A DNA stretch of 64,000 nucleotides, from NCBI RefSeq assembly GCF_013112485.1, contig NZ_JABFHG010000002.1:248001-312000 (forward strand), read 5' to 3'. Positions 1 to 64,000 of the stretch are shown here, piece by piece (positions within the stretch are counted from its first letter, which is position 1; each line of letters opens with the position of its first letter). The stretch comes from Roseicella sp. DB1501 (lineage in GTDB: Bacteria; Pseudomonadota; Alphaproteobacteria; Acetobacterales; Acetobacteraceae). The position numbers and the translations under genes were made by a program. The notes under the pieces were generated by a model, which did not search any database, was not told where the DNA came from, and saw only the letters and a program-made list of their open reading frames with translations.

Positions 1-585
1 CGGCACCAGATGCGATTCCGGCTCGTGGTCCTCGCCGATGCGCCCCTCCGGATCCGCCCCGGCGGCGTTGAAGTAGCGCAGGCAGGCCGAGCGCAGGCCA
101 TGCACCTGGTCGGCCCAGGCGAGCGCCTTCTCCACCATGAGCTTGCTCTCGCCATAGGCATTGGTCGGCGCGAGCTCGGCCTCCTCCGGGATCGGCACCT
201 GCCGCGGATTGCCGAAGAGCGCCGCGGTCGAGGAGAGGACGAATCGCAGGCAACCGGCCTTCACCGCGGCATCGGCCACGGCGAGGCTGTTCGACAGGTT
301 CTCGCTGCAGTAGCGGAGCGGATCGCGCATGCTTTCGCCGACCAGGGAGAGGGCGGCGAAGTGGAATACTGCGTCGAATTTCCACGCCGCGAAGACCTCG
401 GCCAGCCGGCGCCGGTCGGCGACATTCGCCTCGATCAGCTCGACGCCCGGCGGGACCGCGCCGCGGTGCCCCTGCCGCAGGTCGTCGACGACGACCACCT
501 CCGCCCCGCGCTCGACCAAGGTGAGCACCAGGTGGCTGCCGACATAGCCAGCGCCGCCGGTGACCAGGAATCGCTGTCCATCCAT
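1..585 (-). CDS. galE: UDP-glucose 4-epimerase (3' end outside window)
   Basis: Predicted to interconvert UDP-glucose and UDP-galactose with bound NAD in the cytoplasm, feeding sugar nucleotides into polysaccharide synthesis. The first 195 residues are present. They show an extended-SDR N-terminus with the nucleotide-binding motif VTGGAGYVGSH at about residues 8-18, an Asp at the end of beta-2 (VVVVDDL), and the catalytic stretch SSTAALFG followed by the YGESK (YxxxK) motif. The start is the ATG at 585. It lies 10 bases after the stop of the BY-kinase gene, so the two are probably co-transcribed as part of an exopolysaccharide locus that continues beyond the window start. Another NDP-sugar epimerase is possible, but the motifs fit GalE well. 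Confidence 0.88.
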   Translation of the reverse strand, partial: MDGQRFLVTGGAGYVGSHLVLTLVERGAEVVVVDDLRQGHRGAVPPGVELIEANVADRRRLAEVFAAWKFDAVFHFAALSLVGESMRDPLRYCSENLSNSLAVADAAVKAGCLRFVLSSTAALFGNPRQVPIPEEAELAPTNAYGESKLMVEKALAWADQVHGLRSACLRYFNAAGADPEGRIGEDHEPESHLVP

Positions 586-595
586 GCGCAATCCC

Positions 596-2494
596 CTACT
601 CCCTGAAATAGCCGCTGTAGCGGGGGTGGTACAATTCCGCGTCGGCGGAGCCCGACCGGCCATGCGCCCGTGCATCCACCTGCGTCAGCGCCGCGCCGAC
701 GATCCGCGCATGCGCCTCTTCCAGCAGATCGAGCGACCGGCTGACGACTGATTGTGGAGTGTCTCCCCACCGAATACAAATCAAGGTTGCATCAGCGAGA
801 CGTGCGACCACCCTGGCATCCGCCATCGCCAGGGCCGGCGGCGCGTCGAGCACGACGAGATCGTAGTCGCGGCGGACGCGGTCGAGCATGCCGACCATGG
901 CCTCGGACATGAAGAGGCCGAGCGAGTGGATCTCCGCCGCTCCGGCCGGGATGTAGTCGAGGCTCGAGAGGTGGTCGCGGCGGATGATCCGCTCCAGCAC
1001 CGCCTGACCCAGCAGCAGGTCGGTCACGCCCGGCGCGCCCTCGCAGCGGAAGACCCGGCCGAGCGAGGGCTGCCGCACGTCGCAGTCGACGAGCAGCACC
1101 CGCTCGCCATTCATCGCCGCGGATCGCGCCAGGGAAACGGCCGTCACCGTCTTGCCCTCGCCCGGCCGCGCCGCCGTCACCACCACCACCCGCGGCGGCT
1201 CCGAGCCGAGCCAGAGGGCCGCCCGCAGCGCCCGCATGCTCTCGGCGAAGGGGCTGAGCGGCTTGCGGACGACGTAATCCTCGACCAGGTGCCGGCCGAG
1301 CAGGTGACGCCGCAGCATCGGCACCAGCGCGAGGCAGGGCAGGCCGAGGCCGGCGCGGACATCCTCGCCCGAGCGCAGCGTGCCATCCATCGTCTCGAGC
1401 AGCCAGATGAGCAGCAGGCCGAAGCCGATGCCGCAGGCCGCCGCCGCGAGGACGAGCAGCAACGTCCGCGGCGAGCTCGGCGCGCCGGGCAGCGTCGCGG
1501 GCGAGAGCAGCCTGGCATCCGGCCGCTCGATCGCCGCCTCCGAGGGCGCCTTCTGCGCCCGCTCGGTCACGGCCCGCAGCAGGCTCCGATTGGCCTCGGC
1601 CTCGCGCTCCAGCGCCGCCTGCTCGGCCGCGAGCGCCGGGGCGCCGCGGCCTGCGAGGGCGGCGCGCAACTCGGCGATGCGCGCCTCGGTCCGGGCGATG
1701 TCCTGCCGCAGTTGCGCGGCGCGGCTGTCGAGCCAGTCGCTGGCCTGCCGCAGCGCCACGAATTTCAGCTCGCGCTGATCGCCGATATGCAGCTCGGCGG
1801 CGAGGTTGGCCCCCTCCATCGCCAGGCGCGGATCCTCGGAGGAGAAGCCGAGCCGCAGCACCCGCGCATGCGGGACCGGCGCCGCCTGCAGCCGGTCGCG
1901 CACCGCCTCCGCCGCCGCCAGCTCGGCGCGCTCCTCCGCCGGCCGCGGCGCCGGCGCCGGCGTTCCGATCCAGCCCGCGAGCATGGGCGAGATCGTGCCG
2001 AGGCGGCGCGCCAGCCCGGCGGTCCAGCGCCGCCAGGCGCCGCCGGATTGCGGCGCCGGCTCCATCCACCAGGCGAATTCCAGATTCCGCGTCAGGTCGA
2101 GCTGCCGGACGATCCGTCGCGCCACGGAGAGGCTGCGGACCAGCTCCGCCTGGCTCGCCAGGATCGCCTCCATGGTCGCGTCCTGCGGCGCGCCGTCGAG
2201 GCCGGGCAGCGCGGCCTGCGCCGATTCCAGCAGCACCGTCGCCGTCGCCGTGTAGCGCGGCGTCGCCAGCCACGCCGCGACGAAGGCGAGCGCGGGAAAG
2301 AGCAGGGCGCAGACGAGCAGCACCCAGCGACGCCGGCGGATGGCGGTGAGGGCCGCGGCCAGGCGCCTGGCTTCGGGTTCGATCGGCGCGGCGATCGGGG
2401 CAGCGGTGCGGAGACTCGGCCGGTTTTCCTTCGGGGGCCGCGACTCAACCGGTCTTTCGAACATCAGCGACGCGGTTTCCCTCGGCGCGAGCAT
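596..2494 (-). CDS. Wzz-type chain-length determinant fused to BY-kinase
   Basis: Inner-membrane polysaccharide co-polymerase with a cytoplasmic bacterial tyrosine kinase domain; it controls polymerisation and export of an exopolysaccharide. The 632 residues contain a first membrane helix (about 57-77), a periplasmic segment with a coiled-coil-like Arg/Ala/Glu-rich stretch (about 245-320), a second helix (about 343-366) and the kinase. Walker A is ARPGEGKT (442-449), Walker A' is VLLVDCDVRQP (466-476) and Walker B is LVVLDAPPA (546-554). The tail is short, with only three tyrosines (622, 626, 629) as candidate autophosphorylation sites. It is divergent from the Wza-like export gene and upstream of galE. 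The start is uncertain: ATG 2494 has no clear ribosome site, and a second in-frame ATG lies ten codons on. Confidence 0.88.
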   Translation of the reverse strand: MLAPRETASLMFERPVESRPPKENRPSLRTAAPIAAPIEPEARRLAAALTAIRRRRWVLLVCALLFPALAFVAAWLATPRYTATATVLLESAQAALPGLDGAPQDATMEAILASQAELVRSLSVARRIVRQLDLTRNLEFAWWMEPAPQSGGAWRRWTAGLARRLGTISPMLAGWIGTPAPAPRPAEERAELAAAEAVRDRLQAAPVPHARVLRLGFSSEDPRLAMEGANLAAELHIGDQRELKFVALRQASDWLDSRAAQLRQDIARTEARIAELRAALAGRGAPALAAEQAALEREAEANRSLLRAVTERAQKAPSEAAIERPDARLLSPATLPGAPSSPRTLLLVLAAAACGIGFGLLLIWLLETMDGTLRSGEDVRAGLGLPCLALVPMLRRHLLGRHLVEDYVVRKPLSPFAESMRALRAALWLGSEPPRVVVVTAARPGEGKTVTAVSLARSAAMNGERVLLVDCDVRQPSLGRVFRCEGAPGVTDLLLGQAVLERIIRRDHLSSLDYIPAGAAEIHSLGLFMSEAMVGMLDRVRRDYDLVVLDAPPALAMADARVVARLADATLICIRWGDTPQSVVSRSLDLLEEAHARIVGAALTQVDARAHGRSGSADAELYHPRYSGYFRE

Positions 2495-2665
2495 AATGCA
2501 GGTTCACGGCAATAGGCGGCGGTTGCTTGCCTGGTCAATCAACGGCGCGGCGAACTTCCCGGTGCACAGCAAACAACGGCGTGATAAACCACCTGCGCAA
2601 GGAAACGCGAATGTGCTCACGGCTCGCGCTCTGGCAGAGAGAGAACGTGGGAGATCGCGTAACCG

Positions 2666-2684
2666 GGCTGCAATTTTCGCAGCC
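2666..2684. promoter_or_regulatory. small hairpin between divergent exopolysaccharide genes
   Basis: A perfect 6-bp inverted repeat, GGCTGC and GCAGCC, encloses the AT-rich loop AATTTTC about 45 bases before the Wza-like start. It sits in the 234-base region between the divergent kinase and export genes, the natural place for shared control. It could be an operator or a leader hairpin. No protein is implied by the sequence alone. Confidence 0.25.
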
Positions 2685-2728
2685 GCCGCCTAACGCGTGA
2701 TCAGCGATGAGTGGGAAGGGAAGCCCGA

Positions 2729-3292
2729 ATGATTGCACGCCGCCTGTTGTGGACGCTCCCGGTGCTGGCCGTTGCCGCCTGCAGCGGGCCGGGCTCTAGC
2801 CTGCCTCCCCTGCCGGACACCACCACCTCGGCCTATCGCCTGGGCCCTGAGGACCAGCTCCGCGTGACCGTCTTCAACGATCCGCGGCTGACCGGCGATT
2901 TCCGCGTCTCCGATGCCGGCACCATCGCCTTGCCACTGGTCGGCTCGGTGCAGGCATCCGGCCGCACGACGACGGAAGTGGAGCGCGCCATCGAGCACGA
3001 GATGCGGCAGAAGGGGCTGTTCCGCGATCCGAGCGTCTCGGTGCAGGTGCTCACCTATCGGCCGATCTTCGTGCTTGGCATGGCCGAGAAGCCGGGCCAG
3101 TTCCCCTACCAGCCCGGAATGACGGCGCTGACCGCGGTGGCGATCGCCGGCGGCTTCAACTACCGCGCCATCCGCGACTACGTTTCGATCACCCGCGTCG
3201 GCCCGGATGGGCGGCCGGTTGAGTACCGCGCGCCGCGCGAGGCGCTGGTGCAGCCGGGCGACGTCGTCACGGTCTTCGAGCGCCGCTTCTGA
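2729..3292 (+). CDS. Wza/GumB-like polysaccharide export lipoprotein
   Basis: Outer-membrane export component for the exopolysaccharide whose co-polymerase is encoded divergently. The 187-residue protein begins with a lipoprotein signal ending in the lipobox AVAAC (Cys18). A Poly_export domain follows (YRLGPEDQLRVTVFND, then DAGTIALPLVGSV) and then one SLBB-like segment (IFVLGMAEKPGQFPYQPGMT). It is about half the length of E. coli Wza, so it resembles GumB and the short alphaproteobacterial proteins with one SLBB domain. The start at 2729 is preferred over the in-frame GTG at 2711, because GGGAAGGGAAG precedes it at good spacing. Its stop overlaps the proposed CTG start of the endopeptidase gene. 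Confidence 0.88.
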   Translation: MIARRLLWTLPVLAVAACSGPGSSLPPLPDTTTSAYRLGPEDQLRVTVFNDPRLTGDFRVSDAGTIALPLVGSVQASGRTTTEVERAIEHEMRQKGLFRDPSVSVQVLTYRPIFVLGMAEKPGQFPYQPGMTALTAVAIAGGFNYRAIRDYVSITRVGPDGRPVEYRAPREALVQPGDVVTVFERRF

Positions 3293-4128
3293 GGCGCGCC
3301 GCGGTCCTCCTGCTCCTGCTCGCCGCCGTTGCGGGGCGGGCGGCGGCGGAGGGCCTGCCGGCGGTGCCGGCGGCCTGGGCTTCGGTGCCCGGGCCGGTGG
3401 CGGGACCGCCGCGCATCCATGGTCAGACCGGCCTCGGCTGCATCGCCGGGGCCGTTCCCCTGCCGTCAGAGGGACCGGGCTGGCAAGTGGTCCGCCTGTC
3501 GCGGCACCGCTACTGGGGCCACCCGGCCCTGCTCGCCGCCCTGCGCTCCCTCACCGCCGCAGCCGGCGCGGCGGGATTGCCGACACTCTGGATCGGCGAT
3601 CTCGGCCAACCGCGCGGTGGCCCCCTGCCCTATGGCCATGCCAGCCACCAGGCCGGGCTGGATGCCGATATCTGGCTCGACCTCTCGCCGAAGCCGGCGC
3701 TCACCGTCGCCGAGCGCGAGCGGATCGAGGTGCCCTCCCTCGTCCTGCCGGATGGCAGCGGGGTCGATCCCGCGCGCTGGAGGCCGGGGCATGCGGCGCT
3801 GATCCGCCTGGCCGCCTCGCTGCCCGGTCTGGACCGGCTCTTCGTCAACCCGGCGATCAAGCGCGAGCTCTGCCGCACCGATGCCGGCGCCGCCTGGCTG
3901 CGCCGGGTGCGGCCCTGGCGCGGGCATGACAGCCACATGCATATCCGCCTGCTCTGCCCCGCCGGCCAGGCGGAATGCCGCGACCAGCCGCCCGTGCCGC
4001 CCGGGGATGGCTGCGACGCGTCGCTCGACTGGTGGTTCGGCGCCGAGGCGCGGCAGCCGGCGCCGCGGCCGCCCGGCCCCGCGCCTCGCCTGCCGGCGGC
4101 CTGCCGCGCGGTGCTGGAGGCGCGCTGA
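3289..4128 (+). CDS. mepA: MepA-like murein endopeptidase (M74), proposed CTG start
   Basis: Periplasmic LAS-type zinc endopeptidase expected to cut peptide cross-links in peptidoglycan. Zinc and catalytic motifs are clear: GHASHQAGLDADIW and, near the C-terminus, HDSHMHIRL. Cys residues resemble the disulfides of the family. The first ATG, GTG or TTG in frame is GTG 3364, which would remove the signal peptide. The reading frame is open upstream, and from CTG 3289 it encodes MRRAAVLLLLLAAVAGRAAA, an excellent signal sequence of 279-residue total length. That CTG overlaps the stop of the export lipoprotein gene (CTGA), which suggests coupled translation. The enzyme call is strong; the start is inference. 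Confidence 0.85.
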   Translation: MRRAAVLLLLLAAVAGRAAAEGLPAVPAAWASVPGPVAGPPRIHGQTGLGCIAGAVPLPSEGPGWQVVRLSRHRYWGHPALLAALRSLTAAAGAAGLPTLWIGDLGQPRGGPLPYGHASHQAGLDADIWLDLSPKPALTVAERERIEVPSLVLPDGSGVDPARWRPGHAALIRLAASLPGLDRLFVNPAIKRELCRTDAGAAWLRRVRPWRGHDSHMHIRLLCPAGQAECRDQPPVPPGDGCDASLDWWFGAEARQPAPRPPGPAPRLPAACRAVLEAR

Positions 4129-4145
4129 GCCGGCGCCGCCGGGTC

Positions 4146-5375
4146 TCACCCCTTCAAGAAGGGGCAGCCGCCATCGGCGATCGGCCGGAAAGCCTGGTCC
4201 GCCGGCGTCGTCGCCAGCAGCTTCATCAGGTCCCACTCGCCCCGGCTCTCCGCCGGCGCCTTCGCCTCGAAGAGGTAGGTGGGGTGGATCTTGCGCCCGT
4301 CGGCCCGCACCAGCCCCGGGCCGAAGGCGTCGTCATCGGTCGGCAGGCGCTTCATCGCCTCCACCGCGTCGAGGCCCGAGGCCTTGGCGCGGGCGAGCCC
4401 GATGGCCTCCACCGCCTTCAGGTAATGCAGGGCGCAGGAATAGGCCTGGGCCTGGACGCTGTTGACCTGATGGCCCTTCGCCATCTTGCCCTTCAGCCGC
4501 GCCGCCAGGGCCCGGCTGCGGTCGTTCAGGTCCCAGTAGAAGCTCTCGGTCAGGGTGAGGCCCTGCGCCGTCGGCAGGCCCAGGGTGTGGACGTCGATCA
4601 TGAAGCCGATCATCGCCGCCACGCGGATCTTGCGGCCGGCGAGGCCGAATTCCTGGCCCTGCTTCACGCAGTTGATCATGTCGACGCCGGCATTGCAGAG
4701 CGCGATGACATCCGGCTTCAGCGCGGCGGCGGTGACGAGGAAGGAGGAGAAATCCGTCGTCTGCGGGAAGGGATGCACGCTGGCGCCCACGACCTCGCCA
4801 CCATTGGCGCGCACGAAGCGGGTGACCTCGCGCTGCACCGAATGGCCGAAGGCGTAGTCGGCGGTGATGCAGTACCAGCGCTTCGCCCCGGCCCGCGCCA
4901 GCGCCCCGCCGGTGCTCTGCGCATTGGCCCAGGAATCCGTCGTCCAATGCACCATGTTGGGGCTGCAGCCCGGGCCGGTGAGATCGGCCGAGGCGGCGCC
5001 GCTGTTCAGATGGACCTTGTTCTTCTCCCGCGCGAGAGTGTTGATCGCCAGCGCGATGGCGCTGTTGTTCGCATCGAGTATGGCGTCCACCCCCTGGTCG
5101 AACCATTGCCGCGCGATGTTCACGCCAACATCCGCCTTCTGCTGATGATCGGCCTGCAGGATCTCGACCGGCAGGCCGCGGGCGGCGGCGCCGAAATCCT
5201 GCACCGCCTGGCGGGCGCAGACGACGCAATTCGGGCCGCTGAGGTCGCTGTACGGGCCGGACATGTCGGTGAGCACGCCGATCCGGATCGGCTGGCCCTG
5301 GGCCCAGGCGCCGCCCGCGACGGCGAGGCCGGCCATGGCGGCGCCGAGGGCGCCACGCCTGGTGATGCTGTTCAT
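4146..5375 (-). CDS. branched-chain amino acid-type ABC transporter binding protein
   Basis: Periplasmic type I solute-binding protein of the LivK/Peripla_BP_6 class, 409 residues. The N-terminus has a twin-arginine-like leader (TRRGALGAAMAGLAVAGGAWA). The mature start IRIGVLTDMSGPYSDLSGPN is typical, as are GVDAILDANNSAIAL and the later YAFGHSVQ segment. In this family ligands range from amino acids to aromatic and amide compounds, so the substrate cannot be assigned. No permease or ATPase genes lie next to it in the window, so it is an orphan receptor that must share a transporter encoded elsewhere. It is transcribed away from the hydrolase/monooxygenase pair. Confidence 0.85.
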   Translation of the reverse strand: MNSITRRGALGAAMAGLAVAGGAWAQGQPIRIGVLTDMSGPYSDLSGPNCVVCARQAVQDFGAAARGLPVEILQADHQQKADVGVNIARQWFDQGVDAILDANNSAIALAINTLAREKNKVHLNSGAASADLTGPGCSPNMVHWTTDSWANAQSTGGALARAGAKRWYCITADYAFGHSVQREVTRFVRANGGEVVGASVHPFPQTTDFSSFLVTAAALKPDVIALCNAGVDMINCVKQGQEFGLAGRKIRVAAMIGFMIDVHTLGLPTAQGLTLTESFYWDLNDRSRALAARLKGKMAKGHQVNSVQAQAYSCALHYLKAVEAIGLARAKASGLDAVEAMKRLPTDDDAFGPGLVRADGRKIHPTYLFEAKAPAESRGEWDLMKLLATTPADQAFRPIADGGCPFLKG

Positions 5376-5538
5376 GGATCTTGCCTCCCGGGTCCGCCGC
5401 TTGCCGCGGCATCGCCGGCCAGCCTAGGGCAAGACGCGCCGGCGCGCAGGCCCAAACGCCACCGGCGGGCGCCGGCCCGCGTTGACTCGCGGATCGTTAG
5501 CCTGCGACCTTTCCCGCAACGGGAGAGGGAAGCGGCCG

Positions 5539-6327
5539 ATGGCAGAGACAATCGCCTGGCAGGAGAGCCTGGTGCCGGTGGCGGGGCTGCAGCTTCGCCT
5601 GCGCCGCGCCGGCAAGGGCCCGCCGCTGCTGGTGCTGCACCGCGACACCGGCACGCTCGAGCAGCTTCCCGCCTATGCCGAGCTCGCCCGGCATTTCGAG
5701 CTGCTGCTGCCGGAACATCCCGGCTACGGCCAGTCCGAGCGCCCGACCTGGATGCGCTCCACGCGCGACCTCGCCATGGTGCATCGCTGGCTGCTGGCCG
5801 AGCTCGGCCTGCCGAAGGCAGCGCTGCTCGGGCTCGGCTTCGGCGGCTGGATCGCCGCCGAGATGGCGAGCATGGCGCCGCTCGACCCGGCGCAGCTCAT
5901 CCTCGTCGGGCCGATGGGCATCCGGCCGCCGGAGGGCGTCATCCTCGACCAGGCGCTAGTCAGCCATATCGACTATGCCCGCGCCGGCTTCCACGACCAG
6001 GCGGCCTTCGACGCGCTCTACGGCGCCGATCCCAGCACCGACCAGCTTGTCGAATGGGACATCTGCCGGGAGATGAACTACCGCATCGCCTGGAAGCCCT
6101 ACATGCACAGCCTGACCCTGCCGCACCTGCTCGGCGGCGTGCGCGCGCCGACGCTCCTCCTCTGGGGCGCCGAGGACCGCGTGGTGCCGCTCGCCGCCGC
6201 CGAACGCTGGCGGCAGGCCATGCCGCGGGCGCAGGGCGAGACGGTCGCTGGTTGCGGCCATTGCGTCGAGATGGAGAAGCCGGCGGAGCTCGTCCGCCTC
6301 GTCACCACCTTCGCCCAGCGCGGCTGA
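5539..6327 (+). CDS. alpha/beta-hydrolase-fold protein lacking the nucleophile serine
   Basis: A 262-residue alpha/beta-hydrolase-fold protein. The acid (WGAEDRVVP) and the histidine (GCGHCVEMEKP) of a catalytic triad are in their usual places. The nucleophile elbow, normally GxSxG, reads LLGLGFGGWIA, with Gly where the Ser would be. The oxyanion-region motif is HRDTGT rather than HG. A classical serine esterase activity is therefore doubtful; a lyase, cofactor-free or structural role is possible. The ATG at 5539 is preferred over an upstream in-frame ATG at 5482 because GGGAGAGGGA precedes it. The luciferase-like monooxygenase gene begins 14 bases after its stop, so the two form an operon. 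Confidence 0.78.
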   Translation: MAETIAWQESLVPVAGLQLRLRRAGKGPPLLVLHRDTGTLEQLPAYAELARHFELLLPEHPGYGQSERPTWMRSTRDLAMVHRWLLAELGLPKAALLGLGFGGWIAAEMASMAPLDPAQLILVGPMGIRPPEGVILDQALVSHIDYARAGFHDQAAFDALYGADPSTDQLVEWDICREMNYRIAWKPYMHSLTLPHLLGGVRAPTLLLWGAEDRVVPLAAAERWRQAMPRAQGETVAGCGHCVEMEKPAELVRLVTTFAQRG

Positions 6328-6341
6328 GCGGGAGACGCGCC

Positions 6342-7583
6342 ATGCACATCATGTACTTCACCGAGCAGCCCATGTCCGCCTATCCGGCCGAGGAAGGGCT
6401 GAAGTTCGGCGCGACCGCGCTGATGTTCCCGAACACGCATTTCGACCCGGTGGCGGGCTCGCGCCTCTACAACGAGTTCATCGAGCAGTACAAGCTGGCC
6501 GAGGCGGTGGGCTTCGACGGCATCATGCTGAACGAGCACCACAACGCGCCCTTCTGCATGCAGGCCAAGGCGAACATTTTTGCGAGCATCCTCGCCGCGA
6601 TCACCGAACGGGTGAAGATCGTCATTCTCGGGAATCCCCTTCCCCTTTCGGAGAATCCCGTGCGCATCGCCGAGGAGCTGGCGATGATCGACATGATCTC
6701 GAAGGGCCGCCTCGTCTCCGGCTTCGTGCGCGGCGGCGGGCAGGAGCAGCTCGCCACCGGCGTGAACCCCGCCTACAACCGCGAGCGCTTCGAGGAGGCG
6801 CACGACCTCATCACCCGCACCTGGACGCAGCCCGGCCCCTTCCGCTTCGAGGGCAACCACTACCACAACCGGGTGGTCAATCCCTGGGCGGTGCCGCTGC
6901 AGAAGCCGCATCCGCGCATCTGGATCCCCGGCGTCATCAGCAAGGAGACGGTGATCTGGGCGGCGCGCCACCGCTACCCCTACATCGCGCTCAACACGAC
7001 CGTGGAGCAGACCAACCGCATCTGGGAGCTCTATGACCGCACGGCGGAGGAGGTCGGCTTCACCAGCGGGCCGGAATACCACGGCTACCTGAAGCAGGTG
7101 CATGTCGCCGAGACGGATGAGAAGGCGATCGAGAATGCCCGGCAGTTCACCTGGATGCAGGGCGAGTTCACCGGCCTCGCGCATCCGGTCTGGAGCACGC
7201 CTTCGGGCTATTCCTCGCCCGAGCAGCGGCGCGGCTTCGTCGAGTTCTCCATTGGCCGCGGCAGCAGCCCGCGCCGCCGCCCGAGCTTCGAGGAGCAGAT
7301 CCGCGACAACATGATCATCGCCGGCAAGCCGGAGACGGTGATCGCCAAGCTGCGGCAGGTGATGGAGCAGACCCGGCCCGGCATCATGTCGCTCTGGGCG
7401 AATGACGGCTTCATCAGCCAGCAGGACAGCCTGACCTGCATCCGCCTGCTGGGCCAGGAGGTGCTGCCGGCGATGCGCGAGGCGGCGAAGGAGCTCGACC
7501 TCAAGAGCCCCTTCGAGGCGGAGACGCCGGTGAGCCTCGAATTCAGCCAGGATCTGCGGCCGCGCCCGGCGGCGGCCGAATAG
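6342..7583 (+). CDS. luciferase-like (LLM) flavin-dependent monooxygenase
   Basis: A 413-residue TIM-barrel protein of the bacterial luciferase/alkanesulfonate monooxygenase superfamily, expected to use reduced FMN or F420-type flavin to oxidise a small organic substrate. Family features are AEAVGFDGIMLNEHHNAPF, ITERVKIVILGNPLPL, PVRIAEELAMIDMISKGRL and SGFVRGGG. It is longer than the roughly 340-residue core, with a C-terminal segment ending in a Pro/Ala-rich tail. The ATG at 6342 follows GGGAGA and lies 14 bases downstream of the alpha/beta-hydrolase-fold gene. The two probably act in sequence on one substrate, which is unknown. An open frame runs far upstream of this start but is antisense to the binding-protein gene and not coding. 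Confidence 0.85.
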   Translation: MHIMYFTEQPMSAYPAEEGLKFGATALMFPNTHFDPVAGSRLYNEFIEQYKLAEAVGFDGIMLNEHHNAPFCMQAKANIFASILAAITERVKIVILGNPLPLSENPVRIAEELAMIDMISKGRLVSGFVRGGGQEQLATGVNPAYNRERFEEAHDLITRTWTQPGPFRFEGNHYHNRVVNPWAVPLQKPHPRIWIPGVISKETVIWAARHRYPYIALNTTVEQTNRIWELYDRTAEEVGFTSGPEYHGYLKQVHVAETDEKAIENARQFTWMQGEFTGLAHPVWSTPSGYSSPEQRRGFVEFSIGRGSSPRRRPSFEEQIRDNMIIAGKPETVIAKLRQVMEQTRPGIMSLWANDGFISQQDSLTCIRLLGQEVLPAMREAAKELDLKSPFEAETPVSLEFSQDLRPRPAAAE

Positions 7584-7634
7584 CGGCATTGCCCATGGCT
7601 GGACCAGCCCGCTGTCATTGCGATAGCAAGCGAG

Positions 7635-7883
7635 GTGCCGGCCCTGGCGCAGCTGCTGGTGCGCAACCTGGATGAGGCGGTGGTGGAGCGGCTGAAGGCC
7701 CGCGCGGCGCGGGCCGGCCGGTCGCTGGAAGCGGAGTTGCGGGACATCCTCACCACGGTCGCCAAGCCGTCGAAGGAGGAGGTCATGGCGCGCCTCGATC
7801 GCAGCCGGGCCATGCTGCGGCCGCCGCGGCCAGGCGAGGCAACGGTCGTGGAGATGATCCGCGAGGACCGCGACGGACGGTGA
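7635..7883 (+). CDS. FitA/VapB-type ribbon-helix-helix antitoxin
   Basis: An 82-residue antitoxin of the FitA/VapB class. The N-terminal ribbon-helix-helix (LAQLLVRNLDEAVVERLKARA) is followed by the helix pair RAGRSLEAELRDIL and a charged toxin-neutralising tail. In the family it binds and inhibits the adjacent PIN-domain ribonuclease and represses its own promoter. It starts at GTG 7635. Its TGA overlaps the GTG start of the toxin frame (GTGA), the usual coupled arrangement. Because the toxin reading frame contains a stop codon, the antitoxin may now be a relic. Confidence 0.85.
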   Translation: MPALAQLLVRNLDEAVVERLKARAARAGRSLEAELRDILTTVAKPSKEEVMARLDRSRAMLRPPRPGEATVVEMIREDRDGR

Positions 7884-8290
7884 CCCTGGTCATCGATGCC
7901 TCGGTCCTGGCCGCCGTTGCGCTCGATGAGCGCCTGGCAGTGGCCGCGCGCCCGGCGCTGCTGACGGCGGATGCGGTGGCGCCGGACCTGATCCTGGCCG
8001 AATTCGCCAATGTCCTCCGGAAGACCGTCCGCCAGGGGCGCCTGCCGCGGCCGGAGGCCTAGGCCGTCTTGCGGGACGGGATCGCGCTCCTGGACCGGAT
8101 CGTGCCGCTCGGGATCCTGCAGGACCGGGCCCTTGATCTCGCCTGCCGGCGTGACCATCCGGTCTATGACTGCGTCTATGTCGCCCTCGCGCAACATGAG
8201 GACGCGCCGCTGGTCACCGCCGATGCCCGGCTCGCCCGCGTCTTCGGCGGGGATGCCGAGATCCGCCTGATCCAGGACGGGTCGTCATAG
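7880..8290 (+). pseudogene. VapC/FitB-type PIN-domain toxin interrupted by an in-frame TAG
   Basis: Reading from GTG 7880, 60 codons end at TAG 8060-8062, and the same frame then continues open to 8290. Joined across the stop, the product is a full-length PIN ribonuclease of about 136 residues. The first acidic residue is in VIDASV, the second in LILAEFANVL, and the C-terminal ones in YDCVYVALAQ and LVTADARL. The N-terminal fragment lacks the last two acidic positions and cannot form an active site alone. No frameshift is needed: one base change explains the break. A sequencing error cannot be excluded. The gene converges on der. Confidence 0.82.
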
Positions 8291-8297
8291 AGTCGCG

Positions 8298-9644
8298 CTA
8301 CCCCTCCGCCTCCGCATAGGGGTTGCTGGTGCCGCGCAGGTTCAGCCGGATCGGCACGCCGGGCATGGCGAAGGTCTCGCGGAAGCCGTTGACCAGATAG
8401 CGGCGGTAATCCTCCGGCAGCTGCTCCGCCCGGGTGCCGAAGACCGCGATGGTCGGCGGTCGCGCCTTCGGCATGGTGGCGTAGCGCAGCTTGATCCGCC
8501 TGCCATCGGCGAGCGGCGGCGGGTGACGGGCCAGCATGGCCTCGAACCAGCGGTTCAGCTCGCCGGTCGGCACCCGGCGGTTCCACAGCGCATAGGCGGC
8601 GTGCACCGCCGGCATCAGCTTCTCGACGCCGCGCCCGGTCTGCGCCGAGAGCGGCACCACCGGCAGCCCGCGCAGCTGCGCCAGGCTCGCCGTCAGCACG
8701 TCGTCGAGCCGCCGACGCGTCGCCGCGCGATCCTCGACCGCATCCCATTTGTTGAAGGCGAGCACCACCCCCCGCCCCTCGCGCTCTGCCAGCCGCGCCA
8801 GCCGCAGGTCCTGCTCGTCCATGCCGAGCAGCGCATCGACCACGAGGATCGCCACCTCGCATTCCTTCAGCGCGGCGATGGAGGCGGCGGTCGACATCTT
8901 CTCGAGCGCCTGCTCGATCCGCGCCCGCTTGCGCAAGCCAGCGGTATCGACCAGCCGGACCTTGCCGCCGGTCGGGTCGGTCCATTCCACCGCGACGGAA
9001 TCCCGGGTCAGGCCGGGCTCGGGGCCGGTGATCATGCGCTCCTCGCCGAGCAGCGCGTTCAGCAGGGTGGATTTTCCGGCATTAGGCCGGCCGATGATGG
9101 CGAGCCGCAGCGGCCGTTCGGGGTCGGGGCGGTCGTCCGGCGCCGGCTCCTCGGGCAGGTGCTCGCGCACCGCGTCGTGCAGCTCGCCAATCCCGTCGCC
9201 ATGCTCGGCCGAGACCGCCACCGGGTCACCGAGGCCGAGCTCATAGGCCTCCATCGCGGCATAGCCGCCGAGCCGCCCCTCGGTCTTGTTGGCGACGAGG
9301 ATCACCGGCACGGTCTGCCTGCGCAGCCAGGTGGCGAAGGCTCGGTCGACCGGCGTCAGGCCGGCGCGGGCATCGACCACGAAGAGGACGAGGTCGGATT
9401 CCCGCACCGCCGCCTCCGAGCTCGCCCGCATGCGGCCCTGGATGGTCTCGGGCGCCGCCTCCTCCAGCCCGGCCGTGTCGAGCAGGCGGACCGCCTGGCC
9501 GGCGATGCGGGTCTCGGCCTCCTTGCGGTCGCGGGTGACGCCGGGCGTGTCGTCGACGATGGCGATCTTCCGCTGGGCCAGGCGGTTGAACAGCGTCGAC
9601 TTGCCGACATTCGGCCGGCCGAGGATGGCGATGGTGGGCAGCAT
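8298..9644 (-). CDS. der: ribosome biogenesis GTPase Der (EngA)
   Basis: Essential tandem GTPase that acts in 50S subunit assembly. The 448 residues hold two G domains: the first with GRPNVGKST near the N-terminus and DTPG/NKTE motifs, the second with [14 protein letters not shown] and NKWD. A C-terminal KH-like domain follows ([18 protein letters not shown], then YLVNGFRE and [10 protein letters not shown]). ATG 9644 is chosen because [16 protein letters not shown] is the normal Der N-terminus; an in-frame start ten codons upstream adds an unlikely extension. It is the last gene of the yfgM-like, bamB, der order, which is the same as in E. coli. Confidence 0.96.
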
Positions 9645-9723
9645 GGCCGCCTCGATAGAGCAGATCGCCGCCATCGGGAAATGCCAAGCGGCGATGGCCG
9701 GGGCGCGGAGGCCGCCGGCGGCC

Positions 9724-11076
9724 TCAAGCGGCCGCGGCCTCGCCGCGCACCGCGATCACATCGCCATCATCGGTCAGCAGGTAGAGCACGCCGCCGGCGA
9801 TCGCCGGCTGCTGCAAGGTGCCGGCCGGCAGGAGCAGCTCGGCGGTCTTCTCGCCGGTCGCGGGATCGACCTGCACCATCCGGCCATGGCTGCCGGCGAT
9901 CAGCAGCCGCCCGCCGCCCAGCACCGGGGCGCCCCAGGCGATCGGGTCGCGCCGCTTCTCCGGCTTCGCGTAGCTGCCGAGCGCGGTGAGCCAGCGCACC
10001 CGCCCGTCCTCGCGGCCGAGGCAGGCCAGGTCGCCGCCGGTGGTGACCAGGAAGATCCAGTCCCCCACCGCCCAGGGCGTCTCGCCGACCGCGACATCCC
10101 GTTCCCAGAGCCGGCGGCCGGAGCGGAGGTCGATGGCGATGGTCAGCCCGCCGAGCCCCGCGGCATAGACCCGGTTGCGGTCGATCACCGGCATGGCGGT
10201 GATGGCGGCGATATCCGCCAGGCCGCCGCCGCGCGCCGAGGACAGGGTCTCGCTCCAGATGTTCTTGCCGTCCTGGATCCGGATCGCCGCCAGCTCGCCG
10301 GAGGCGAAGCCGGCGATGACCACCTCGCCCTCCACCGCCGGCGCCGGCAGGCCGAGGACCATGGTGGTCGTCGGCTGCGCCCGGTAGGTCCACTGCTTCT
10401 GCCCGTCCGTGGTCGAGAGGGAGAGCAGGTGGTTCTCGATGGTCGGCACGAGGAGCCGCCCCTCCACGACGGTCGGGGCGCCGCGGGCCGGGGCCGGCAG
10501 GTCGACCCGCCAGACCGGCTTGCCTGTCGCCGGGTCGATCGCCATGGCCTCGGACAGGCCGGTGACCGCGTAGAGCACGCCATTCGCGAAGGCCAGGCCG
10601 GCGCCGAGCGCCCCGTCCCGATCCTTCTTCGGGCGCGTGTCGAAGCTCCAGCGCTCGCGGCCGGTCGCGGCATCCAGCGCCGAGATCTCGCCATAGACAT
10701 CGGCGGCATAGACCACCCCATCGGCGACGATGGCCGGCGCGATCAGCCGCCGCCGGTAGCCGCTGCCGGTGCCGATCGATTGCCGCCAGACCTGCCGCAG
10801 CCGGGGCCCGAGTTCCGGATGTCCCGGCGCATGGGTCGGGCCGCCGCCGGCCTGCGGCCAGTCGGCCCGCGCCGTCGGCGGCGGCAGGGTGACGGGCTGG
10901 CGATCCGCCTCATCCACCGCGAGGCCGCGCTCGACGGCCAGGATCGGCTTGCGGTCCCCCTTCAGGGGAACCTTCCTCTCCCCGAAAATGCTGTCGAGGC
11001 TGTCGGTGATCGTCTCGCATCCGGCCAGAAGACCGGTGGCGCCCAGCAGCGCGGCTCTTCGGGTGACCCCCCGCAT
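9724..11076 (-). CDS. bamB: BamB-like outer membrane assembly lipoprotein
   Basis: Lipoprotein of the BAM complex that helps fold beta-barrel proteins in the outer membrane. The 450 residues start with a lipobox signal ([11 protein letters not shown]) and continue as a PQQ-like beta-propeller. Its repeated blades contain motifs such as [31 protein letters not shown] and [18 protein letters not shown] 11076 is preferred because GAGGAGA lies seven bases upstream. An in-frame ATG five codons earlier overlaps the stop of the upstream gene (TGATG). It lies between the YfgM-like gene and der. Propeller repeats alone could mark a PQQ enzyme, but synteny and the lipobox support BamB. Confidence 0.92.
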
Positions 11077-11090
11077 GGACTCTCCTCGCA

Positions 11091-11735
11091 TCAGCCGTTG
11101 AGGCCTGCCAGCAGGCGCCCGGCACGGTCCCGCACGCCCTGCGGCGCCAGCGGGTCCGTGGTGAGGGCGGTCAGGATGCGCTTCGCAGCCTCGGTGTCGT
11201 TGCGCTTCAGGGCGACCAGGGCCCGGACCTCGTCGGCCGAGGCCCGCCAGGGGCCGCCGGCGAGCGGCGCCAGCCGCGCCTCGATCGCCGCCGGGTCGCC
11301 GGAATCGACGGAATGCAGGCCCCAGAGCAGCGTCGCCAAGTCGCGGTAGAGCGGATCGGTGCCGTCGTCGCGGCTGATCGCATCCCACTCCCTGAGCGCG
11401 CCCTCGCCGTCCCCGGCTTCCGCCCGTAGCGCCGCGGCGCGCAGCCGGGCGAGCGTCCGGTAGCCGGCCGGCGCATCGGCCGCGATCGCGTCGTAGCGGC
11501 CGGCGATGGATTTGAGATCGGCATTCGGCTCGGCCGCGGCCCGGCCTGCGGCCAGATAGGCCTCCGCCGCCTGGCCGGCGCCGCGCACCTCGTACCAGCG
11601 CCAGCCCTGCCACCCGGCCACGCCGAGGACCACGAGGACCAGCAGCCCCACCAGCATGCCGCCATAGCGGGCCAGCAGGCGCTTCATCCGCTCGGCGCGG
11701 AGGTCCTCCTCGACCTCGTCGAAGATATCAGGCAC
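11091..11735 (-). CDS. YfgM-like membrane-anchored TPR protein
   Basis: A 214-residue protein of the YfgM/TPR_21 type. A short charged cytoplasmic N-terminus (MPDIFDEVEEDLRAERMK) is followed by one membrane helix (about residues 27-44, GMLVGLLVLVVLGVAGW) and a periplasmic helical-repeat region. YfgM in E. coli is an ancillary subunit near the Sec translocon and periplasmic chaperones. The same role is inferred here from architecture and from its place upstream of bamB and der. Its stop overlaps an alternative bamB start by one base. Confidence 0.85.
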   Translation of the reverse strand: MPDIFDEVEEDLRAERMKRLLARYGGMLVGLLVLVVLGVAGWQGWRWYEVRGAGQAAEAYLAAGRAAAEPNADLKSIAGRYDAIAADAPAGYRTLARLRAAALRAEAGDGEGALREWDAISRDDGTDPLYRDLATLLWGLHSVDSGDPAAIEARLAPLAGGPWRASADEVRALVALKRNDTEAAKRILTALTTDPLAPQGVRDRAGRLLAGLNG

Positions 11736-11815
11736 GCAGTCATCCTCGGGACGGGGCGGCGGTGCATAGCAGTCCCTTGGCGGGGCGTTAAGCCCGACCG
11801 GCCGAGGATGCGCCG

Positions 11816-12217
11816 ATGCGCCCCGCTCCGCCGGCCCTGACTGCTCCCTTGGCCGCCCTCCTGCCGCTGCTGCTCCTGCCCGCCTGCGAGGCGGCGGAAC
11901 CGGTCACCGGCATCCTCGCCGCGGCGAATATCGACAGCGTCATGCTGATCGGCCGGACGGTGCCCGATGCCGTGGTCTCGGCCGTCGCCAGGCGCGACTG
12001 CTCGATGGTGCGGCTCGATCGCGGCCAGTCCTATTGCCGCCCGGAGGAGGCGCCGCCGGCACCGCCCGCCTATTGCACCCGTTCCCTCGGCAGCGTCGAT
12101 TGCTGGCGGCAGCCGCCCCTCGCCCTGCCGCTGCCACGCGGCCTCGCCGATGGCCGCGCCACGCTGACCGCGGCGCAGGAGGCGGACCGCACCCGGCGCT
12201 GGCCCGGACTCTGGTAG
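11816..12217 (+). CDS. small lipoprotein of unknown function
   Basis: I do not recognise the family. The 133-residue product begins with a hydrophobic signal ending at LLLLPAC (lipobox Cys about 24). A mature part of about 110 residues follows, containing four further cysteines (in RRDCSM, QSYCRP, AYCTRS and VDCWRQ), which could form two disulfides. It is Pro-rich between the cysteine pairs. The ATG lies just downstream of the divergent YfgM-like gene. Its stop codon sits inside the first unit of a 13-bp tandem repeat. Confidence 0.7.
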   Translation: MRPAPPALTAPLAALLPLLLLPACEAAEPVTGILAAANIDSVMLIGRTVPDAVVSAVARRDCSMVRLDRGQSYCRPEEAPPAPPAYCTRSLGSVDCWRQPPLALPLPRGLADGRATLTAAQEADRTRRWPGLW

Positions 12218-12247
12218 CTAGCTCTGGTAGCCAACTCTGGTACCCGG
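12209..12247. repeat. three tandem copies of a 13-bp unit spanning a stop codon
   Basis: Three head-to-tail 13-base units start CTCTGGTA: 12209-12221, 12222-12234 and 12235-12247. The first eight bases are identical in all three and the last five vary. The first unit contains the TAG of the lipoprotein gene. The second carries another TAG in a different frame, because 13 is not a multiple of three. This looks like local slippage or duplication at the gene end. Confidence 0.75.
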
Positions 12248-12321
12248 CGGGAGGATTTGCATCCGGCGCCGATCGGCGCGAGCCTCGCCGGCAACAAGAC
12301 GCGCAGGGGAGCGAGGCATCC

Positions 12322-13410
12322 ATGGCCACCCGCAGGCAATTCCTGGCCGGCGCCGCCGGCAGCGGCGTCCTGTTCTGCGGCTGCGGCCTGCACCGCGCGG
12401 CAGCGGCGCCGCCCGGCCGGCCAACGCGGCAGGCCGTGGCGGTCGAGGGCAAGCGCGTGCGGACCATCGACGTGCATGCCCATTGCGTCTTCGCCGAGAC
12501 GCTGCCGCTGGTGAACAACGACCGCTCGATCATCGGCCCCAGCGTGCGCGGCGCCGAGGAGACCTTCCTCGACATCGACAAGCGCTTCGCCGCCATGGAC
12601 GCGCAGCGCGTCGACATGGAGGTGCTCTCGGTCAACCCCTTCTGGTACCGCCGCGACCGCGACCTGGCGGCGCAGATCGTCAGGATCAACAACGAGCGGA
12701 TGGCCGCGCTCTGCGCCGCGCATCCCGAGCGCTTCGCCGGCTTCGCCTCCCTCACCCTGCAGGACCCGCAGCTCGCGGTGCAGGAGCTGGAGACGGCGAT
12801 GCGGACGCAGGGGCTGAAGGGGGCGGCGATCGGCGACAGCGTCGGCGACAGGGAATTCTCGCATCCGGATTTCCAACCGGTCTGGGCGAAGGCGGAGGAG
12901 CTCGGCGCCGTGCTCTTCATCCATCCGCAGGGCGTGCCGGAGCTCAGCCGGCGCCTCGCCGGCAATGGCTGGCTGCCGAATGCCATCGGCAATCCGCTGG
13001 CGACGACCATCGCCCTGTCGCAGCTCATCTTCAACGGCACGCTCGACCGCTTCCCGGGCCTCAAGATCGTCGCCGCGCATGGCGGCGGCTACCTGCCCTC
13101 CTATGCCGACCGTTCCGACCATGCCTGCCTGGTCAGCCCGGCGAGCTGCGACCCGGCGATCCGGCTGCAGAAGAAGCCGACGGAGTATCTGCGGCAGATC
13201 TGGTTCGACTCGCTGATCTTCACGCCGGAGGCGATCCGCCACCTGCAGGCGCAGGTGGGCGCGGCGCAGATCGTCCTCGGCAGCGACTATCCCTATCCCT
13301 GGTCGCTGCACCCGGTGGACCACATCATGGCCTGCACTTCGCTCTCGGCGGCGCAGAAGCGCGCCGTGCTCGGTGAGACCGCGGCGCGGCTGCTGCGCCT
13401 CAAAGCCTGA
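12322..13410 (+). CDS. secreted metal-dependent amidohydrolase (ACMSD-like)
   Basis: A 362-residue protein with a twin-arginine-like leader (TRRQFLAGAAGSGVLFCGCG), so it is probably exported. The rest is an Amidohydro_2 (ACMSD-like) TIM barrel. Metal-site motifs are present: DVHAHC (HxH) at the first strand, FIHPQG, AAHGGGYLPSY and GSDYPYPW for the final Asp. In this family the chemistry is decarboxylation or hydrolysis of small organic acids; the substrate cannot be read from sequence. ATG 12322 gives the signal peptide, while an open frame upstream adds only low-quality sequence. Downstream lies a DUF2236 gene 53 bases away. Confidence 0.85.
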   Translation: MATRRQFLAGAAGSGVLFCGCGLHRAAAAPPGRPTRQAVAVEGKRVRTIDVHAHCVFAETLPLVNNDRSIIGPSVRGAEETFLDIDKRFAAMDAQRVDMEVLSVNPFWYRRDRDLAAQIVRINNERMAALCAAHPERFAGFASLTLQDPQLAVQELETAMRTQGLKGAAIGDSVGDREFSHPDFQPVWAKAEELGAVLFIHPQGVPELSRRLAGNGWLPNAIGNPLATTIALSQLIFNGTLDRFPGLKIVAAHGGGYLPSYADRSDHACLVSPASCDPAIRLQKKPTEYLRQIWFDSLIFTPEAIRHLQAQVGAAQIVLGSDYPYPWSLHPVDHIMACTSLSAAQKRAVLGETAARLLRLKA

Positions 13411-13463
13411 CAGCCGCACGCCGCAGGCGTTGACCCGGCGCCGCGCGGGGCCACTTCCGGGGG

Positions 13464-14327
13464 GTGACCCCCAATCCTCCCGCCGCCTTCGGCAGCCTGC
13501 TCGCCCGGCCCCTGAAGCGGGCGATTGCCGGCCAGGTCGCCGCCATCTTCAACGATCGCCGCCAGGGCGAGCGCCCGGTGCAACGCCGGCCGGACGGGCT
13601 GTTCGGCCCGGACTCGGTCGTCTGGCGGGTGCATGGCGACGTCGCCGGGATGATGGTCGGCGGCATCGCCGCGCTGATGCTGCAAATGCTGCACCCCGCG
13701 GTGCTGGCCGGCGTCTGGGACCATTCGCGCTTCCGCGACGACCTCTCCGGCCGGCTGCGGCGCACCGCCCGCTTCATCGCGCTGACCACCTATGGCGGCC
13801 GCGCCGAGGCGGAGGCGGCGATCGCCCGGGTGCGGGCCATCCACGGCCATGTCCGCGGCACCCTGCCCGACGGCACGCCCTATGCCGCGAACGATCCGGC
13901 GCTGCTCGCCTGGGTGCACCTGACCGAGGCGGCGAGCTTCCTCGCCGGCTGGGTGCGCTATGCCGAGCCCCGCATGCCGGGCGCCGCGCGCGACCGCTAT
14001 TTCGCCGAGATGGCCGTGGTCGGCGCGGCGCTCGGCGCCGATCCGGTGCCGCGCAGCCGGGCGGAGGCGCGGGCGATCATGGCCGGGATGCGGCCGGCGC
14101 TGCGCGTCGACGGCCGCACACGGGAGGTGGCCCGGCTGCTGCTGTCCCGCCGCGCCGCCGAGCCCTGGCAGGAGCCGCTGCAGGCCATCACCCAGCAGGC
14201 CGGACTCGACCTGATGCCAGGCTGGGCGCGACGGATGCACGGGCTGCCGCCGCCCCCGGCGCGGCCGCTGCTGCGGGCCGGCACGCTGACCGTGGCGGAG
14301 GCCATCCGCTGGGCCTTCCGGCCTTGA
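13464..14327 (+). CDS. DUF2236 / MpaB-type oxygenase family protein
   Basis: A 287-residue protein of the DUF2236 family, whose described relatives (latex-clearing protein, MpaB) are b-type haem oxygenases. The family core is visible as VVWRVHGDVAGMMVGGIAALMLQMLHPAVLAG, split by helices, followed by TARFIALTTYGG, VHLTEAASFLAGW and a C-terminal helical part. The His residues in RVHGD and MLHPAV are candidates for haem binding, by inference from the family. It starts at GTG 13464. A TTGACC sequence at about 13431 could be a -35 element, but no good -10 is visible. Its end is close to the convergent aminopeptidase gene. Confidence 0.82.
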   Translation: MTPNPPAAFGSLLARPLKRAIAGQVAAIFNDRRQGERPVQRRPDGLFGPDSVVWRVHGDVAGMMVGGIAALMLQMLHPAVLAGVWDHSRFRDDLSGRLRRTARFIALTTYGGRAEAEAAIARVRAIHGHVRGTLPDGTPYAANDPALLAWVHLTEAASFLAGWVRYAEPRMPGAARDRYFAEMAVVGAALGADPVPRSRAEARAIMAGMRPALRVDGRTREVARLLLSRRAAEPWQEPLQAITQQAGLDLMPGWARRMHGLPPPPARPLLRAGTLTVAEAIRWAFRP

Positions 14328-14340
14328 TGCCGCCGGCCGC

Positions 14341-16113
14341 TCAGCCGAGCGGCGCGCAGGCCCGGCGCAGCCAGGCGGCGGTCTCCGCGTCGCAGGCCGG
14401 CCCGATCTCGGCCAGCACCCGCGCCTGATAGGCATCCACCCAGGCCCGCTCCGCCGGGGCGAGCAGGGAGAGGTCGATCAGCCGCCGGTCATAGGGGGCG
14501 AGGGTCAGGGTCTCGAATTCGAGGAAGGGCTTCACCTGGTCGGGCTGCTCCGGCGCCGGCTGCACCAGCAGCAGGTTCTCGATGCGGATGCCGTACTGCC
14601 CCGGCAGGTAGTAGCCGGGCTCGTCCGAGAGGATCATGCCGGGCGCGAGCGGCACCGGCTTCGCGGCGCGGCTGAAGGCGACCGGCCCCTCATGCACCGA
14701 GAGGAAGCTGCCGACGCCATGGCCGGTGCCGTGGTCGTAATCGAGGCCCGCGGCCCAGAGCGCCCGCCGGGCGAAGGCATCGAGATGCGGCCCGGCGACG
14801 CCCTGCGGGAAGCGCAGCGTCGCCAGCGCGACATGCCCCTGCAACACCCGCGTGTAGCGCTCCCGCAGCCTGGCCGGCGCCGGGCCGGGCCCGGTCCAGA
14901 GGGTACGGGTGACATCGGTCGTGCCGTCCAGGTACTGCGCGCCGCTGTCGATCAGGTAGCACTCGTCGGGCTGCACCGGCCGGTTGCTCGCCGCGGTGAC
15001 GCGGTAGTGGATGACGGCACCGTTCTCCCCGGCGCCGCTGATCGCCGGGAAGCTCTCGGCGCGGAACAGCGGCACCTCGCGGCGGAAGGCGAGCAGCCGC
15101 TCGGCGACGCTCATCTCGCTCTCCCGCCCGGTCGGCGCCGCGGCCTCGAACCAGGCGAGGAAGCGGGCCAGCGCCACCGCGTCGCGCCGGTGCGCGGCGC
15201 GCGCGCCCTGCTGCTCCACCGCATTCTTGCAGGCGCGCGGCAGCCGCACCGGATCCTCGCCGGCCACCACCATGGCGCCGGCCTCGCGCAGCTCCTGGGC
15301 GAACCAGGCCGGCGTCGCCTCGGGATCGACCCGCACCTTGCGGCCGCGCAATTCGGCCAGCGCCGCGGGCAGGGCGGCGCGCGGCCGCACCGTCACCGCA
15401 TTGCCGAGATGCGCCCGCGTCTCGGGTGGCACCTTGCCGGGCTCCATGAAGAGCTCGGCCGAGGCATCGGCGCGCAGCAGGCCGAAGCCGAGGGCGAGCG
15501 GCGTATGGTCGAGATCGCCGCCCCGGATGTTGAGCAGCCAGGCAAGGGAATGGCTGTCGGCCAGCACCGCCGCATCCTCGCCCGCCTCCTGCAACGCCCT
15601 GGCCGCGGCGAGGCGCTTCGCCTCGGCATCGAGGCCGGCCTGCTCCAGCCCATGCGGCACGGCGGGCGCCTGGGGCGGCGCCGGACGGTCGGCCCAGGCG
15701 GCATCGAGCGGGTTCGCGGTGAGCGGCACGAGGACGGCGCCGGAGGGCTCGAGCCGCTGCAGCGCCGCTTCCGGGTGCAGCCAGGGATCGTAGCCGATGC
15801 GCCGGCCGACCGCGTGCTCCTTCAGCCAGTCGACCGGTGGCTGCTCGGTGATGTGCCGCGGCTCCCAAAGCGCCGGGTCGAGCTGCTGCCGGGCCTGGGT
15901 GGTGTAGCGGCCATCGGTGAACAGCGCGGCGCGCTCGGGCAGCACCACGGCGAGACCGGCGCTGCCGGTAAAGCCGGTCAGCCAGGCCAGCCGCTCGCCC
16001 GAGGGCGGCACGTATTCGCCGAGATGCTCATCCGCGCGCGGCACCAGGAAGCCGTCCACCCCGGCCTTGCGGAGTTCGGCGCGCAGCGCGGCGAGGCGTT
16101 CGGCAGGAGTCAT
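14341..16113 (-). CDS. Xaa-Pro aminopeptidase (M24B)
   Basis: Cytoplasmic metallopeptidase that removes N-terminal residues before proline. It has 590 residues, the long three-domain form found in alphaproteobacteria and eukaryotes: two creatinase-like N-terminal domains (first at about 1-130, with VPRADEHLGEYVPP and WLTGFTGSAG) and a C-terminal pita-bread domain. The dinuclear metal ligands are all visible: the two Asp in LIDSGAQYLDGTTDVTRT, the His in GTGHGVG, and the Glu in ILSDEPGYY and GIRIEN. It starts at ATG 16113 and is divergent from the DUF1127 region. Confidence 0.93.
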   Translation of the reverse strand: MTPAERLAALRAELRKAGVDGFLVPRADEHLGEYVPPSGERLAWLTGFTGSAGLAVVLPERAALFTDGRYTTQARQQLDPALWEPRHITEQPPVDWLKEHAVGRRIGYDPWLHPEAALQRLEPSGAVLVPLTANPLDAAWADRPAPPQAPAVPHGLEQAGLDAEAKRLAAARALQEAGEDAAVLADSHSLAWLLNIRGGDLDHTPLALGFGLLRADASAELFMEPGKVPPETRAHLGNAVTVRPRAALPAALAELRGRKVRVDPEATPAWFAQELREAGAMVVAGEDPVRLPRACKNAVEQQGARAAHRRDAVALARFLAWFEAAAPTGRESEMSVAERLLAFRREVPLFRAESFPAISGAGENGAVIHYRVTAASNRPVQPDECYLIDSGAQYLDGTTDVTRTLWTGPGPAPARLRERYTRVLQGHVALATLRFPQGVAGPHLDAFARRALWAAGLDYDHGTGHGVGSFLSVHEGPVAFSRAAKPVPLAPGMILSDEPGYYLPGQYGIRIENLLLVQPAPEQPDQVKPFLEFETLTLAPYDRRLIDLSLLAPAERAWVDAYQARVLAEIGPACDAETAAWLRRACAPLG

Positions 16114-16519
16114 GCGGCATGTCCTTGCTGGCCCGGCGGAGTCTCGCCGGATTCGCCCTCAGGTGGAAGGGCATGGCCGGACGCGCCGCGACCCCGCTTC
16201 GCGCCACATCGCCGATGTCCTGGCCGATTCAGGCGGCTCGGCGGCGAGCACCGCGCCAATCCATGCGCGGGCGGCCAGGACTCTAGCCCATTGGAATCAA
16301 AGTGTCTTCAACCAGGCAGCCAATGCCGCAGGGTCGAATGCCTCACCAGGTAAACCGATTATGCACGGCACTTCGGCATTTCATGAGCGGACTGCATAGC
16401 TCGGCTGCACCTTTCGCGCGCGTTCCGCTGCGGCATCGAACCTATATAGCGATGCGTGGGCGGCGGAAGGCCGCCCCCGGCGCCGGGACGGCCCGGCTCA
16501 TCATCGGACACAACATATC
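16114..16519. other. 406-base intergenic region
   Basis: This region lies between the divergent aminopeptidase and DUF1127 genes. It presumably carries both promoters, but I see no convincing -35/-10 pair, hairpin or repeat. The section 16280-16450 is less GC-rich than its surroundings. No open frame here has a recognisable domain. Confidence 0.4.
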
Positions 16520-16866
16520 ATGGATCCCCGTCTTCTCCGGGCGGAAGCCGCCTACCTCCTGCCCCTCCCCGCCTCGCCGGCCGCCGAGCGCGCCCGTGCG
16601 CTGCGCATCGCCGCCGCCGAGGCCTATCAGGCCGGGCTGGCGCGCGCCGGCCGGGCCTTTTTCGCCCGCTTCGGCGAGGCCCTGTTCGGCTGGGCCCGGC
16701 GCGCGCCCGCATCCGCGCTGAGCTCGAGGCGCTGAGCGACCGCGAGCTGGCGGATATCGGCGTAACCCGCGGCGAAATCGGCCGCGTCCTCGCCGAGGCC
16801 GAGCAGGCCCGGACGCCGCGCCCGGCGCAGCGCCCCGTCGGCCTGCCGGTGCCGCGCCCGGCCTGA
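16520..16866 (+). pseudogene. DUF1127 protein gene, frameshifted in a GC repeat
   Basis: From ATG 16520 a 71-codon frame encodes AFFARFGEALFGWARR and then runs into an unrelated tail and a stop at 16733. The typical DUF1127 C-terminus, ARIRAELEALSDRELADIG and then VTRGEI, lies in another frame starting at 16705 and ending at 16866. Removing two bases from the (GC)4 tract at 16699-16706 joins them into one protein of about 114 residues. DUF1127 proteins are small, often RNA-binding or stress-linked proteins of alphaproteobacteria. The shift could be a real mutation, a slippage-switched gene, or a sequence error. Confidence 0.78.
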
Positions 16867-17035
16867 TCGAGGCTGCGTCCCGCGTGGCTTAACGTCTCGC
16901 GGGATACCAGGCTGACCAGCGGCGGACGCGGCGCAGGCGCCATTGGGTCCGGACGGCAGCCATGAACTGGACGCATGACGGACTCGGCACGCAGCGCGCT
17001 TGTTGCGGCACCGCCACCTCCGGTCTCATGACCGC

Positions 17036-18259
17036 ATGCGCCACCCTGCCCTCCCCGCCCACAGGATCTGGATCGTCGTCGCCGCCGCTGCGGCCTCCAT
17101 CAGCTTGGCGCTGGGCATCCGGCAAACCTTCGGTCTCTTCCTGCTGCCGCTCTCGGCCGAGGCTGGCATCTCGCCGGCCGTGCTAGGCAGCGCGGTCGCC
17201 CTGCACAACCTCGTCTGGGGCCTCGCCCAGCCGGTGACCGGCGCCATCGCCGATCGCCGTGGTGCCGGCCGGGTGATGGCCGCCGGCGCGCTGCTGCTCG
17301 CGGCCGGCCTCGGCCTGCCCGCGCTCTGGACCTCGGCGCCGGCGATCCTCCTCGGCATCGGCGTGCTCACCGGCATCGGCGTCTCCTGCTGCGGCACCGG
17401 CGCGGCGCTGGCCGCGGTCGGGCGGGCGGTGCCGGCGGAGCGGCGCGGCGAGATGATTGGCCTCGCCTCGGCCGGCGGCTCGCTCGGCCAGGCGGCCATG
17501 GTGCCGCTGGCGAGCAGCCTGATCGGCGCGGTCGGCGCCATCGCCACCCTCGGCATCCTCGGGCTCAGCCTGCTGCTCATCCTGCCGGCCGCGCGCCTCG
17601 TCGAGTGGCGGGCGCCGGTCCCTTCCCCCGGGCAGCGGCCCGGTCAGGCGGCGACCGGCCTGGCCAGGCTGCCGGCCCTGGCCCGCATGGCGCTCGCCGA
17701 CCGCGACTATGCGCTGCTGACCGGTGGCTTCTTCGCCTGCGGTTTCCAGCTCGCCTTCCTCACCATGCACCTGCCAAGCCACCTCGCCCTGTGCGGCCTG
17801 CCGAGCGGGCTCGGCGCCATGGCGCTGATGACGATCGGCCTGTTCAACATCCCCGGGAGCTGGCTCTGCGGCCGGGTGAGCAACGTGATGCAGCCGGAGG
17901 TCGCGCTGGGCTGGATCTACGCGCTGCGCAGCGTGGTCATCGCCTGCTTCGCCTATGCGACGCCGAGCTATGCCGGCACGCTGGTCTTCGCCGCGGTGAT
18001 GGGCTTCGTCTGGCTCGGCACCATCCCGCTGACCAGCGCCGCCATCGCCCGGCGCTTCGGCGTCGCCGATCTCGGCGCGCTCTACGGCGTCTGCTTCCTC
18101 AGCCACCAGGTGGGCGGCTTCCTTGGCGCCGCCGCAGGCACGCTGCTGCTGGCAGTGGCCGGAAGCTACCAGGCCTTCTGGCCGGTGATGATCGGGGTCG
18201 GCATCGCGGCAAGCGCCATGAACTGGCTGGCCCGGCCGCCGGTGCGCGCGATCGCCTGA
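17036..18259 (+). CDS. MFS transporter
   Basis: A 407-residue inner-membrane transporter with about 12 hydrophobic segments and a short loop between halves at about residues 190-215. It resembles the YbfB/oxalate-formate antiporter-like branch of the major facilitator superfamily: the N-terminal RQTFGLFLLPLSAEAGISPA, the loop DRRGAGRVM after helix 2, and the second-half start LTGGFFACGFQLAFLTMHLP fit it. The substrate is unknown, although this branch often carries organic anions. ATG 17036 is chosen; a TTG 12 codons earlier is in frame. It converges on prmA. Confidence 0.85.
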   Translation: MRHPALPAHRIWIVVAAAAASISLALGIRQTFGLFLLPLSAEAGISPAVLGSAVALHNLVWGLAQPVTGAIADRRGAGRVMAAGALLLAAGLGLPALWTSAPAILLGIGVLTGIGVSCCGTGAALAAVGRAVPAERRGEMIGLASAGGSLGQAAMVPLASSLIGAVGAIATLGILGLSLLLILPAARLVEWRAPVPSPGQRPGQAATGLARLPALARMALADRDYALLTGGFFACGFQLAFLTMHLPSHLALCGLPSGLGAMALMTIGLFNIPGSWLCGRVSNVMQPEVALGWIYALRSVVIACFAYATPSYAGTLVFAAVMGFVWLGTIPLTSAAIARRFGVADLGALYGVCFLSHQVGGFLGAAAGTLLLAVAGSYQAFWPVMIGVGIAASAMNWLARPPVRAIA

Positions 18260-18272
18260 GGCGCGAGCGGCC

Positions 18273-19193
18273 TCACCGCGGCCCGCGCCGCAACACCAGC
18301 GTGGTCCAGGGGCCGATATCGAGACGGCGTTCCAGCCGCAGCCCCTGCCGGCGATGCGCCGCCAGCACCATCCGCGCCTGGGTGCCGAGCAGCCCGGCGA
18401 GGATGGCCGTCCCGCCCGGCGCCAGATGCGCCGCGAGGTCGCGCGCCATGGCGCAGAGCGGCCGCGCCAGGATATTGGCGAAGACCAGGTCGTAGTGGCC
18501 ATTGCGTACCACCGGGTGCCGCCAGCCATCCGCCAGCCGTGCCGCGACCAGCCGCTGCACGCCGTTCAGCGCGGCATTGTCCGCCGCCACCCGCACCGAC
18601 CAGGGCTCGATATCGGTGGCCAGCACCGGCCGGCGCAGCAGCTTCGCCGCGGCGATGGCGAGGATGGCCGAGCCGGTGCCGAGATCAAGGATGCGCCGCG
18701 GCCGGCGATGCGCCATCCCCTCCAGCGCCAGCAGGCAGCCCTGGGTGGAGGCGTGCTCGCCGCTGCCGAAGGCGAGCCCGGCATCGAGGCGCAGCACGAT
18801 CCGGCCCGGCGTGACGGGGTTCGGCAGATGCGTCGGCCGCACCAGGAAGCGGCGGCCGATCGGCGCCTCGGGGAAGCCCTGCACGGTGCGGGCGAGCCAG
18901 CCCTCCGCCTCGATCGGGCCGGCCTGCAGCGCCGACGGCTCGATGCCGGTGACGGCGGCGGCCAGGGCCAGGGCGCCGGTCAGCGCGTCATCGCCCTGCC
19001 CCGCCTCCCGCACCCCCTCGATCCGCCAGGTATCGCTCGGCTCGTCGCGGAAATAGGCGACGCTGACGCAGACCGTCTGCAGCGCCGCCTCGAAGGCCGG
19101 CACCGCTTCCTCCGGCAGATGCTCTATGGCGAGCAGCTCCAGCGGCTCGGCGCGGCGGCGCGAAAGCGGCGTCGGCCAGTCGGGATCGCCCAT
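18273..19193 (-). CDS. prmA: ribosomal protein L11 methyltransferase
   Basis: SAM-dependent enzyme that trimethylates ribosomal protein L11. The 306 residues have an N-terminal substrate-recognition part and a Rossmann methyltransferase domain. Motif I is LDLGTGSAILAIAAAKL, the preceding family loop is LAFGSGEHASTQGCLLAL (usually GTGxHxTT, here slightly different), and the catalytic-loop motif FANILARPL replaces NPPF. It could begin at ATG 19193 or at GTG 19199, which overlaps the helicase stop as GTGA. It is the last gene of the pentapeptide, helicase, prmA operon. Confidence 0.9.
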   Translation of the reverse strand: MGDPDWPTPLSRRRAEPLELLAIEHLPEEAVPAFEAALQTVCVSVAYFRDEPSDTWRIEGVREAGQGDDALTGALALAAAVTGIEPSALQAGPIEAEGWLARTVQGFPEAPIGRRFLVRPTHLPNPVTPGRIVLRLDAGLAFGSGEHASTQGCLLALEGMAHRRPRRILDLGTGSAILAIAAAKLLRRPVLATDIEPWSVRVAADNAALNGVQRLVAARLADGWRHPVVRNGHYDLVFANILARPLCAMARDLAAHLAPGGTAILAGLLGTQARMVLAAHRRQGLRLERRLDIGPWTTLVLRRGPR

Positions 19194-19195
19194 GG

Positions 19196-21424
19196 TCACG
19201 AGGCGCGCTCCAGGAAGCTGTCGAGCACCCGCTTCGGATCGGACTTGTCGAAATCGACGTCGACGCGGTTGTCCTCCACCGCCGTGACCCGGCCATAGCC
19301 GAATTTCCGGTGGAAGACGCGCTCGCCCACCTTCAGCGGCGAGGCATGGGCGGGACGCGCCTGCACCTCCCAGGCGCCGGCCTCGATGGTGCGCGGCCGG
19401 CGGGCCAGCAGGCCGCCGCTCCCGGTGAAGACGGAGGGCATGTCGACGACCCGGTTGCGGGCCATGCCGGCGCTGCCCTCGCGCTGCACATGCGCGGCCG
19501 GCAGCTCGTCGAGGAAGCGCGAGGGGATGGAGCTCGACCAATTGCCGTAGACGCGGCGGTTGGCGGCGCAGGAGACGATGGCCTGCTTGCGGGCGCGGGT
19601 CAGCCCGACATAGGCGAGGCGCCGCTCCTCCTCCAGCCCGCGCTCGCCGCCCTCCTCCAGCGCCCGGTTGTGCGGGAACAGCCCCTCCTCCCAGCCGGGG
19701 AGGAAGACCATGTCGAATTCCAGCCCCTTCGCCGCATGCAGCGTCATCAGCGAGAGCCGGTCGCCCGAGGCGTTCTCGTCATTCTCCATCACCAGCGCCA
19801 CATGCTCGAGAAAGCCGTTCAGGGTCTCGAACTCGCCGAGGGCGCGGACGAACTCCTTCAGGTTCTCGAGCCGTCCGGGCGCCTCGGGCGACTTGTCCTG
19901 CTTCCACATCTCCGTGTAGCCGCTCTCGTCCAGCAGGGTCGCGGCGGTGACCACATGCCCCTCCCGCCCGAGCTGCTCGCGCCAGCGCGCGAAGCCGTGC
20001 AACAGCTCGCCGAGCGCGTTACGCGCCTTGCCGGTGAGGCCGCTGCCCGCCTGCAGCAGCCGCGCCGCCGCGGCGCTCAGCGGGATGCGCTCGGCGCGGG
20101 CGAGCTCGTGCATCCGCCGCATGGCGGTGTCGCCGAGGCCGCGCTTCGGGACATTGACGATGCGCTCGAAGGCCAGGTCGTCCGAGGGCTGGGCAAGCAC
20201 GCGCAGATAGGCGAGCGCGTCGCGGATCTCGGCCCGCTCGTAGAATTTCAGCCCGCCGACGACGCGGTAGGGAATGCCGAGGGTGATCAGCCGCTCCTCG
20301 AAGGCGCGGGTCTGGAAGCCGGCGCGGACCAGGATGGCGATCTCGGCCAGGGCATGGCCGCTGCGCTGCGCCGCCTCGATCCGCTCGCCCACCATCCGCG
20401 CCTCCTCCTCGGAATCCCAGAGGGAGACGACGCGCACCTTCTCGCCATCGGCGTCGTTGCGGCCGGCCCTGAGCGTCTTGCCGAGCCGGCCGGAATTATG
20501 CGCGATCAGCCCGCTGGCGGCGGCGAGGATCGGGCGGGTCGAGCGGTAATTGCTCTCCAGCCGCACCACCCGGGCGCTCGGGAAGTCCTTCTCGAAGCGC
20601 AGGATGTTCTCGATCTCGGCGCCGCGCCAGGAATAGATCGACTGGTCGTCGTCGCCGACGCAGCAGATGTTCCGGTGTCCCTGGGCGAGCAGCCGCAGCC
20701 AGAGATACTGCACCAGGTTGGTGTCCTGGTACTCGTCGACCAGGATGTAGCGGAAGCGCCGGTGCCAGTCGGCCAGGACCTCCGGATGGCCGCGCAGGAT
20801 CTCCACCATGTGCAGCATCAGGTCGCCGAAATCGGCGCAGTTCAGGTCCTTCAGCCGGTCCTGATAGGCGGCGTAGAGGCTGCGGGCGCGGCCGCCGGCA
20901 TAATCGGTGTCCTCGGCGGGCGTCACGCGGTCGGGCGTGATGCCGCGATCCTTCCAGCGTTGGATCACCGCCATCAGCCCCGGCGCCGGCCAGCGCTTGG
21001 CATCGATGCCGCCCCCATCCATCACCTGCTTCAGCAGGCGCATCTGGTCGTCCGTGTCGAGGATGGTGAAGCCGCTGGTGAGCCCGACCAGCTCGGCATG
21101 CCGGCGCAGCATGCGGGCGCAGAGCGCGTGGAAGGTGCCGAGCCAGAGACCCTCGGCCGGGCGCTGGATGATGGCCGAGACGCGTTCGCGCATCTCCCGC
21201 GCCGCCTTGTTGGTGAAGGTGACGGCGAGCACCTGGCCGGGAAAGGCGCGGCCGGTCATCAGCAGATGCGCGAAGCGGGTGGTCAGCACCCGGGTCTTGC
21301 CGGTGCCGGCGCCGGCCAGGACCAGCAGCGGCCCGTCGAGCGTCTCGACCGCCTCGCGCTGCTCCGGGTTCAGGCGCGTGAGGTAGTCGGGGAGCGGCGC
21401 CGCGGCCTTCACCGGGCCGCTCAC
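19196..21424 (-). CDS. UvrD/PcrA-type DNA helicase
   Basis: Superfamily 1A 3'-5' DNA helicase for excision and mismatch repair and for removing proteins from DNA; 742 residues. Helicase motifs appear in order: GAGTGKT (I), VTFTNKAAREM (Ia), VDEYQDTN (II), VGDDDQSIYSWRGA (III), LESNYRST (IV), TLHAAKGLEFDMVFLPG (V) and LAYVGLTRARKQ (VI). A C-terminal Tudor-like segment (VGERVFHRKFGYGRVTAV) is typical of PcrA/UvrD. GTG 21424 gives the expected N-terminus and overlaps the stop of the pentapeptide gene (GTGA). An upstream open frame is antisense noise. Confidence 0.94.
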   Translation of the reverse strand: MSGPVKAAAPLPDYLTRLNPEQREAVETLDGPLLVLAGAGTGKTRVLTTRFAHLLMTGRAFPGQVLAVTFTNKAAREMRERVSAIIQRPAEGLWLGTFHALCARMLRRHAELVGLTSGFTILDTDDQMRLLKQVMDGGGIDAKRWPAPGLMAVIQRWKDRGITPDRVTPAEDTDYAGGRARSLYAAYQDRLKDLNCADFGDLMLHMVEILRGHPEVLADWHRRFRYILVDEYQDTNLVQYLWLRLLAQGHRNICCVGDDDQSIYSWRGAEIENILRFEKDFPSARVVRLESNYRSTRPILAAASGLIAHNSGRLGKTLRAGRNDADGEKVRVVSLWDSEEEARMVGERIEAAQRSGHALAEIAILVRAGFQTRAFEERLITLGIPYRVVGGLKFYERAEIRDALAYLRVLAQPSDDLAFERIVNVPKRGLGDTAMRRMHELARAERIPLSAAAARLLQAGSGLTGKARNALGELLHGFARWREQLGREGHVVTAATLLDESGYTEMWKQDKSPEAPGRLENLKEFVRALGEFETLNGFLEHVALVMENDENASGDRLSLMTLHAAKGLEFDMVFLPGWEEGLFPHNRALEEGGERGLEEERRLAYVGLTRARKQAIVSCAANRRVYGNWSSSIPSRFLDELPAAHVQREGSAGMARNRVVDMPSVFTGSGGLLARRPRTIEAGAWEVQARPAHASPLKVGERVFHRKFGYGRVTAVEDNRVDVDFDKSDPKRVLDSFLERAS

Positions 21425-21927
21425 TGGCAGGATCCCACCGAGCCGGGCGCGCAGATATGCTTGCCGTCGCTCCAGCGGGCCCCCTCGAGCGCCGCGTTCA
21501 GCAGGTCGGCGCCGTCGAGCCGCGCGCGGGTGAGATCGGCGCCGCGCAGATCGGCGCCGAAGAAGCGCGCCCGCCGCAGGTCGGCGCCGACCAGCCGGGC
21601 CTTGCCGAGCCGGGCGCGGGTGAAGTCGGCCCGCAGCAGCACCGCCTCGGAGAGATCGGCGCCGCTGAGATCGGCGGCGACGAAGCGGGCATTGTAGCCA
21701 TTGACCTTCCGCAGCCGCGCACCGGCGAGGGTGCTGCGGGTCAGCGAGGCATCCCGCAGCACCGCCCCGGTCAGGTCCACGGCGCCGAAATTGCGCTGTT
21801 CGAGCAGGCAGCGCCGCCAGTCGATGCCGGGGCGTGGCGGAAGGCTGCACTGGCTCGCCGCGGCGGGGGCGGCGAGAGTGGCAAGGAGCAGGCAGATGAC
21901 GGAGAATCGCGGGCGCACGGGCGGCAC
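21421..21927 (-). CDS. secreted pentapeptide-repeat protein
   Basis: A 168-residue exported protein. A signal peptide (FSVICLLLATLAAPAAAS) is followed by about 20 pentapeptide repeats of the A(D/N)Lxx type, for example ADLSGADLSEAVLLRADFTR and ADLRGADLTRARLDGADL, forming a right-handed quadrilateral helix. Cysteines at the mature N-terminus (SQCSL, RRCLL) and the C-terminus (HICAP, GSCQ) may cap it. The function of such proteins is usually unknown. Starts are GTG 21927 or GTG 21918. The longer ATG at 21987 would run through repeat A1 and is disfavoured. Its stop overlaps the helicase start. Confidence 0.78.
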   Translation of the reverse strand: MPPVRPRFSVICLLLATLAAPAAASQCSLPPRPGIDWRRCLLEQRNFGAVDLTGAVLRDASLTRSTLAGARLRKVNGYNARFVAADLSGADLSEAVLLRADFTRARLGKARLVGADLRRARFFGADLRGADLTRARLDGADLLNAALEGARWSDGKHICAPGSVGSCQ

Positions 21928-21930
21928 TGT

Positions 21931-21988
21931 AGAGCGGATCGCTGCGGAGCGTGAACGCCTGGACGCCTGAATCCGCTCCGGGAACAAC
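21931..21988 (+). repeat. dispersed intergenic repeat family A, copy A1 (first half only)
   Basis: A 58-base element, AGAGCGGATCGC to GGGAACAAC, with internal complementary ends GAGCGGAT (21932-21939) and ATCCGCTC (21971-21978). It matches the first half of the copies at 26343, 29973 and 36774 in the same orientation. It lies between the divergent pentapeptide and isomerase genes. Confidence 0.8.
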
Positions 21989-22084
21989 GATCTGCCGCGG
22001 AACGACGCTCAGCCGGGGCGCGATCCGTTGCGGAACGAAGGGTCAGCGGACCGGACCGGCAGGAAGGATAGGAGGTTGCGCATC

Positions 22085-22726
22085 ATGCCCGAGGAGCCGT
22101 CGATCACCTGGTATTTCGACACCGTCTCGCCCTTCTCCTGGATCGCCCTGCCGCGCATCGAGGCGCTGGCGACGCGGCATCCGGTGGCTTTCTGCCCCGT
22201 TCTCCTCGGCGCGATCCTGGCGCATTGGGGCACGGTGGGGCCGGCGGAGCTGGCGCCGAAACGGCTGCACACCTACCGGCTGAGCCAGTTCCTGGCCGAG
22301 CGCGCCGGGCTGCCGATGCGCTTCCCGCCGCGCCATCCCTTCCGCTCGCTGGAGGCGCAGCGCCTGCTCACCGCCCTCGGCGGGGCGCCGGCGGCGGTAC
22401 GCGCCTGCTTCGCCTGCATCTGGGAGGAGGGGCAGGACGTCAGCGACCCGGCCGGCTTCGCCGCGCTGTGCGGCCGGCTCGGCATCGCCGATGCCGCGGC
22501 GCTGATCGAGGAGACCGAGGCGAAGGAAGGGTTGCGGCGGGCCACCGAGGCGGCGATTGCCGCGGGTGTCTTCGGCGTGCCGACCTTGCGGATCGGCACG
22601 GAGCTGTTCTGGGGCGTCGACGCGCTGCCCATGGCCGAGGCCTATCTCGCCGATCCCGGCCTCTTCCAGGGCGAGGCGATGGCGCGCCTTGCCGATCTCC
22701 CGGTCGGCGTCGCGCGCCGCGCCTGA
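22085..22726 (+). CDS. 2-hydroxychromene-2-carboxylate isomerase family protein
   Basis: A 213-residue DSBA/kappa-GST-like thioredoxin-fold protein. In the family, glutathione-dependent isomerases convert 2-hydroxychromene-2-carboxylate in naphthalene breakdown. The N-terminal motif WYFDTVSPFSWIALPRIEAL carries the active-site Ser equivalent in SPFSW. The C-terminal thioredoxin-fold signature GVFGVPTLRIGTELFWGVD is clear. ATG 22085 is preceded by AGGAGG. No naphthalene genes are nearby, so the true substrate is open and a general glutathione-linked role is equally possible. Confidence 0.85.
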   Translation: MPEEPSITWYFDTVSPFSWIALPRIEALATRHPVAFCPVLLGAILAHWGTVGPAELAPKRLHTYRLSQFLAERAGLPMRFPPRHPFRSLEAQRLLTALGGAPAAVRACFACIWEEGQDVSDPAGFAALCGRLGIADAAALIEETEAKEGLRRATEAAIAAGVFGVPTLRIGTELFWGVDALPMAEAYLADPGLFQGEAMARLADLPVGVARRA

Positions 22727-22786
22727 GCCGGCGGGTCGCCGCCGGGTGGGAGGCGCGGGGATCGTGCCTCCCAGGAGCGGAGCGGG

Positions 22787-23587
22787 CTACTCGGCCGCCT
22801 GCCGGTAGCGCCGGGCATATTGCGTCAGCGCGTCATCCGGCACCGGCTCGATCGGCCTGAAGTCGGTATGGGCGATCCATTCCGGCCGGGTCGGCTTGCG
22901 GATGTGGTTGGAAACCGCGTTGAGCGTCAGATAGACGATCTTGCGCGGATAGGGGGTGATGTTGGGCGCCGAGCCATGCACGAGGTTGCCGTGGAACATC
23001 AGCAGCCCGCCCGGCTTGCCGGTTGGCGCGACGATGCCGCCCTCCTGCACCAGCTTCGTGACGGTCCCCTCATCCAGCGTCCAGAGCGGGTAGGAGGTGG
23101 TGCTGAGGTCGTGCCCCGCCTCCAGGTTGCCGTGGTTCTGGCTGCGCGGGATCAGCATCAAGGGGCCGTTGATCGGCATCACCTCGTCGAGGAAGACGGC
23201 GATGTTCATCGCCCGCGGCTCCGGCATGCCGTCGTCGCGCAGCCAGGTGCCGTAATCCTGGTGCCACTGCCAGACATCGCCGGTGAAGGCCGCCTTCGCG
23301 TTGATCTTGAATTGATGCATGTAGAGCTTCTCGCCGAAGATCTGCTCGATCGGCTCGATCATGCGTGGATGCGCGCCGAGCAGGCGGAAGGCCTCGTTAT
23401 AGGTATGCGCGGCGAAGGCGGTGCGGGGCGCGCCGGACTTCTCGCGCCAGATCTCCGGCCGGCTCTCGCGATAGACCGCCTCCGCCTCCTCGCGGAGCGC
23501 GGCGACCTCCTCGGCCGTGAAGGTCTCGGGGAGGAAGAGCCAGCCCTCCTCGTGGAACTGGCGGATCTGCTCGTCGGACAGCCGCAT
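22787..23587 (-). CDS. EctD-like phytanoyl-CoA dioxygenase family protein
   Basis: Non-haem Fe(II)/2-oxoglutarate-dependent oxygenase, 266 residues. The iron facial triad is visible as the His and Asp of WQWHQDYGTW and the distal His of VHGSAPNITPYPRK, whose Arg would bind 2-oxoglutarate. The segment QWHQDYGTW..DDGMPEPRA, then NGPLMLIPRSQ, closely follows the ectoine hydroxylase signature (WHSDFETWHxEDGMPxxRA). It differs at several substrate-contacting positions, and no ectABC genes are near. It may hydroxylate an amino acid or a related solute. ATG 23587. Confidence 0.84.
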   Translation of the reverse strand: MRLSDEQIRQFHEEGWLFLPETFTAEEVAALREEAEAVYRESRPEIWREKSGAPRTAFAAHTYNEAFRLLGAHPRMIEPIEQIFGEKLYMHQFKINAKAAFTGDVWQWHQDYGTWLRDDGMPEPRAMNIAVFLDEVMPINGPLMLIPRSQNHGNLEAGHDLSTTSYPLWTLDEGTVTKLVQEGGIVAPTGKPGGLLMFHGNLVHGSAPNITPYPRKIVYLTLNAVSNHIRKPTRPEWIAHTDFRPIEPVPDDALTQYARRYRQAAE

Positions 23588-23690
23588 GGCCGTTCTCCCT
23601 GTCTTTCCTGGACAGAGGGCATTCTAGGCCGGCGTTGGGCCCGGCCAAAGGCTTTCCGGCGGCGTCCGCCAGGGGCCCCGGCTCGGCCCG

Positions 23691-24686
23691 TCAGCCCGGC
23701 CGCCGCGGCCGGGCGCCGAGGATATGGGCGATGGCGTAGACCAGGTCCGGCCGGTTCAGGGTGTAGAAGTGGAACTCGTCCACCCCGTTCGCCTGCAGCA
23801 ACCGCACCTGCTCCGCCGCGACCACGGCGGCCACCATGCGCCGGGTCTCGGCATCCTCCTCCAGCCCCTCGAAGAGCCGGCCCATCCAGTCGGGCACCCC
23901 GGCCCCGCACATGGCGGAGAATTTCCGCATCTGGGTGAAGTTGGAGACGGGCATGATGCCGGGGACGATCGGCACGGTGATGCCCGCCGCCAGGGCCCGG
24001 TCGAGGAAGCGGAGAAAGACGTCGCTGTCGAAGAAATACTGGGTAATGGCGCGCGTCGCGCCGGCATCGATCTTTCGCTTCAAATTATCGAGGTCATGCT
24101 CGGCGGACAGGGCGGTCGGATGGATTTCCGGATAGGCGGCGACGCTGATCTCGAAGGGCGCGATCCGGCGCAGCCCGGCGACGAGATCGGCGGCATAGGC
24201 ATAGCCCTCGGGATGCGCCTCGTATTGCGCCGCAGCGGCGGGCGGATCGCCGCGCAGGGCCACGATATGCCGCACCCCGGCCTCCCAATAGGCGCGCGCC
24301 ACCTCGTCCACCTCGGCCCGGGAGGCGCCGACGCAGGTCAGATGCGCCGCCGGGGTCAGGCTGGTCTCGCGCACGATGCGGGCGACGGTCGCATGCGTCC
24401 GCGCCTGGGTGGTGCCGCCCGCGCCATAGGTCACCGAGACGAAGCGCGGCGCCAGGGGCTCGAGCCGGCGGATGCAAGCCCAGAGCTGGGCCTCCAGCGC
24501 CTCGGTCCGCGGCGGGAAGAATTCGAAGGACAGGGCAGGCGCCGGCCGGGCGGTGAGCTGCGGCAGCCCATCGACCCGCGGCCCGGTCAGCCAGCGCTGC
24601 AGCGTGCCGTGCGCCGCCGCAGCCCTGCCTTCGGGCTCCGGCCCGATCGGCCTGGCGGCGGGCATTCCGGTCGGGTTCTGATCCAT
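23691..24686 (-). CDS. metF: methylenetetrahydrofolate reductase
   Basis: FAD enzyme that reduces 5,10-methylene-THF to 5-methyl-THF for methionine synthesis. The 331 residues form one TIM barrel with family motifs SFEFFPPRTEAL, VTYGAGGTTQ, HLTCVGASRAEVDE, IVALRGDPP, KIDAGATRAITQYFFD and VPGIMPV. ATG 24686 (MDQNP) gives a length closest to known MetF. ATG 24707 with an upstream GAAG is an alternative, and longer open-frame extensions are unlikely. It is divergent from mlaA. I saw no SAM-II-like pattern in the 188-base space. Confidence 0.93.
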   Translation of the reverse strand: MDQNPTGMPAARPIGPEPEGRAAAAHGTLQRWLTGPRVDGLPQLTARPAPALSFEFFPPRTEALEAQLWACIRRLEPLAPRFVSVTYGAGGTTQARTHATVARIVRETSLTPAAHLTCVGASRAEVDEVARAYWEAGVRHIVALRGDPPAAAAQYEAHPEGYAYAADLVAGLRRIAPFEISVAAYPEIHPTALSAEHDLDNLKRKIDAGATRAITQYFFDSDVFLRFLDRALAAGITVPIVPGIMPVSNFTQMRKFSAMCGAGVPDWMGRLFEGLEEDAETRRMVAAVVAAEQVRLLQANGVDEFHFYTLNRPDLVYAIAHILGARPRRPG

Positions 24687-24874
24687 TTCCGCCACGCGGA
24701 CCCTCATCAACGTCTTCGCAAGCGCCGCGACCGGATACAGTTTGTGGCGTTGCAGCGCTACCCTAACGGTCATAATGGCCAACGGGGTCGCGGGACGGAT
24801 GCCAAATGCATGGCAGCCGTCAGTCATCATGACGCAATGTTGCGCCTTAGCATCGTGAGAGGGTTTAGTCGCCG

Positions 24875-25672
24875 ATGCCGTCCCCGCCCCGCTTCGTCGC
24901 TGCGCTCCTGTCGCTGGCGCTCCTGGCCGGCTGCGCCGCAAGGCCGGATCCGTCGGACCCGGATGCGGTTGCCGAGTTCAAGCAGAACAACGATCCACTC
25001 GAGCCGTTCAATCGGACCATGTTCTCGATCCACCAGGGCATCGACAAGGTGGTGCTGCGCCCGGTGGCCGTCGTCTACCGGGACGTGGTGCCGCAGCCGG
25101 TCCGCACCGGCGTGTCCAATGTCCTTGGCAACCTTCGCACCCCGGTGATCCTCGCCAACGACATGCTGCAGGGCGAGCCGCGGCGGGCGGGCGACACGCT
25201 CGGGCGCTTCCTGATCAACTCCACGATCGGCCTGGGCGGCATCTTCGACGTCGCCGGCGATCATTTCGGCGTGCGGGGCCATTCCGAGGATTATGGGCAG
25301 ACCCTGGCCGTCTGGGGCGTCGGCGAGGGCGCCTATCTCTTCATCCCGGTCCTCGGCCCCTCGAATCCGCGCGACCTGAGCGGCTTCGGTCTAGGCATCG
25401 CCTCCGATCCGCTGACCTGGGTCGGCCAGGGCGTCGCGGTCGACGTGCTGACCGGCACCCGCGCCGGCGTGACCGTCATCGACACGCGGGAATCGCTCCT
25501 CGATGCGCTCGACGCGGTCAACCGCGAATCGCTCGATCCCTATGCCGTGCTGCGCAGCGCCTATCGGCAGCGCCGCAATGCCGAGATCAACAACACCAAT
25601 GACAACGTGGCGCCTGCCGCCGCCGGCGGAACCGGCTTCGGCGTGGGCAAGGGCTACAAGCCCGAGCCCTGA
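24875..25672 (+). CDS. mlaA: MlaA/VacJ outer-membrane lipid-asymmetry lipoprotein
   Basis: Outer-membrane lipoprotein that removes misplaced phospholipids from the outer leaflet in the Mla pathway. The 265 residues have a lipobox signal (LALLAGC) and the MlaA core: NDPLEPFNRTMF, VSNVLGNLRTPV, NDMLQGEP, GRFLINSTIGLGGIFDVA, EDYGQTLAVWGVGEG and PVLGPSNPRD. The Asn/Gly-rich C-terminus ends in GKGYKPEP. ATG 24875. The mlaC gene follows after 29 bases. MlaFED genes are not in the window. Confidence 0.93.
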   Translation: MPSPPRFVAALLSLALLAGCAARPDPSDPDAVAEFKQNNDPLEPFNRTMFSIHQGIDKVVLRPVAVVYRDVVPQPVRTGVSNVLGNLRTPVILANDMLQGEPRRAGDTLGRFLINSTIGLGGIFDVAGDHFGVRGHSEDYGQTLAVWGVGEGAYLFIPVLGPSNPRDLSGFGLGIASDPLTWVGQGVAVDVLTGTRAGVTVIDTRESLLDALDAVNRESLDPYAVLRSAYRQRRNAEINNTNDNVAPAAAGGTGFGVGKGYKPEP

Positions 25673-25701
25673 TCGCCGCGCCCCACCGTTCGGGAGAGAC
25701 C

Positions 25702-26337
25702 ATGATGCTTCTGATCCAACGCCGCCTGCTGCTCGGCGCCGGCCTGGGACTGGCCTTCGCCGGACCGGCCCTGGCACAGCAGGATATCGGTCGCGCCGCC
25801 AGCTTCATCCAGGCCACCGGCCAGGAGCTGGTCGCGGCCATCAACGACACGCGGGCGGACCTGGCGACGCGCCGCCAGCGGGTGGCCGCCATCCTGCGGC
25901 GCGCCGTCGATATCGACGGCGTCGGCCGCTTCATCCTCGGCCGCTGGTGGCGCCAGGCCAGCCCGCAGCAGCAGCAGGACTACCTGAAGCTCTTCGAGGA
26001 GACGCTGATCCGCAACCTCTCGGCGCGCTTCGGCGAGTATCAGGGCGTGCGCTTCTCGCTCGGCCGCAGCCAGCAGCGCACCGAGGATGACGTGCTGGTG
26101 AACACCATCATCGAGCGGCCGAACAGCGCGCCCTTCGCGCTCGACTGGCGCGTCGGCGAGGTCAACGGCCAGCCGAAGGTGGTCGACGTCATCGCCGAGG
26201 GCACCTCGCTGCGGCTGACCCAGCGCAGCGAATACTCGGCCGTGATCCAGCAGAACAACGGCTCGGTCGACGCGCTGCTCGCGGCGATGCGCCGGCAGAT
26301 CCAGCAGCTTTCGGCGCGGGAGCAGGGCGGGCGCTGA
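25702..26337 (+). CDS. mlaC: MlaC-type periplasmic phospholipid-binding protein
   Basis: Periplasmic shuttle that carries phospholipid between the outer-membrane MlaA and the inner-membrane Mla transporter (Ttg2/MlaC family). It has 211 residues with a cleavable signal (LLLGAGLGLAFAGPALAQ). The conserved core is DIDGVGRFILGRWWRQASPQQQ, YLKLFEETLIRNL and WRVGEVNGQPKVVDVIAEG, then SLRLTQRSEYSAVI. ATG 25702 follows GGGAGAGA. It forms a pair with mlaA. Downstream is the hairpin of repeat copy A2, which may double as a transcript end. Confidence 0.92.
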   Translation: MMLLIQRRLLLGAGLGLAFAGPALAQQDIGRAASFIQATGQELVAAINDTRADLATRRQRVAAILRRAVDIDGVGRFILGRWWRQASPQQQQDYLKLFEETLIRNLSARFGEYQGVRFSLGRSQQRTEDDVLVNTIIERPNSAPFALDWRVGEVNGQPKVVDVIAEGTSLRLTQRSEYSAVIQQNNGSVDALLAAMRRQIQQLSAREQGGR

Positions 26338-26342
26338 CGGGA

Positions 26343-26443
26343 ACAGATCGCGGGAGGGCGTGAATGCCCGGACCGTGAATCCGCTCCGGAAACAACAGGC
26401 TACAGCGGATTGCCTCCAATCTTGAACGCAATCCGCTGTAGCC
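26343..26443 (+). repeat. dispersed intergenic repeat family A, copy A2 (both halves)
   Basis: About 100 bases matching copy A3. The first half runs from ACAGATCGCGGGAGGGCGTG to CCGCTCCGGAAACAACA. The second half is a perfect 16-bp inverted repeat, 26398-26413 (GGCTACAGCGGATTGC) and 26428-26443, with a 14-base loop. It lies six bases after mlaC. The hairpin could end mlaAC transcripts, although no T-run follows. Confidence 0.85.
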
Positions 26444-26585
26444 GTCCGGGCGGGCCCCACGCCGCCCGCCCGGCGCCCCATTTCATTTCCCGGCATATTC
26501 CAGCCGGCCCCGGCAGTTTCGCCCTTCCCGTCCGCGGCCGGGCAATGCTCTCCTCGCGGCAAGAAGACCGCCGGGAGGACCACGC

Positions 26586-27599
26586 ATGCGCCGCCGCCAA
26601 GCCCTGTCCCTGCCTGTCCTGTCCCTGCCCGCCCTGCTGGGGGCGGGCGCGCTGCTGCCGCGGGCCGCCCGAGCCGCGGGTTTCCCCGACCACCCGATCA
26701 CCCTCGTCACCGGCTATGCCCCGGGCGGCAGCACGGACATCGCCGCCCGCATCCTGGCCGACCGCATGCCGATGCATCTCGGGCCGGAGGCGCGGATGCT
26801 GGTCGACAACCGCCCCGGCGCGGCCGGCGTCATCGCCACCGAATGGCTCATGCGCCAGCCGGCGGACGGCCACACGATCATGGTGACCGAGACCGGCGCC
26901 GCCGCCGCCGCGCCGGCCGCCTATATCGGCGGCACGCGCTACGACCCGGTGGCCGATTTCACGCAACTCGGCATCATCAGCACGCCGCCCGGCGTGCTGG
27001 TGGTGACGGAGCGCTTCCCCGGCCGCACCCCGCAGGAGGTGCTGCAGGCGCTGCGCACGGCGCCGCCGGACAAGCTGACCTATGCCAGCTCCGGCGTCGG
27101 CGGCGTGCTGCACCTCCGCGCCGAGATGCTCGCCCGCGCCTTCGGCACCCATTACGTCCATGTCCCCTATCGCAGCGGCGCCCAGATGCTGCAGGCGATC
27201 CTGACCGGGGAGGCGCAATTCGGCGTCGCCGCCCTCGCCTCCGCCACGCCGCTGATGCGCGACGGCAAGGTGCGCGGCATCGCCATGGTCGGCGACCGCC
27301 GCTTCCCGCTCTATCCCGACATCCCGACGCTCGGCGAGCTCGGCGTGCCGGGCTTCGACAATGGCGGCTTCTTCCTGCTGATCGGCCCGCGCGGCATGCC
27401 GGAGCCGGTCGCCCAGACGCTCAACCGGGCCTTGCGCGCGACGCTCGCCGAACCGGTGGTCCGCGACCGGCTGCTGACCGCGGGGCATGAGCCGCCGGCC
27501 GGGCCGAACGACCTCGCCACCGCCCGCGCCTTCATGCAGCGCGAGCTGGAGACCTATCGGGACATCGTCGAGCAGACTGGCATCCGGCTGCAGCCGTGA
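26586..27599 (+). CDS. Bug/TctC-family tripartite transporter binding protein
   Basis: A 337-residue periplasmic binding protein of the Bug (TctC) family, which binds carboxylates and similar small acids for tripartite tricarboxylate transporters. The signal peptide is about the first 30 residues. Family motifs are ITLVTGYAPGGSTDIAARIL, VDNRPGAAGVIATEWL, YASSGVGGVLHLRAEML and VHVPYRSGAQMLQAIL. No TctA/TctB membrane genes are adjacent, as is usual for Bug expansions in this bacterial group. Several hundred ligands are possible, so none is named. It is convergent with the acetyltransferase gene. Confidence 0.88.
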   Translation: MRRRQALSLPVLSLPALLGAGALLPRAARAAGFPDHPITLVTGYAPGGSTDIAARILADRMPMHLGPEARMLVDNRPGAAGVIATEWLMRQPADGHTIMVTETGAAAAAPAAYIGGTRYDPVADFTQLGIISTPPGVLVVTERFPGRTPQEVLQALRTAPPDKLTYASSGVGGVLHLRAEMLARAFGTHYVHVPYRSGAQMLQAILTGEAQFGVAALASATPLMRDGKVRGIAMVGDRRFPLYPDIPTLGELGVPGFDNGGFFLLIGPRGMPEPVAQTLNRALRATLAEPVVRDRLLTAGHEPPAGPNDLATARAFMQRELETYRDIVEQTGIRLQP

Positions 27600-27612
27600 T
27601 CGGGCGGGAAGG

Positions 27613-28143
27613 TCAGTCCGTGCGGAGGCTCTCGTAGACCACCATGCGGCGCCCACGATACTGGAAGGCGTCGCATTCCCGCATGCCGATCTCCTGCAGG
27701 ACGGCGCGCGAGGCGAGGTTCTCCTCCCAGGCGACGGCGATGATCCGGTCGAGCCCGGCGCGATGGCCGAATTGCAGCCCGGCCCGCGCCGCCTCCCGCG
27801 CATAGCCCTTGCCGCGGCATTCCGGCCAGAGGGCGAAGCGCATCGCCACGCCGCGCCCGTCCGGCCGCTCCATCAGCCCGGCGATGCCGAGGAACTCGCC
27901 CGTCTCGGTCAGGTAGACGCACCAGGTGCCGTAGCCGCGCACCTGCCAGAACTCGATGTCGTCCTCCAGCTCCTCGCGCGTCCGCTCCTCCGAGCGCGTG
28001 CCATGCAGCATGAGCTCGAAGACGCGGGGATCGGATTTCAGCCGGATGAGGTCCGGCAGGTTCTCCTTGCCCGGCGGCACCAGCGTCAGCCGCGGCGTGC
28101 GGACGAGGCGGCCGGGCAGCGGGATGGGCAGCGCGTGCCGCAT
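27613..28143 (-). CDS. GNAT-family N-acetyltransferase (RimJ-like)
   Basis: A 176-residue acetyl-CoA-dependent acyltransferase of the RimJ/RimL-like Acetyltransf_3 group. Landmarks are the N-terminal RLVRTPRLTLVPPGKENL, FEFWxx-like DIEFWQVRGYGTWCVYL, GIAGLMERPDG and the acetyl-CoA loop ECRGKGYAREA. A C-terminal ENLASRAVLQEIGM is typical. In this group substrates are protein N-termini, amino acids or drugs; nothing here chooses among them. ATG 28143 is used. Confidence 0.85.
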   Translation of the reverse strand: MRHALPIPLPGRLVRTPRLTLVPPGKENLPDLIRLKSDPRVFELMLHGTRSEERTREELEDDIEFWQVRGYGTWCVYLTETGEFLGIAGLMERPDGRGVAMRFALWPECRGKGYAREAARAGLQFGHRAGLDRIIAVAWEENLASRAVLQEIGMRECDAFQYRGRRMVVYESLRTD

Positions 28144-28254
28144 CGCCGGGCCCTAGGGCCGCTCCCCGCCGGGCGGCACCGCCCGATGGGGTGACGCTGC
28201 CCTGGGGGCGACGGGCCGGGACAGCGGCCTTGAACCGGTCGGCACGAACGGGCC

Positions 28255-29934
<1,680 letters not shown>

Positions 29935-29972
29935 GCGCTGAATCCTGGGGGCTTGGGGGTTGCGGGCTTTCT

Positions 29973-30022
29973 AGAGCAGATCGCCGCGGCGCGGAAACGC
30001 CCGGGGGCATGAATCTCCCCGG
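29973..30022 (+). repeat. dispersed intergenic repeat family A, copy A4 (first half, degenerate)
   Basis: AGAGCAGATCGCCGCGG and the following 33 bases match the first half of copies A1 to A3 in the same orientation, including the AACGCCCGG and TGAATC positions. The second hairpin is missing. It lies between ettA and the HNH gene. Confidence 0.65.
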
Positions 30023-30054
30023 CCAGGCGCGGCGCCGCGCCTCAGCGGCCCAAC

Positions 30055-30390
30055 TCAGCGACTGCGGCGCCTGGCCCGGCGGGTCGGGGCGTGGAAGCCG
30101 TCGGGCTTGCCCCGGAGCCAGCCGAGGAAGCGGGCGATTTCCGGCTCGGCCCGCAGGCTGGCGATGTCGGACAGGCGGCGCGCCAGCTCGGCCTCCGAGA
30201 AGCGGGCATGGATCGCGCTGTGGCAGATCTGGTGCAGCCGCACCGTGCCGAGCCGCGCCCCGCCCTTCAGCCGCGGCACCAGATGGTGGCGGCTCGACCG
30301 GGTGCCGGGCGGGATCGGCCGCTCGCAGAGCGGGCAGAGGGGCGGCGCCGCCTCGGGTCGCGGCGCTGTCTGGCGGGAGGGACGAGGCAT
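30055..30390 (-). CDS. HNH nuclease-domain protein
   Basis: A 111-residue protein with a compact HNH/zinc-ribbon nuclease core. A CPLCERP knuckle is followed by SSRHHLVPRLKGG (the first His pair), LHQICHSAIHARFSE (with Cys and His ligands), and a basic C-terminal tail (RRARRRSR). Short free-standing HNH proteins of this kind are common and mostly uncharacterised. They may nick DNA or belong to repair or restriction pathways. There is no methyltransferase or phage gene nearby. ATG 30390 is preceded by GGGAGGGACGAG. Confidence 0.8.
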   Translation of the reverse strand: MPRPSRQTAPRPEAAPPLCPLCERPIPPGTRSSRHHLVPRLKGGARLGTVRLHQICHSAIHARFSEAELARRLSDIASLRAEPEIARFLGWLRGKPDGFHAPTRRARRRSR

Positions 30391-30439
30391 GCGCGGCCCT
30401 GCATCTGGGGCCGGCTGGCTGGCCCCGCTACCCCTCCCC

Positions 30440-31432
30440 TCAGCCGAGGGTGATGCCCGCCTCCCGGATCACCTGCTCGCAGAGGCCGCGTTGCGCCTCC
30501 AGCCAGCGGCGGAACTCGGCCGGCGAATTGCCCAGCATGATGGCGCCGGAGGCATCCATGCGCTGCCGCACCCCCGGGTCGCGGACGGCCTGCCCGATCA
30601 CCGCGGCCAGGCGGTCGATGATCGGCGCCGGCGTGCCGGCGGCGGCGAAGACGCCGTTCCAGTCGCTCAGGTCGAAGCCGGGGAAGCCGCTCTCGGCGAG
30701 GGTCGGGACATCCGGCAGGGTCGGCACCCGCTCGAGGCTGGTGACGGCGAGGATCCGCGCCTGCCCGGCCTGCACCGGCGGCCGGATGGAGTTGGTGGTG
30801 ATGATGACGGCATCGACCACCCCGGCGGCGATATCCCGTGCCGCATCGGCGCCGCCGCGATAGGGCGTGTGCACCAGCCGGATGCCGGCCTGCTTCTGAA
30901 AGGCCTCGCCGGCCAGATGCGCCATGCCCGCGGCGGGCGGCGTGCCGTAGCTGATGCTGCCCGGCCTCGCCCTGGCGAGGGCGATGAACTCCTGGATCGT
31001 CCGCGCCGGGAAGTCCCGCTTCACCGCGATCACCTGCGGGAAGAGGCAGAATTGCGAGACCGGGACGAAAGCGGTGCGGTAGTCGAAGCCGAGATCCTTC
31101 ATCAGGGCGGGATTGGTGAGCTGGTTCGCGGCATCGACGAGGAAGGTGTAGCCGTCATGCGGCGATTGCAGCGTGGCATTGGCCGCGATCACCGCATTGC
31201 CGCCGGTGCGGTTCTCGATCACCACGGACTGGCCGAGGATCTCCCCCATCTTCTGCCCGCAGGTGCGGGCAGCGGTATCCGCAGCGCCGCCGGCGGCGAA
31301 GGCGACGATCAGCCGCAACGGCCGGTTCGGCCAATCGTCCTTTCCTTGGGCTTCTCTGTTCTGGGCCCGGGCGTGGAGAGCGGACGAGGCCAGCGCCAGG
31401 CCGAGCGCCGCCCGGCGTCCGAGGCGGATCAC
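30440..31432 (-). CDS. Bug/TctC-family binding protein, coupled to leuD
   Basis: A 330-residue periplasmic carboxylate-type binding protein with a signal sequence (LGRRAALGLALASSALHARAQ). Family motifs are LRLIVAFAAGGAADTAARTC, VIENRTGGNAVIAANATL, YGTPPAAGMAHLAGEAFQ and VHTPYRGGADAARDIAAG. Its GTG start (31432) overlaps the leuD stop as GTGA, so its translation is coupled to the isomerase subunit. That ties an uptake receptor to the enzymes upstream and suggests the ligand is their substrate or a precursor. This link is inference. No TctAB genes are near. Confidence 0.88.
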   Translation of the reverse strand: MIRLGRRAALGLALASSALHARAQNREAQGKDDWPNRPLRLIVAFAAGGAADTAARTCGQKMGEILGQSVVIENRTGGNAVIAANATLQSPHDGYTFLVDAANQLTNPALMKDLGFDYRTAFVPVSQFCLFPQVIAVKRDFPARTIQEFIALARARPGSISYGTPPAAGMAHLAGEAFQKQAGIRLVHTPYRGGADAARDIAAGVVDAVIITTNSIRPPVQAGQARILAVTSLERVPTLPDVPTLAESGFPGFDLSDWNGVFAAAGTPAPIIDRLAAVIGQAVRDPGVRQRMDASGAIMLGNSPAEFRRWLEAQRGLCEQVIREAGITLG

Positions 31433-32031
31433 AGCCGGTTCTCGCGCCCGTAGCGCCGCTCGAAGGCGGCGATCTCCTCCTCATAGCCGGCGGTAAGGCC
31501 GAAATCGTCCAGCCCCTCGAGCAGGCAATGCTTGGCGAAGGGATCGATCTCGAAGCCATGCACCGTGCCATCCGGCGCGGTGACGGTCTGGGCGGGCAGG
31601 TCGACGGCGATGCGGGCGCCGGGCCCGGCCTCCAGCATGGCCATGATCGCGTCCACCGCCTCGGCCGGCAGTACCACCGGCAGAAGCCCGTTCTTGGTGC
31701 CGTTGTTGCGGAAGATGTCGCCGAAGCTCGGCGCGATGGCGCAGCGGAAGCCGGCATCGAAGAGCGCCCAGACGGCGCTCTCGCGCGAGCTGCCGCAGGC
31801 GAAATTGCGGCCGGCGACGATGATCCGCGCCGGCTGCCAGGCAGGCCGGTTCAGCGGGAAATCCGGGTCCTGGCCACCCTCCGGCAGCCGCCGGGCATCG
31901 TGGAAGAGGAACTGCGCGTGGTCCACCTCCCGCGGGCGGGAGAGGAAGCGTGCCGGGATGATGCGGTCGGTGTCGATGTTCGGCTGCGGCAGCGGCACCG
32001 CGACGGCATCGAACTGGCGGAAGGCCTCCAT
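31429..32031 (-). CDS. leuD: 3-isopropylmalate dehydratase small subunit (or related acid hydratase)
   Basis: Swivelling small subunit of the aconitase-family LeuCD enzyme, 200 residues, the usual bacterial length. Motifs are VAVPLPQPNIDTDRIIPARFL, AGRNFACGSSRESAVWAL and APSFGDIFRNNGTKNGLLPV. ATG 32031 lies four bases after the leuC stop. An in-frame start ten codons upstream lies inside leuC. The gene is followed by an overlapping Bug binding protein. No leuB or leuA accompanies it, and the two genes upstream are an oxidoreductase and a lactonase. A catabolic hydratase for another 2-alkylmalate-like acid is therefore possible. Confidence 0.9.
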   Translation of the reverse strand: MEAFRQFDAVAVPLPQPNIDTDRIIPARFLSRPREVDHAQFLFHDARRLPEGGQDPDFPLNRPAWQPARIIVAGRNFACGSSRESAVWALFDAGFRCAIAPSFGDIFRNNGTKNGLLPVVLPAEAVDAIMAMLEAGPGARIAVDLPAQTVTAPDGTVHGFEIDPFAKHCLLEGLDDFGLTAGYEEEIAAFERRYGRENRL

Positions 32032-32035
32032 GGCG

Positions 32036-33448
32036 TCAGCCCTCCAGCAGCCGGCGGACATCGGTGAAGCGGCCGGTGACCGCGGCGGCGGCGGCCATGG
32101 CCGGGCTCAGCAGATGGGTCCGCGCGCCGGGCCCCTGGCGCCCGACGAAATTGCGGTTGGAGGTGGAGGCCACCCGCTCGCCCGGCGCGGCGATGTCGCC
32201 ATTGGTGCCGAGGCACATGGAGCAGCCGGGCTCGCGCCAGGCGAAGCCGGCGGCGCGGAAGACCTCGTGCAGCCCCTCCGCCTCGGCCTGGCGCTTCACC
32301 GGCTCGCTGCCCGGCACCACCCAGGCGGTGACGCCCGGCGCCACCTTGCGGCCGGCGGCGACGGCGGCGGCGGCCCGCAGGTCCTCGATCCGCGAATTGG
32401 TGCAGCTGCCGATAAAGGCGCGGTCGATGGCGATGTCGGTCAGCCGGGTGCCGGGGGCGAGGCCCATATAGTCCAGCATGCGCCGCATCTGCGCCCGCCG
32501 CTCGGCATCCGGCGCCGTCTCCGGATCGGGGATGGCGCCGTCGATGGGCAGCGCATCCTCCGGGCTGTTGCCCCAGGTGACCATGGGCTGGATCGCATCG
32601 CCATCCAGCGTGACCTCGGTGTCGAAGGCGGCGCCGGCATCGCTCGGCAGTTCGCGCCAGCGCGTCACCGCGGCCTCCCAATCGGCGCCTCTCGGCGAGT
32701 AGGGACGGCCCTCGAGATAGGCATAGGTGGTCTCGTCCGGCGCCACCATGCCGGCGCGGCCGCCAGCCTCGATCGACATGTTGCAGAGGGTGAGACGCCC
32801 CTCCATCGACAGGCTGCGGATGGCGCTGCCGGCATATTCGATGGCATGCCCGGTCGCGCCGGCGGCGCCGATGCGGGCGATGATGGCGAGGATCACATCC
32901 TTGCCCGTCACCTGCGGCCCGAGGCGGCCCTCGACGGTGATGCGCATGGTCCGCGGCTTGCGCTGCCAAAGCGTCTGCGTCGCCAGCACATGCGCCACCT
33001 CGGTGCTGCCGATGCCGAAGGCGAGCGCGCCGAGCGCGCCATGCGTCGAGGTATGGCTGTCGCCGCAGACCATCAGCAGGCCGGGCTGGGAGAGGCCGGT
33101 CTCCGGCCCCACCACATGCACGATGCCCTGGTTCGGATCGCCGAGGCCGAATCGTCGGATGCCGTGCTCGGCGGTGTTGCGGGCGAGCTTCTCCACCATC
33201 TCGCGGTGGCGCGGATCCTCGATCTCCTCCACCCGCCGCCCCGCGGTCGAGACGTAATGGTCGGGGGTGGCGAAGATCCGCTCCGGGGCCCAGGGCTTCA
33301 GGCCGCGGCGGCGCAGCACGTCGAAGGCGGTGGCGCCGCCATCATGCAGCAGGTGGCGGCCGACATAGAGCAGCGTCTGGCCATCCTCGCGCTCCAGCAC
33401 GCGGTGGCGGGACCAGATCTTCTCGAACAGCGTGCGTGGCGCGTCCAT
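32036..33448 (-). CDS. leuC: 3-isopropylmalate dehydratase large subunit (or related acid hydratase)
   Basis: Iron-sulfur large subunit of the aconitase-family isomerase, 470 residues. Cluster ligands are visible in [12 protein letters not shown] and [11 protein letters not shown], and the substrate and cluster region in [21 protein letters not shown] and [14 protein letters not shown]. It is of the bacterial LeuC length rather than the shorter homoaconitase-type. ATG 33448 is chosen because GGAGGG lies at correct spacing. The ATG two codons earlier directly abuts that site. It is co-directional with the lactonase 31 bases upstream and with leuD four bases downstream. Confidence 0.92.
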
Positions 33449-33479
33449 GCGCATCCCTCCCCAGCTTCGGTGCCGCCGC

Positions 33480-34271
33480 TCAGGCGGCCGGCTCCCGGTC
33501 CAGCCGCACCGCGACGCCCTCGAGCCCCGGCACCGCCGGGTGGCGCTGCATCACCAGCGGATCATGGCCCGGGACGATGTGGCGCGGATCGGGCGCCAGG
33601 GCGCGCAGCCGGTCGAAGCCCTCCAGCATGTCGCCGACATGGAAGGCGGTGGTGAAGGGCCGCTTCGCCTCGAGGTTCTCGTAGAAATGCGTGACGTCGG
33701 AGGCGATCACCACCCGGCCCCGCGCGGTCTCCACCGTCACGCATTGCAGGCCCATGGAATGCCCGCCCATCGCGTGCAGGCGGAGGCCCGGCGCCAGCTC
33801 GGCATCGCCGTCATGGAACACCACGCGGTCGGCGAAGGTCATGCGGACGATGCCGGCGACATCCTCCACCTCGAAGGAATGCCGCAGGCGGTGGTGGCAC
33901 ATGTAGCGGCCGGTCGCGTAGCGCATCTCCTCTTCCTGCAGGTGGAAGCGCGCGCGGGGGAATTTGTGGAAGCTGCCGACATGGTCGTAGTGCAGGTGGC
34001 TGATGATGACATCCTCCACCGCATCCGGCTCGATGCCGAGCAGCCGCAACCCCTCGACCGGGCAGCGGAGGTAGGTGCGGCGACGCCGGGCGGCGACCTC
34101 GGCGGTGAAGCCGGTATCGATCACCCAGGCGCGGCCATCGCCGACCGCCACCCAGACGAAATAGTCCATGGGCATCGGCGCGTCATGCGGGTCGCCGCCG
34201 ATGAAATGCTCCTGCCGCTTCGCCTCGCGGGTGGCGTAGCGCAGCGCGTAGAGCTCGTAGCAGGTGGTCAT
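33480..34271 (-). CDS. metallo-beta-lactamase-fold lactonase (AHL lactonase family)
   Basis: A 263-residue zinc hydrolase of the N-acyl-homoserine-lactonase-like family. The metal motif HxHxDH appears as [11 protein letters not shown], with further ligands in [20 protein letters not shown] and VPGHDPLVM. Relatives open homoserine lactones or other lactones. In this operon, between a hydroxyacid dehydrogenase and LeuCD, an organic-acid lactone is as likely a substrate as a quorum signal. ATG 34271 has GGGAGG upstream. The dehydrogenase gene ends 36 bases before it. Confidence 0.87.
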
Positions 34272-34307
34272 GCGCCCGGCCTCCCCTCCCGCCGCAGCAT
34301 CCGGCGC

Positions 34308-35240
34308 TCAGCCCTTGTCGGCATCGAGCACCGCCTGCACGGCGGCCGGATCGGCGGCGATCGTCACGCCGGCCCGCTCGGTCTGCAGCTTCATCGGGAT
34401 GCGGGAATCGAGATGCCCCCAGCCGCGCGCCATCGCCTCGTTCATCTCCTCGAGCGTGAGCTGGCAGAAGCGCATCGGCACGCCGAGCTCCCGCCCGAGC
34501 GAGGTGGCGAGCGTGACATCCTTATGCGCCAGCTTGAGCGCGAAGGCCGGCGGGTCGTAGCGATCGACCAGGAACTGGTCGACGAGGCGGTCGAAGGTCC
34601 GCCGCCGCCCGAGCGCGCCCTGGCGCACCGCCTGCCACAGCGCCAGCGGCTCCATGCCGGCCTTCACCCCCATGGAGAAGACCTCGGCCATCGCCGTCTG
34701 GATCGCGTAGCCGGCCATGTTGTGGACCAGCTTCGCCACCGTCGCGCTGCCGATCGGCCCGATATAGGCCGCCTGGTCGCCGATGGCGTCGAGCACCGTC
34801 TTGTGCCGGTCATAGACCGCGCGGTCGCCGCCGACCCAGATGGCGAGCTTGCCGGTCTCGGCGCCCTTCGGGCCGCCCGAGACCGGCGCGTCGAAGCCGT
34901 GCGCGCCCTTCTCGGCCAGCGCGTCGTGCACGCGCTGCATCAGCGTCCGGCTGTTGGTGGAGAGGTCGAAATAGGCGAGGCCCGGCCGCGCCCCGGCCAG
35001 AAGGCCATCCTCGCCGAAGACCACGGCCTCCACCTCGGCCGGTCCGGGCAGGCTGGTGAAGACGACGTCGCAGCGCTCGGCGATCTCGCGCGGCGTGGCG
35101 GCCCATTCGGCGCCGTTCTCGATATGCCGCGCCGCCGCCTCGCGCCGGGCATCGAGCACGACCAGCCGGTACTGCGACTTCTGCAGGTTGGCCGCCATGA
35201 AGGCGCCCATGGTGCCGAGCCCGATGAAACCGATCCGCAT
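34308..35240 (-). CDS. 3-hydroxyisobutyrate dehydrogenase-family oxidoreductase
   Basis: NAD(P)-dependent beta-hydroxyacid dehydrogenase, 310 residues. The Rossmann motif is IGFIGLGTMGAFMAANL, the substrate motif FDAPVSGGPKGAETGKLAIWVGG, and the catalytic Lys lies in GSATVAKLVHNMAGY. Family substrates include 3-hydroxyisobutyrate, tartronate semialdehyde and 2-(hydroxymethyl)glutarate. It is the first gene of the operon that continues with lactonase, LeuC, LeuD and a Bug protein. ATG 35240 is preceded by GGGGGGAGAA. An upstream in-frame extension of 61 codons is not supported. Confidence 0.88.
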   Translation of the reverse strand: MRIGFIGLGTMGAFMAANLQKSQYRLVVLDARREAAARHIENGAEWAATPREIAERCDVVFTSLPGPAEVEAVVFGEDGLLAGARPGLAYFDLSTNSRTLMQRVHDALAEKGAHGFDAPVSGGPKGAETGKLAIWVGGDRAVYDRHKTVLDAIGDQAAYIGPIGSATVAKLVHNMAGYAIQTAMAEVFSMGVKAGMEPLALWQAVRQGALGRRRTFDRLVDQFLVDRYDPPAFALKLAHKDVTLATSLGRELGVPMRFCQLTLEEMNEAMARGWGHLDSRIPMKLQTERAGVTIAADPAAVQAVLDADKG

Positions 35241-35618
35241 GGATTCTCCCCCCTTACCTTCCGTCACCTGCCGGCGCCGCCGTCGCAATCCAGCCGGCGC
35301 GTCGCGGCGCGGGCCTGGACCGACAGTCGGACGGGCATGGGATGTCGAAGCCGGGGAGCGCGGCGCCGCGAAGCTCCGCCGACAGCCGGGACGGAGCGGC
35401 GTCGAGCGGGGCAGATCGGCCATGCCGATGGCATGCGCGCATCAGTGACGATCCCTCCCGGGCCGGCCTTCGCGGGCCGGCACGGGAAGCGATCCTAGGT
35501 CATTCGACCGTCCCCGCAAGCCGGCAACCACGAGGGCCCCGGCGCGGGAGGCAGGGAGGGAGGGCCGATGGCGCGGCGGCCAAGCCCGGCTTCGGGCACG
35601 GGCCGGCCGCCACCCGCG
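35241..35618. other. 378-base intergenic region with a GC hairpin
   Basis: This region holds the presumed promoter of the five-gene operon and the downstream flank of the 114-residue gene. A perfect 7-bp inverted repeat, GCCGGCC (35462-35468) and GGCCGGC (35475-35481), with a six-base loop could act as a transcript end for neither or either side; there is no T-run. I saw no coding sequence or promoter motif I trust. Confidence 0.35.
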
Positions 35619-35963
35619 TCACCAGGCCTCGTTGTCCTCCAGCGATCCGTGGCGGCCGAGCGTCAGGCGCTCCTCCGCGCCGCCGATGGAGGTGGCGAGA
35701 TCGCGCATCGTCTCGATGGTCTCGTGACCCAGCGGAAAATCCTCGGCGAGGAGGTAGTCCGCCACATGGAAGACCTGCGCGACCTCCGGCCCGAGGAGCA
35801 CGCCCTTCTGCTGCAGCATCCCGACCAGCGTCCCGAGGGTCAGGGCGATGGCATTGATCTGCTGCTGGTGCGGGTGATCCATCGCGGAGACGCCCGTCGA
35901 GAGATCAGCCATGGAGAAGGATCCTCCAGGCATGGATTGCGGCAAGGAAACCTCCATGGTCAT
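35619..35963 (-). CDS. small hypothetical protein
   Basis: I do not recognise this family. The 114-residue product is acidic and largely helical by eye: a helix INAIALTLGTLVGMLQQKG, then PEVAQVFHVADYLLAE, then HETIETMRDLATSI. It has no signal peptide or membrane segment. Two starts are possible: ATG 35963 with GGGAAAAG upstream, or ATG 35912 with GGAGG at good spacing, which gives 97 residues. The region just upstream (35970-36060) is clearly less GC-rich than the rest of the window, which would fit a strong promoter or recent acquisition. Confidence 0.55.
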   Translation of the reverse strand: MTMEVSLPQSMPGGSFSMADLSTGVSAMDHPHQQQINAIALTLGTLVGMLQQKGVLLGPEVAQVFHVADYLLAEDFPLGHETIETMRDLATSIGGAEERLTLGRHGSLEDNEAW

Positions 35964-36193
35964 GTCTTTTCCCGGCGTATCTGTTCGTTACAATATTGAC
36001 AGAAGTTAGCGCCGCGACGGTGCACAAGAACTTGAGCTTGTTACGAATAGTGATCGCAGTCACAGGACGTCGTCCCGGACACCGCGACCCGTCGCCGAAT
36101 GTGGTCCGCTCGACATGCGGAACGCGCGCAGCATGCCGTGGCCGGGCCCCTACGCGGCGCCGCCGGCATGACGCATGATCTTCGGCCGGGCGC

Positions 36194-36631
36194 TCAGCGC
36201 TCGGCGCCGGCCCGCCGCCTCGCCTGCGTCCGGTCGAAGCCGATGGGCACGACCTCGACGCGCGCCTTGCCCTTGGTCTTGATCCCGAGCGCCCGGCTGG
36301 CGCCGCGCGACAGATCGATCAGCACGCGGCTGCCCGGCACCGTGGTGTCCGTGATGGTGACGGCGACGCTCTTCCGCGTCTCCAGATCGGTGACGCGGAC
36401 ACGGGTCCCGAGCGGGAAATGCACGCTGGCGGCGGTCCTCGCCGATGCATCGAAGGGCCGCCCGTTCGCCATGGTCTGGCCCTGGCGATCCTCGCCATAC
36501 CAAACGGCGATGCCGCGCCTGGCCGCGCCATGCCTGGCCGGCTTGCCGGACCGGGCCCAGGCCGTTGCGGGCGTCGTGGCGAGGACGGCAAGCAGTGTGG
36601 AACGGGCGAGGTCTCTGCGATGCACCGGCAT
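36194..36631 (-). CDS. RlpA-like double-psi beta-barrel protein, divergent
   Basis: A 145-residue exported protein with a signal peptide (STLLAVLATTPATAWA) and one RlpA-type double-psi beta-barrel: VWYGEDRQGQTMANGRPFDA, FPLGTRVRVTDLETRKSVAV and VLIDLSRGASRALGI. RlpA proteins are septal lytic transglycosylases or peptidoglycan binders. Two normally conserved places differ: TAAH reads TAAS, and the NDRGP loop reads TDTTVP. Catalytic activity is therefore doubtful. There is no SPOR domain. ATG 36631. Confidence 0.78.
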   Translation of the reverse strand: MPVHRRDLARSTLLAVLATTPATAWARSGKPARHGAARRGIAVWYGEDRQGQTMANGRPFDASARTAASVHFPLGTRVRVTDLETRKSVAVTITDTTVPGSRVLIDLSRGASRALGIKTKGKARVEVVPIGFDRTQARRRAGAER

Positions 36632-36773
36632 CTCCGTCGTTTGGGCGCCGGACTTTGGCCGTGCGACGGCCGTCTGTCACGCTGCCGCGATGCCGTCGTC
36701 GCGCGATGCCGAGGATGCCTCAGCATTCGGCAATTCTGCATGCGTGGTCACAGTTTTTTCTGGCATGCAACCC

Positions 36774-36892
36774 AGAGCAGATCGCGGGAGGGCATGAACG
36801 CCCAGACGTGTGACTCTGCTCTGAAAACAAAAGGCTACAGCGGAATGCGTTCAAGATTGGACGCAATCCGCTGCAGGGCCGCGATCCGCTCT
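36774..36892 (+). repeat. dispersed intergenic repeat family A, copy A3 (complete, with terminal inverted repeats)
   Basis: The most complete copy, 119 bases. Its ends are imperfect terminal inverted repeats, AGAGCAGATCGCGG (36774-36787) and CCGCGATCCGCTCT (36879-36892), matching at 13 of 14 positions. Inside are AGAGCAGA paired with TCTGCTCT (36815-36822), the palindromic GGGCATGAACGCCC, and a second hairpin with arms 36835-36850 and 36861-36876 (14 of 16 paired). Its right end contributes two bases of the TAG stop of the neighbouring Bug gene. The form is that of a small MITE-like or REP-like element. Confidence 0.85.
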
Positions 36893-37847
36893 AATCGTTC
36901 GGCCGCAGCCCGGCATCGCGGACGACCTTGATCCACCGCTCGCGGTCCGTGCGCGCCGTCGCGGTCAGGACCTCCGGCCCGCCCCAGGCCGCCTCGGCGC
37001 CGAGGCCGAGCAGGCGTCGGCGTAGTTCTTCATCCGCCAGCACCCCCTCCAAGGCCGCGACCAGCCGGCCTTGCTGCGCCGCCGCCAGGGCGGCGGGCGC
37101 GAACAGGCCGAACCAGGTCTCGACCACGAACCCTGGCACGCCGGCCTCCACCGCCGTCGGCAGGTCCGGCGCCAGCGGCGTGCGCGCGGCCCCGGTCGTT
37201 GCGAGGGCGCGCGCTGATCCCGATGCGACATTCGGCAGCGCGGTCAGGGGCGGGTCGAAGAGCGCGTGCACATCGCCGCGTCGCAGCTCGGCATAGACGC
37301 CGCCGGTGCCGCGATAGGGCACATGCACCATCCCGGCGCCGGTGAGGAGGTTGAACAGCTCGCCGGTGAGATGCGGGATGGTGCCGGTGCCGGAGGAGCC
37401 GAAATTCACCCGGCCGGGATTGGCCCGCGCCCAGGCGACGAACTGCGTCAGCCCCTCGGCCGGCACGGCCGGCGCGACCAGCACCAGATTCGGGCTCTTG
37501 GCGAGCAGCGCGATGGGCGTGAAATCCCGCTCGGGATCGTAGGGCAGATGCGTCTGCAGCGCCGGCCCGGTCGAATGCGTGCTGTTGGTGGTGAAGAGCA
37601 GCGTCAGCCCGTCCGGCGCGGCGCGCATGACATGCTCGGTGGCCGGCACGCCGCCGCCGCCCGGCCGGTTGTCGACGACCACCGGCTGCTCCAGCCGGGC
37701 GGCCAGCAAGGGCGCCATCAGCCGCGCCAGCGCATCGGTCGGTCCGCCGGCCGGAAAGGGCAGGACCAGCCGCACCGGCCGGGAAGCCTGGGCCAGGGCG
37801 GGACAGGGCGCGAGCAGGCCGGCCTGCAGCAATTGGCGACGACGCAT
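36891..37847 (-). CDS. Bug/TctC-family binding protein, downstream of nhaA
   Basis: A 318-residue periplasmic Bug-type receptor. A short signal (LLQAGLLAPCPALAQA) is followed by VRLVLPFPAGGPTDALARLM, VVDNRPGGGGVPATEHVM, FGSSGTGTIPHLTGELFN and VHVPYRGTGGVYAELRRG. The gene starts 10 bases after the nhaA stop with GAGGAGGG between them, so the two are co-transcribed, an odd pairing. Its TAG stop overlaps the end of repeat copy A3, so the repeat insertion or decay may have set the C-terminus (GLRPND). Ligand unknown. Confidence 0.87.
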   Translation of the reverse strand: MRRRQLLQAGLLAPCPALAQASRPVRLVLPFPAGGPTDALARLMAPLLAARLEQPVVVDNRPGGGGVPATEHVMRAAPDGLTLLFTTNSTHSTGPALQTHLPYDPERDFTPIALLAKSPNLVLVAPAVPAEGLTQFVAWARANPGRVNFGSSGTGTIPHLTGELFNLLTGAGMVHVPYRGTGGVYAELRRGDVHALFDPPLTALPNVASGSARALATTGAARTPLAPDLPTAVEAGVPGFVVETWFGLFAPAALAAAQQGRLVAALEGVLADEELRRRLLGLGAEAAWGGPEVLTATARTDRERWIKVVRDAGLRPND

Positions 37848-37857
37848 GGCGCCCTCC

Positions 37858-39072
37858 TCAGCGATGAATGCCCGCCCGGCGATCTCCGGGCGGGGTGATC
37901 TTCCGCTGCGCGAGGCGGAGCACGGTCCAGCCAGCCAGCCCGGCGAGAAGCGACCCGATTATGATGCCGAGCTTGACCTCGCCGAGCAGCTCCGGCGTCT
38001 CCTCGAAGGCCAGCATGCCAATGAAGAGGCTCATGGTGAAGCCGATGCCGCAGAGCAGGGCGACGCCGGCCATCTGCGGCCAGCTCGCGCCCATCGGCAG
38101 GCTGGCGAGGCCGAGCCGGATGACCAGCGCAGCGCTGCCGAGGACGCCGATGAACTTCCCGACCAGCAGGCCGAGGCCGACGCCGAGGGTGAGCGGCGCG
38201 GTCAGCGCATCAGCGCCGAGGTCGGCCAGGGGCAACCCGGCATTGGCGAGACCGAAGATCGGCACGATGACGAAGGCCACCGGCCGTTGCAGGCTATGCT
38301 CGAGCCGGTGCAGCGGCGAGCTCCGCATCGCATCCTTCTGGCCGCCTCCCCCCTGCAGCGGGATGGTCATGGCCAGCGCGACGCCGGCGATCGTCGCATG
38401 CACGCCGGAGCGGAAGACCAGCAGCCAGAGCAGCAGGCCGAGCAGGAGATAGGGCCAGAGCCGCCGCATCCCGGCGCGGTTCAGCCCGATCAGGCCCGCG
38501 AGGACGATCCCGGCGAGGCCGAGATCAAGCAGCGAGAGGTCTTCCGTGTAGAAGACGGCGATAACCAGGACGGCGCCGAGGTCGTCGATGATGGCGAGAG
38601 CGGCGAGGAAGACCTTCAGCGAGCTCGGCACCCGGTCGCCGAGCAGCGAGATGACGCCGAGCGCGAAGGCGATATCCGTCGCCGTGGGGATGGCCCAGCC
38701 GCGCAGCGTGTCCGGGTGCTGCCAGTTGAAGGTGGCATAAATCAGCGCCGGTACGACCATGCCGCCCACCGCGGCGATCCCCGGCAGGGCGCGGCGCGGC
38801 CAGCTGGCGAGCTGGCCCTCGAGGAACTCGCGCTTGATCTCCAGCCCGACGAGCAGGAAGAAGAGCACCATCAACGCATCGTTGATCCAGTGTTCGAGGC
38901 TGAGCGGGCCGATCCTGGCATGCAGCGCGGCCCCGTATTGCGGCGCCAGGGGCGAGTTGGCGAGCAGCAGGGCGAGAATGGCGGCGCCGATCAGGATCAG
39001 GCCGCCGGCGGCCTCGCTGTCCAGGAATTCGCGCAACATCGACAGGGGGCGGCGCACCGGGCCGTTGAGCAT
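37858..39072 (-). CDS. nhaA: Na+/H+ antiporter NhaA
   Basis: Inner-membrane electrogenic antiporter that exports Na+ in exchange for protons, 404 residues with about 12 helices. Transport residues are recognisable: the Asp of [12 protein letters not shown], the Asp pair of [19 protein letters not shown] (equivalent to E. coli Asp163/Asp164), and the Lys of GLLVGKFIG. The C-terminus is basic. ATG 39072 follows AAGGA; the 12-codon extension upstream is not supported. It is transcribed away from repeat copy B1 and is followed at 10 bases by a Bug protein gene. Confidence 0.94.
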
Positions 39073-39477
39073 CGCTGATCCTTGGATAAGTTGAGGAGGG
39101 CAAGGCAAGAGCTAGAGCGTGATCGCTTGAGGTGGAGTCACCGAAAAGCGTGAATCACGCGATCAAACAATGGCCTGGACCATGATCCGCGACCCTGCGT
39201 GAGCGGATCATGGTCCAGGGCCTTTGAGCACGGACCCGCGGCCGCGGTCCACGGCCCCTCCCCCGCCTTGCGGCGCATGCGCATGGGCGTCGACTCTTGA
39301 TCAGCCTCTGCCATCCGCTTCCGAACCGGACCCGTTCCAGCCCGGCTGCCCCCGGTCCCCTACCCGCGCCGCGCAGGGGTAGGGCGGCTGGCGGCCGGGC
39401 CGCGACGCCGGCAGCATGCGGTGCCGCGGCGCCAGGCCCCCGAAGGCGGCGGGTCTGCGCTCGGGGGAGGAACGGGA
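39073..39477. other. 405-base divergent intergenic region carrying repeat B1
   Basis: This region separates nhaA and the amidohydrolase gene, which are transcribed away from each other. It holds repeat copy B1 (39114-39219) and probably both promoters. The stretch 39230-39470 shows no gene or motif beyond the amidohydrolase ribosome site (GGGGGAGGAACGGGA). Confidence 0.5.
39114..39219 (+). repeat. dispersed intergenic repeat family B, copy B1
   Basis: A core of about 55 bases beginning AGAGCGTGATCGCTTGAGGT and ending ACGCGATCAAACAATGG is followed by a perfect 17-bp inverted repeat, 39174-39190 and 39203-39219, with a 12-base loop. Because both flanking genes read outward, the hairpin is not a terminator for either. 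Copies B2 and B3 share the core in the opposite orientation. Confidence 0.85.
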
Positions 39478-40299
39478 ATGAAGATCGTCGATGCGCAGAT
39501 CCATATCTGGTCCAGCGGCACGCCATCCGGGCTGCACCGCAAGGTGTCGGCCTTCACCGCCGAGGAGGCGCTGCGGGAGATGGATGCGGCGGGGGTGGAC
39601 GCGGCGCTGATCCATCCGCCCGGAAGCTGGGACCCAGACTCGAACACCCTGGCGGTCGAGGCGGCGCGCCGCTACCCCGACCGCTTCGCCGTCATGGGCC
39701 AGTTCCCGCCGGACCAGCCGGAGAACCGCAGGCTCATCCATGGCTGGAAGAACCAGCCCGGCATGCTCGGCCTGCGCTGGGCCCTGCTGACGCCCGAGCA
39801 GCAGGCCTGGTTGCGCGACGGGACCCTCGACTGGCTCTGGCCCGCCGCCGAGCGCGAGGGCCTGCCGGTCGCCACCATGGCGGGCCTGTTCCTGCCGGAG
39901 TTCCGCCGCATCGCCGAGGCGCATCCCAACCTCAAGCTCATCATCGACCATTGCGGGCTGGTGCGCACCGCGCAGGACGAGGCCGCCTTCGCCAGGCTGG
40001 ACGAGTTGCTTGCCCTGGCGCGGCTGCCGAATGTCGCCGTGAAGGCGACGGGCGCGCCGCACTACTCGACGCAGCCCTATCCCTACCGGAACCTGCATGA
40101 CGGGCTGCACCGGATCTTCGACGCCTTCGGGCCGGAGCGCTTCTTCTGGGGCACCGACATCACCCGCATGCCCTGCAGCTACCGGCAATGCGTGACCTTC
40201 TTCACCGAGGAGTTGCCCTGGCTGACCGGGCGCGACCTCGAACTCGTCATGGGGCGCGGCCTGTGCGAGTGGCTGGGCTGGGACCTGGCGTTCGATTGA
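39478..40299 (+). CDS. Amidohydro_2-family hydrolase, probably metal-independent
   Basis: A 273-residue cytoplasmic TIM-barrel protein of the amidohydrolase-2 (PF04909-like) family, related to lactonases such as LigI and 4-sulfomuconolactonase. The first-strand metal motif HxH is altered to DAQIHIW, with Gln for the first His. LIIDHCGL and FFWGTDITRMPCSYRQC remain. Many lactonases of this subgroup work without metal, so hydrolysis of a lactone is the best guess. ATG 39478 has GGGGGAGG upstream. It converges with the molybdenum hydroxylase gene. Confidence 0.82.
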   Translation: MKIVDAQIHIWSSGTPSGLHRKVSAFTAEEALREMDAAGVDAALIHPPGSWDPDSNTLAVEAARRYPDRFAVMGQFPPDQPENRRLIHGWKNQPGMLGLRWALLTPEQQAWLRDGTLDWLWPAAEREGLPVATMAGLFLPEFRRIAEAHPNLKLIIDHCGLVRTAQDEAAFARLDELLALARLPNVAVKATGAPHYSTQPYPYRNLHDGLHRIFDAFGPERFFWGTDITRMPCSYRQCVTFFTEELPWLTGRDLELVMGRGLCEWLGWDLAFD

Positions 40300-40317
40300 G
40301 CGGGCGGGCCCGCCGGC

Positions 40318-42618
40318 TCACGGCGCCGCGCCGCGCATGGCCTGCCAGATGCGGCAGGGCGTGGCCGGGCCGTCGAAGCCTGTGACCCCGAGCGGCGCCA
40401 GGGCGTCGAGGATCGCATTCTCGATCGCCGGGACGATGCCGCCGAGCGCGGCCTCGCCGGCGCCCTTCACGCCGAGCGGGTTGGTGGTGCAGCGCGACGG
40501 GTTGAAGGCAAGCGTGAAGCCGGGCAGGTCGCCGGCCCGCGGCAGGGCGTAGTCAAGGAAGGAGCCGGCGAGCGGCTGCCCCGCCGCATCGTGCACCGCC
40601 TGTTCCAGCAGCGCCTGGCCGGCGCCCTGCGCCGCCGCGCCGTGCGCCTGCCCGCTGGCGATGCGCGGATTGACCAGCACGCCGTAGTCGTCGACCGCCG
40701 CGTGCCGGACCAGGGCTGCCGCGCCGGTCTCGCGGTCGATCTCCACCTCGACCACATGCGTGCCATTGGGGAAGGTCATCTGCTCGCGCGTCCAGAGGTG
40801 ATAGGTGTCGAGCGGGGTGCCGGCCCGGCGCGCCAGGGCCGCGACCTCCAGCAGGCCGATGCTGCGGTTGCTGCCGGCAAGGGTGAAGATGCCGTCGGCG
40901 AAGCGGAGCCTGGCCTCCTCGCCGCCCAGCGCCGCCGCGGCGACCTGTCTGCCCTTGGCGACGATCTCCTCCGCCGCCCGCCAGATGGCGCTGCCGCCCA
41001 TATAGGTGGCGCGGGAGCTGCCATGCCCGCCGCCGAGCGGCAGCAGGTCCGTATCGCCCTGGCGGAGCCGGATCGCCGCATGCGGGATGCCGAGCCGGTC
41101 GGCCAGGACCTGCGGGAAGGTCGTCTCGTGGCCCTGGCCGATGGCCTGCGTGCCGGTGAGCAGCGCGACCGTGCCGTCCGCCTCGAAGCGGATCTCGACA
41201 TTCTCCCGCGGCGCGCCGCCGGTGCCCTTGATGTGGCAGGCGAAGCCGAGGCCGCGCAGCCGGCCCCGCGCCTGGCTCGCCGCCCGCCGGGCCGAGAAGC
41301 CGGGCAGGTCGGCCAGGGCGAGCGCCATGTCGAAGGTCTCGCGGAAGGTGCCGCTATCAACCGAGAAGCCCAGGGCATTCGTCATCGGCATCGCCGCCGC
41401 GGGCGTGAAATTGCGCTGCCGCAAGGCGGCGCGGTCGAAGCCGCCTTGCCGCGCCGCGGCATCGATGAGGCGCTCCATGATGCCGATCGTCTCGGCGAAG
41501 CCGGGCGAGCGGGTGACGCCGACCGGCACGGTATTGGTCAGCACAGCGCGGACATGCAGCGCGATGGCCGGGATGGCGTAGACCGTGCCCTGCAGATGGA
41601 CGTACTGGCTGGTATGCACGCCCGCCATGCCGCCGATCAGATAGGCGCCGAGATTGGCGTCGCTCGTCACCCGCAGCGCGAGGAAGCGGCCCTCGGCATC
41701 GAGGGCAAGCTCCGCCTCCGCCAGGTGGTCGCGCGCCTGGTGATCGCTGAGGAAGGTCTCGGACCGCGTGGCGATCCATTTCACCGGACGCCCCAGCCGG
41801 CGCGCCGCCCAGGGGATCAGCGCGTATTCGGCATAGGCGAAATTCTTCGCCCCGAAGCCGCCGCCGACATCGGGCGCGATGAAACGCACCGCGGCGGGCG
41901 GCACGCCGAGCGCCCGCGCGACCTGGTCGCGATTGGCATGGATGTTCTGGCTGGAGAGGTGGACGGTGTAGCGCCCGGCCGCCGCATCCCAGGCGCCGAT
42001 CACGCCGCGCGGCTCCATCGGGCTGGTGACGATGCGCTGGCTGTGCAGCCGGAGCGAGACCCGGTGCGCCGCGCGCGCGAAGGCCGCCGCCACCGCCCCG
42101 TGGTCGCCCCAGCGCCAGTCGAGGCAGGTGTTGCCGGGCACCTCCTCGGCGAGGCGCGGCGCATCCGGGGCGCGCGCCGCCCGGGCGGTGGTGACGGCCG
42201 GCAAGGCCTCGTATTCCACCTCGAGGAGGTCGAGCGCATCGAGCGCCGCGGCCCGGCTGGTGGCGACGACCAGCGCCACCGGCTCGCCGACATGCCGGAC
42301 CTTGCCCTCGGCGAGCAGGGGCTGCGGCAGGAAGGCGAGCCGCTCGCCGGTCTGCAGGTTGGTCTCGACGGTCGGATGCAGCGGCCCCAGCCCATCCGCC
42401 CGCGCCTCGGCGCTGGTCAGCACGGCGAGCACGCCCGGCGCAGCGCGGGCCGCAGCGGCATCGATGCGCGCGATGATGGCATGCGCATGCGGCGAGCGCA
42501 GGATGGCGGCATGGGCTAGGCCCTCGACCGCAAGATCGTCGAGATAGGCACCGAGGCCGGTAAGGAAGCGCTGATCCTCGCGGCGCCGTGGCGTGTCGCC
42601 GATCACGGCTTGGATCAT
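40318..42618 (-). CDS. xanthine dehydrogenase-family molybdopterin-binding subunit, solitary
   Basis: Large catalytic subunit of a molybdenum hydroxylase (CoxL/XdhB-like Ald_Xan_dh_C), 766 residues. An N-terminal hammerhead domain (RREDQRFLTGLGAYLDDL, HVGEPVALVVATS) is followed by the molybdopterin domains (APDVGGGFGAKNFAYAEYAL, GTQAIGQGHETTFPQVLAD). The catalytic Glu is in GVKGAGEAALGG. The CO dehydrogenase AYRCSFR loop is absent, so an aldehyde or heterocycle hydroxylase is more likely. The usual 2Fe-2S and FAD subunits are not encoded next to it. ATG 42618 follows GGGGGAGGGG. Confidence 0.88.
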   Translation of the reverse strand: MIQAVIGDTPRRREDQRFLTGLGAYLDDLAVEGLAHAAILRSPHAHAIIARIDAAAARAAPGVLAVLTSAEARADGLGPLHPTVETNLQTGERLAFLPQPLLAEGKVRHVGEPVALVVATSRAAALDALDLLEVEYEALPAVTTARAARAPDAPRLAEEVPGNTCLDWRWGDHGAVAAAFARAAHRVSLRLHSQRIVTSPMEPRGVIGAWDAAAGRYTVHLSSQNIHANRDQVARALGVPPAAVRFIAPDVGGGFGAKNFAYAEYALIPWAARRLGRPVKWIATRSETFLSDHQARDHLAEAELALDAEGRFLALRVTSDANLGAYLIGGMAGVHTSQYVHLQGTVYAIPAIALHVRAVLTNTVPVGVTRSPGFAETIGIMERLIDAAARQGGFDRAALRQRNFTPAAAMPMTNALGFSVDSGTFRETFDMALALADLPGFSARRAASQARGRLRGLGFACHIKGTGGAPRENVEIRFEADGTVALLTGTQAIGQGHETTFPQVLADRLGIPHAAIRLRQGDTDLLPLGGGHGSSRATYMGGSAIWRAAEEIVAKGRQVAAAALGGEEARLRFADGIFTLAGSNRSIGLLEVAALARRAGTPLDTYHLWTREQMTFPNGTHVVEVEIDRETGAAALVRHAAVDDYGVLVNPRIASGQAHGAAAQGAGQALLEQAVHDAAGQPLAGSFLDYALPRAGDLPGFTLAFNPSRCTTNPLGVKGAGEAALGGIVPAIENAILDALAPLGVTGFDGPATPCRIWQAMRGAAP

Positions 42619-42765
42619 CGGCCCCTCCCCCGTCTGGACGGGGATGATCACGCCGCAGCCGCGGCCCGACAATGGCGGGATGCCGGCCAGCATCGGCGAA
42701 GGCCATGGACCGGATTGCGGGTTTCCGCGCGGAGAGGGTCTAACCGCTTGAGATCCCTCGCCGGA

Positions 42766-42858
42766 TGGCGGAGGGGATGGGATTCGAACCCACGATAGAG
42801 GTTGACCCCCTATAACGGTTTAGCAAACCGTCGCCTTCAGCCACTCGGCCACCCCTCC
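42766..42858 (-). tRNA. tRNA-Ser (anticodon GCT)
   Basis: On the minus strand the sequence folds as a 93-base class II tRNA. The acceptor stem GGAGGGG pairs with CCCCTCC, the D-loop region is TGGCCGAGTGGCTGAAGGC, the anticodon loop is TTTGCTAAA (GCT), and there is a long variable arm (TATAGGGGGTCAACCTCTAT). The T arm has GGTTCGAATCC, and CCA is encoded. It reads serine codons AGC/AGU. Confidence 0.95.
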
Positions 42859-42893
42859 GCAGAAGTGACAGGCCCACGACGTATGCAGCGCGC

Positions 42894-42922
42894 CTCTTAC
42901 AGGCGGCGTGCCCGGCCGTCAA
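42894..42922 (-). promoter_or_regulatory. candidate sigma-70-type promoter of the tRNA-Ser gene
   Basis: On the minus strand, TTGACG (42922-42917) is followed after 17 bases by TAAGAG (42899-42894). The tRNA 5' end is 35 bases further on. The spacing is optimal and the -35 is five of six to consensus; the -10 is weaker. Confidence 0.5.
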
Positions 42923-42962
42923 ACGCTCTCCCTGGCAATCCAGGCCGGGCAGCAGCGGTCGG

Positions 42963-43592
42963 TCAGGACAGGGCGACCTCGAACCCCTTCGCGGTCGCCG
43001 GGCGGGCCATCATCCGGGCGTACCAGGCGCCGACATTCGGCAGGTCGTCGAAGGGCACCTGGTGCCGCTCATGCCGCCAGGCCCAGCCGAGGATGGCGAA
43101 ATCCGCGATGCTCGGCTCGCCCTTCGTCGCCACGTAGTCGCGCCCGGCGAGCCGCCGGTCGAGCACGCCGTAGAGCCGCTTCGTCTCGGCATGATATCGC
43201 TTGACGCCGTAGTCGCGCGCCGGCCCCTCGGGCTGCATGAGGAAATGGTGCACCTGGCCCGGCATCGGGCCGAAGCCGCCCATCTGCCACATGAGCCATT
43301 CCAGCACCGGCACCTTTGCCCGCAGGTCGCGCGGCATGAAGCGCCCGGTCTTCTCGGCGAGGTAGATCAGGATCGCGCCGCTCTCGAAGACCGAGATCGG
43401 CTGCCCGCCCGGCCCCTCGGGATCGATGATCGCCGGGATGCGGTTGTTGGGACTGATGCTCAGGAAATGCGGGTTGAACTGCTCGTTCTTGGTGATGTCG
43501 ACCGGCTTCACCCGATAGGGCAGGCCCATCTCCTCGAGCGCGACGCTGATCTTGCGGCCATTCGGCGTGTTCCAGGTGTAGAGGTCGATCAT
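42963..43592 (-). CDS. glutathione S-transferase (YghU/YfcG-like)
   Basis: A 209-residue cytosolic GST of the bacterial nu-like class, whose members YghU and YfcG have disulfide-bond reductase activity. The N-terminal thioredoxin-fold motif is LYTWNTPNGRKISVALEEMG, the cis-Pro region NNRIPAIIDP, and the glutathione Glu-Ser contact is in SVFESGAILIYLAE. The C-terminal helical domain includes SIADFAILGWAWRH. ATG 43592 is chosen over an upstream in-frame ATG that falls inside the repeat region. Confidence 0.88.
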   Translation of the reverse strand: MIDLYTWNTPNGRKISVALEEMGLPYRVKPVDITKNEQFNPHFLSISPNNRIPAIIDPEGPGGQPISVFESGAILIYLAEKTGRFMPRDLRAKVPVLEWLMWQMGGFGPMPGQVHHFLMQPEGPARDYGVKRYHAETKRLYGVLDRRLAGRDYVATKGEPSIADFAILGWAWRHERHQVPFDDLPNVGAWYARMMARPATAKGFEVALS

Positions 43593-43925
43593 CAGGGGCT
43601 CCCGCGGACGTCTTTCCCGAGACCATGATCCGTTCAACTGAGTTCACGGACCATGGTCTCGGTCGTTGTTTGATCGCGTGGGTCTCGCCTCCGGTGAGTC
43701 CACCTCGGGCGATCACACTCCAGCCAGCCTATCGCCGAACGCGGCCCGGCGAAGCCCCCATCCACAGACCCTTCGGGCGGCATTTCGTTGCATTGCGGCC
43801 ACGGCGTCGCAGCAACCTCCCGCAGTGGCATGAAAAACCTTCCCTTTCGCGCGATGGTGCAGCAGCGTCCTCCCTGGCGTCGCGACGTGAGGGGCACGAT
43901 TCGCGGTGGTCGGGGGATGCTTGTC
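43593..43925. other. 333-base divergent intergenic region carrying repeat B2
   Basis: This region lies between the outward-reading GST and TM2 genes. Repeat copy B2 fills 43618-43721. The remaining 200 bases show no motif I can support. An open frame on the minus strand spans the repeat but has no coding character. Confidence 0.5.
43618..43721 (-). repeat. dispersed intergenic repeat family B, copy B2
   Basis: Inverted relative to B1. The hairpin arms are 43618-43633 and 43646-43661 (15 of 16 paired) with a 12-base loop, the same loop length as B1. The core follows at 43666-43721 and contains TTGTTTGATCGCGTG and GGTGAGTCCACCTC. Architecture and core match B1 although the arm sequences have drifted together, a sign that base pairing is maintained. 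Confidence 0.85.
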
Positions 43926-44204
43926 ATGAGTGCGGTCTTGCTGCCCGGCGCGCGCCGGAAATCGGTCGGGCTTGCCTATCTGTTGCTGGCGTTCTGCGGG
44001 CTGTTTGGCCTGCATCGCATCTATCTCGGCCGCGGCCTGTCGGGCGCCGGCATGGCGGCGATCAGCCTGCTCTCCATTCCCCTGATCTGGAGCGGCCTTG
44101 GCCTGCTCGGCTTCGTGGCGACGGGCACCTGGGCCCTGGCCGATGCCTTGCTGATCCCCTCCATGGCGCGCGAGGCCGAGCCGGGCCTGCCCGCGCTGGC
44201 GTAA
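43926..44204 (+). CDS. TM2 domain protein
   Basis: A 92-residue membrane protein with the TM2 domain: two helices (about 14-28 and 41-66) joined by the conserved turn FGLHRIYLGR. The first helix starts after a basic segment (PGARRKS). Bacterial TM2 proteins are of unknown function, often near signalling or surface genes. ATG 43926 lies eight bases after GGGGGA. An in-frame ATG three codons earlier is part of that same site. Confidence 0.78.
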   Translation: MSAVLLPGARRKSVGLAYLLLAFCGLFGLHRIYLGRGLSGAGMAAISLLSIPLIWSGLGLLGFVATGTWALADALLIPSMAREAEPGLPALA

Positions 44205-44293
44205 GCCGCCACCGCGTCGCCTCCCGGCCCCCGACGGGAGATGGCGCCACGGAACGGCGAGGAGAGGCCGCGCGGCGGCCTCCCCGCGGCGGC

Positions 44294-45742
44294 TCAGCCG
44301 AGCAGCTTCTTCACCGCCTCGTTCACCAGGGCCGGGTTTCCCTTGCCCTGCATCGCCTTCATGGTCTGGCCGACGAAGAAGCCGAACAGCTTCTCCTTGC
44401 CTGCCTTGTACTCGGCCACCTTGCCGGCATTCGCCTCGAGCACGCCGGCGGCGATGCGCTTGATCGCGCCGGCATCCGTCACCTGCCGCAGCCCGCGCTC
44501 CTCGACGATGGCGCCAGGCGACTTGCCGGTCTCCACCATCGCCTCGAACACCTCCTTGGCCAGCTTGCCGGAGAGGGTGCCGTCCTGCATCAGGTCGAGC
44601 AGCACGCCGAGATGCTCGGCCTTCACCGGCGGCGCGGCGATGCTGGTGCGGGTGCGGTTGATGGCGGCGAAGAGATCGCCCATCACCCAGTTCGCGGCGA
44701 TCTTGGCGTCACGGCCCTTCGCCACCGCCTCGAAATAGGCGGCCGTCTCCTTCTCCAGCGTCAGGACATGCGCGTCGTAGGGCGAGAGGCCCATGGCCAC
44801 GTAGCGGGCGCGGCGCTCGTCCGGCAGTTCGGGCAGGCTGGCCTTGAGCCGCTCCACCCAGGAGGCCTCCAGCACCAGCGGTGGCAGGTCGGGATCGGGG
44901 AAGTAGCGGTAGTCATGCGCATCCTCCTTGGAGCGCATGGAGCGGGTGATGCCGCGCGCCGGCTCGAAGAGCCGGGTCTCCTGCTCGACCGTGCCGCCCT
45001 CCTCCCAGACCTCGATCTGGCGCCGCGCCTCGGCCTCCACCGCCTGCATGACGAAGCGGATGGAGTTGACGTTCTTCACCTCGCAGCGGGTGCGGTAGCC
45101 CTCGCCCGGCCGGCGGACCGAGACGTTGACATCGGCGCGGAGCGAGCCCTCGTCCATGTTGCCGTCGCAGGTACCGAGATAGCGCAGGATCTGCCGCAGC
45201 TTGGTGAGATAGGCGCCGGCCTCCTCGGGGCTGCGCATGTCGGGCTCGGAGACGATCTCCATCAGCGCCACGCCCGAGCGGTTCAGGTCGATATATGATT
45301 TGCCCGGATGCTGGTCGTGCAGGCTCTTGCCGGCATCCTGCTCGAGGTGCAGCCGGGTGATGCCGATGGTCTTCGTGCTGCCGTCCTGCAGCTCGATCTC
45401 GATCCGCCCCTCGCCGACGATCGGATGCGCGTACTGGCTGATCTGGTAGCCCTGCGGCAAGTCGGCATAGAAGTAGTTCTTGCGGTCGAAGCGAGACCAC
45501 AGGTTGATCTGCGCCTTGAGGCCGAGGCCGGTCCGCACCGCCTGCGCCACGCATTCGCCGTTGATCACCGGCAACATGCCGGGGAAGCCGGCATCGACGA
45601 AGCTCACCTGGCTGTTCGGCGCCGCGCCGAAGGCGGTGGCGGCGCCGCTGAACAGCTTGGCCTCGCTCGTCACCTGGGCATGCACCTCGAGCCCGACGAC
45701 GATTTCCCAGGGGCCGCTGCGGCCCTCAAGCGTGAAGGACAT
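44294..45742 (-). CDS. gatB: aspartyl/glutamyl-tRNA amidotransferase subunit B
   Basis: Kinase-like subunit of the GatCAB complex that converts Glu-tRNA(Gln) or Asp-tRNA(Asn) to the amide form. The 482 residues show [20 protein letters not shown] at the N-terminus, [37 protein letters not shown], and a C-terminal YqeY-like tail domain ending in [19 protein letters not shown] 45742 gives the standard start. The first 17 bases overlap the end of the 143-residue gene, so gatB is translationally linked to it rather than directly to gatA. Confidence 0.95.
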
Positions 45743-46157
45743 GATCCCGTTCCTTCTCTGCCCAGGCGAAGACGCGCTGCTGCTCCTCGGCCAGGAATTC
45801 CGCGGCATCGCCGCCCACGATGCGCCCCAGCCGCTCCGCCGCGCGGGCGAAGCCGATCAGCGGCCGCCCCCGCATGGCGCCGTGCGGGACGCTCTGCCTG
45901 TCCACCACGATGGCCGAGAGCAGCGGCCAGCCGCGCTCCGTCGCCCGCCGGCACAGGTCGTACAGATGCGGATCCATGCGCCGCCGCGCCGCCTGCCAGG
46001 ACAGGCCGCTCGCCAGGGCGAGCTCGCCATAGCTGACATAGCGCCGCGACGCCGCGGCCTCGCGGATATGGCGGAAGCTCGCGTCCAGCGACAGGGCCGG
46101 GGAAAGGACCCGGGCCGGGCCGCCATCGGTGGGCCCGGCAGCCGTCGCCGGCGTCAC
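45726..46157 (-). CDS. 143-residue protein encoded between gatA and gatB
   Basis: Function unknown. Its GTG start (46157) overlaps the gatA stop (GTGA) and its end overlaps gatB by 17 bases. It is therefore embedded in the operon and very likely translated. The core has a helix-turn-helix-like stretch, [20 protein letters not shown], then [17 protein letters not shown] and a C-terminal helix ending [13 protein letters not shown]. This layout vaguely resembles small proteins with a YGELA segment, followed by an LxxLVV strand, that are found near nuclease genes. The resemblance is from memory and weak. No membrane or signal segment is present. Confidence 0.7.
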
Positions 46158-47644
46158 ACCGCCCCCGCGCGCAGCCCCGGCACGGCGCGGAAATCCGCCG
46201 CCGTCTCGAGGGCCGCGCCCACCGTGAAGACCGTCTCCTCATCGAAGGCCCGGCCGATCACCTGCAGGCCGAGCGGCAGCCCCTGCGCGTCGAGCCCGGC
46301 CGGCACGGCGAGGCCCGGCAGGCCGGCGAGGTTCGCCGTCACGGTGAAGACGTCGTTCAGGTACATCGTCACCGGGTCGTCCTGCTTCTCGTCCATCCCG
46401 AAGGCGGCGGAGGGCGTCGCCGGGGTGACGATGGCATCGACGCCCTGGAAGGCCTGGTCGAAGTCGCGCTTGATCAGCGCCCGGATCTTCTGCGCCTTCA
46501 GGTAGTAGGCGTCGTAATAGCCGGCGCTCAGCACATAGGTGCCGATCATGATCCGCCGCCGCACCTCCGGCCCGAAGCCGGCCGCCCGCGTCCGCTCGTA
46601 GAGGTCGCGCAGGTCGCTGTCCGGCGCCGCCTCGCGCAGCCCGTAGCGCACGCCGTCATAGCGGGCGAGGTTCGAGGAGGCCTCGGCGGGCGCCACGATG
46701 TAATAGGTCGGCAGGGCGTATCTGGTATGCGGCAGGTTGATCTCGACCGTCTCGGCGCCCTGGTCGCGCAGCCATTGCAGCCCCTGGTCCCAGAGCCGCT
46801 CGATCTCGGCCGGGATGCCCTCCAGCCGGTACTCCCTCGGCACGCCGATCCGCAGGCCCCTGACGCCGCGGGCGCAGGCGGCGGCGAAATCCGGCACCGG
46901 GACATCGACGCTGGTGCTGTCCTTCGGGTCGAAGCCGGCCATGGAGCGCAGCAGGATGGCGCAATCCTCGACGCTGCGCGCCACCGGCCCCGCCTGGTCG
47001 AGCGAGGAGGCGAAGGCGATGATGCCGAAGCGCGAGCAGCGGCCATAGGTCGGCTTGATGCCGGCGATGCCGCAGAAGGCCGCGGGCTGGCGGATCGAGC
47101 CGCCGGTATCGGTGGCGGTGGCGCCGAGCGCGAGCCGCGCCGCGACCGCCGCCGCCGAGCCGCCGGAGGAGCCGCCGGGGACCAGCCGCGTATCGGGATC
47201 GTTGGCGCGCGACCACGGATTCTCGACCGGCCCGAAGGCGCTGGTGGTGTTGGACGAGCCCATGGCGAACTCATCGAGATTGACCTTGCCGAGGAAGACG
47301 GCGCCGTCGCGCAGCAGGTTGCCGCTGACCGTGCTCTCGTAGGGCGGCACGAAATTGCCGAGGATGCGGCTGCCGGCCGTGGTCCGCGTGCCGGCGGTGC
47401 AGAACAGGTCCTTGATGGCGAGCGGGATGCCCTCGAGCGGCCCGGCGATGCCTTCGGCCCGGCGCTCGTCGCTCGCCTTGGCCTGCGCCAGCGCCTGCTC
47501 CGCCGACACGGTGACATAGGCGTTGAGGCGCGGGTTCAGCGCCTCGATCGCCTCAAGATGCGCCCGGGTCAGCTCGACGCTGCTGACGAGGCCCTCGTTC
47601 AGCGCCTCGATCGCGCCGCGCAGCGAGAAATCGGTCGGCTGCAT
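46154..47644 (-). CDS. gatA: aspartyl/glutamyl-tRNA amidotransferase subunit A
   Basis: Amidase subunit of GatCAB, 496 residues, which frees ammonia from glutamine. The Ser-cisSer-Lys triad is clear: Lys in [10 protein letters not shown], and the two Ser in [20 protein letters not shown] and [18 protein letters not shown] 47644 overlaps the gatC stop by one base (TGATG). A longer open frame upstream covers gatC in another frame and is not used. The stop overlaps the 143-residue gene. Confidence 0.96.
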
Positions 47645-47931
47645 CACTCGACCACCTTCGGCACGGCGAAATAGTCGCCGGCGCGGTCGGGCGCATTGGC
47701 AAGCACCGCCTCGGCGATGCCGCCATCGGTCACCACGTCCTCGCGCATGCGGAGCCTGGTCGCGCCGCCGCCGGCCATCGGCTCGACGCCGCTGGTATCC
47801 ACCGCCTGCAATTGCTCGATCCAGGCGAGGATGCCGTTGAGCTCGCCCTGCAGGCGCGCGACCTCCGCCTCCTCCAGGTGGATGCGGGCGAGCGACGCGA
47901 CGCGCCGGACGGTCTCGGTATCGAGCGACAT
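47644..47931 (-). CDS. gatC: aspartyl/glutamyl-tRNA amidotransferase subunit C
   Basis: Small GatCAB subunit, 95 residues, that wraps around and stabilises GatA. The N-terminal helix [21 protein letters not shown], the [21 protein letters not shown] stretch and the [12 protein letters not shown] segment with the C-terminal [10 protein letters not shown] are all standard. ATG 47931 is used; an in-frame ATG 15 codons upstream lacks support. First gene of the gatC-gatA-orf143-gatB operon. Confidence 0.95.
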
Positions 47932-48273
47932 ATTCGGGAAGCGACCCCAGCTTGGCGCCAGCTTGGCGACGGCCAACCTGGCGACGGAATGTGGCGATAG
48001 CAGGCGAGGAAGCCACTGGGCGGCCCGAAGTCAAGAGGGTGGGAGCAGCCGTCCCGCTCCGCCAGGGTTGCAACCCGGCTCGGCCTGGGGCCTTTTTGCG
48101 CCGCGATATGCCTCTCGCGGGAGGCGGCGATCCCGGCCCATGCGCCGGCGGCACCGGCCGGCCCGGCTCCCTGCCCGGCTGCCGGACCGTCTCCACACAT
48201 CGAACCAGGCAGAAGGACGACCGGCTGGATGATGGTCCCGCATTCCCACCAGGCATCACCGAGGATCCGGCGC
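47932..48273. other. 342-base divergent intergenic region
   Basis: This region lies between gatC and the MscS-like gene, which read outward. It contains the perfect 12-base palindrome GGGTTGCAACCC (48065-48076) and a short hairpin, GCCTC to GAGGC, at 48110-48125. Both are candidates for operators or 5'-leader structures. The first 45 bases of the longest MscS-like frame (from 48229) also fall here. Confidence 0.35.
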
Positions 48274-50877
48274 ATGGGCGGCACGACCGCCGGCCCGGCC
48301 GGGGCCGGGCTGCGGATCATGGCCGCGGCCGCCCTCCTCCTCGGCCTGTTCGGCCTCGCCGCGCCGGGTCGAGCGCAGCCGGCCGGCACCCCCGCCCCCG
48401 CCCCCGTGACGACAACGACGGCCGCGACGCGGCTGGCGCCCGAGGAGGCCCGGCAGGCCGCCGAGCTGCTGCGCGACCCGACACGGCTGCGCGAGGTGCT
48501 GACCGCCCTCGACGCCATCGCTCGCCTGGCGCCGGTTCCCGTTGCGCCTGCCGCCGCCCCAGCGGCCCCGGCCGCCGCTGCACCGGCTGCCAGCGCCCCT
48601 GCAGCCGGCGCCCCTGCAGCCAGCGCCCCCCCGGCGACCGCCGCGCCCGCGGCCGAGGCGCCGCCAGCGCAGCCGGACCATGTCTCGCTGACCTCGGACA
48701 GCGTCCTCGGGCAGCTCATCCAGACCAGCTCCGCCTGGCTGCGGAGCATGGCGGGGCAGCTCGCCATCACCGGCCGCACCCTGGCCGACCTGCCCCTGGT
48801 CTGGGCCTCCATCCTGCATGCGGCGCAGAACCCGGCCGCCCAGGCGGCCGCCCTTGATGCCGGCTGGAAGCTCGCCCTGGTCCTGCTGCTCGCCTGGCTC
48901 GCGCAATGGGTGGCCCGCCGCGCCCTGCGCCGGCCGCACCGCATGATCGAGCGATCGGCCCAGGCCTCGGTCGAGCGCCACCGGGCCGCCCATGGGACCG
49001 CCCTGGCGGCAAGCCATGGGGCCGCCCTGCCGGCGGCGCAGCACCAGGCCGGGCAGGGAAACGGGCAGGGAAATGGGCAGGGTCCGGGCGATGCCATCGT
49101 CAGCGCCGGCGAGCTGCGCTTCCTCCGCCGCCTGCCGCTGGTCCTGCTCCGCCTCCTGCTCGACCTGATCCCGATCGGCATCTTCGCCGCCGTGGGCAAC
49201 CTCATGCTGGCGACGCCGATCGAGGCCGGCTGGGTGCCCCGCCTCGTCATCCTGACCGCCGTGAATGCCTATGTGGTGCAGCACATCGTCATGGCGGCCG
49301 GCCGCGCCCTGGTCTCGCCGCGGCAGCCCCTGCTGCGCCTCTTCAACGTCACCGACGAGACCGCCACCTATATCGAGGTCTGGCTCGGCCGCGTCTCGCG
49401 CGTCGCGGTCTACGGCATGGCGGTGCTCGAGATCGCCCGCATCCTCGGCCTCGCGCCCTCGGCCTATGAGACGCTGGCCAAGCTGGTGATCCTGGCCAAC
49501 CATCTGCTGCTGATCGTGGTCATCCTGCAGTCGCGCAAGGGCGTGGCGGCCTGGATCGCTGCCCCGGCCGGCCGCCACACCGCCGTCTCGGCGGCTCGCA
49601 ACTGGCTCGCCGCGACCTGGCACGTGATCGCCATCGTGCTGCTGATCGCCGTCTGGTTCGTCTGGGCGCTCGAGATCCGCAACGGCTACAGCCTGCTCTT
49701 CCGCTATTTCGGCGTGACGCTGGTGGTGCTGGCCCTGGCGCGGCTGGCGATCATCGCCATCCTCGGCATGCTCGACCGGGTCTTCCGCCTGAAGCCGGAA
49801 CAGACGGCGCAGCTGCCCTTCCTGGAGGCCCGGGCCAACCGCTACTACCCGCTGCTGCGGCGCGGCGTCTCGCTGCTGCTCGGCATCATCGCCGGGCTCG
49901 CGGTGCTGCAGGTCTGGGGCGTCGATGTCCTGGCCTGGTTCCAGGACGGGCGCCTCGGCGAGCGCCTTGCCCATACCCTGCTGCTGATCGCCATCGCCAT
50001 CGTCATCGCCGTGGTGATCTGGGAATGCTCCATCGCCTGGATGGACCACCAGATCAACGGCATGGTGGCGCAGGGCGACTACGCCCGGGCGACGCGGCTG
50101 CGCACCCTGCTGCCGCTGCTGCGCACCGCGCTGCTGACGGCGATCGTGATCGTCGTCGGCTTCACCGCGCTCAGCCAGCTCGGCGTCAACATCGCTCCCC
50201 TGCTGGCCGGCGCCTCCATCATCGGCGTCGCCCTCGGCTTCGGCTCGCAGAAGCTGGTGCAGGACGTCATCAACGGCATCTTCCTGCTGCTCGAGAACAC
50301 GATGCAGGTGGGGGACTGGGTGACGGTCTCCGGCCTCTCCGGCTCGGTGGAGGCGCTCTCGGTGCGCACCATCAGGCTCCGCGCCGGCGACGGCTCGGTG
50401 CATGTCATCCCCTTCAGCGCCGTCAGCACGGTCACCAACACCAATCGCGGCATCGGCAATGCCGCGGTTTCGGTCACCGTCGCCTTCGGCGAGGACACCG
50501 ACCGCGTCGGCGAGGTGCTGAAGGAGATCGGCGCCGCGCTGCGCGAGGACCCGGCTTTCCGCAACAACATCCTCGACGACTTCGCCCTCTGGGGCGTCGA
50601 CCAAGTGGACGGCGCGACGGCGACCGTGCTCGGCCAGATGAAATGCACCGATTCCGGCCGCTGGGGCGTGCAACGCGAGTTCAACCGCCGCATCAAGCGC
50701 CGCTTCCAGGAGCTCGGCATTGAGATCGCCGTGCCGACCCGCTCGGTCATCCTCAGCCGGCCGCACCGGCCGGGGCCGCAGGCCGCGCATCCGGCCCCGG
50801 CATCGGCCCATGCCGATCCCGGCTCCGGCGCCGAGAGGCGCTCGCCGCCGCCCGCGGCCCTCGGCAACACCGCCTGA
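48274..50877 (+). CDS. large MscS-family mechanosensitive channel with Ala/Pro-rich periplasmic arm
   Basis: Inner-membrane tension-gated channel of the long MscS/YbiO-like class, 867 residues. A signal peptide ([19 protein letters not shown]) leads into a periplasmic region with a low-complexity Ala/Pro stretch (about residues 90-135). About ten membrane helices follow. The pore and beta domain hold the MscS hallmark [20 protein letters not shown] and [23 protein letters not shown]. Between helices is a GNGQGNGQG repeat. The start could also be ATG 48229, 15 codons earlier; neither site has a strong ribosome site. Confidence 0.88.
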
Positions 50878-50928
50878 GCGCGGCGCCGGTCAGGAGGGTG
50901 CGGCCAGCAACCTTGCTATAGAGCCCGC

Positions 50929-51405
50929 ATGCCCGTCCTGCCCCTCCCCGCGCTACGCGCCGCCCTGCCCCGTGGCCAGCGGCTGATCGGCCTCGATCCC
51001 GGCAGCCGGCTCATCGGCGTCGCCCTGTCGGACGTGCTGCTGATGCTGGCCAGCCCCTATGGCACGCTGAAGCGCGGCAAGCTGAAGGCCAATGCCGCCG
51101 AGGTCGCGGCCATCGCCGGCAAGGAGGGGGCGGGCGGGCTGGTGGTCGGGCTGCCGCTCGGCATGGACGGCTCCTTCGGCCCGGCGGCGCAGGCGGCGAA
51201 GGACTGGGCCATGGCGATCGGCGAGGCGGCCGGGCTGCCGGTCGCGCTCTGGGACGAGCGGCTGAGCAGCGCGGCAGTGAACCGCGCGATGATCGCGGCC
51301 GATGTCACGCGGGCGAAAAGGGCCGCGGCGGTGGATGCGGCGGCCGCGGCCTGGACCCTGCAATCCGCCCTCGACGCCACGCGCCCGGCACCGGGCGCGG
51401 CCTGA
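50929..51405 (+). CDS. ruvX: putative pre-16S rRNA nuclease / Holliday junction resolvase YqgF
   Basis: RNase H-fold nuclease (YqgF/RuvX), 158 residues, implicated in 16S rRNA 5' maturation. Family motifs are LIGLDPGSRLIGVALSD (first Asp), GLVVGLPLGMDGSFGPAAQA, LWDERLSSAAVNRAM (Glu) and AVDAAAAAWTL (last Asp). ATG 50929. It precedes pyrB by 66 bases, a common alphaproteobacterial order. Confidence 0.93.
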   Translation: MPVLPLPALRAALPRGQRLIGLDPGSRLIGVALSDVLLMLASPYGTLKRGKLKANAAEVAAIAGKEGAGGLVVGLPLGMDGSFGPAAQAAKDWAMAIGEAAGLPVALWDERLSSAAVNRAMIAADVTRAKRAAAVDAAAAAWTLQSALDATRPAPGAA

Positions 51406-51471
51406 CCGCCCCAGCTTGGCCGTCCCGACGGGGGAGGCTAGCTTGCCGCCCGCCGCAGCCCGCGAGTCCCG

Positions 51472-52422
51472 ATGTCCTTCTCCTTCCCGATCCTGCCCGG
51501 CGGCCACCTGCTGGCCATCGAGGGGCTGGAGCCGCCCCATATCGGCGCCCTGCTCGACCTCGCCGAGAGCTACGCCCTGCTGAACCGCTCGGGGAAGACG
51601 CAGCGCGACCTGCTGCGTGGCCGCACCCTCATCAACCTCTTCTTCGAGGACAGCACCCGCACCCGTACCTCCTTCGAGCTGGCCGGCAAGCGGCTGGGCG
51701 CCGATGTGATCAACATGTCGGTCTCGACCAGCAGCGTGAACAAGGGCGAGACGCTGCTGGATACCGCCGCCACGCTGAACGCCATGCATTGCGACCTGCT
51801 GGTGGTGCGCCACGCCCAGTCCGGCGCCCCGGCCCTGCTCAGCCAGAAGGTGTCCGCCAGCGTCATCAATGCCGGCGATGGCACGCATGAGCACCCGACC
51901 CAGGCCCTGCTGGACGCGCTGACCATCCGCCGCCGCAAGGGGCGGCTGGAGGGGCTGGTCGTCGCCATCTGCGGCGACGTGCTGCACAGCCGCGTCGCCC
52001 GCTCGAACATCCACCTGCTGACGGCGATGAACGCCCGGGTGCGGGTGGTCGGGCCGCCGACGCTGATCCCGGCCGAGGCGGCGCGCCTCGGCGTCGAGGT
52101 CTTCCACGACATGCGGGCCGGGCTGGCTGGCGCCGATGTGGTGATGATGCTGCGGCTGCAGAAGGAGCGGATGACCGGCGGCCTCGTCCCCTCCTCGCGC
52201 GAGTTCTTCCGCTTCTTCGGCCTCGACCGGGAGAAGCTGGCCGTGGCCCGGCCGGATGCCATCGTCATGCATCCCGGCCCGATGAACCGCGGCGTCGAGA
52301 TCGAGAGCTCGATCGCCGACGACCCGGAGCGCAGCGTGATCGGCGAACAGGTGGAGATGGGCGTCGCCTGCCGCATGGCGGTGCTCGACGTGCTGGCGCG
52401 GGACCTGCGGCGCAATGCGTGA
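51472..52422 (+). CDS. pyrB: aspartate carbamoyltransferase catalytic subunit
   Basis: Catalyses the first committed step of pyrimidine synthesis, carbamoyl-aspartate formation. It has 316 residues. The carbamoyl-phosphate site is [58 protein letters not shown] and the C-terminal [11 protein letters not shown] are also standard. ATG 51472. Its last 8 bases overlap the start of the dihydroorotase-like gene. This is the organisation in which PyrB forms a complex with an inactive PyrC-like partner in Pseudomonas. Confidence 0.96.
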
Positions 52423-53701
52423 CCTCGTCATCGCCGGCGCCCGGCTGCTCGACCCCGCCTCCGGCCTCGATTCCACCGGCGACCTGCTGCTGCGCGACGG
52501 CCGGATCGAGGATCTCGGCAGCGGCCAGGGGCGGCCCGAGGGCGCCGAGCTGGTGGAGGCGGCCGGGCTCTGCCTGATCCCCGGCCTGGTCGATCTCCGC
52601 GCCGATCTCGGCGAGCCGGGGCATGAGCACCGCGAGACCATCGCCTCGGCGGCCGCGGCGGCGGCGGCCGGCGGCATCACCACCCTCTGCGCCCTGCCCG
52701 ATACCGACCCGCCGCTCGACGACCCGGCGCTGGTGCAGTTCGTGCTGCGGCGCGGCGAGGCGACGGGCAGCCTCACCCTGCTGCCCTATGGCGCCGCGAC
52801 CAAGCGCTGCGAGGGCCGCGAGCTCGCCGAATATGGGCTGCTGAAGGAGGCCGGCGCCGTCGCCTTCACCGATGGCAGGCGGGCCATCGCCGGGGCGCGG
52901 ACCATGCGCCTCGCCCTCTCCTATGCCCGTGCCTTCGGCAGCTTCGTGGTGCAGCACCCGGAGGAGCCGAGCCTCGCCGCCGGCGGCGCCGCCACCGAGG
53001 GCGAGCTGGCGACCCGGCTCGGCCTGCCCGGCATCCCGGCGGCGGCCGAGGCGATCATGGTGGCGCGCGACATCGCGTTGGCCCGCATCACCGGCGGGCA
53101 TGTGCATTTCGCCCATGTCAGCACCGGCGCCGCCCTTGCCCTGATCCGCGCCGCCAAGGCCGAGGCGGTGCCGGGGGGCTTCCGTGTCACCTGCGACACC
53201 GCCCCGGCCTATTTCGACCTGAACGAGACGGCGATCGGCGACTGGCGGACCTATGCCAAGCTTTCACCACCGCTGCGGCCGGAGGCCGACCGGCTGGCGG
53301 TGGTGGCGGCGCTGGCCGATGGCACCATCGACGCCATCGCCTCCGACCACCAGCCACGCGACGCCGACGACAAGCGCCTGCCCTTCGCCCAGGCCGAGGC
53401 GGGCGGGGCCGGGCTCGCCACCCTGCTCGGCGTGACGCTGGCCCGGGTGCATGGCGGCGATCTCGGCCTGCTGGCGGCGCTCGAGCTGCTGACGGCGCGG
53501 CCGGCGCGGCTGCTCGGCCTGCCGGTGGGCCGGCTGACCAAGGGCGCGCCGGCGGATCTGGTGCTGCTCGACCTCGAGCGCGGCTGGCAGGTGAAGGACG
53601 GTCAGCTCCCGGGCAAGGCGCAGAACACGCCCTTCGACGGCCGGGCGCTTGAGGGCCGCGTCCTCGGCACCTGGAAGGCCGGCCGCCGGGTCTTCGGATG
53701 A
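52415..53701 (+). CDS. dihydroorotase-like protein lacking the HxH zinc ligands (PyrC'-type)
   Basis: A 428-residue class I dihydroorotase-fold protein. The active-site motif DxHxHLREPG reads [10 protein letters not shown]: both zinc-binding His and the substrate Arg are gone. The bridging Asp (AFTDGRR), the His in VQHPEEP, the His in HFAHVST and the Asp of IASDHQP are still present, but the last motif lacks the following His. It is probably a non-catalytic partner for PyrB, like PyrC' (PyrX) of Pseudomonas. It overlaps pyrB by 8 bases and plsY by 4 (ATGA). A functional PyrC must then be encoded elsewhere. Confidence 0.88.
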
Positions 53702-54294
53702 GCCCGGCGCCCATCCTCGCCCTGGCCCTGGCCTTCGGCTACCTGCTCGGCTCGGTGCCCTGGGGGCTGGTGCTCACCCGGGCCGCCGGGCTCGGCGATA
53801 TCCGGCAGATCGGCTCGGGCAATATCGGCGCGACCAACGTGCTGCGCACCGGCCATAAGGGGCTGGCCGCGGCGACCATGCTGCTCGACCTGCTGAAGGG
53901 CGTGGCGGCGCTGCTGATCGCGGCCGGCCTGTGGGGCGAGCCGGCCGGCCTCGCCGCCGGCTTCGGCGCCATGCTCGGCCATGCCTTCCCGGTCTGGCTC
54001 GGCTTCAAGGGCGGCAAGGGCGTGGCGACGGGCGGCGGCGTGCTGCTGGCGGCGGCCTGGTGGCTCGGCCTCGCGGTGCTGCTGGTCTGGCTGGTAGTGG
54101 TGGCCATCACCCGCATCTCCTCGGCCGCGGCGGTCGCCGCCTGCCTCGCCGCACCGGTCGTCGCCGCCCTGGCCGGGCGCTGGGACCTGGCGCTCTTCGC
54201 CGCCGGCATCGCCGCGCTGGTGCTCTGGCGGCACCGGGGGAACATCGCCCGGCTGCGCGCCGGGACGGAGCCGCGGATCGGCCAGAAGGGCTGA
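53698..54294 (+). CDS. plsY: acyl-phosphate:glycerol-3-phosphate acyltransferase PlsY
   Basis: Inner-membrane enzyme that acylates glycerol-3-phosphate from acyl-phosphate, the first step of phospholipid synthesis. It has 198 residues and about five helices. The three conserved loops are visible: [38 protein letters not shown], and [15 protein letters not shown] near the C-terminus. ATG 53698 overlaps the previous stop (ATGA). The position before dprA and topA is usual in this bacterial group. Confidence 0.95.
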
Positions 54295-54408
54295 ATTTTT
54301 CCTTTCGGTAGAAAGACATTGACGTTTTGATCGCATAACATGGCGCGGCCCGCGCCGGATCGGCCTGGTGCAGTGACCGAGGGATCCGTGCCGGACCGAG
54401 ACCCAGCC

Positions 54409-55560
54409 ATGACCGCGCCGCCCCTCTCGGATGCCGAGGCCCTGGCCCGCCTGCGCCTCGCCCGGACCGAGGGCATCGGTCCCCTGACCTATCAGCGCCT
54501 GCTCGAGCGGCACGGCAGCGCCGGCGCCGCTCTCGCGGCCCTGCCCCGCCTCGCCGCCCGCCGCGGCGCGCCCTTCGCCGTGCCGCCGATGGAGGCGGCA
54601 CGACGGGAGATCGAGGTCCTGCAGCGCCTCGGCGGCCGGCTGCTCTTCGCCGGCGAGCCGCCCTACCCGCCCCTGCTGGCGATGCAGGAGGATGCGCCGC
54701 CGGTGCTCGCCCTGCTCGGCGATCCGGCGGCCCTGGCGCCGCCCGCCGTGGCGCTGGTCGGCGCCCGCAACGCCTCGGCCGCCGGCCGGCGCATGGCCGA
54801 GGACCTCGCCGAGGCGCTGGCGGCGGCGGGGCTCGCCGTGGTCTCCGGCCTGGCGCGGGGGATCGACACCGCGGCGCATCTCGGGGCGCTGCGCCGCGGC
54901 CGCACCATCGCCTGCATCGCCGGCGGGCCGGACCTGCCCTATCCGCCGGAGAATGCTGGGCTGCAGGCGCGGATCGCCGCCGAGGGCGGGGCGGTGCTGG
55001 CCGAGGCGCCGCTCGGCACCGCGCCGCTCGCCCGCCACTTCCCGCGCCGCAACCGCATCGTCGCCGGCCTTTCCCTCGGCATCCTGGTGGTGGAGGCGGC
55101 GCCGCGCTCGGGCAGCCTGATCACCGCGCGGCTGGGGCTGGAGGCGGGGCGGGAGATCTTCGCCGTGCCCGGCAGCCCACTCGACCCGCGCTGCCGCGGC
55201 TCCAACGACCTGATCCGCCAGGGGGCGCATCTGGTGGAAGCGGCCGAGGACGTGCTGGCGCATCTGCCGGCGGCGCCGCGCGCCGCGCCGCTCTTCGTGC
55301 CACGGCCGGAACGGGGCGGCGCGGCGCGGCCGGCCCGTGCCGAGGCGCCGGCGGACTCGCCGATCCCCGCCACGCCTTCCGCTCAAGTGATTGAATTACT
55401 TGGAGCCAATCCGATTGCGGTTGACGAGGTGGTGCGGCGCTGCCACCTCTCGCCCTCCGCGATCCAGGCGATCCTCCTCGATCTTGAACTGGCCGGGCGG
55501 GTGGAGTTGTTGCCGGGCAACCGGGTCGCGCTCCTCGCCGGGGGCCAGGACGGGCGCTGA
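54409..55560 (+). CDS. dprA: DNA-processing protein DprA
   Basis: Single-stranded-DNA-binding protein that loads RecA on incoming DNA during transformation. The 383 residues comprise an N-terminal helix-hairpin-helix/SAM-like segment (ARTEGIGPLTYQRLLERHG), the Rossmann core (ALVGARNASAAGRRMAEDLA, VSGLARGIDTAAHLGAL, PRRNRIVAGLS, SGSLITARLGLEAGREIFAVPG) and a C-terminal winged helix (IAVDEVVRRCHLSPSAIQAILLD). ATG 54409 fits known lengths. ATG 54340, 23 codons earlier, is in frame. An AT-rich island with TTGACG at 54319-54324 precedes it and may hold a promoter. Confidence 0.93.
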   Translation: MTAPPLSDAEALARLRLARTEGIGPLTYQRLLERHGSAGAALAALPRLAARRGAPFAVPPMEAARREIEVLQRLGGRLLFAGEPPYPPLLAMQEDAPPVLALLGDPAALAPPAVALVGARNASAAGRRMAEDLAEALAAAGLAVVSGLARGIDTAAHLGALRRGRTIACIAGGPDLPYPPENAGLQARIAAEGGAVLAEAPLGTAPLARHFPRRNRIVAGLSLGILVVEAAPRSGSLITARLGLEAGREIFAVPGSPLDPRCRGSNDLIRQGAHLVEAAEDVLAHLPAAPRAAPLFVPRPERGGAARPARAEAPADSPIPATPSAQVIELLGANPIAVDEVVRRCHLSPSAIQAILLDLELAGRVELLPGNRVALLAGGQDGR

Positions 55561-55608
55561 GGCGGCGGGCCTGGCTTCGGCTCGCGGCAAGCAGGATATG
55601 TGGAGTCC

Positions 55609-58425
55609 ATGACGGACGTCGTCGTCGTCGAAAGCCCGGCCAAGGCCAAGACCATCAACAAGTATCTCGGCCGCGACTTCACGGTGCTGGCGAGCTTCGG
55701 CCATGTCCGCGACCTCCCCCCGAAGGACGGCTCGGTCCGCCCGGAGGAGGATTTCGCCATGGACTGGGAATCCGAGGATCGCGGCGAGCGCCAGGTGAAC
55801 GAGATCGCCCGGGCGCTCCGCGGCGCCCGCCGGCTCTTCCTCGCCACCGACCCCGACCGCGAGGGCGAGGCGATCTCCTGGCACGTCCAGGACATGCTGG
55901 CCCGCAAGGGGGCGCTGAAGGGCATCGAGGTCCACCGGATCACTTTCAACGAGATCACCAAGCGGGCGGTGCAGCACGCTATCGCGCATCCGCGCGACCT
56001 CGACGCGCCGCTGATCGATGCCTATCTGGCGCGCCGGGCGCTCGACTACCTGGTCGGCTTCACCCTCTCCCCCGTGCTTTGGCGCAAGCTGCCCGGCAGC
56101 CGCTCCGCCGGGCGGGTGCAATCCGTCGCGCTCCGCCTCATCTGCGAGCGCGAGGCCGAGATCGAGGCCTTCCGGGCCCGCGAGTACTGGACCGTCGAGG
56201 CCCGCTTCCTCACCCCGGTCGGCGCCCCCTTCACCGCCCGGCTGACGCATCTCGACGGCAGGAAGCTCGAGCAGTTCGACCTGCCGGACGAGGCCAGCGC
56301 GCTGCGCGCCAAGGCGGCTGTCGAGGCGGGCACCTTCTCCGTCCTCTCGGTCGAGAAGCGCCGCGTCCGGCGCAACCCGCCGCCGCCCTTCACCACCTCG
56401 ACCTTGCAGCAGGAGGCGAGCCGCAAGCTCGGCATGGGCGCGCAGCAGACCATGCGGACGGCGCAGCAGCTCTATGAGGGCGTCGACATCGCCGGCGAGA
56501 CGGTTGGGCTCATTACCTATATGCGGACCGATGGCGTGCAGATGGCGCGCGAGGCCGTCATGGCCATCCGCGACCATGTGAAGGGTGAATTCGGCGCCGA
56601 CTACCTGCCGGGCGCGCCGCGCGAATACATCTCCAAGGCGAAGAACGCCCAGGAGGCGCATGAGGCGATCCGCCCGACCGATGTGCGCAACACGCCGGAG
56701 CGGGTCGCACGCTACCTGGATGAGCGGCAGCGCCGGCTCTACGAGCTGGTCTGGAAGCGCGCCGTCGCCTCGCAGATGCAGTCGGCCGAGCTCGACCAGA
56801 CCACGGTCGAGGTGGCGGATGCGGCGAAGAAGACCATCCTGCGCGCCACCGGCTCGGTCATCGCCTTCGACGGCTTCCTCAAGCTCTATCGCGAGGACGA
56901 GGACGACCGCGCCGCCGATGCCCGCGCCGGCCTCGTCACCGGTGCGCAGGAGGAGGAGGAGAGCCGCACCCTGCCGCCGATGCGCGAGCGGGACCCGCTG
57001 AAGCGCGGCGAGGTCGCGGCGAGCCAGCACTTCACCCAGCCGCCGCCGCGCTATTCCGAGGCGAGCCTGGTCAAGAAGCTGGAGGAGCTCGGCATCGGCC
57101 GGCCCTCCACCTATGCCTCCATCCTGCAGACCCTGCAGGACCGGGACTATGTGAAGCTCGAGAAGCGGCGCTTCATCCCCGAGGATCGCGGCCGGCTGGT
57201 CACCAGCTTCCTGGTGAAGTTCTTCGAGCGCTACGTCGATACCGGCTTCACCGCCGGGCTGGAGGAGCAGCTCGACGAGATCTCCGGCGGCCGGGTCGAC
57301 TGGCGGGCGGTGATGCGCGCCTTCTGGGACGCCTTCAAGAAGGCCGTCGACGCCACCAAGGACCTCAAGATCAGCGACGTCATCGACGCGCTGGATGCCG
57401 AGCTCGGCCCGCATTTCTTCCCCGAGCGCGGCGACGGCGCGGATCCGCGCGCCTGCCCGGCCTGCAGCAACGGCCGGCTCGGCCTCCGGCTCGGCCGGAC
57501 CGGCGCCTTCATCGGTTGCTCGAACTACCCGGACTGCCGCTACACCCGCCCCCTCGTTGCCCCCGGCGCCGAGGGCGAGGGCACCACGGGGCTGACCGAG
57601 GGCCCGCGCGAGCTGGGGCGCGACCCCGCGACGGGCGAGCAGGTCACCGTCCGCCGCGGCCCCTATGGCGTCTATGTCCAGCTCGGCGAGGGCGGCACCG
57701 ATGCCAAGGGCAAGCCGACCAAGCCGCGCCGGGCCAGCCTGACGCGCGACATGGACCCGGACACGCTCGACCTCGACCGGGCGCTCCGGCTGCTCTCCCT
57801 GCCGCGGGTGATCGGCCGCGATCCGGAGAGCGGCGAGGAGATCCAGGCCGGGCTCGGCCGCTTCGGCCCCTATATCAAGGTGGGCTCGGTCTACCAGTCG
57901 CTGGAGCCCGGGGACGATGTGCTCTCCCTCGGCATGAACCGGGCGATGGAGCTGCTGGCCAAGGCGCGCGCCAAGGTGCGGGTGCTGGGCCAGCATCCGA
58001 AGGACGGCGCGCCGGTCGAGATCCGCAAGGGCCGCTTCGGCCCCTATGCCCAGCACGGCAAGACGGTCGCCAACCTGCCGCGCAACCTGGCGATGGAGGA
58101 GGCGACGCTGGACGAGGTCGTCGCCCTGCTGGCCGAGAAGGGCAAGGCGCTGGCGCCGCGCGGCAAGGCCGGCGCCAAGGGGGCGGCCGCCAAGGGCAAG
58201 GCGAAGCGGACCACGGCCAATGGCGCGGCGCCGGAGGAGGCGCCGGCGAAGCCCGCCGCCCGCAAGCCGGCGGCGCGGACGGCCGCGGCCCGGAAGGCAC
58301 CCGCCACGGCGGCGCAGAAGGCCCCAACGAGCAAGGCCGTGGCGAAATCCGCGGCCAAGCCCACGGCCGCGAAGCCCGCCGCCCGCAAGGCGCCGGCCGC
58401 GCCGAAGCGGTCGGGCAAGGCCTGA
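55609..58425 (+). CDS. topA: DNA topoisomerase I
   Basis: Type IA topoisomerase that relaxes negative supercoils, 938 residues. Toprim motif VVVVESPAKAKTINKYLG is at the N-terminus with DPDREGEAISWH, and the active-site Tyr is in GLITYMRTDGVQM. SAGRVQSVALRLICEREAEIE is conserved. One four-Cys zinc ribbon follows (CPACSNGRLG to CSNYPDC). Three Topo_C repeats follow with RRGPYGVYVQLG, GRFGPYIKVG and GRFGPYAQHG. A Lys/Ala-rich tail of about 90 residues ends the protein. ATG 55609 is preferred to an in-frame GTG three codons upstream. Confidence 0.96.
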   Translation: MTDVVVVESPAKAKTINKYLGRDFTVLASFGHVRDLPPKDGSVRPEEDFAMDWESEDRGERQVNEIARALRGARRLFLATDPDREGEAISWHVQDMLARKGALKGIEVHRITFNEITKRAVQHAIAHPRDLDAPLIDAYLARRALDYLVGFTLSPVLWRKLPGSRSAGRVQSVALRLICEREAEIEAFRAREYWTVEARFLTPVGAPFTARLTHLDGRKLEQFDLPDEASALRAKAAVEAGTFSVLSVEKRRVRRNPPPPFTTSTLQQEASRKLGMGAQQTMRTAQQLYEGVDIAGETVGLITYMRTDGVQMAREAVMAIRDHVKGEFGADYLPGAPREYISKAKNAQEAHEAIRPTDVRNTPERVARYLDERQRRLYELVWKRAVASQMQSAELDQTTVEVADAAKKTILRATGSVIAFDGFLKLYREDEDDRAADARAGLVTGAQEEEESRTLPPMRERDPLKRGEVAASQHFTQPPPRYSEASLVKKLEELGIGRPSTYASILQTLQDRDYVKLEKRRFIPEDRGRLVTSFLVKFFERYVDTGFTAGLEEQLDEISGGRVDWRAVMRAFWDAFKKAVDATKDLKISDVIDALDAELGPHFFPERGDGADPRACPACSNGRLGLRLGRTGAFIGCSNYPDCRYTRPLVAPGAEGEGTTGLTEGPRELGRDPATGEQVTVRRGPYGVYVQLGEGGTDAKGKPTKPRRASLTRDMDPDTLDLDRALRLLSLPRVIGRDPESGEEIQAGLGRFGPYIKVGSVYQSLEPGDDVLSLGMNRAMELLAKARAKVRVLGQHPKDGAPVEIRKGRFGPYAQHGKTVANLPRNLAMEEATLDEVVALLAEKGKALAPRGKAGAKGAAAKGKAKRTTANGAAPEEAPAKPAARKPAARTAAARKAPATAAQKAPTSKAVAKSAAKPTAAKPAARKAPAAPKRSGKA

Positions 58426-58426
58426 G

Positions 58427-60679
58427 ATGGGCCGCCGCCCGACCGGCGGCGCCCCCGGGACGCCGGACGCGCCCCTGCCGACGAAGGAGGAACTGCGGCG
58501 CTTCCTCGCCGCGCACCCGGGCAAGCTCGGCAAGACCGAGATCGTCCGGCATTTCGGCCTTTCGGTCGACCAGCGCCCGGCGCTGCGCGCCCTGCTCGCC
58601 GAGCTGAAGGAGGATGGCAGCCTGCTCCCCGCCGGCCGGCGCGGCGTCTCCGCGGGCGTGGCGGAACGGCCGGGCCGCCTCCCGGAGATGGCGGTGATCG
58701 AGGTCACCGGGACCGATCCGGATGGCGACCCGATCGCCCGGCCGCTCGGCTGGAAGCCCGAGAGCCAGGGCCGGATGCCGGTCATCTACATGCGCCCCGA
58801 GCCGGCCGGCCAGGCGGCGCTCGCGCCCGGGGAGCGGGTGCTGGCGCGGCTGAAGCCGATCGGCGGCGGGAAATACGAGGGGCGGACGGTCAAGCGCATC
58901 GGCGCCGCCGGGCCGGCGCGGCTGCTCGGCGTCTATGAGGAAGGCCGGCTGATCCCGACCGACCGGCGGCACAAGGCGGAATGGGCGGTGCCGCCCGGCG
59001 AGGAGGGCGGCGCCGCGCCCGGCGAGATCGTCCTCGCCGAGCCCCTGCCCGGCCGCAGCCCGCTCGGCCTGCGCCCGGCGCGGATCGTCGAGCGGCTCGG
59101 CCGCATGGGCGAGGCGCGGTCCGTCTCGCTCATCTGCATCCATGCCCATGGCATCCCGGAGATCTTCCCGGCCGAGGCGGTGCAGGAGGCGGCCCGCGCC
59201 TGGGGCGTGAGTCCCCAGGGGCGCGAGGACCTGCGCGACATCCCGCTCGTCACCATCGACGGCGAGGATGCCCGCGACTTCGACGACGCCGTCTGGGCCG
59301 CGCCGGAGGGCAGCGGCTGGCGCGTCATCGTCGCCATCGCCGATGTCGCGCATTACGTCCGCCCCGGCTCGGCGCTCGACCGCGAGGCCTGGGCCCGCGG
59401 CAACAGCGTCTACTTCCCGGACCGCGTGGTGCCGATGCTGCCCGAGGCGCTCTCCAACGGCTGGTGCAGCCTGCGCCCGGGCGAGCCGCGCGGCTGCCTC
59501 TTCGTCGAGATGCGCTTCGACGCCGGCGGCGGCAAGACCAGCCACCGCTTCGGCCGCGGCCTCATGACCAGCGTCGCCCGGCTGACCTATGAGCAGGCGC
59601 AGGCGGCGCGAGAGGCCGGCGAGGACCCGGCCGGCCCCCCCGCTGGCACCCTCGCCGCCCTCTACGGCGCCTTCCGCTCCCTGCTGGCGGCGCGCGAACG
59701 GCGCGGCACGCTGGAGCTCGACCTGCCGGAGCGGCGGGTGCGGCTCGGCCCCGACGGCGAGGTGCTGGCTGTGGAGCCGCGCGCCCGGCTCGACAGCCAC
59801 CGGCTGATCGAGGAGTTCATGGTCGCGGCCAATGTCGCCGCGGCCGAGGAGCTGGAACGCCTCGGCCAGCCCTGCCTGTACCGGGTGCATGACCGGCCGG
59901 CCGACCGCAAGCTGGAGGGGCTGCGGCAGTTCCTCGACGCCTTCGGCCTCTCCCTGCCGGCCTCCGACCGGCTGCGCCCGGCCGATTTCGCGCATCTGCT
60001 GGAGCGGGTGCAGGGACGGCCGGAGGAGCGGCTGGTGCACGAGACGGTGCTGCGGAGCCAGTCGCAGGCGGCCTATGACCCCGAGAATATCGGACATTTC
60101 GGCCTCGCTTTGGCCCGCTACGCGCATTTCACCAGCCCGATCCGCCGCTATGCCGACCTGCTGGTCCACCGCGCCCTGGTGCGGGGCCTGACGCTCGGCG
60201 GCGACGGCCTCGCCGAGGCGGAGGCGGCGCGCTTCCCGGAGACCGGCGAGCACATCACCCGGACCGAGCGGCGCGCCGCCGCCGCCGAGCGGGACGCCAT
60301 CGACCGCTACCTTGCGGCATTCATGTCGCATCGGATCGGAGAGGTGTTCGAGGCGCGTATTTCGGGGGTGACACGCTTCGGTCTGTTCGTCACCGTAGAG
60401 GCGAATGGCGCGAGCGGAATCCTTCCCCTGGCGTCGCTGCCGGACGATCGATGGACCGAGGACCAGGCCAGGCATGCGCTGTCGGGCCAGCGGACCGGTC
60501 TCACCTTCACCCTGGGACAGGCGGTGGAGGCGAGGCTGGTCGAGGCGAACCCCCGCACCGGCGGCATGGTCTTCCACCTGATGCAGGGGATCCCCGCGCC
60601 GAAGCGCGGGACGCGCGGCGCCAAGGCCGGGCCTGCCAAAGCCGGGACCGCGGGGGCCGGATCACGGGCGCGCCGCTGA
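58427..60679 (+). CDS. rnr: ribonuclease R
   Basis: 3'-5' exoribonuclease of the RNase II/R family, 750 residues, which degrades structured RNA. It has an N-terminal winged helix (LGKTEIVRHFGLSVDQR), cold-shock domains, the catalytic RNB domain with IDGEDARDFDDAV and YFPDRVVPMLPEALSNGWCSL, HFTSPIRRYADLLVHRAL, and a C-terminal S1 domain (EVFEARISGVTRFGLFVTVE) followed by a basic tail. ATG 58427 lies one base after the topA stop. Its stop overlaps the proposed CTG start of the S41 protease. Confidence 0.95.
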   Translation: MGRRPTGGAPGTPDAPLPTKEELRRFLAAHPGKLGKTEIVRHFGLSVDQRPALRALLAELKEDGSLLPAGRRGVSAGVAERPGRLPEMAVIEVTGTDPDGDPIARPLGWKPESQGRMPVIYMRPEPAGQAALAPGERVLARLKPIGGGKYEGRTVKRIGAAGPARLLGVYEEGRLIPTDRRHKAEWAVPPGEEGGAAPGEIVLAEPLPGRSPLGLRPARIVERLGRMGEARSVSLICIHAHGIPEIFPAEAVQEAARAWGVSPQGREDLRDIPLVTIDGEDARDFDDAVWAAPEGSGWRVIVAIADVAHYVRPGSALDREAWARGNSVYFPDRVVPMLPEALSNGWCSLRPGEPRGCLFVEMRFDAGGGKTSHRFGRGLMTSVARLTYEQAQAAREAGEDPAGPPAGTLAALYGAFRSLLAARERRGTLELDLPERRVRLGPDGEVLAVEPRARLDSHRLIEEFMVAANVAAAEELERLGQPCLYRVHDRPADRKLEGLRQFLDAFGLSLPASDRLRPADFAHLLERVQGRPEERLVHETVLRSQSQAAYDPENIGHFGLALARYAHFTSPIRRYADLLVHRALVRGLTLGGDGLAEAEAARFPETGEHITRTERRAAAAERDAIDRYLAAFMSHRIGEVFEARISGVTRFGLFVTVEANGASGILPLASLPDDRWTEDQARHALSGQRTGLTFTLGQAVEARLVEANPRTGGMVFHLMQGIPAPKRGTRGAKAGPAKAGTAGAGSRARR

Positions 60680-62181
60680 TCCTGCTGCTGCTTCTGCTGC
60701 TCGGCCCGCTTCCCGCCGCGGCGCAGCCCGGCGGCTTCCCGCGCGAGGGCGTGCAGGCGGTGCTTGCCACCGCCCTCGGCGCGGTGCTGGAGCGGCACCT
60801 GGACCTCGTCGCCCCGGCCCAGCTCGGCCTCTGGACCCTGCGCGGCCTGGCGGTGATCGATCCTGCCCTGCAGACCGAGCTGCAGAGCAACACCCTGCTG
60901 CTCTCCGCCCCCGACCGGCTGCTCTCCGCCCGGCCGGTGCCGGCGCTGCCGGCGAGCGGGCCGCCCGAGGCGGCCGCGCCCGCACTCGCCTCGGCGCTGG
61001 CGGCCATGTTCGACGCCGCCTGGCGCGCCTCCCCGGCGATCCGCCAGGCGGGGCCGGAGCAGATGCTGCGCAGCGGCTTCGAGGAGCTGTTCAACCACCT
61101 CGACCCCTACAGCCGCTACATGACGCCACAGGAGGCGACCGCGGCGCGGGCCCGGCGGATCGGCCAGACCGGGCTCGGGCTGCGGCTCGCGGCCGGGCGC
61201 GGCGGGGCGGTGGTCATCGCCAGCCTGACACCGGATTCGCCGGCCTCCGAGGCCGGGCTGCGGCTCGGCGACCAGGTGCTGGCGGTGGACGGGACCCCCC
61301 TCTCGGCCCGCGACCTCGCCGCCGCGGCGGCGCTGCTCGAGGGCCCGGTGGGCACCGAGGTGACGCTGCGCATCCAGCGCGGCCGGCGACGCTTCAACGC
61401 CTACCTCCTCCGCAGCACCGTGCCGCCCGAGACGGTGCATGCGCGGCGGCAGGAGGAGATCCTCTGGCTGCGGCTCGACGGCTTCTCCAACGCCACCGAC
61501 ACCCGGCTGGCGGAGCTGCTGCAGGAGGGCTTCAGCGGCACCGTGCCGCGCGGCGTGGTGCTCGACCTGCGCGGCAACCGCGGCGGGCTGCTGGGCCAGG
61601 CCGTGGCGGTGGCCAGCGCCTTCCTCGCCGATGGCGTGGTCGCCCGGACCAGCGGCCGCCACCCCGACGCAGCGCGGACCTACATCTCGGCCGGGCCGGA
61701 CCTCGCCCGTGGGGTGCCCCTGGTGGTGCTGGTCGACGGCCGCACGGCCTCGGCGGCGGAGATCGTGGCGGCCGCCCTGTCGGACCGCGGGCGCGGCGTG
61801 GTGCTCGGCAGCGCCACCACGGGCAAGGGGCTGATCCAGGCGGTGGTGCCGCTGCCGAACGGCGGCGAGCTGCTGGTCACCTGGTCGCGCGTCCTGGCGC
61901 CGCGGGGCTGGCCGATCCAGGGGCTCGGGGTGCTGCCCGCGCTCTGCACCAGCCTCGGCGCGGAGGCGACCGCGGCGGCGCTGGCCCAGCTCCGCCGCGG
62001 CGAGGCGCCGATGGGCCGGGTGCTGGCGCGGCTGCGGGCGGCGCGGGCGCCAGTGCCGGGCAGCGAGGTGGCGGCGCTGCGGAGCGCCTGCCCGCCCGCC
62101 GAGGGCCGGCCGGCCGACCTCGCCACGGCGCAGACGCTGCTCGAGCAGGCGGAGGCCTATGACACGGCGCTCGGGCGCTGA
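60676..62181 (+). CDS. S41-family C-terminal processing protease, proposed CTG start
   Basis: Periplasmic PDZ-containing serine protease of the CtpA/Prc family, about 501 residues. A helical N-terminal part (GFEELFNHLDPYSRYMTPQE) precedes a PDZ domain (DSPASEAGLRLGDQVLAVDG). The protease core carries VVLDLRGNRGGLLGQAV, the nucleophile Ser in DGRTASAAEIVAAAL and the general-base Lys in SATTGKGLIQ. The hydrophobic signal LILLLLLLLGPLPAAAQ has no ATG, GTG or TTG before it until 60451, deep inside rnr. CTG 60676, overlapping the rnr stop (CTGA), is the likely start. The leader then lacks basic residues, so this start is less sure than that of mepA. Confidence 0.82.
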   Translation: MILLLLLLLGPLPAAAQPGGFPREGVQAVLATALGAVLERHLDLVAPAQLGLWTLRGLAVIDPALQTELQSNTLLLSAPDRLLSARPVPALPASGPPEAAAPALASALAAMFDAAWRASPAIRQAGPEQMLRSGFEELFNHLDPYSRYMTPQEATAARARRIGQTGLGLRLAAGRGGAVVIASLTPDSPASEAGLRLGDQVLAVDGTPLSARDLAAAAALLEGPVGTEVTLRIQRGRRRFNAYLLRSTVPPETVHARRQEEILWLRLDGFSNATDTRLAELLQEGFSGTVPRGVVLDLRGNRGGLLGQAVAVASAFLADGVVARTSGRHPDAARTYISAGPDLARGVPLVVLVDGRTASAAEIVAAALSDRGRGVVLGSATTGKGLIQAVVPLPNGGELLVTWSRVLAPRGWPIQGLGVLPALCTSLGAEATAAALAQLRRGEAPMGRVLARLRAARAPVPGSEVAALRSACPPAEGRPADLATAQTLLEQAEAYDTALGR

Positions 62182-62227
62182 GCGGCTGCTGCGGGCCGGC
62201 ATGCGGGCTTGGCGCGGCAGCGAATCC

Positions 62228-62255
62228 TTGACGCCACCGCCTGTCCCGCTACTGT
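62228..62255 (+). promoter_or_regulatory. candidate sigma-70-type promoter of rpmG
   Basis: TTGACG (62228-62233) is followed after 16 bases by TACTGT (62250-62255), about 50 bases before the rpmG start. Both elements are close to the sigma-70 consensus. It would give rpmG its own transcript, independent of the upstream protease. Confidence 0.45.
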
Positions 62256-62304
62256 CCCGCCCCTTCCGCCAGCCCGGCAGACCGAACACGACGAAGGCGT
62301 CATC

Positions 62305-62472
62305 ATGGCCAAGGCCAATACCATCCAGATCAAGCTCGTCAGCAGCGCCGATACCGGCTTCTTCTACGTGACCAAGAAGAACGTGCGGACGACGACCAGC
62401 AAGCTGGAGAAGAAGAAGTACGACCCGGTGGCGCGCAAGCACGTCGTCTTCCGCGAAGCCAAGATCAAGTAA
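62305..62472 (+). CDS. rpmG: 50S ribosomal protein L33
   Basis: Ribosomal protein of the large subunit, 55 residues, the proteobacterial form. The sequence [20 protein letters not shown], then [20 protein letters not shown] and the basic C-terminus [10 protein letters not shown], is typical. It lacks the CxxC pairs of the zinc-binding version. ATG 62305 follows GAAGG. Its place before pleD is conserved in many alphaproteobacteria. Confidence 0.97.
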
Positions 62473-62526
62473 TATCAACGGCCCTCAGACGCCGGGCGCG
62501 AACCTCCGCTTCGCTTGGCCGCGCGA

Positions 62527-62593
62527 CCTGGACCATTGTTTGATCGCGTGAGTCTTGCCTGCGGTGAGTCCACCTCAGACGATCACGCTCTGG
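62527..62593 (-). repeat. dispersed intergenic repeat family B, copy B3 (core only)
   Basis: ATTGTTTGATCGCGTGAG, then GCGGTGAGTCCACCTC and GATCACGCTCTGG, match the cores of B1 and B2, in the B2 orientation. Only the outer CCTGGACC remnant of the flanking hairpin remains. It lies between the convergent rpmG and pleD genes. Confidence 0.8.
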
Positions 62594-62616
62594 GTCGCGG
62601 GCCCCGTTCGGGGCTT

Positions 62617-62640
62617 CGGACCGGTCAGGCGACCGGTCCG
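62617..62640. terminator. hairpin between convergent rpmG and pleD
   Basis: A perfect 10-bp inverted repeat, CGGACCGGTC and GACCGGTCCG, surrounds a four-base loop (AGGC). It is in the right place to end transcripts of both convergent genes. No T-run follows on either strand, so intrinsic termination is uncertain. Confidence 0.45.
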
Positions 62641-62763
62641 TTGGTCTGACCCCCCGAACCGATCGCCGGAGATGGTTGCAGGCGGGCGGCCGGAGCGATC
62701 CGGTCGCCTTTCGGCATGTTCGGACCTCGTCGCATGGGTCGGCGGTCGCCGGCCCGCGCCGCC

Positions 62764-64000
62764 CTACCGCTCCGCCACCGTGGCCGGTGGCGGCTGGGCG
62801 GCGATGAAATCCTCCGGGACCGCCGGCTCCACCCGGTTCCGCCCGTTCGCCTTGGCGCGGTAGAGCGCGGCATCCGCCGCCGCCACGGCGCCCGCGACGG
62901 AACAGCCGGCCGGCGCGATCGCCAGGCCGATGCTGACCGTCACCGGCAGCAGCGCCGGGCCGACCGCGATCGGCTCGCTGCTCAGCGCCGCGCGCAACCG
63001 CTCCGCCACCATGGCGGCGTAATCGGTCGGCGCCCCGGCCAGCACCACCATGAACTCCTCCCCACCGTAGCGGGCCAGGACATCGACCGCGCGGAGATGG
63101 GATTTCAGCCGCTCCGCCACCTCCTTCAGCGCGACATCGCCGGCGGCATGGCCGTAGGTGTCGTTGATCGCCTTGAAGCGGTCGACATCGAGCAGCATCA
63201 CGGCGGCATCGGTGCCGCGCAGCACGCCATCCAGGTGCCGCTGCACGTAGCGGCGGTTGCGCAACCCGGTCAGCGGATCGGTCACCGCCAGCTCCAGCGA
63301 CCGGTCGAGCTCGTTGCGCAACCGCTCCTGGTACCATTTGCGGCGGACCTGGTTGCGGGCCCGGGCGCGCAGCTCGTTGGCGTCGATCGGCCGCAGCACA
63401 TGGTCGTTGGCGCCGAGGTCGAAGCCGCGCAGCACCAGGCCGCGCTGGCTCGGATCGGCGGTGAGCAGGACCGGCAGGTCGCGGGTCGCCGCCTCGGCGC
63501 GCAGCCGCGAGGCGAGGCGCAGCACGTCCCCTCCCTCCGGCGGCAGGCAGAGCACGGCCAGGTCGAAGCCGCCGACCAGCAGGGCGTGCCGCGCCTCGTC
63601 CGAGCGGACCGACTGGTGCACGACCACGCCATCCTCGGCGAGGGCCGCGGCGATCTGCCCGACCTCGCCCGGCGTCTCGGACAGCACCAGCGCATGCGCG
63701 CCGGCGATCCCGGCGCTCGGCTCCGGCGGCGGCTCGATGCCGAGCTGCCGGGCGGTCTCGGAGCGCTGCCGCCAGGCATCCAGCACCTGCTTCACCCGCA
63801 GCAGGGCGCGCAGCCGGGCGAACATGGTGGCGTCGTCGACCGGCTTCGAGAGGAAGTCGTCCGCCCCGGCCTCCAGGCCGCGGACCCGCTCCGCCTGGTC
63901 GATCAGCGCCGTGACCATGACGACCGGCATATGCGCGGTCGCCTCCTCCGCCTTCAGCCGGCGGCAGACCTCGTAGCCGTCCATGCCGGGCATCATGACG
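62764..64000 (-). CDS. pleD: PleD-like response regulator diguanylate cyclase (5' end outside window)
   Basis: Signalling enzyme that makes cyclic di-GMP. The N-terminal start lies beyond the window; the visible frame begins in the first receiver domain (VMMPGMDGYEVCRRL, then the Lys of DFLSKPVDD). A second, degenerate receiver follows (ALVLSETPGEVGQIAAALA), and then a GGDEF domain with active motif RYGGEEF. The inhibitory I-site RxxD is present (RAVD, just before it), as in Caulobacter PleD. The REC-REC-GGDEF order and the place downstream of rpmG support PleD. It is probably activated by phosphorylation and feedback-inhibited by its product. Confidence 0.92.
   Translation of the reverse strand, partial: VMMPGMDGYEVCRRLKAEEATAHMPVVMVTALIDQAERVRGLEAGADDFLSKPVDDATMFARLRALLRVKQVLDAWRQRSETARQLGIEPPPEPSAGIAGAHALVLSETPGEVGQIAAALAEDGVVVHQSVRSDEARHALLVGGFDLAVLCLPPEGGDVLRLASRLRAEAATRDLPVLLTADPSQRGLVLRGFDLGANDHVLRPIDANELRARARNQVRRKWYQERLRNELDRSLELAVTDPLTGLRNRRYVQRHLDGVLRGTDAAVMLLDVDRFKAINDTYGHAAGDVALKEVAERLKSHLRAVDVLARYGGEEFMVVLAGAPTDYAAMVAERLRAALSSEPIAVGPALLPVTVSIGLAIAPAGCSVAGAVAAADAALYRAKANGRNRVEPAVPEDFIAAQPPPATVAER

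Follow-up and report, generated by a model that had tools for sequence, protein, structure and literature searches.

The window analysed here is a stretch of 64,000 nucleotides from the genome of Roseicella sp. DB1501 (G000; 5.99 Mb in 47 contigs). Three genes encoding TctC, a tripartite tricarboxylate receptor of which the genus has many, lie within 11 kb in this stretch (26586-27599, 30440-31432 and 36891-37847). Next to the last of them is the fullest copy of a repeat made of two hairpins separated by a linker (36772-36876, + strand; 107.5 bits with R1, a covariance model built from 25 copies of this genome, this one included). Hairpin 1 (AGAGCAGA ... TCTGCTCT; 36774-36822, +), delimited by sequence and minimum-energy fold, carries in its 3' arm a GANTC site (GACTC, 36812-36816, +), the N of which falls in an unpaired column of the model. 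It is followed by the linker GAAAACAAAAGG (36823-36834, +), identified by sequence and alignment, and by hairpin 2 (CTACAGCGG ... CCGCTGCAG; 36835-36876, +), identified by sequence and fold. Beside this copy lies a remnant of an inverted module, CCGCGATCCGCTCT (36879-36892, -). According to the sequence, the ORF list and the Pfam match to TctC, this remnant supplies the stop codon of the neighboring TctC gene (36891-37847, -): the CTA at 36891-36893 is its TAG. The preliminary description had drawn the element up to 36892 and had credited it with terminal inverted repeats identical at 13 of 14 positions. This match involves the adjoining partial inverted module, the element itself ending at 36876. 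Since a similar extension beyond the element end was seen by eye at 2 of 30 loci, the 13/14 repeat is not the end of the family.

Three other sites of the window had been presented as copies in the same orientation. One full-length copy (26338-26441, +; 94.5 bits, also used to build R1) is located directly 3' of the stop codon of mlaC (26335-26337), and the perfect 16-bp stem ascribed to it is real. Another copy (21929-22033, +; 68.3 bits, also used to build R1) is flanked by a UvrD-like gene (-) on one side and a DsbA-like gene (+) on the other. It had been described as a first half, but it is full length with a worn second half. The last site (29971-30022, +) is probably a degraded half copy, as proposed: it consists of CTAG and part of hairpin 1, its left end being an exact TAGAGCAGATCGC (G000:C12:277972), and R1 makes no call there at E<=0.1. 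Independent BLAST comparisons within the window gave E values of ~3e-24 (36774 and 26343 sites), 2e-9 (21931 and 26343) and 4e-5 (21931 and 36774), versus best matches of 1e-4 to 0.015 in five windows shuffled by a first-order Markov model. The relationship of three of the four sites is therefore beyond chance (BLAST versus shuffles), but BLAST alone gives no significant support for the 29973 site (E of 0.6 to 3 against the other copies). Folding gave z-scores of about -6.6 for the stretch 36774-36892 and for the 26343 copy; the sites at 21929 and 29973 fold no better than their shuffled versions. The statement that all copies lie between genes was imprecise, since the 26338 copy abuts mlaC at its stop codon and a TctC gene owes its own stop codon to the remnant next to the 36772 copy. 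The window also harbors a related repeat, hereafter element B, which has the same architecture (CTAG-hairpin-AAACAATGG-hairpin-CCAG) and was delimited by eye from weak R1 matches. Its better copy (39112-39218, +; 30.4 bits) has a GANTC of its own and the second one (43618-43722, -; 22.5 bits, E 0.085) is more worn. The linker of element B reads AAACAATGG or AAACAACGA.

Alignment of 25 copies from the DB1501 genome gave a consensus of 106 bases for a repeat unit of about 105 bases, in the order hairpin 1, linker, hairpin 2, with TAG at the ends. The consensus opens with CTAG-AGC and closes with GTAG, its linker is GAAAACAACAGG, the inner part of hairpin 1 is GGGC-loop-GCCC and its fold has a z-score of -8.05. 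Among 94 aligned copies from several genera, 93.5% of the stem cells are paired. No Rfam family matches the element at the gathering score, the window giving only a tRNA. The repeat is abundant, as had been anticipated from the window. R1 has 111 matches in the DB1501 genome at E<=0.1, counting the copies used to build it as well as echoes of hairpin 2 on the reverse strand. The fullest copy gives 64 BLAST matches in this genome at E<=1, some of which are reverse-strand echoes of the palindrome, and the 13-base left end is found with at most one mismatch at 175 sites, versus 28 for the same sequence read backwards. The same kind of search with a 15-base left end in genome G090 found 159 sites versus 1 for the backwards control.

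The covariance-model search also found copies in related genomes. All five Roseicella genomes carry the element, with 22 to at least 66 matches each at E<=0.001. Within Acetobacteraceae, 29 of 249 genomes, from 19 of 102 genera, match R1 at E<=1e-6; up to 15 candidates were scored per genome in this survey, so its match counts per genome are 'at least' figures. Among 337 genomes drawn across the class, two match at E<=1e-4: that of DB1501 itself and G298, which falls outside Acetobacteraceae and has eight copies bounded by (T/C)TAG and CTAA. Hence, the distribution of the element is patchy. At E<=0.01, neither the consensus nor element B had a match in the plasmid collection; the consensus had none in the phage collection either. 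Two of the G298 copies (L313 and L314) have identical 30-base flanks on each side, suggesting that they probably result from a segmental duplication rather than from two insertions.

Several observations demonstrate that the element is mobile, which was one of the options considered in the preliminary description. In G090, four copies of 107 bp are byte-identical and have different left flanks, two of the four sharing a right-hand repeat; a fifth copy of 107 bp differs from them only at its outermost base. Furthermore, an empty site was found for the 26338 copy: R. frigidaeris lacks about 103 bp at the mlaC stop codon (BLAST alignment of 1004 columns, 86% identity). At this junction, GG replaces the left TA of the copy and there is a difference of about 3 bp from R. 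frigidaeris, which prevents a direct reading of the duplication. Likewise, at G000:C12:220391, R. frigidaeris has neither the element nor the adjoining element B, the short spacer aligning poorly. The element is also modular, as had been suspected, its units being chained at CTAG junctions. Tandem copies in G001 and G002 (L157, L158 and L183) follow one another with a period of 102 bp and have one TAG in common. A separate array (G000:C12:61241-61535) is made of a 63-base unit that comprises only hairpin 1 and the linker. In G090, this hairpin 1-linker module is inserted within the internal CTAG of element B at 2 of the 13 loci viewed, element B being uninterrupted at this point in nine. Five loci of G090 (L206, L207, L257, L261 and L268) carry another repeat, starting with TGTCCTGCCCGC, directly after the closing CTAG of the element.

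Junctions were analyzed on 72 hand-picked copies, mostly scoring at least 84 bits among 163 matches, after removal of duplicates; a few copies such as L050 and L056 were left out and two tandem copies were added. No flanking repeat extending beyond TA was found in this set (best z of 2.2 over 2023 offset combinations), TA itself being present at most ends. Hairpin 1 is preceded by CTAG in 44 of the 72 copies and by GTAG in five, and the right end is GTAG in 56. The outermost bases thus differ between the two sides, being mostly CTAG on the left versus GTAG on the right in Roseicella and T/CTAG versus CTAA in G298. This systematic difference indicates that any target duplication is at most TA.

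The paired and arrayed palindromes, together with the GTAG right ends, recall REP or BIME sequences mobilized by a REP-associated tyrosine transposase (RAYT), and a REP-like nature had been put forward initially. However, GTAG rarely precedes hairpin 1, and no Y1_Tnp match was found in four of the five Roseicella genomes (G000-G003), including that of DB1501 and the copy-rich one of R. aerolata, two matches being found in G004. Mobilization by a RAYT is therefore very improbable.

In our opinion, the repeat is most probably a non-autonomous MITE-like element with the architecture of CIR repeats, which inserts at the TA of YTAR sites and is moved in trans. Insertion would occur at the TA of YTAR, mostly CTAG, and TA would most likely be duplicated, giving N-TA-[GAGC...GCTC or GCTG]-TA-R, the exact TA duplication being inferred. 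New copies or single-hairpin modules would land in the CTAG of older copies, generating tandem arrays and mosaics. Against this insertion model, recombination between units bounded by CTAG could also account for the module swaps. Transposition would presumably be catalyzed in trans by a TA-targeting transposase of the IS630/Tc1-mariner type or of the IS5 type. IS5-type transposases that target TA or CTAG are known. According to the text consulted of PMC2170065, IS630/Tc1-mariner transposases as a rule insert at TA and duplicate it, and the title of a paper cited there indicates that IS630 prefers TA within CTAG.

The search for a full-length parent transposon found no autonomous element with matching ends. 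For instance, no TA-flanked inverted repeats of 14 bases with at most three mismatches were found around the four IS630-type transposase loci of the DB1501 genome, and no IS630 parent sharing the ends of the element was identified. IS630-type transposases are not significantly more common in genomes with the element (23 of 29) than in the others (144 of 220; p=0.15), and none was detected in G086 and G153, which have many copies. In R. aerolata, the right end of an insertion sequence (L225-L239 and L152) has 17 full-length matches, all including the terminal CTA. By eye, one of its frames resembles the C terminus of an IS630 transposase and the end itself is unlike that of the element. Five of the 16 copies of this IS630-like sequence that were viewed abut the left CTAG of the element (p ~0.001 on the assumption that left ends of the element account for about 70 CTAGs out of an estimated total of 1380, both figures being rough extrapolations). 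Insertion sequences also seem to use the left CTAG as a landing pad. Two other repeated contig ends (L149, L151, L153 and L154) stop exactly at the CTAG of the element, indicating that assembly contigs break there.

The ends of the element are associated with stop codons, an association that is new here. Among the ends that bear TAG, 54 of 159 are the stop codon of a coding-like ORF, i.e. an ORF of at least 100 codons whose G+C by codon position is that of this genome, versus 12 of 158 background CTAG contexts (p=5e-9); the element ends come from more genera than the background, and in Roseicella alone the left TAG is a stop codon in 18 of 44 cases. The background CTAGs were counted on both strands over 308 kb from three Roseicella genomes, the few that belong to the element included. 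Left ends carry TAG in 115 of 138 copies and form a stop codon in 43 of these 115, versus 44 of 138 and 11 of 44, respectively, for right ends. Excluded from this main tally of 138 copies were most of those that were partial, duplicated, in tandem or at contig ends, most of the weak matches, and also the two copies of G108, three of G025 and four of the eight of G298; earlier tallies, including one of 78 copies, relied on slightly different sets. We rejected the hypothesis that the element truncates genes. A Pfam scan of 20 of the 43 ORFs that end at a left TAG, which include genes for an Obg-like GTPase and a DnaJ-like protein, found a domain in 19 of them, the remaining one having no Pfam match. 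The domain ends at most 20 residues from the C terminus in 12 ORFs; the seven others have tails of 29 to 157 residues, which are little informative.

The excess of gene ends on the left side could be viewed as the mark of an RNA element, i.e. an mRNA stabilizer, terminator or processing site located in a fixed direction after stop codons, and an RNA processing signal had been listed among the options. The folds of the good copies are very stable (z about -6.5). In the 94 aligned copies, 99 stem cells show changes on both sides versus 28 in shuffles, in an alignment that is itself fitted to the structure, and the signal is weaker in the 25 copies of the DB1501 genome (14 versus 7.6). Moreover, G-U is found at one stem pair in 85 of the 94 copies, and one-sided changes yield G-U more often than A-C (114 versus 83, not counting the two pairs that are most often G-U). 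However, this excess comes from pairs 9-48, 78-146 and 3-53, and the counts become 66 versus 74 when these are excluded post hoc. No run of T was seen by eye after the stems. The direction bias depends on TAG rather than on transcription. In Roseicella and G211, where only 1 of 76 right ends carries TAG, all 26 stop-forming ends are left ones. Conversely, the bias disappears in G090, G164 and G025/G153, where most ends carry TAG on both sides: stop codons are formed by nine left and ten right ends (10 and 11 in an earlier tally). When the exact stop-codon copies are set aside, gene ends are near the left side in 20 and near the right side in 17 of 78 copies. An RNA function is therefore not clearly supported, and we consider it quite improbable.

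Since the orientation bias tracks which ends carry TAG, it is best explained by the survival of insertions that keep the stop codon. As the first base of the body is G, an insertion of the MITE-like element into the TA of a stop codon would leave an in-frame TAG at the end of the gene. Such insertions would do little harm and would therefore accumulate. This rule can explain the crowding of such repeats at gene ends without any host function, and its prediction, an orientation bias set by the ends that bear TAG, agrees with what is observed here. A more specific proposal is that stop codons are a safe harbour used as landing sites, the YTAR target and the first base of the element guaranteeing a retained TAG stop codon in one orientation, or in both where both ends carry TAG. 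We regard this proposal as tentative and rather doubtful. If gene ends were actively targeted, this way of choosing a target would be new among bacterial MITEs. Full-text searches limited to papers available without subscription showed no publication on this family or on landing at stop codons among the results viewed.

The GANTC of hairpin 1 could point to another role. It is found in the 3' arm in 85 of the 94 aligned copies (GAATC in 72, GACTC in 12 and GAGTC in one, the variable N lying in the unpaired column), whereas stretches of genome contain such a site about once per 1000 bp. In the larger tally, which spans nine genome groups, 120 of 138 copies have it at this place; all four G298 copies counted, which are from outside the family, are among them. 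The presence of the methylase CcrM in Roseicella is assumed from what is generally known of the class. The element might be useful to its host, either GANTC sites methylated through the cell cycle or the hairpins serving chromosome or gene regulation. The conservation of the site in place with a varying N, as well as the occurrence of GANTC in CIR repeats (consulted part of PMC2229807), are consistent with such a role. However, the GANTC columns (0.96-0.99) are not clearly above many other stem columns. Furthermore, the copies are patchy among genomes, present or absent between congeners and often worn. We saw no evidence of a beneficial function for the host in this dataset and hold this explanation to be unlikely. 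The best reading is still a MITE-like parasite with a CIR-like build.

Elements of similar size and build have been described in other bacteria. The primary paper on CIR repeats is reportedly that of Chen and Shapiro in 2003. RIME1, the Rhizobium-specific intergenic mosaic element (Osteras 1995), is said to be an intergenic mosaic repeat of about 100 bp with two palindromes; going by this description rather than by sequence, it is similar to our element in size, in its two palindromes and in its mosaic intergenic nature. CIR repeats occur in Caulobacter, Brucella and other alphaproteobacteria, as described by Delihas 2007 (PMC2229807). The passages available from this source describe elements of about 110 bp, with two inverted-repeat arms and a linker, a conserved GANTC and 5'-TA-3' termini, located between genes, all of which are shared with our element. 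However, in CIR repeats GANTC is at or in a terminal loop of one arm (PMC2229807, in part), whereas the element described here has it within the stem of its first arm, at columns 43-47 of the alignment, the N being unpaired. Since the position of GANTC differs and the comparison is made by description and not by sequence, we call the element CIR-like and not a CIR. The same passages mark the target site duplication of CIR as unknown and say that their mobility needs more information (PMC2229807), whereas an empty site, CTAG junctions and landing at stop codons were observed here. The CIR-like family, with its identical copies, empty site and CTAG junctions, is thus a tractable case for the question of CIR mobility.

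Two other families were compared. RUP elements of pneumococcus, in the parts consulted of PMC3049150, PMC2229807 and PMC10969869, are 107 bp long, have TA-containing insertion sites, are proposed to be moved in trans by IS630 and bunch with other repeats, like our element, for which an IS630-type transposase is one candidate. Unlike the latter, for which no matching parent was found, RUP has inverted repeats that match those of IS630-Spn1, and these parts of the three sources mention neither landing at stop codons nor GANTC for RUP (PMC3049150, PMC2229807, PMC10969869). MITEPsy1 of Pseudomonas syringae is 100 bp long and inserts after CTAG or YTAA, but it generates a four-base duplication and has 18-bp inverted repeats, whereas any duplication is at most TA here; the source lists MITEPsy1 as 'IS5?', with ISPsy2 as its supposed origin (excerpts of PMC3189936).

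The stop codon of mlaC carries the element not only in DB1501 but also in Paracraurococcus sp. LOR1-02 and Caldovatus aquaticus (weak R1 matches of 25 bits, recognized by eye), and a different hairpin element is located at this place in Belnapia arida. The MlaC protein encoded next to the 26338 copy has matches in Dankookia, Paracraurococcus, Roseicella and further Acetobacteraceae. Other hairpin elements with CGATCAG/CTGATCG-like stems lie at or near the mlaC stop codon at L096 (from about 6157), L090 and L091. The one at L096 has the linker AAACCAAACAG and ends with GCTCTAG. They probably represent additional families of the same kind.
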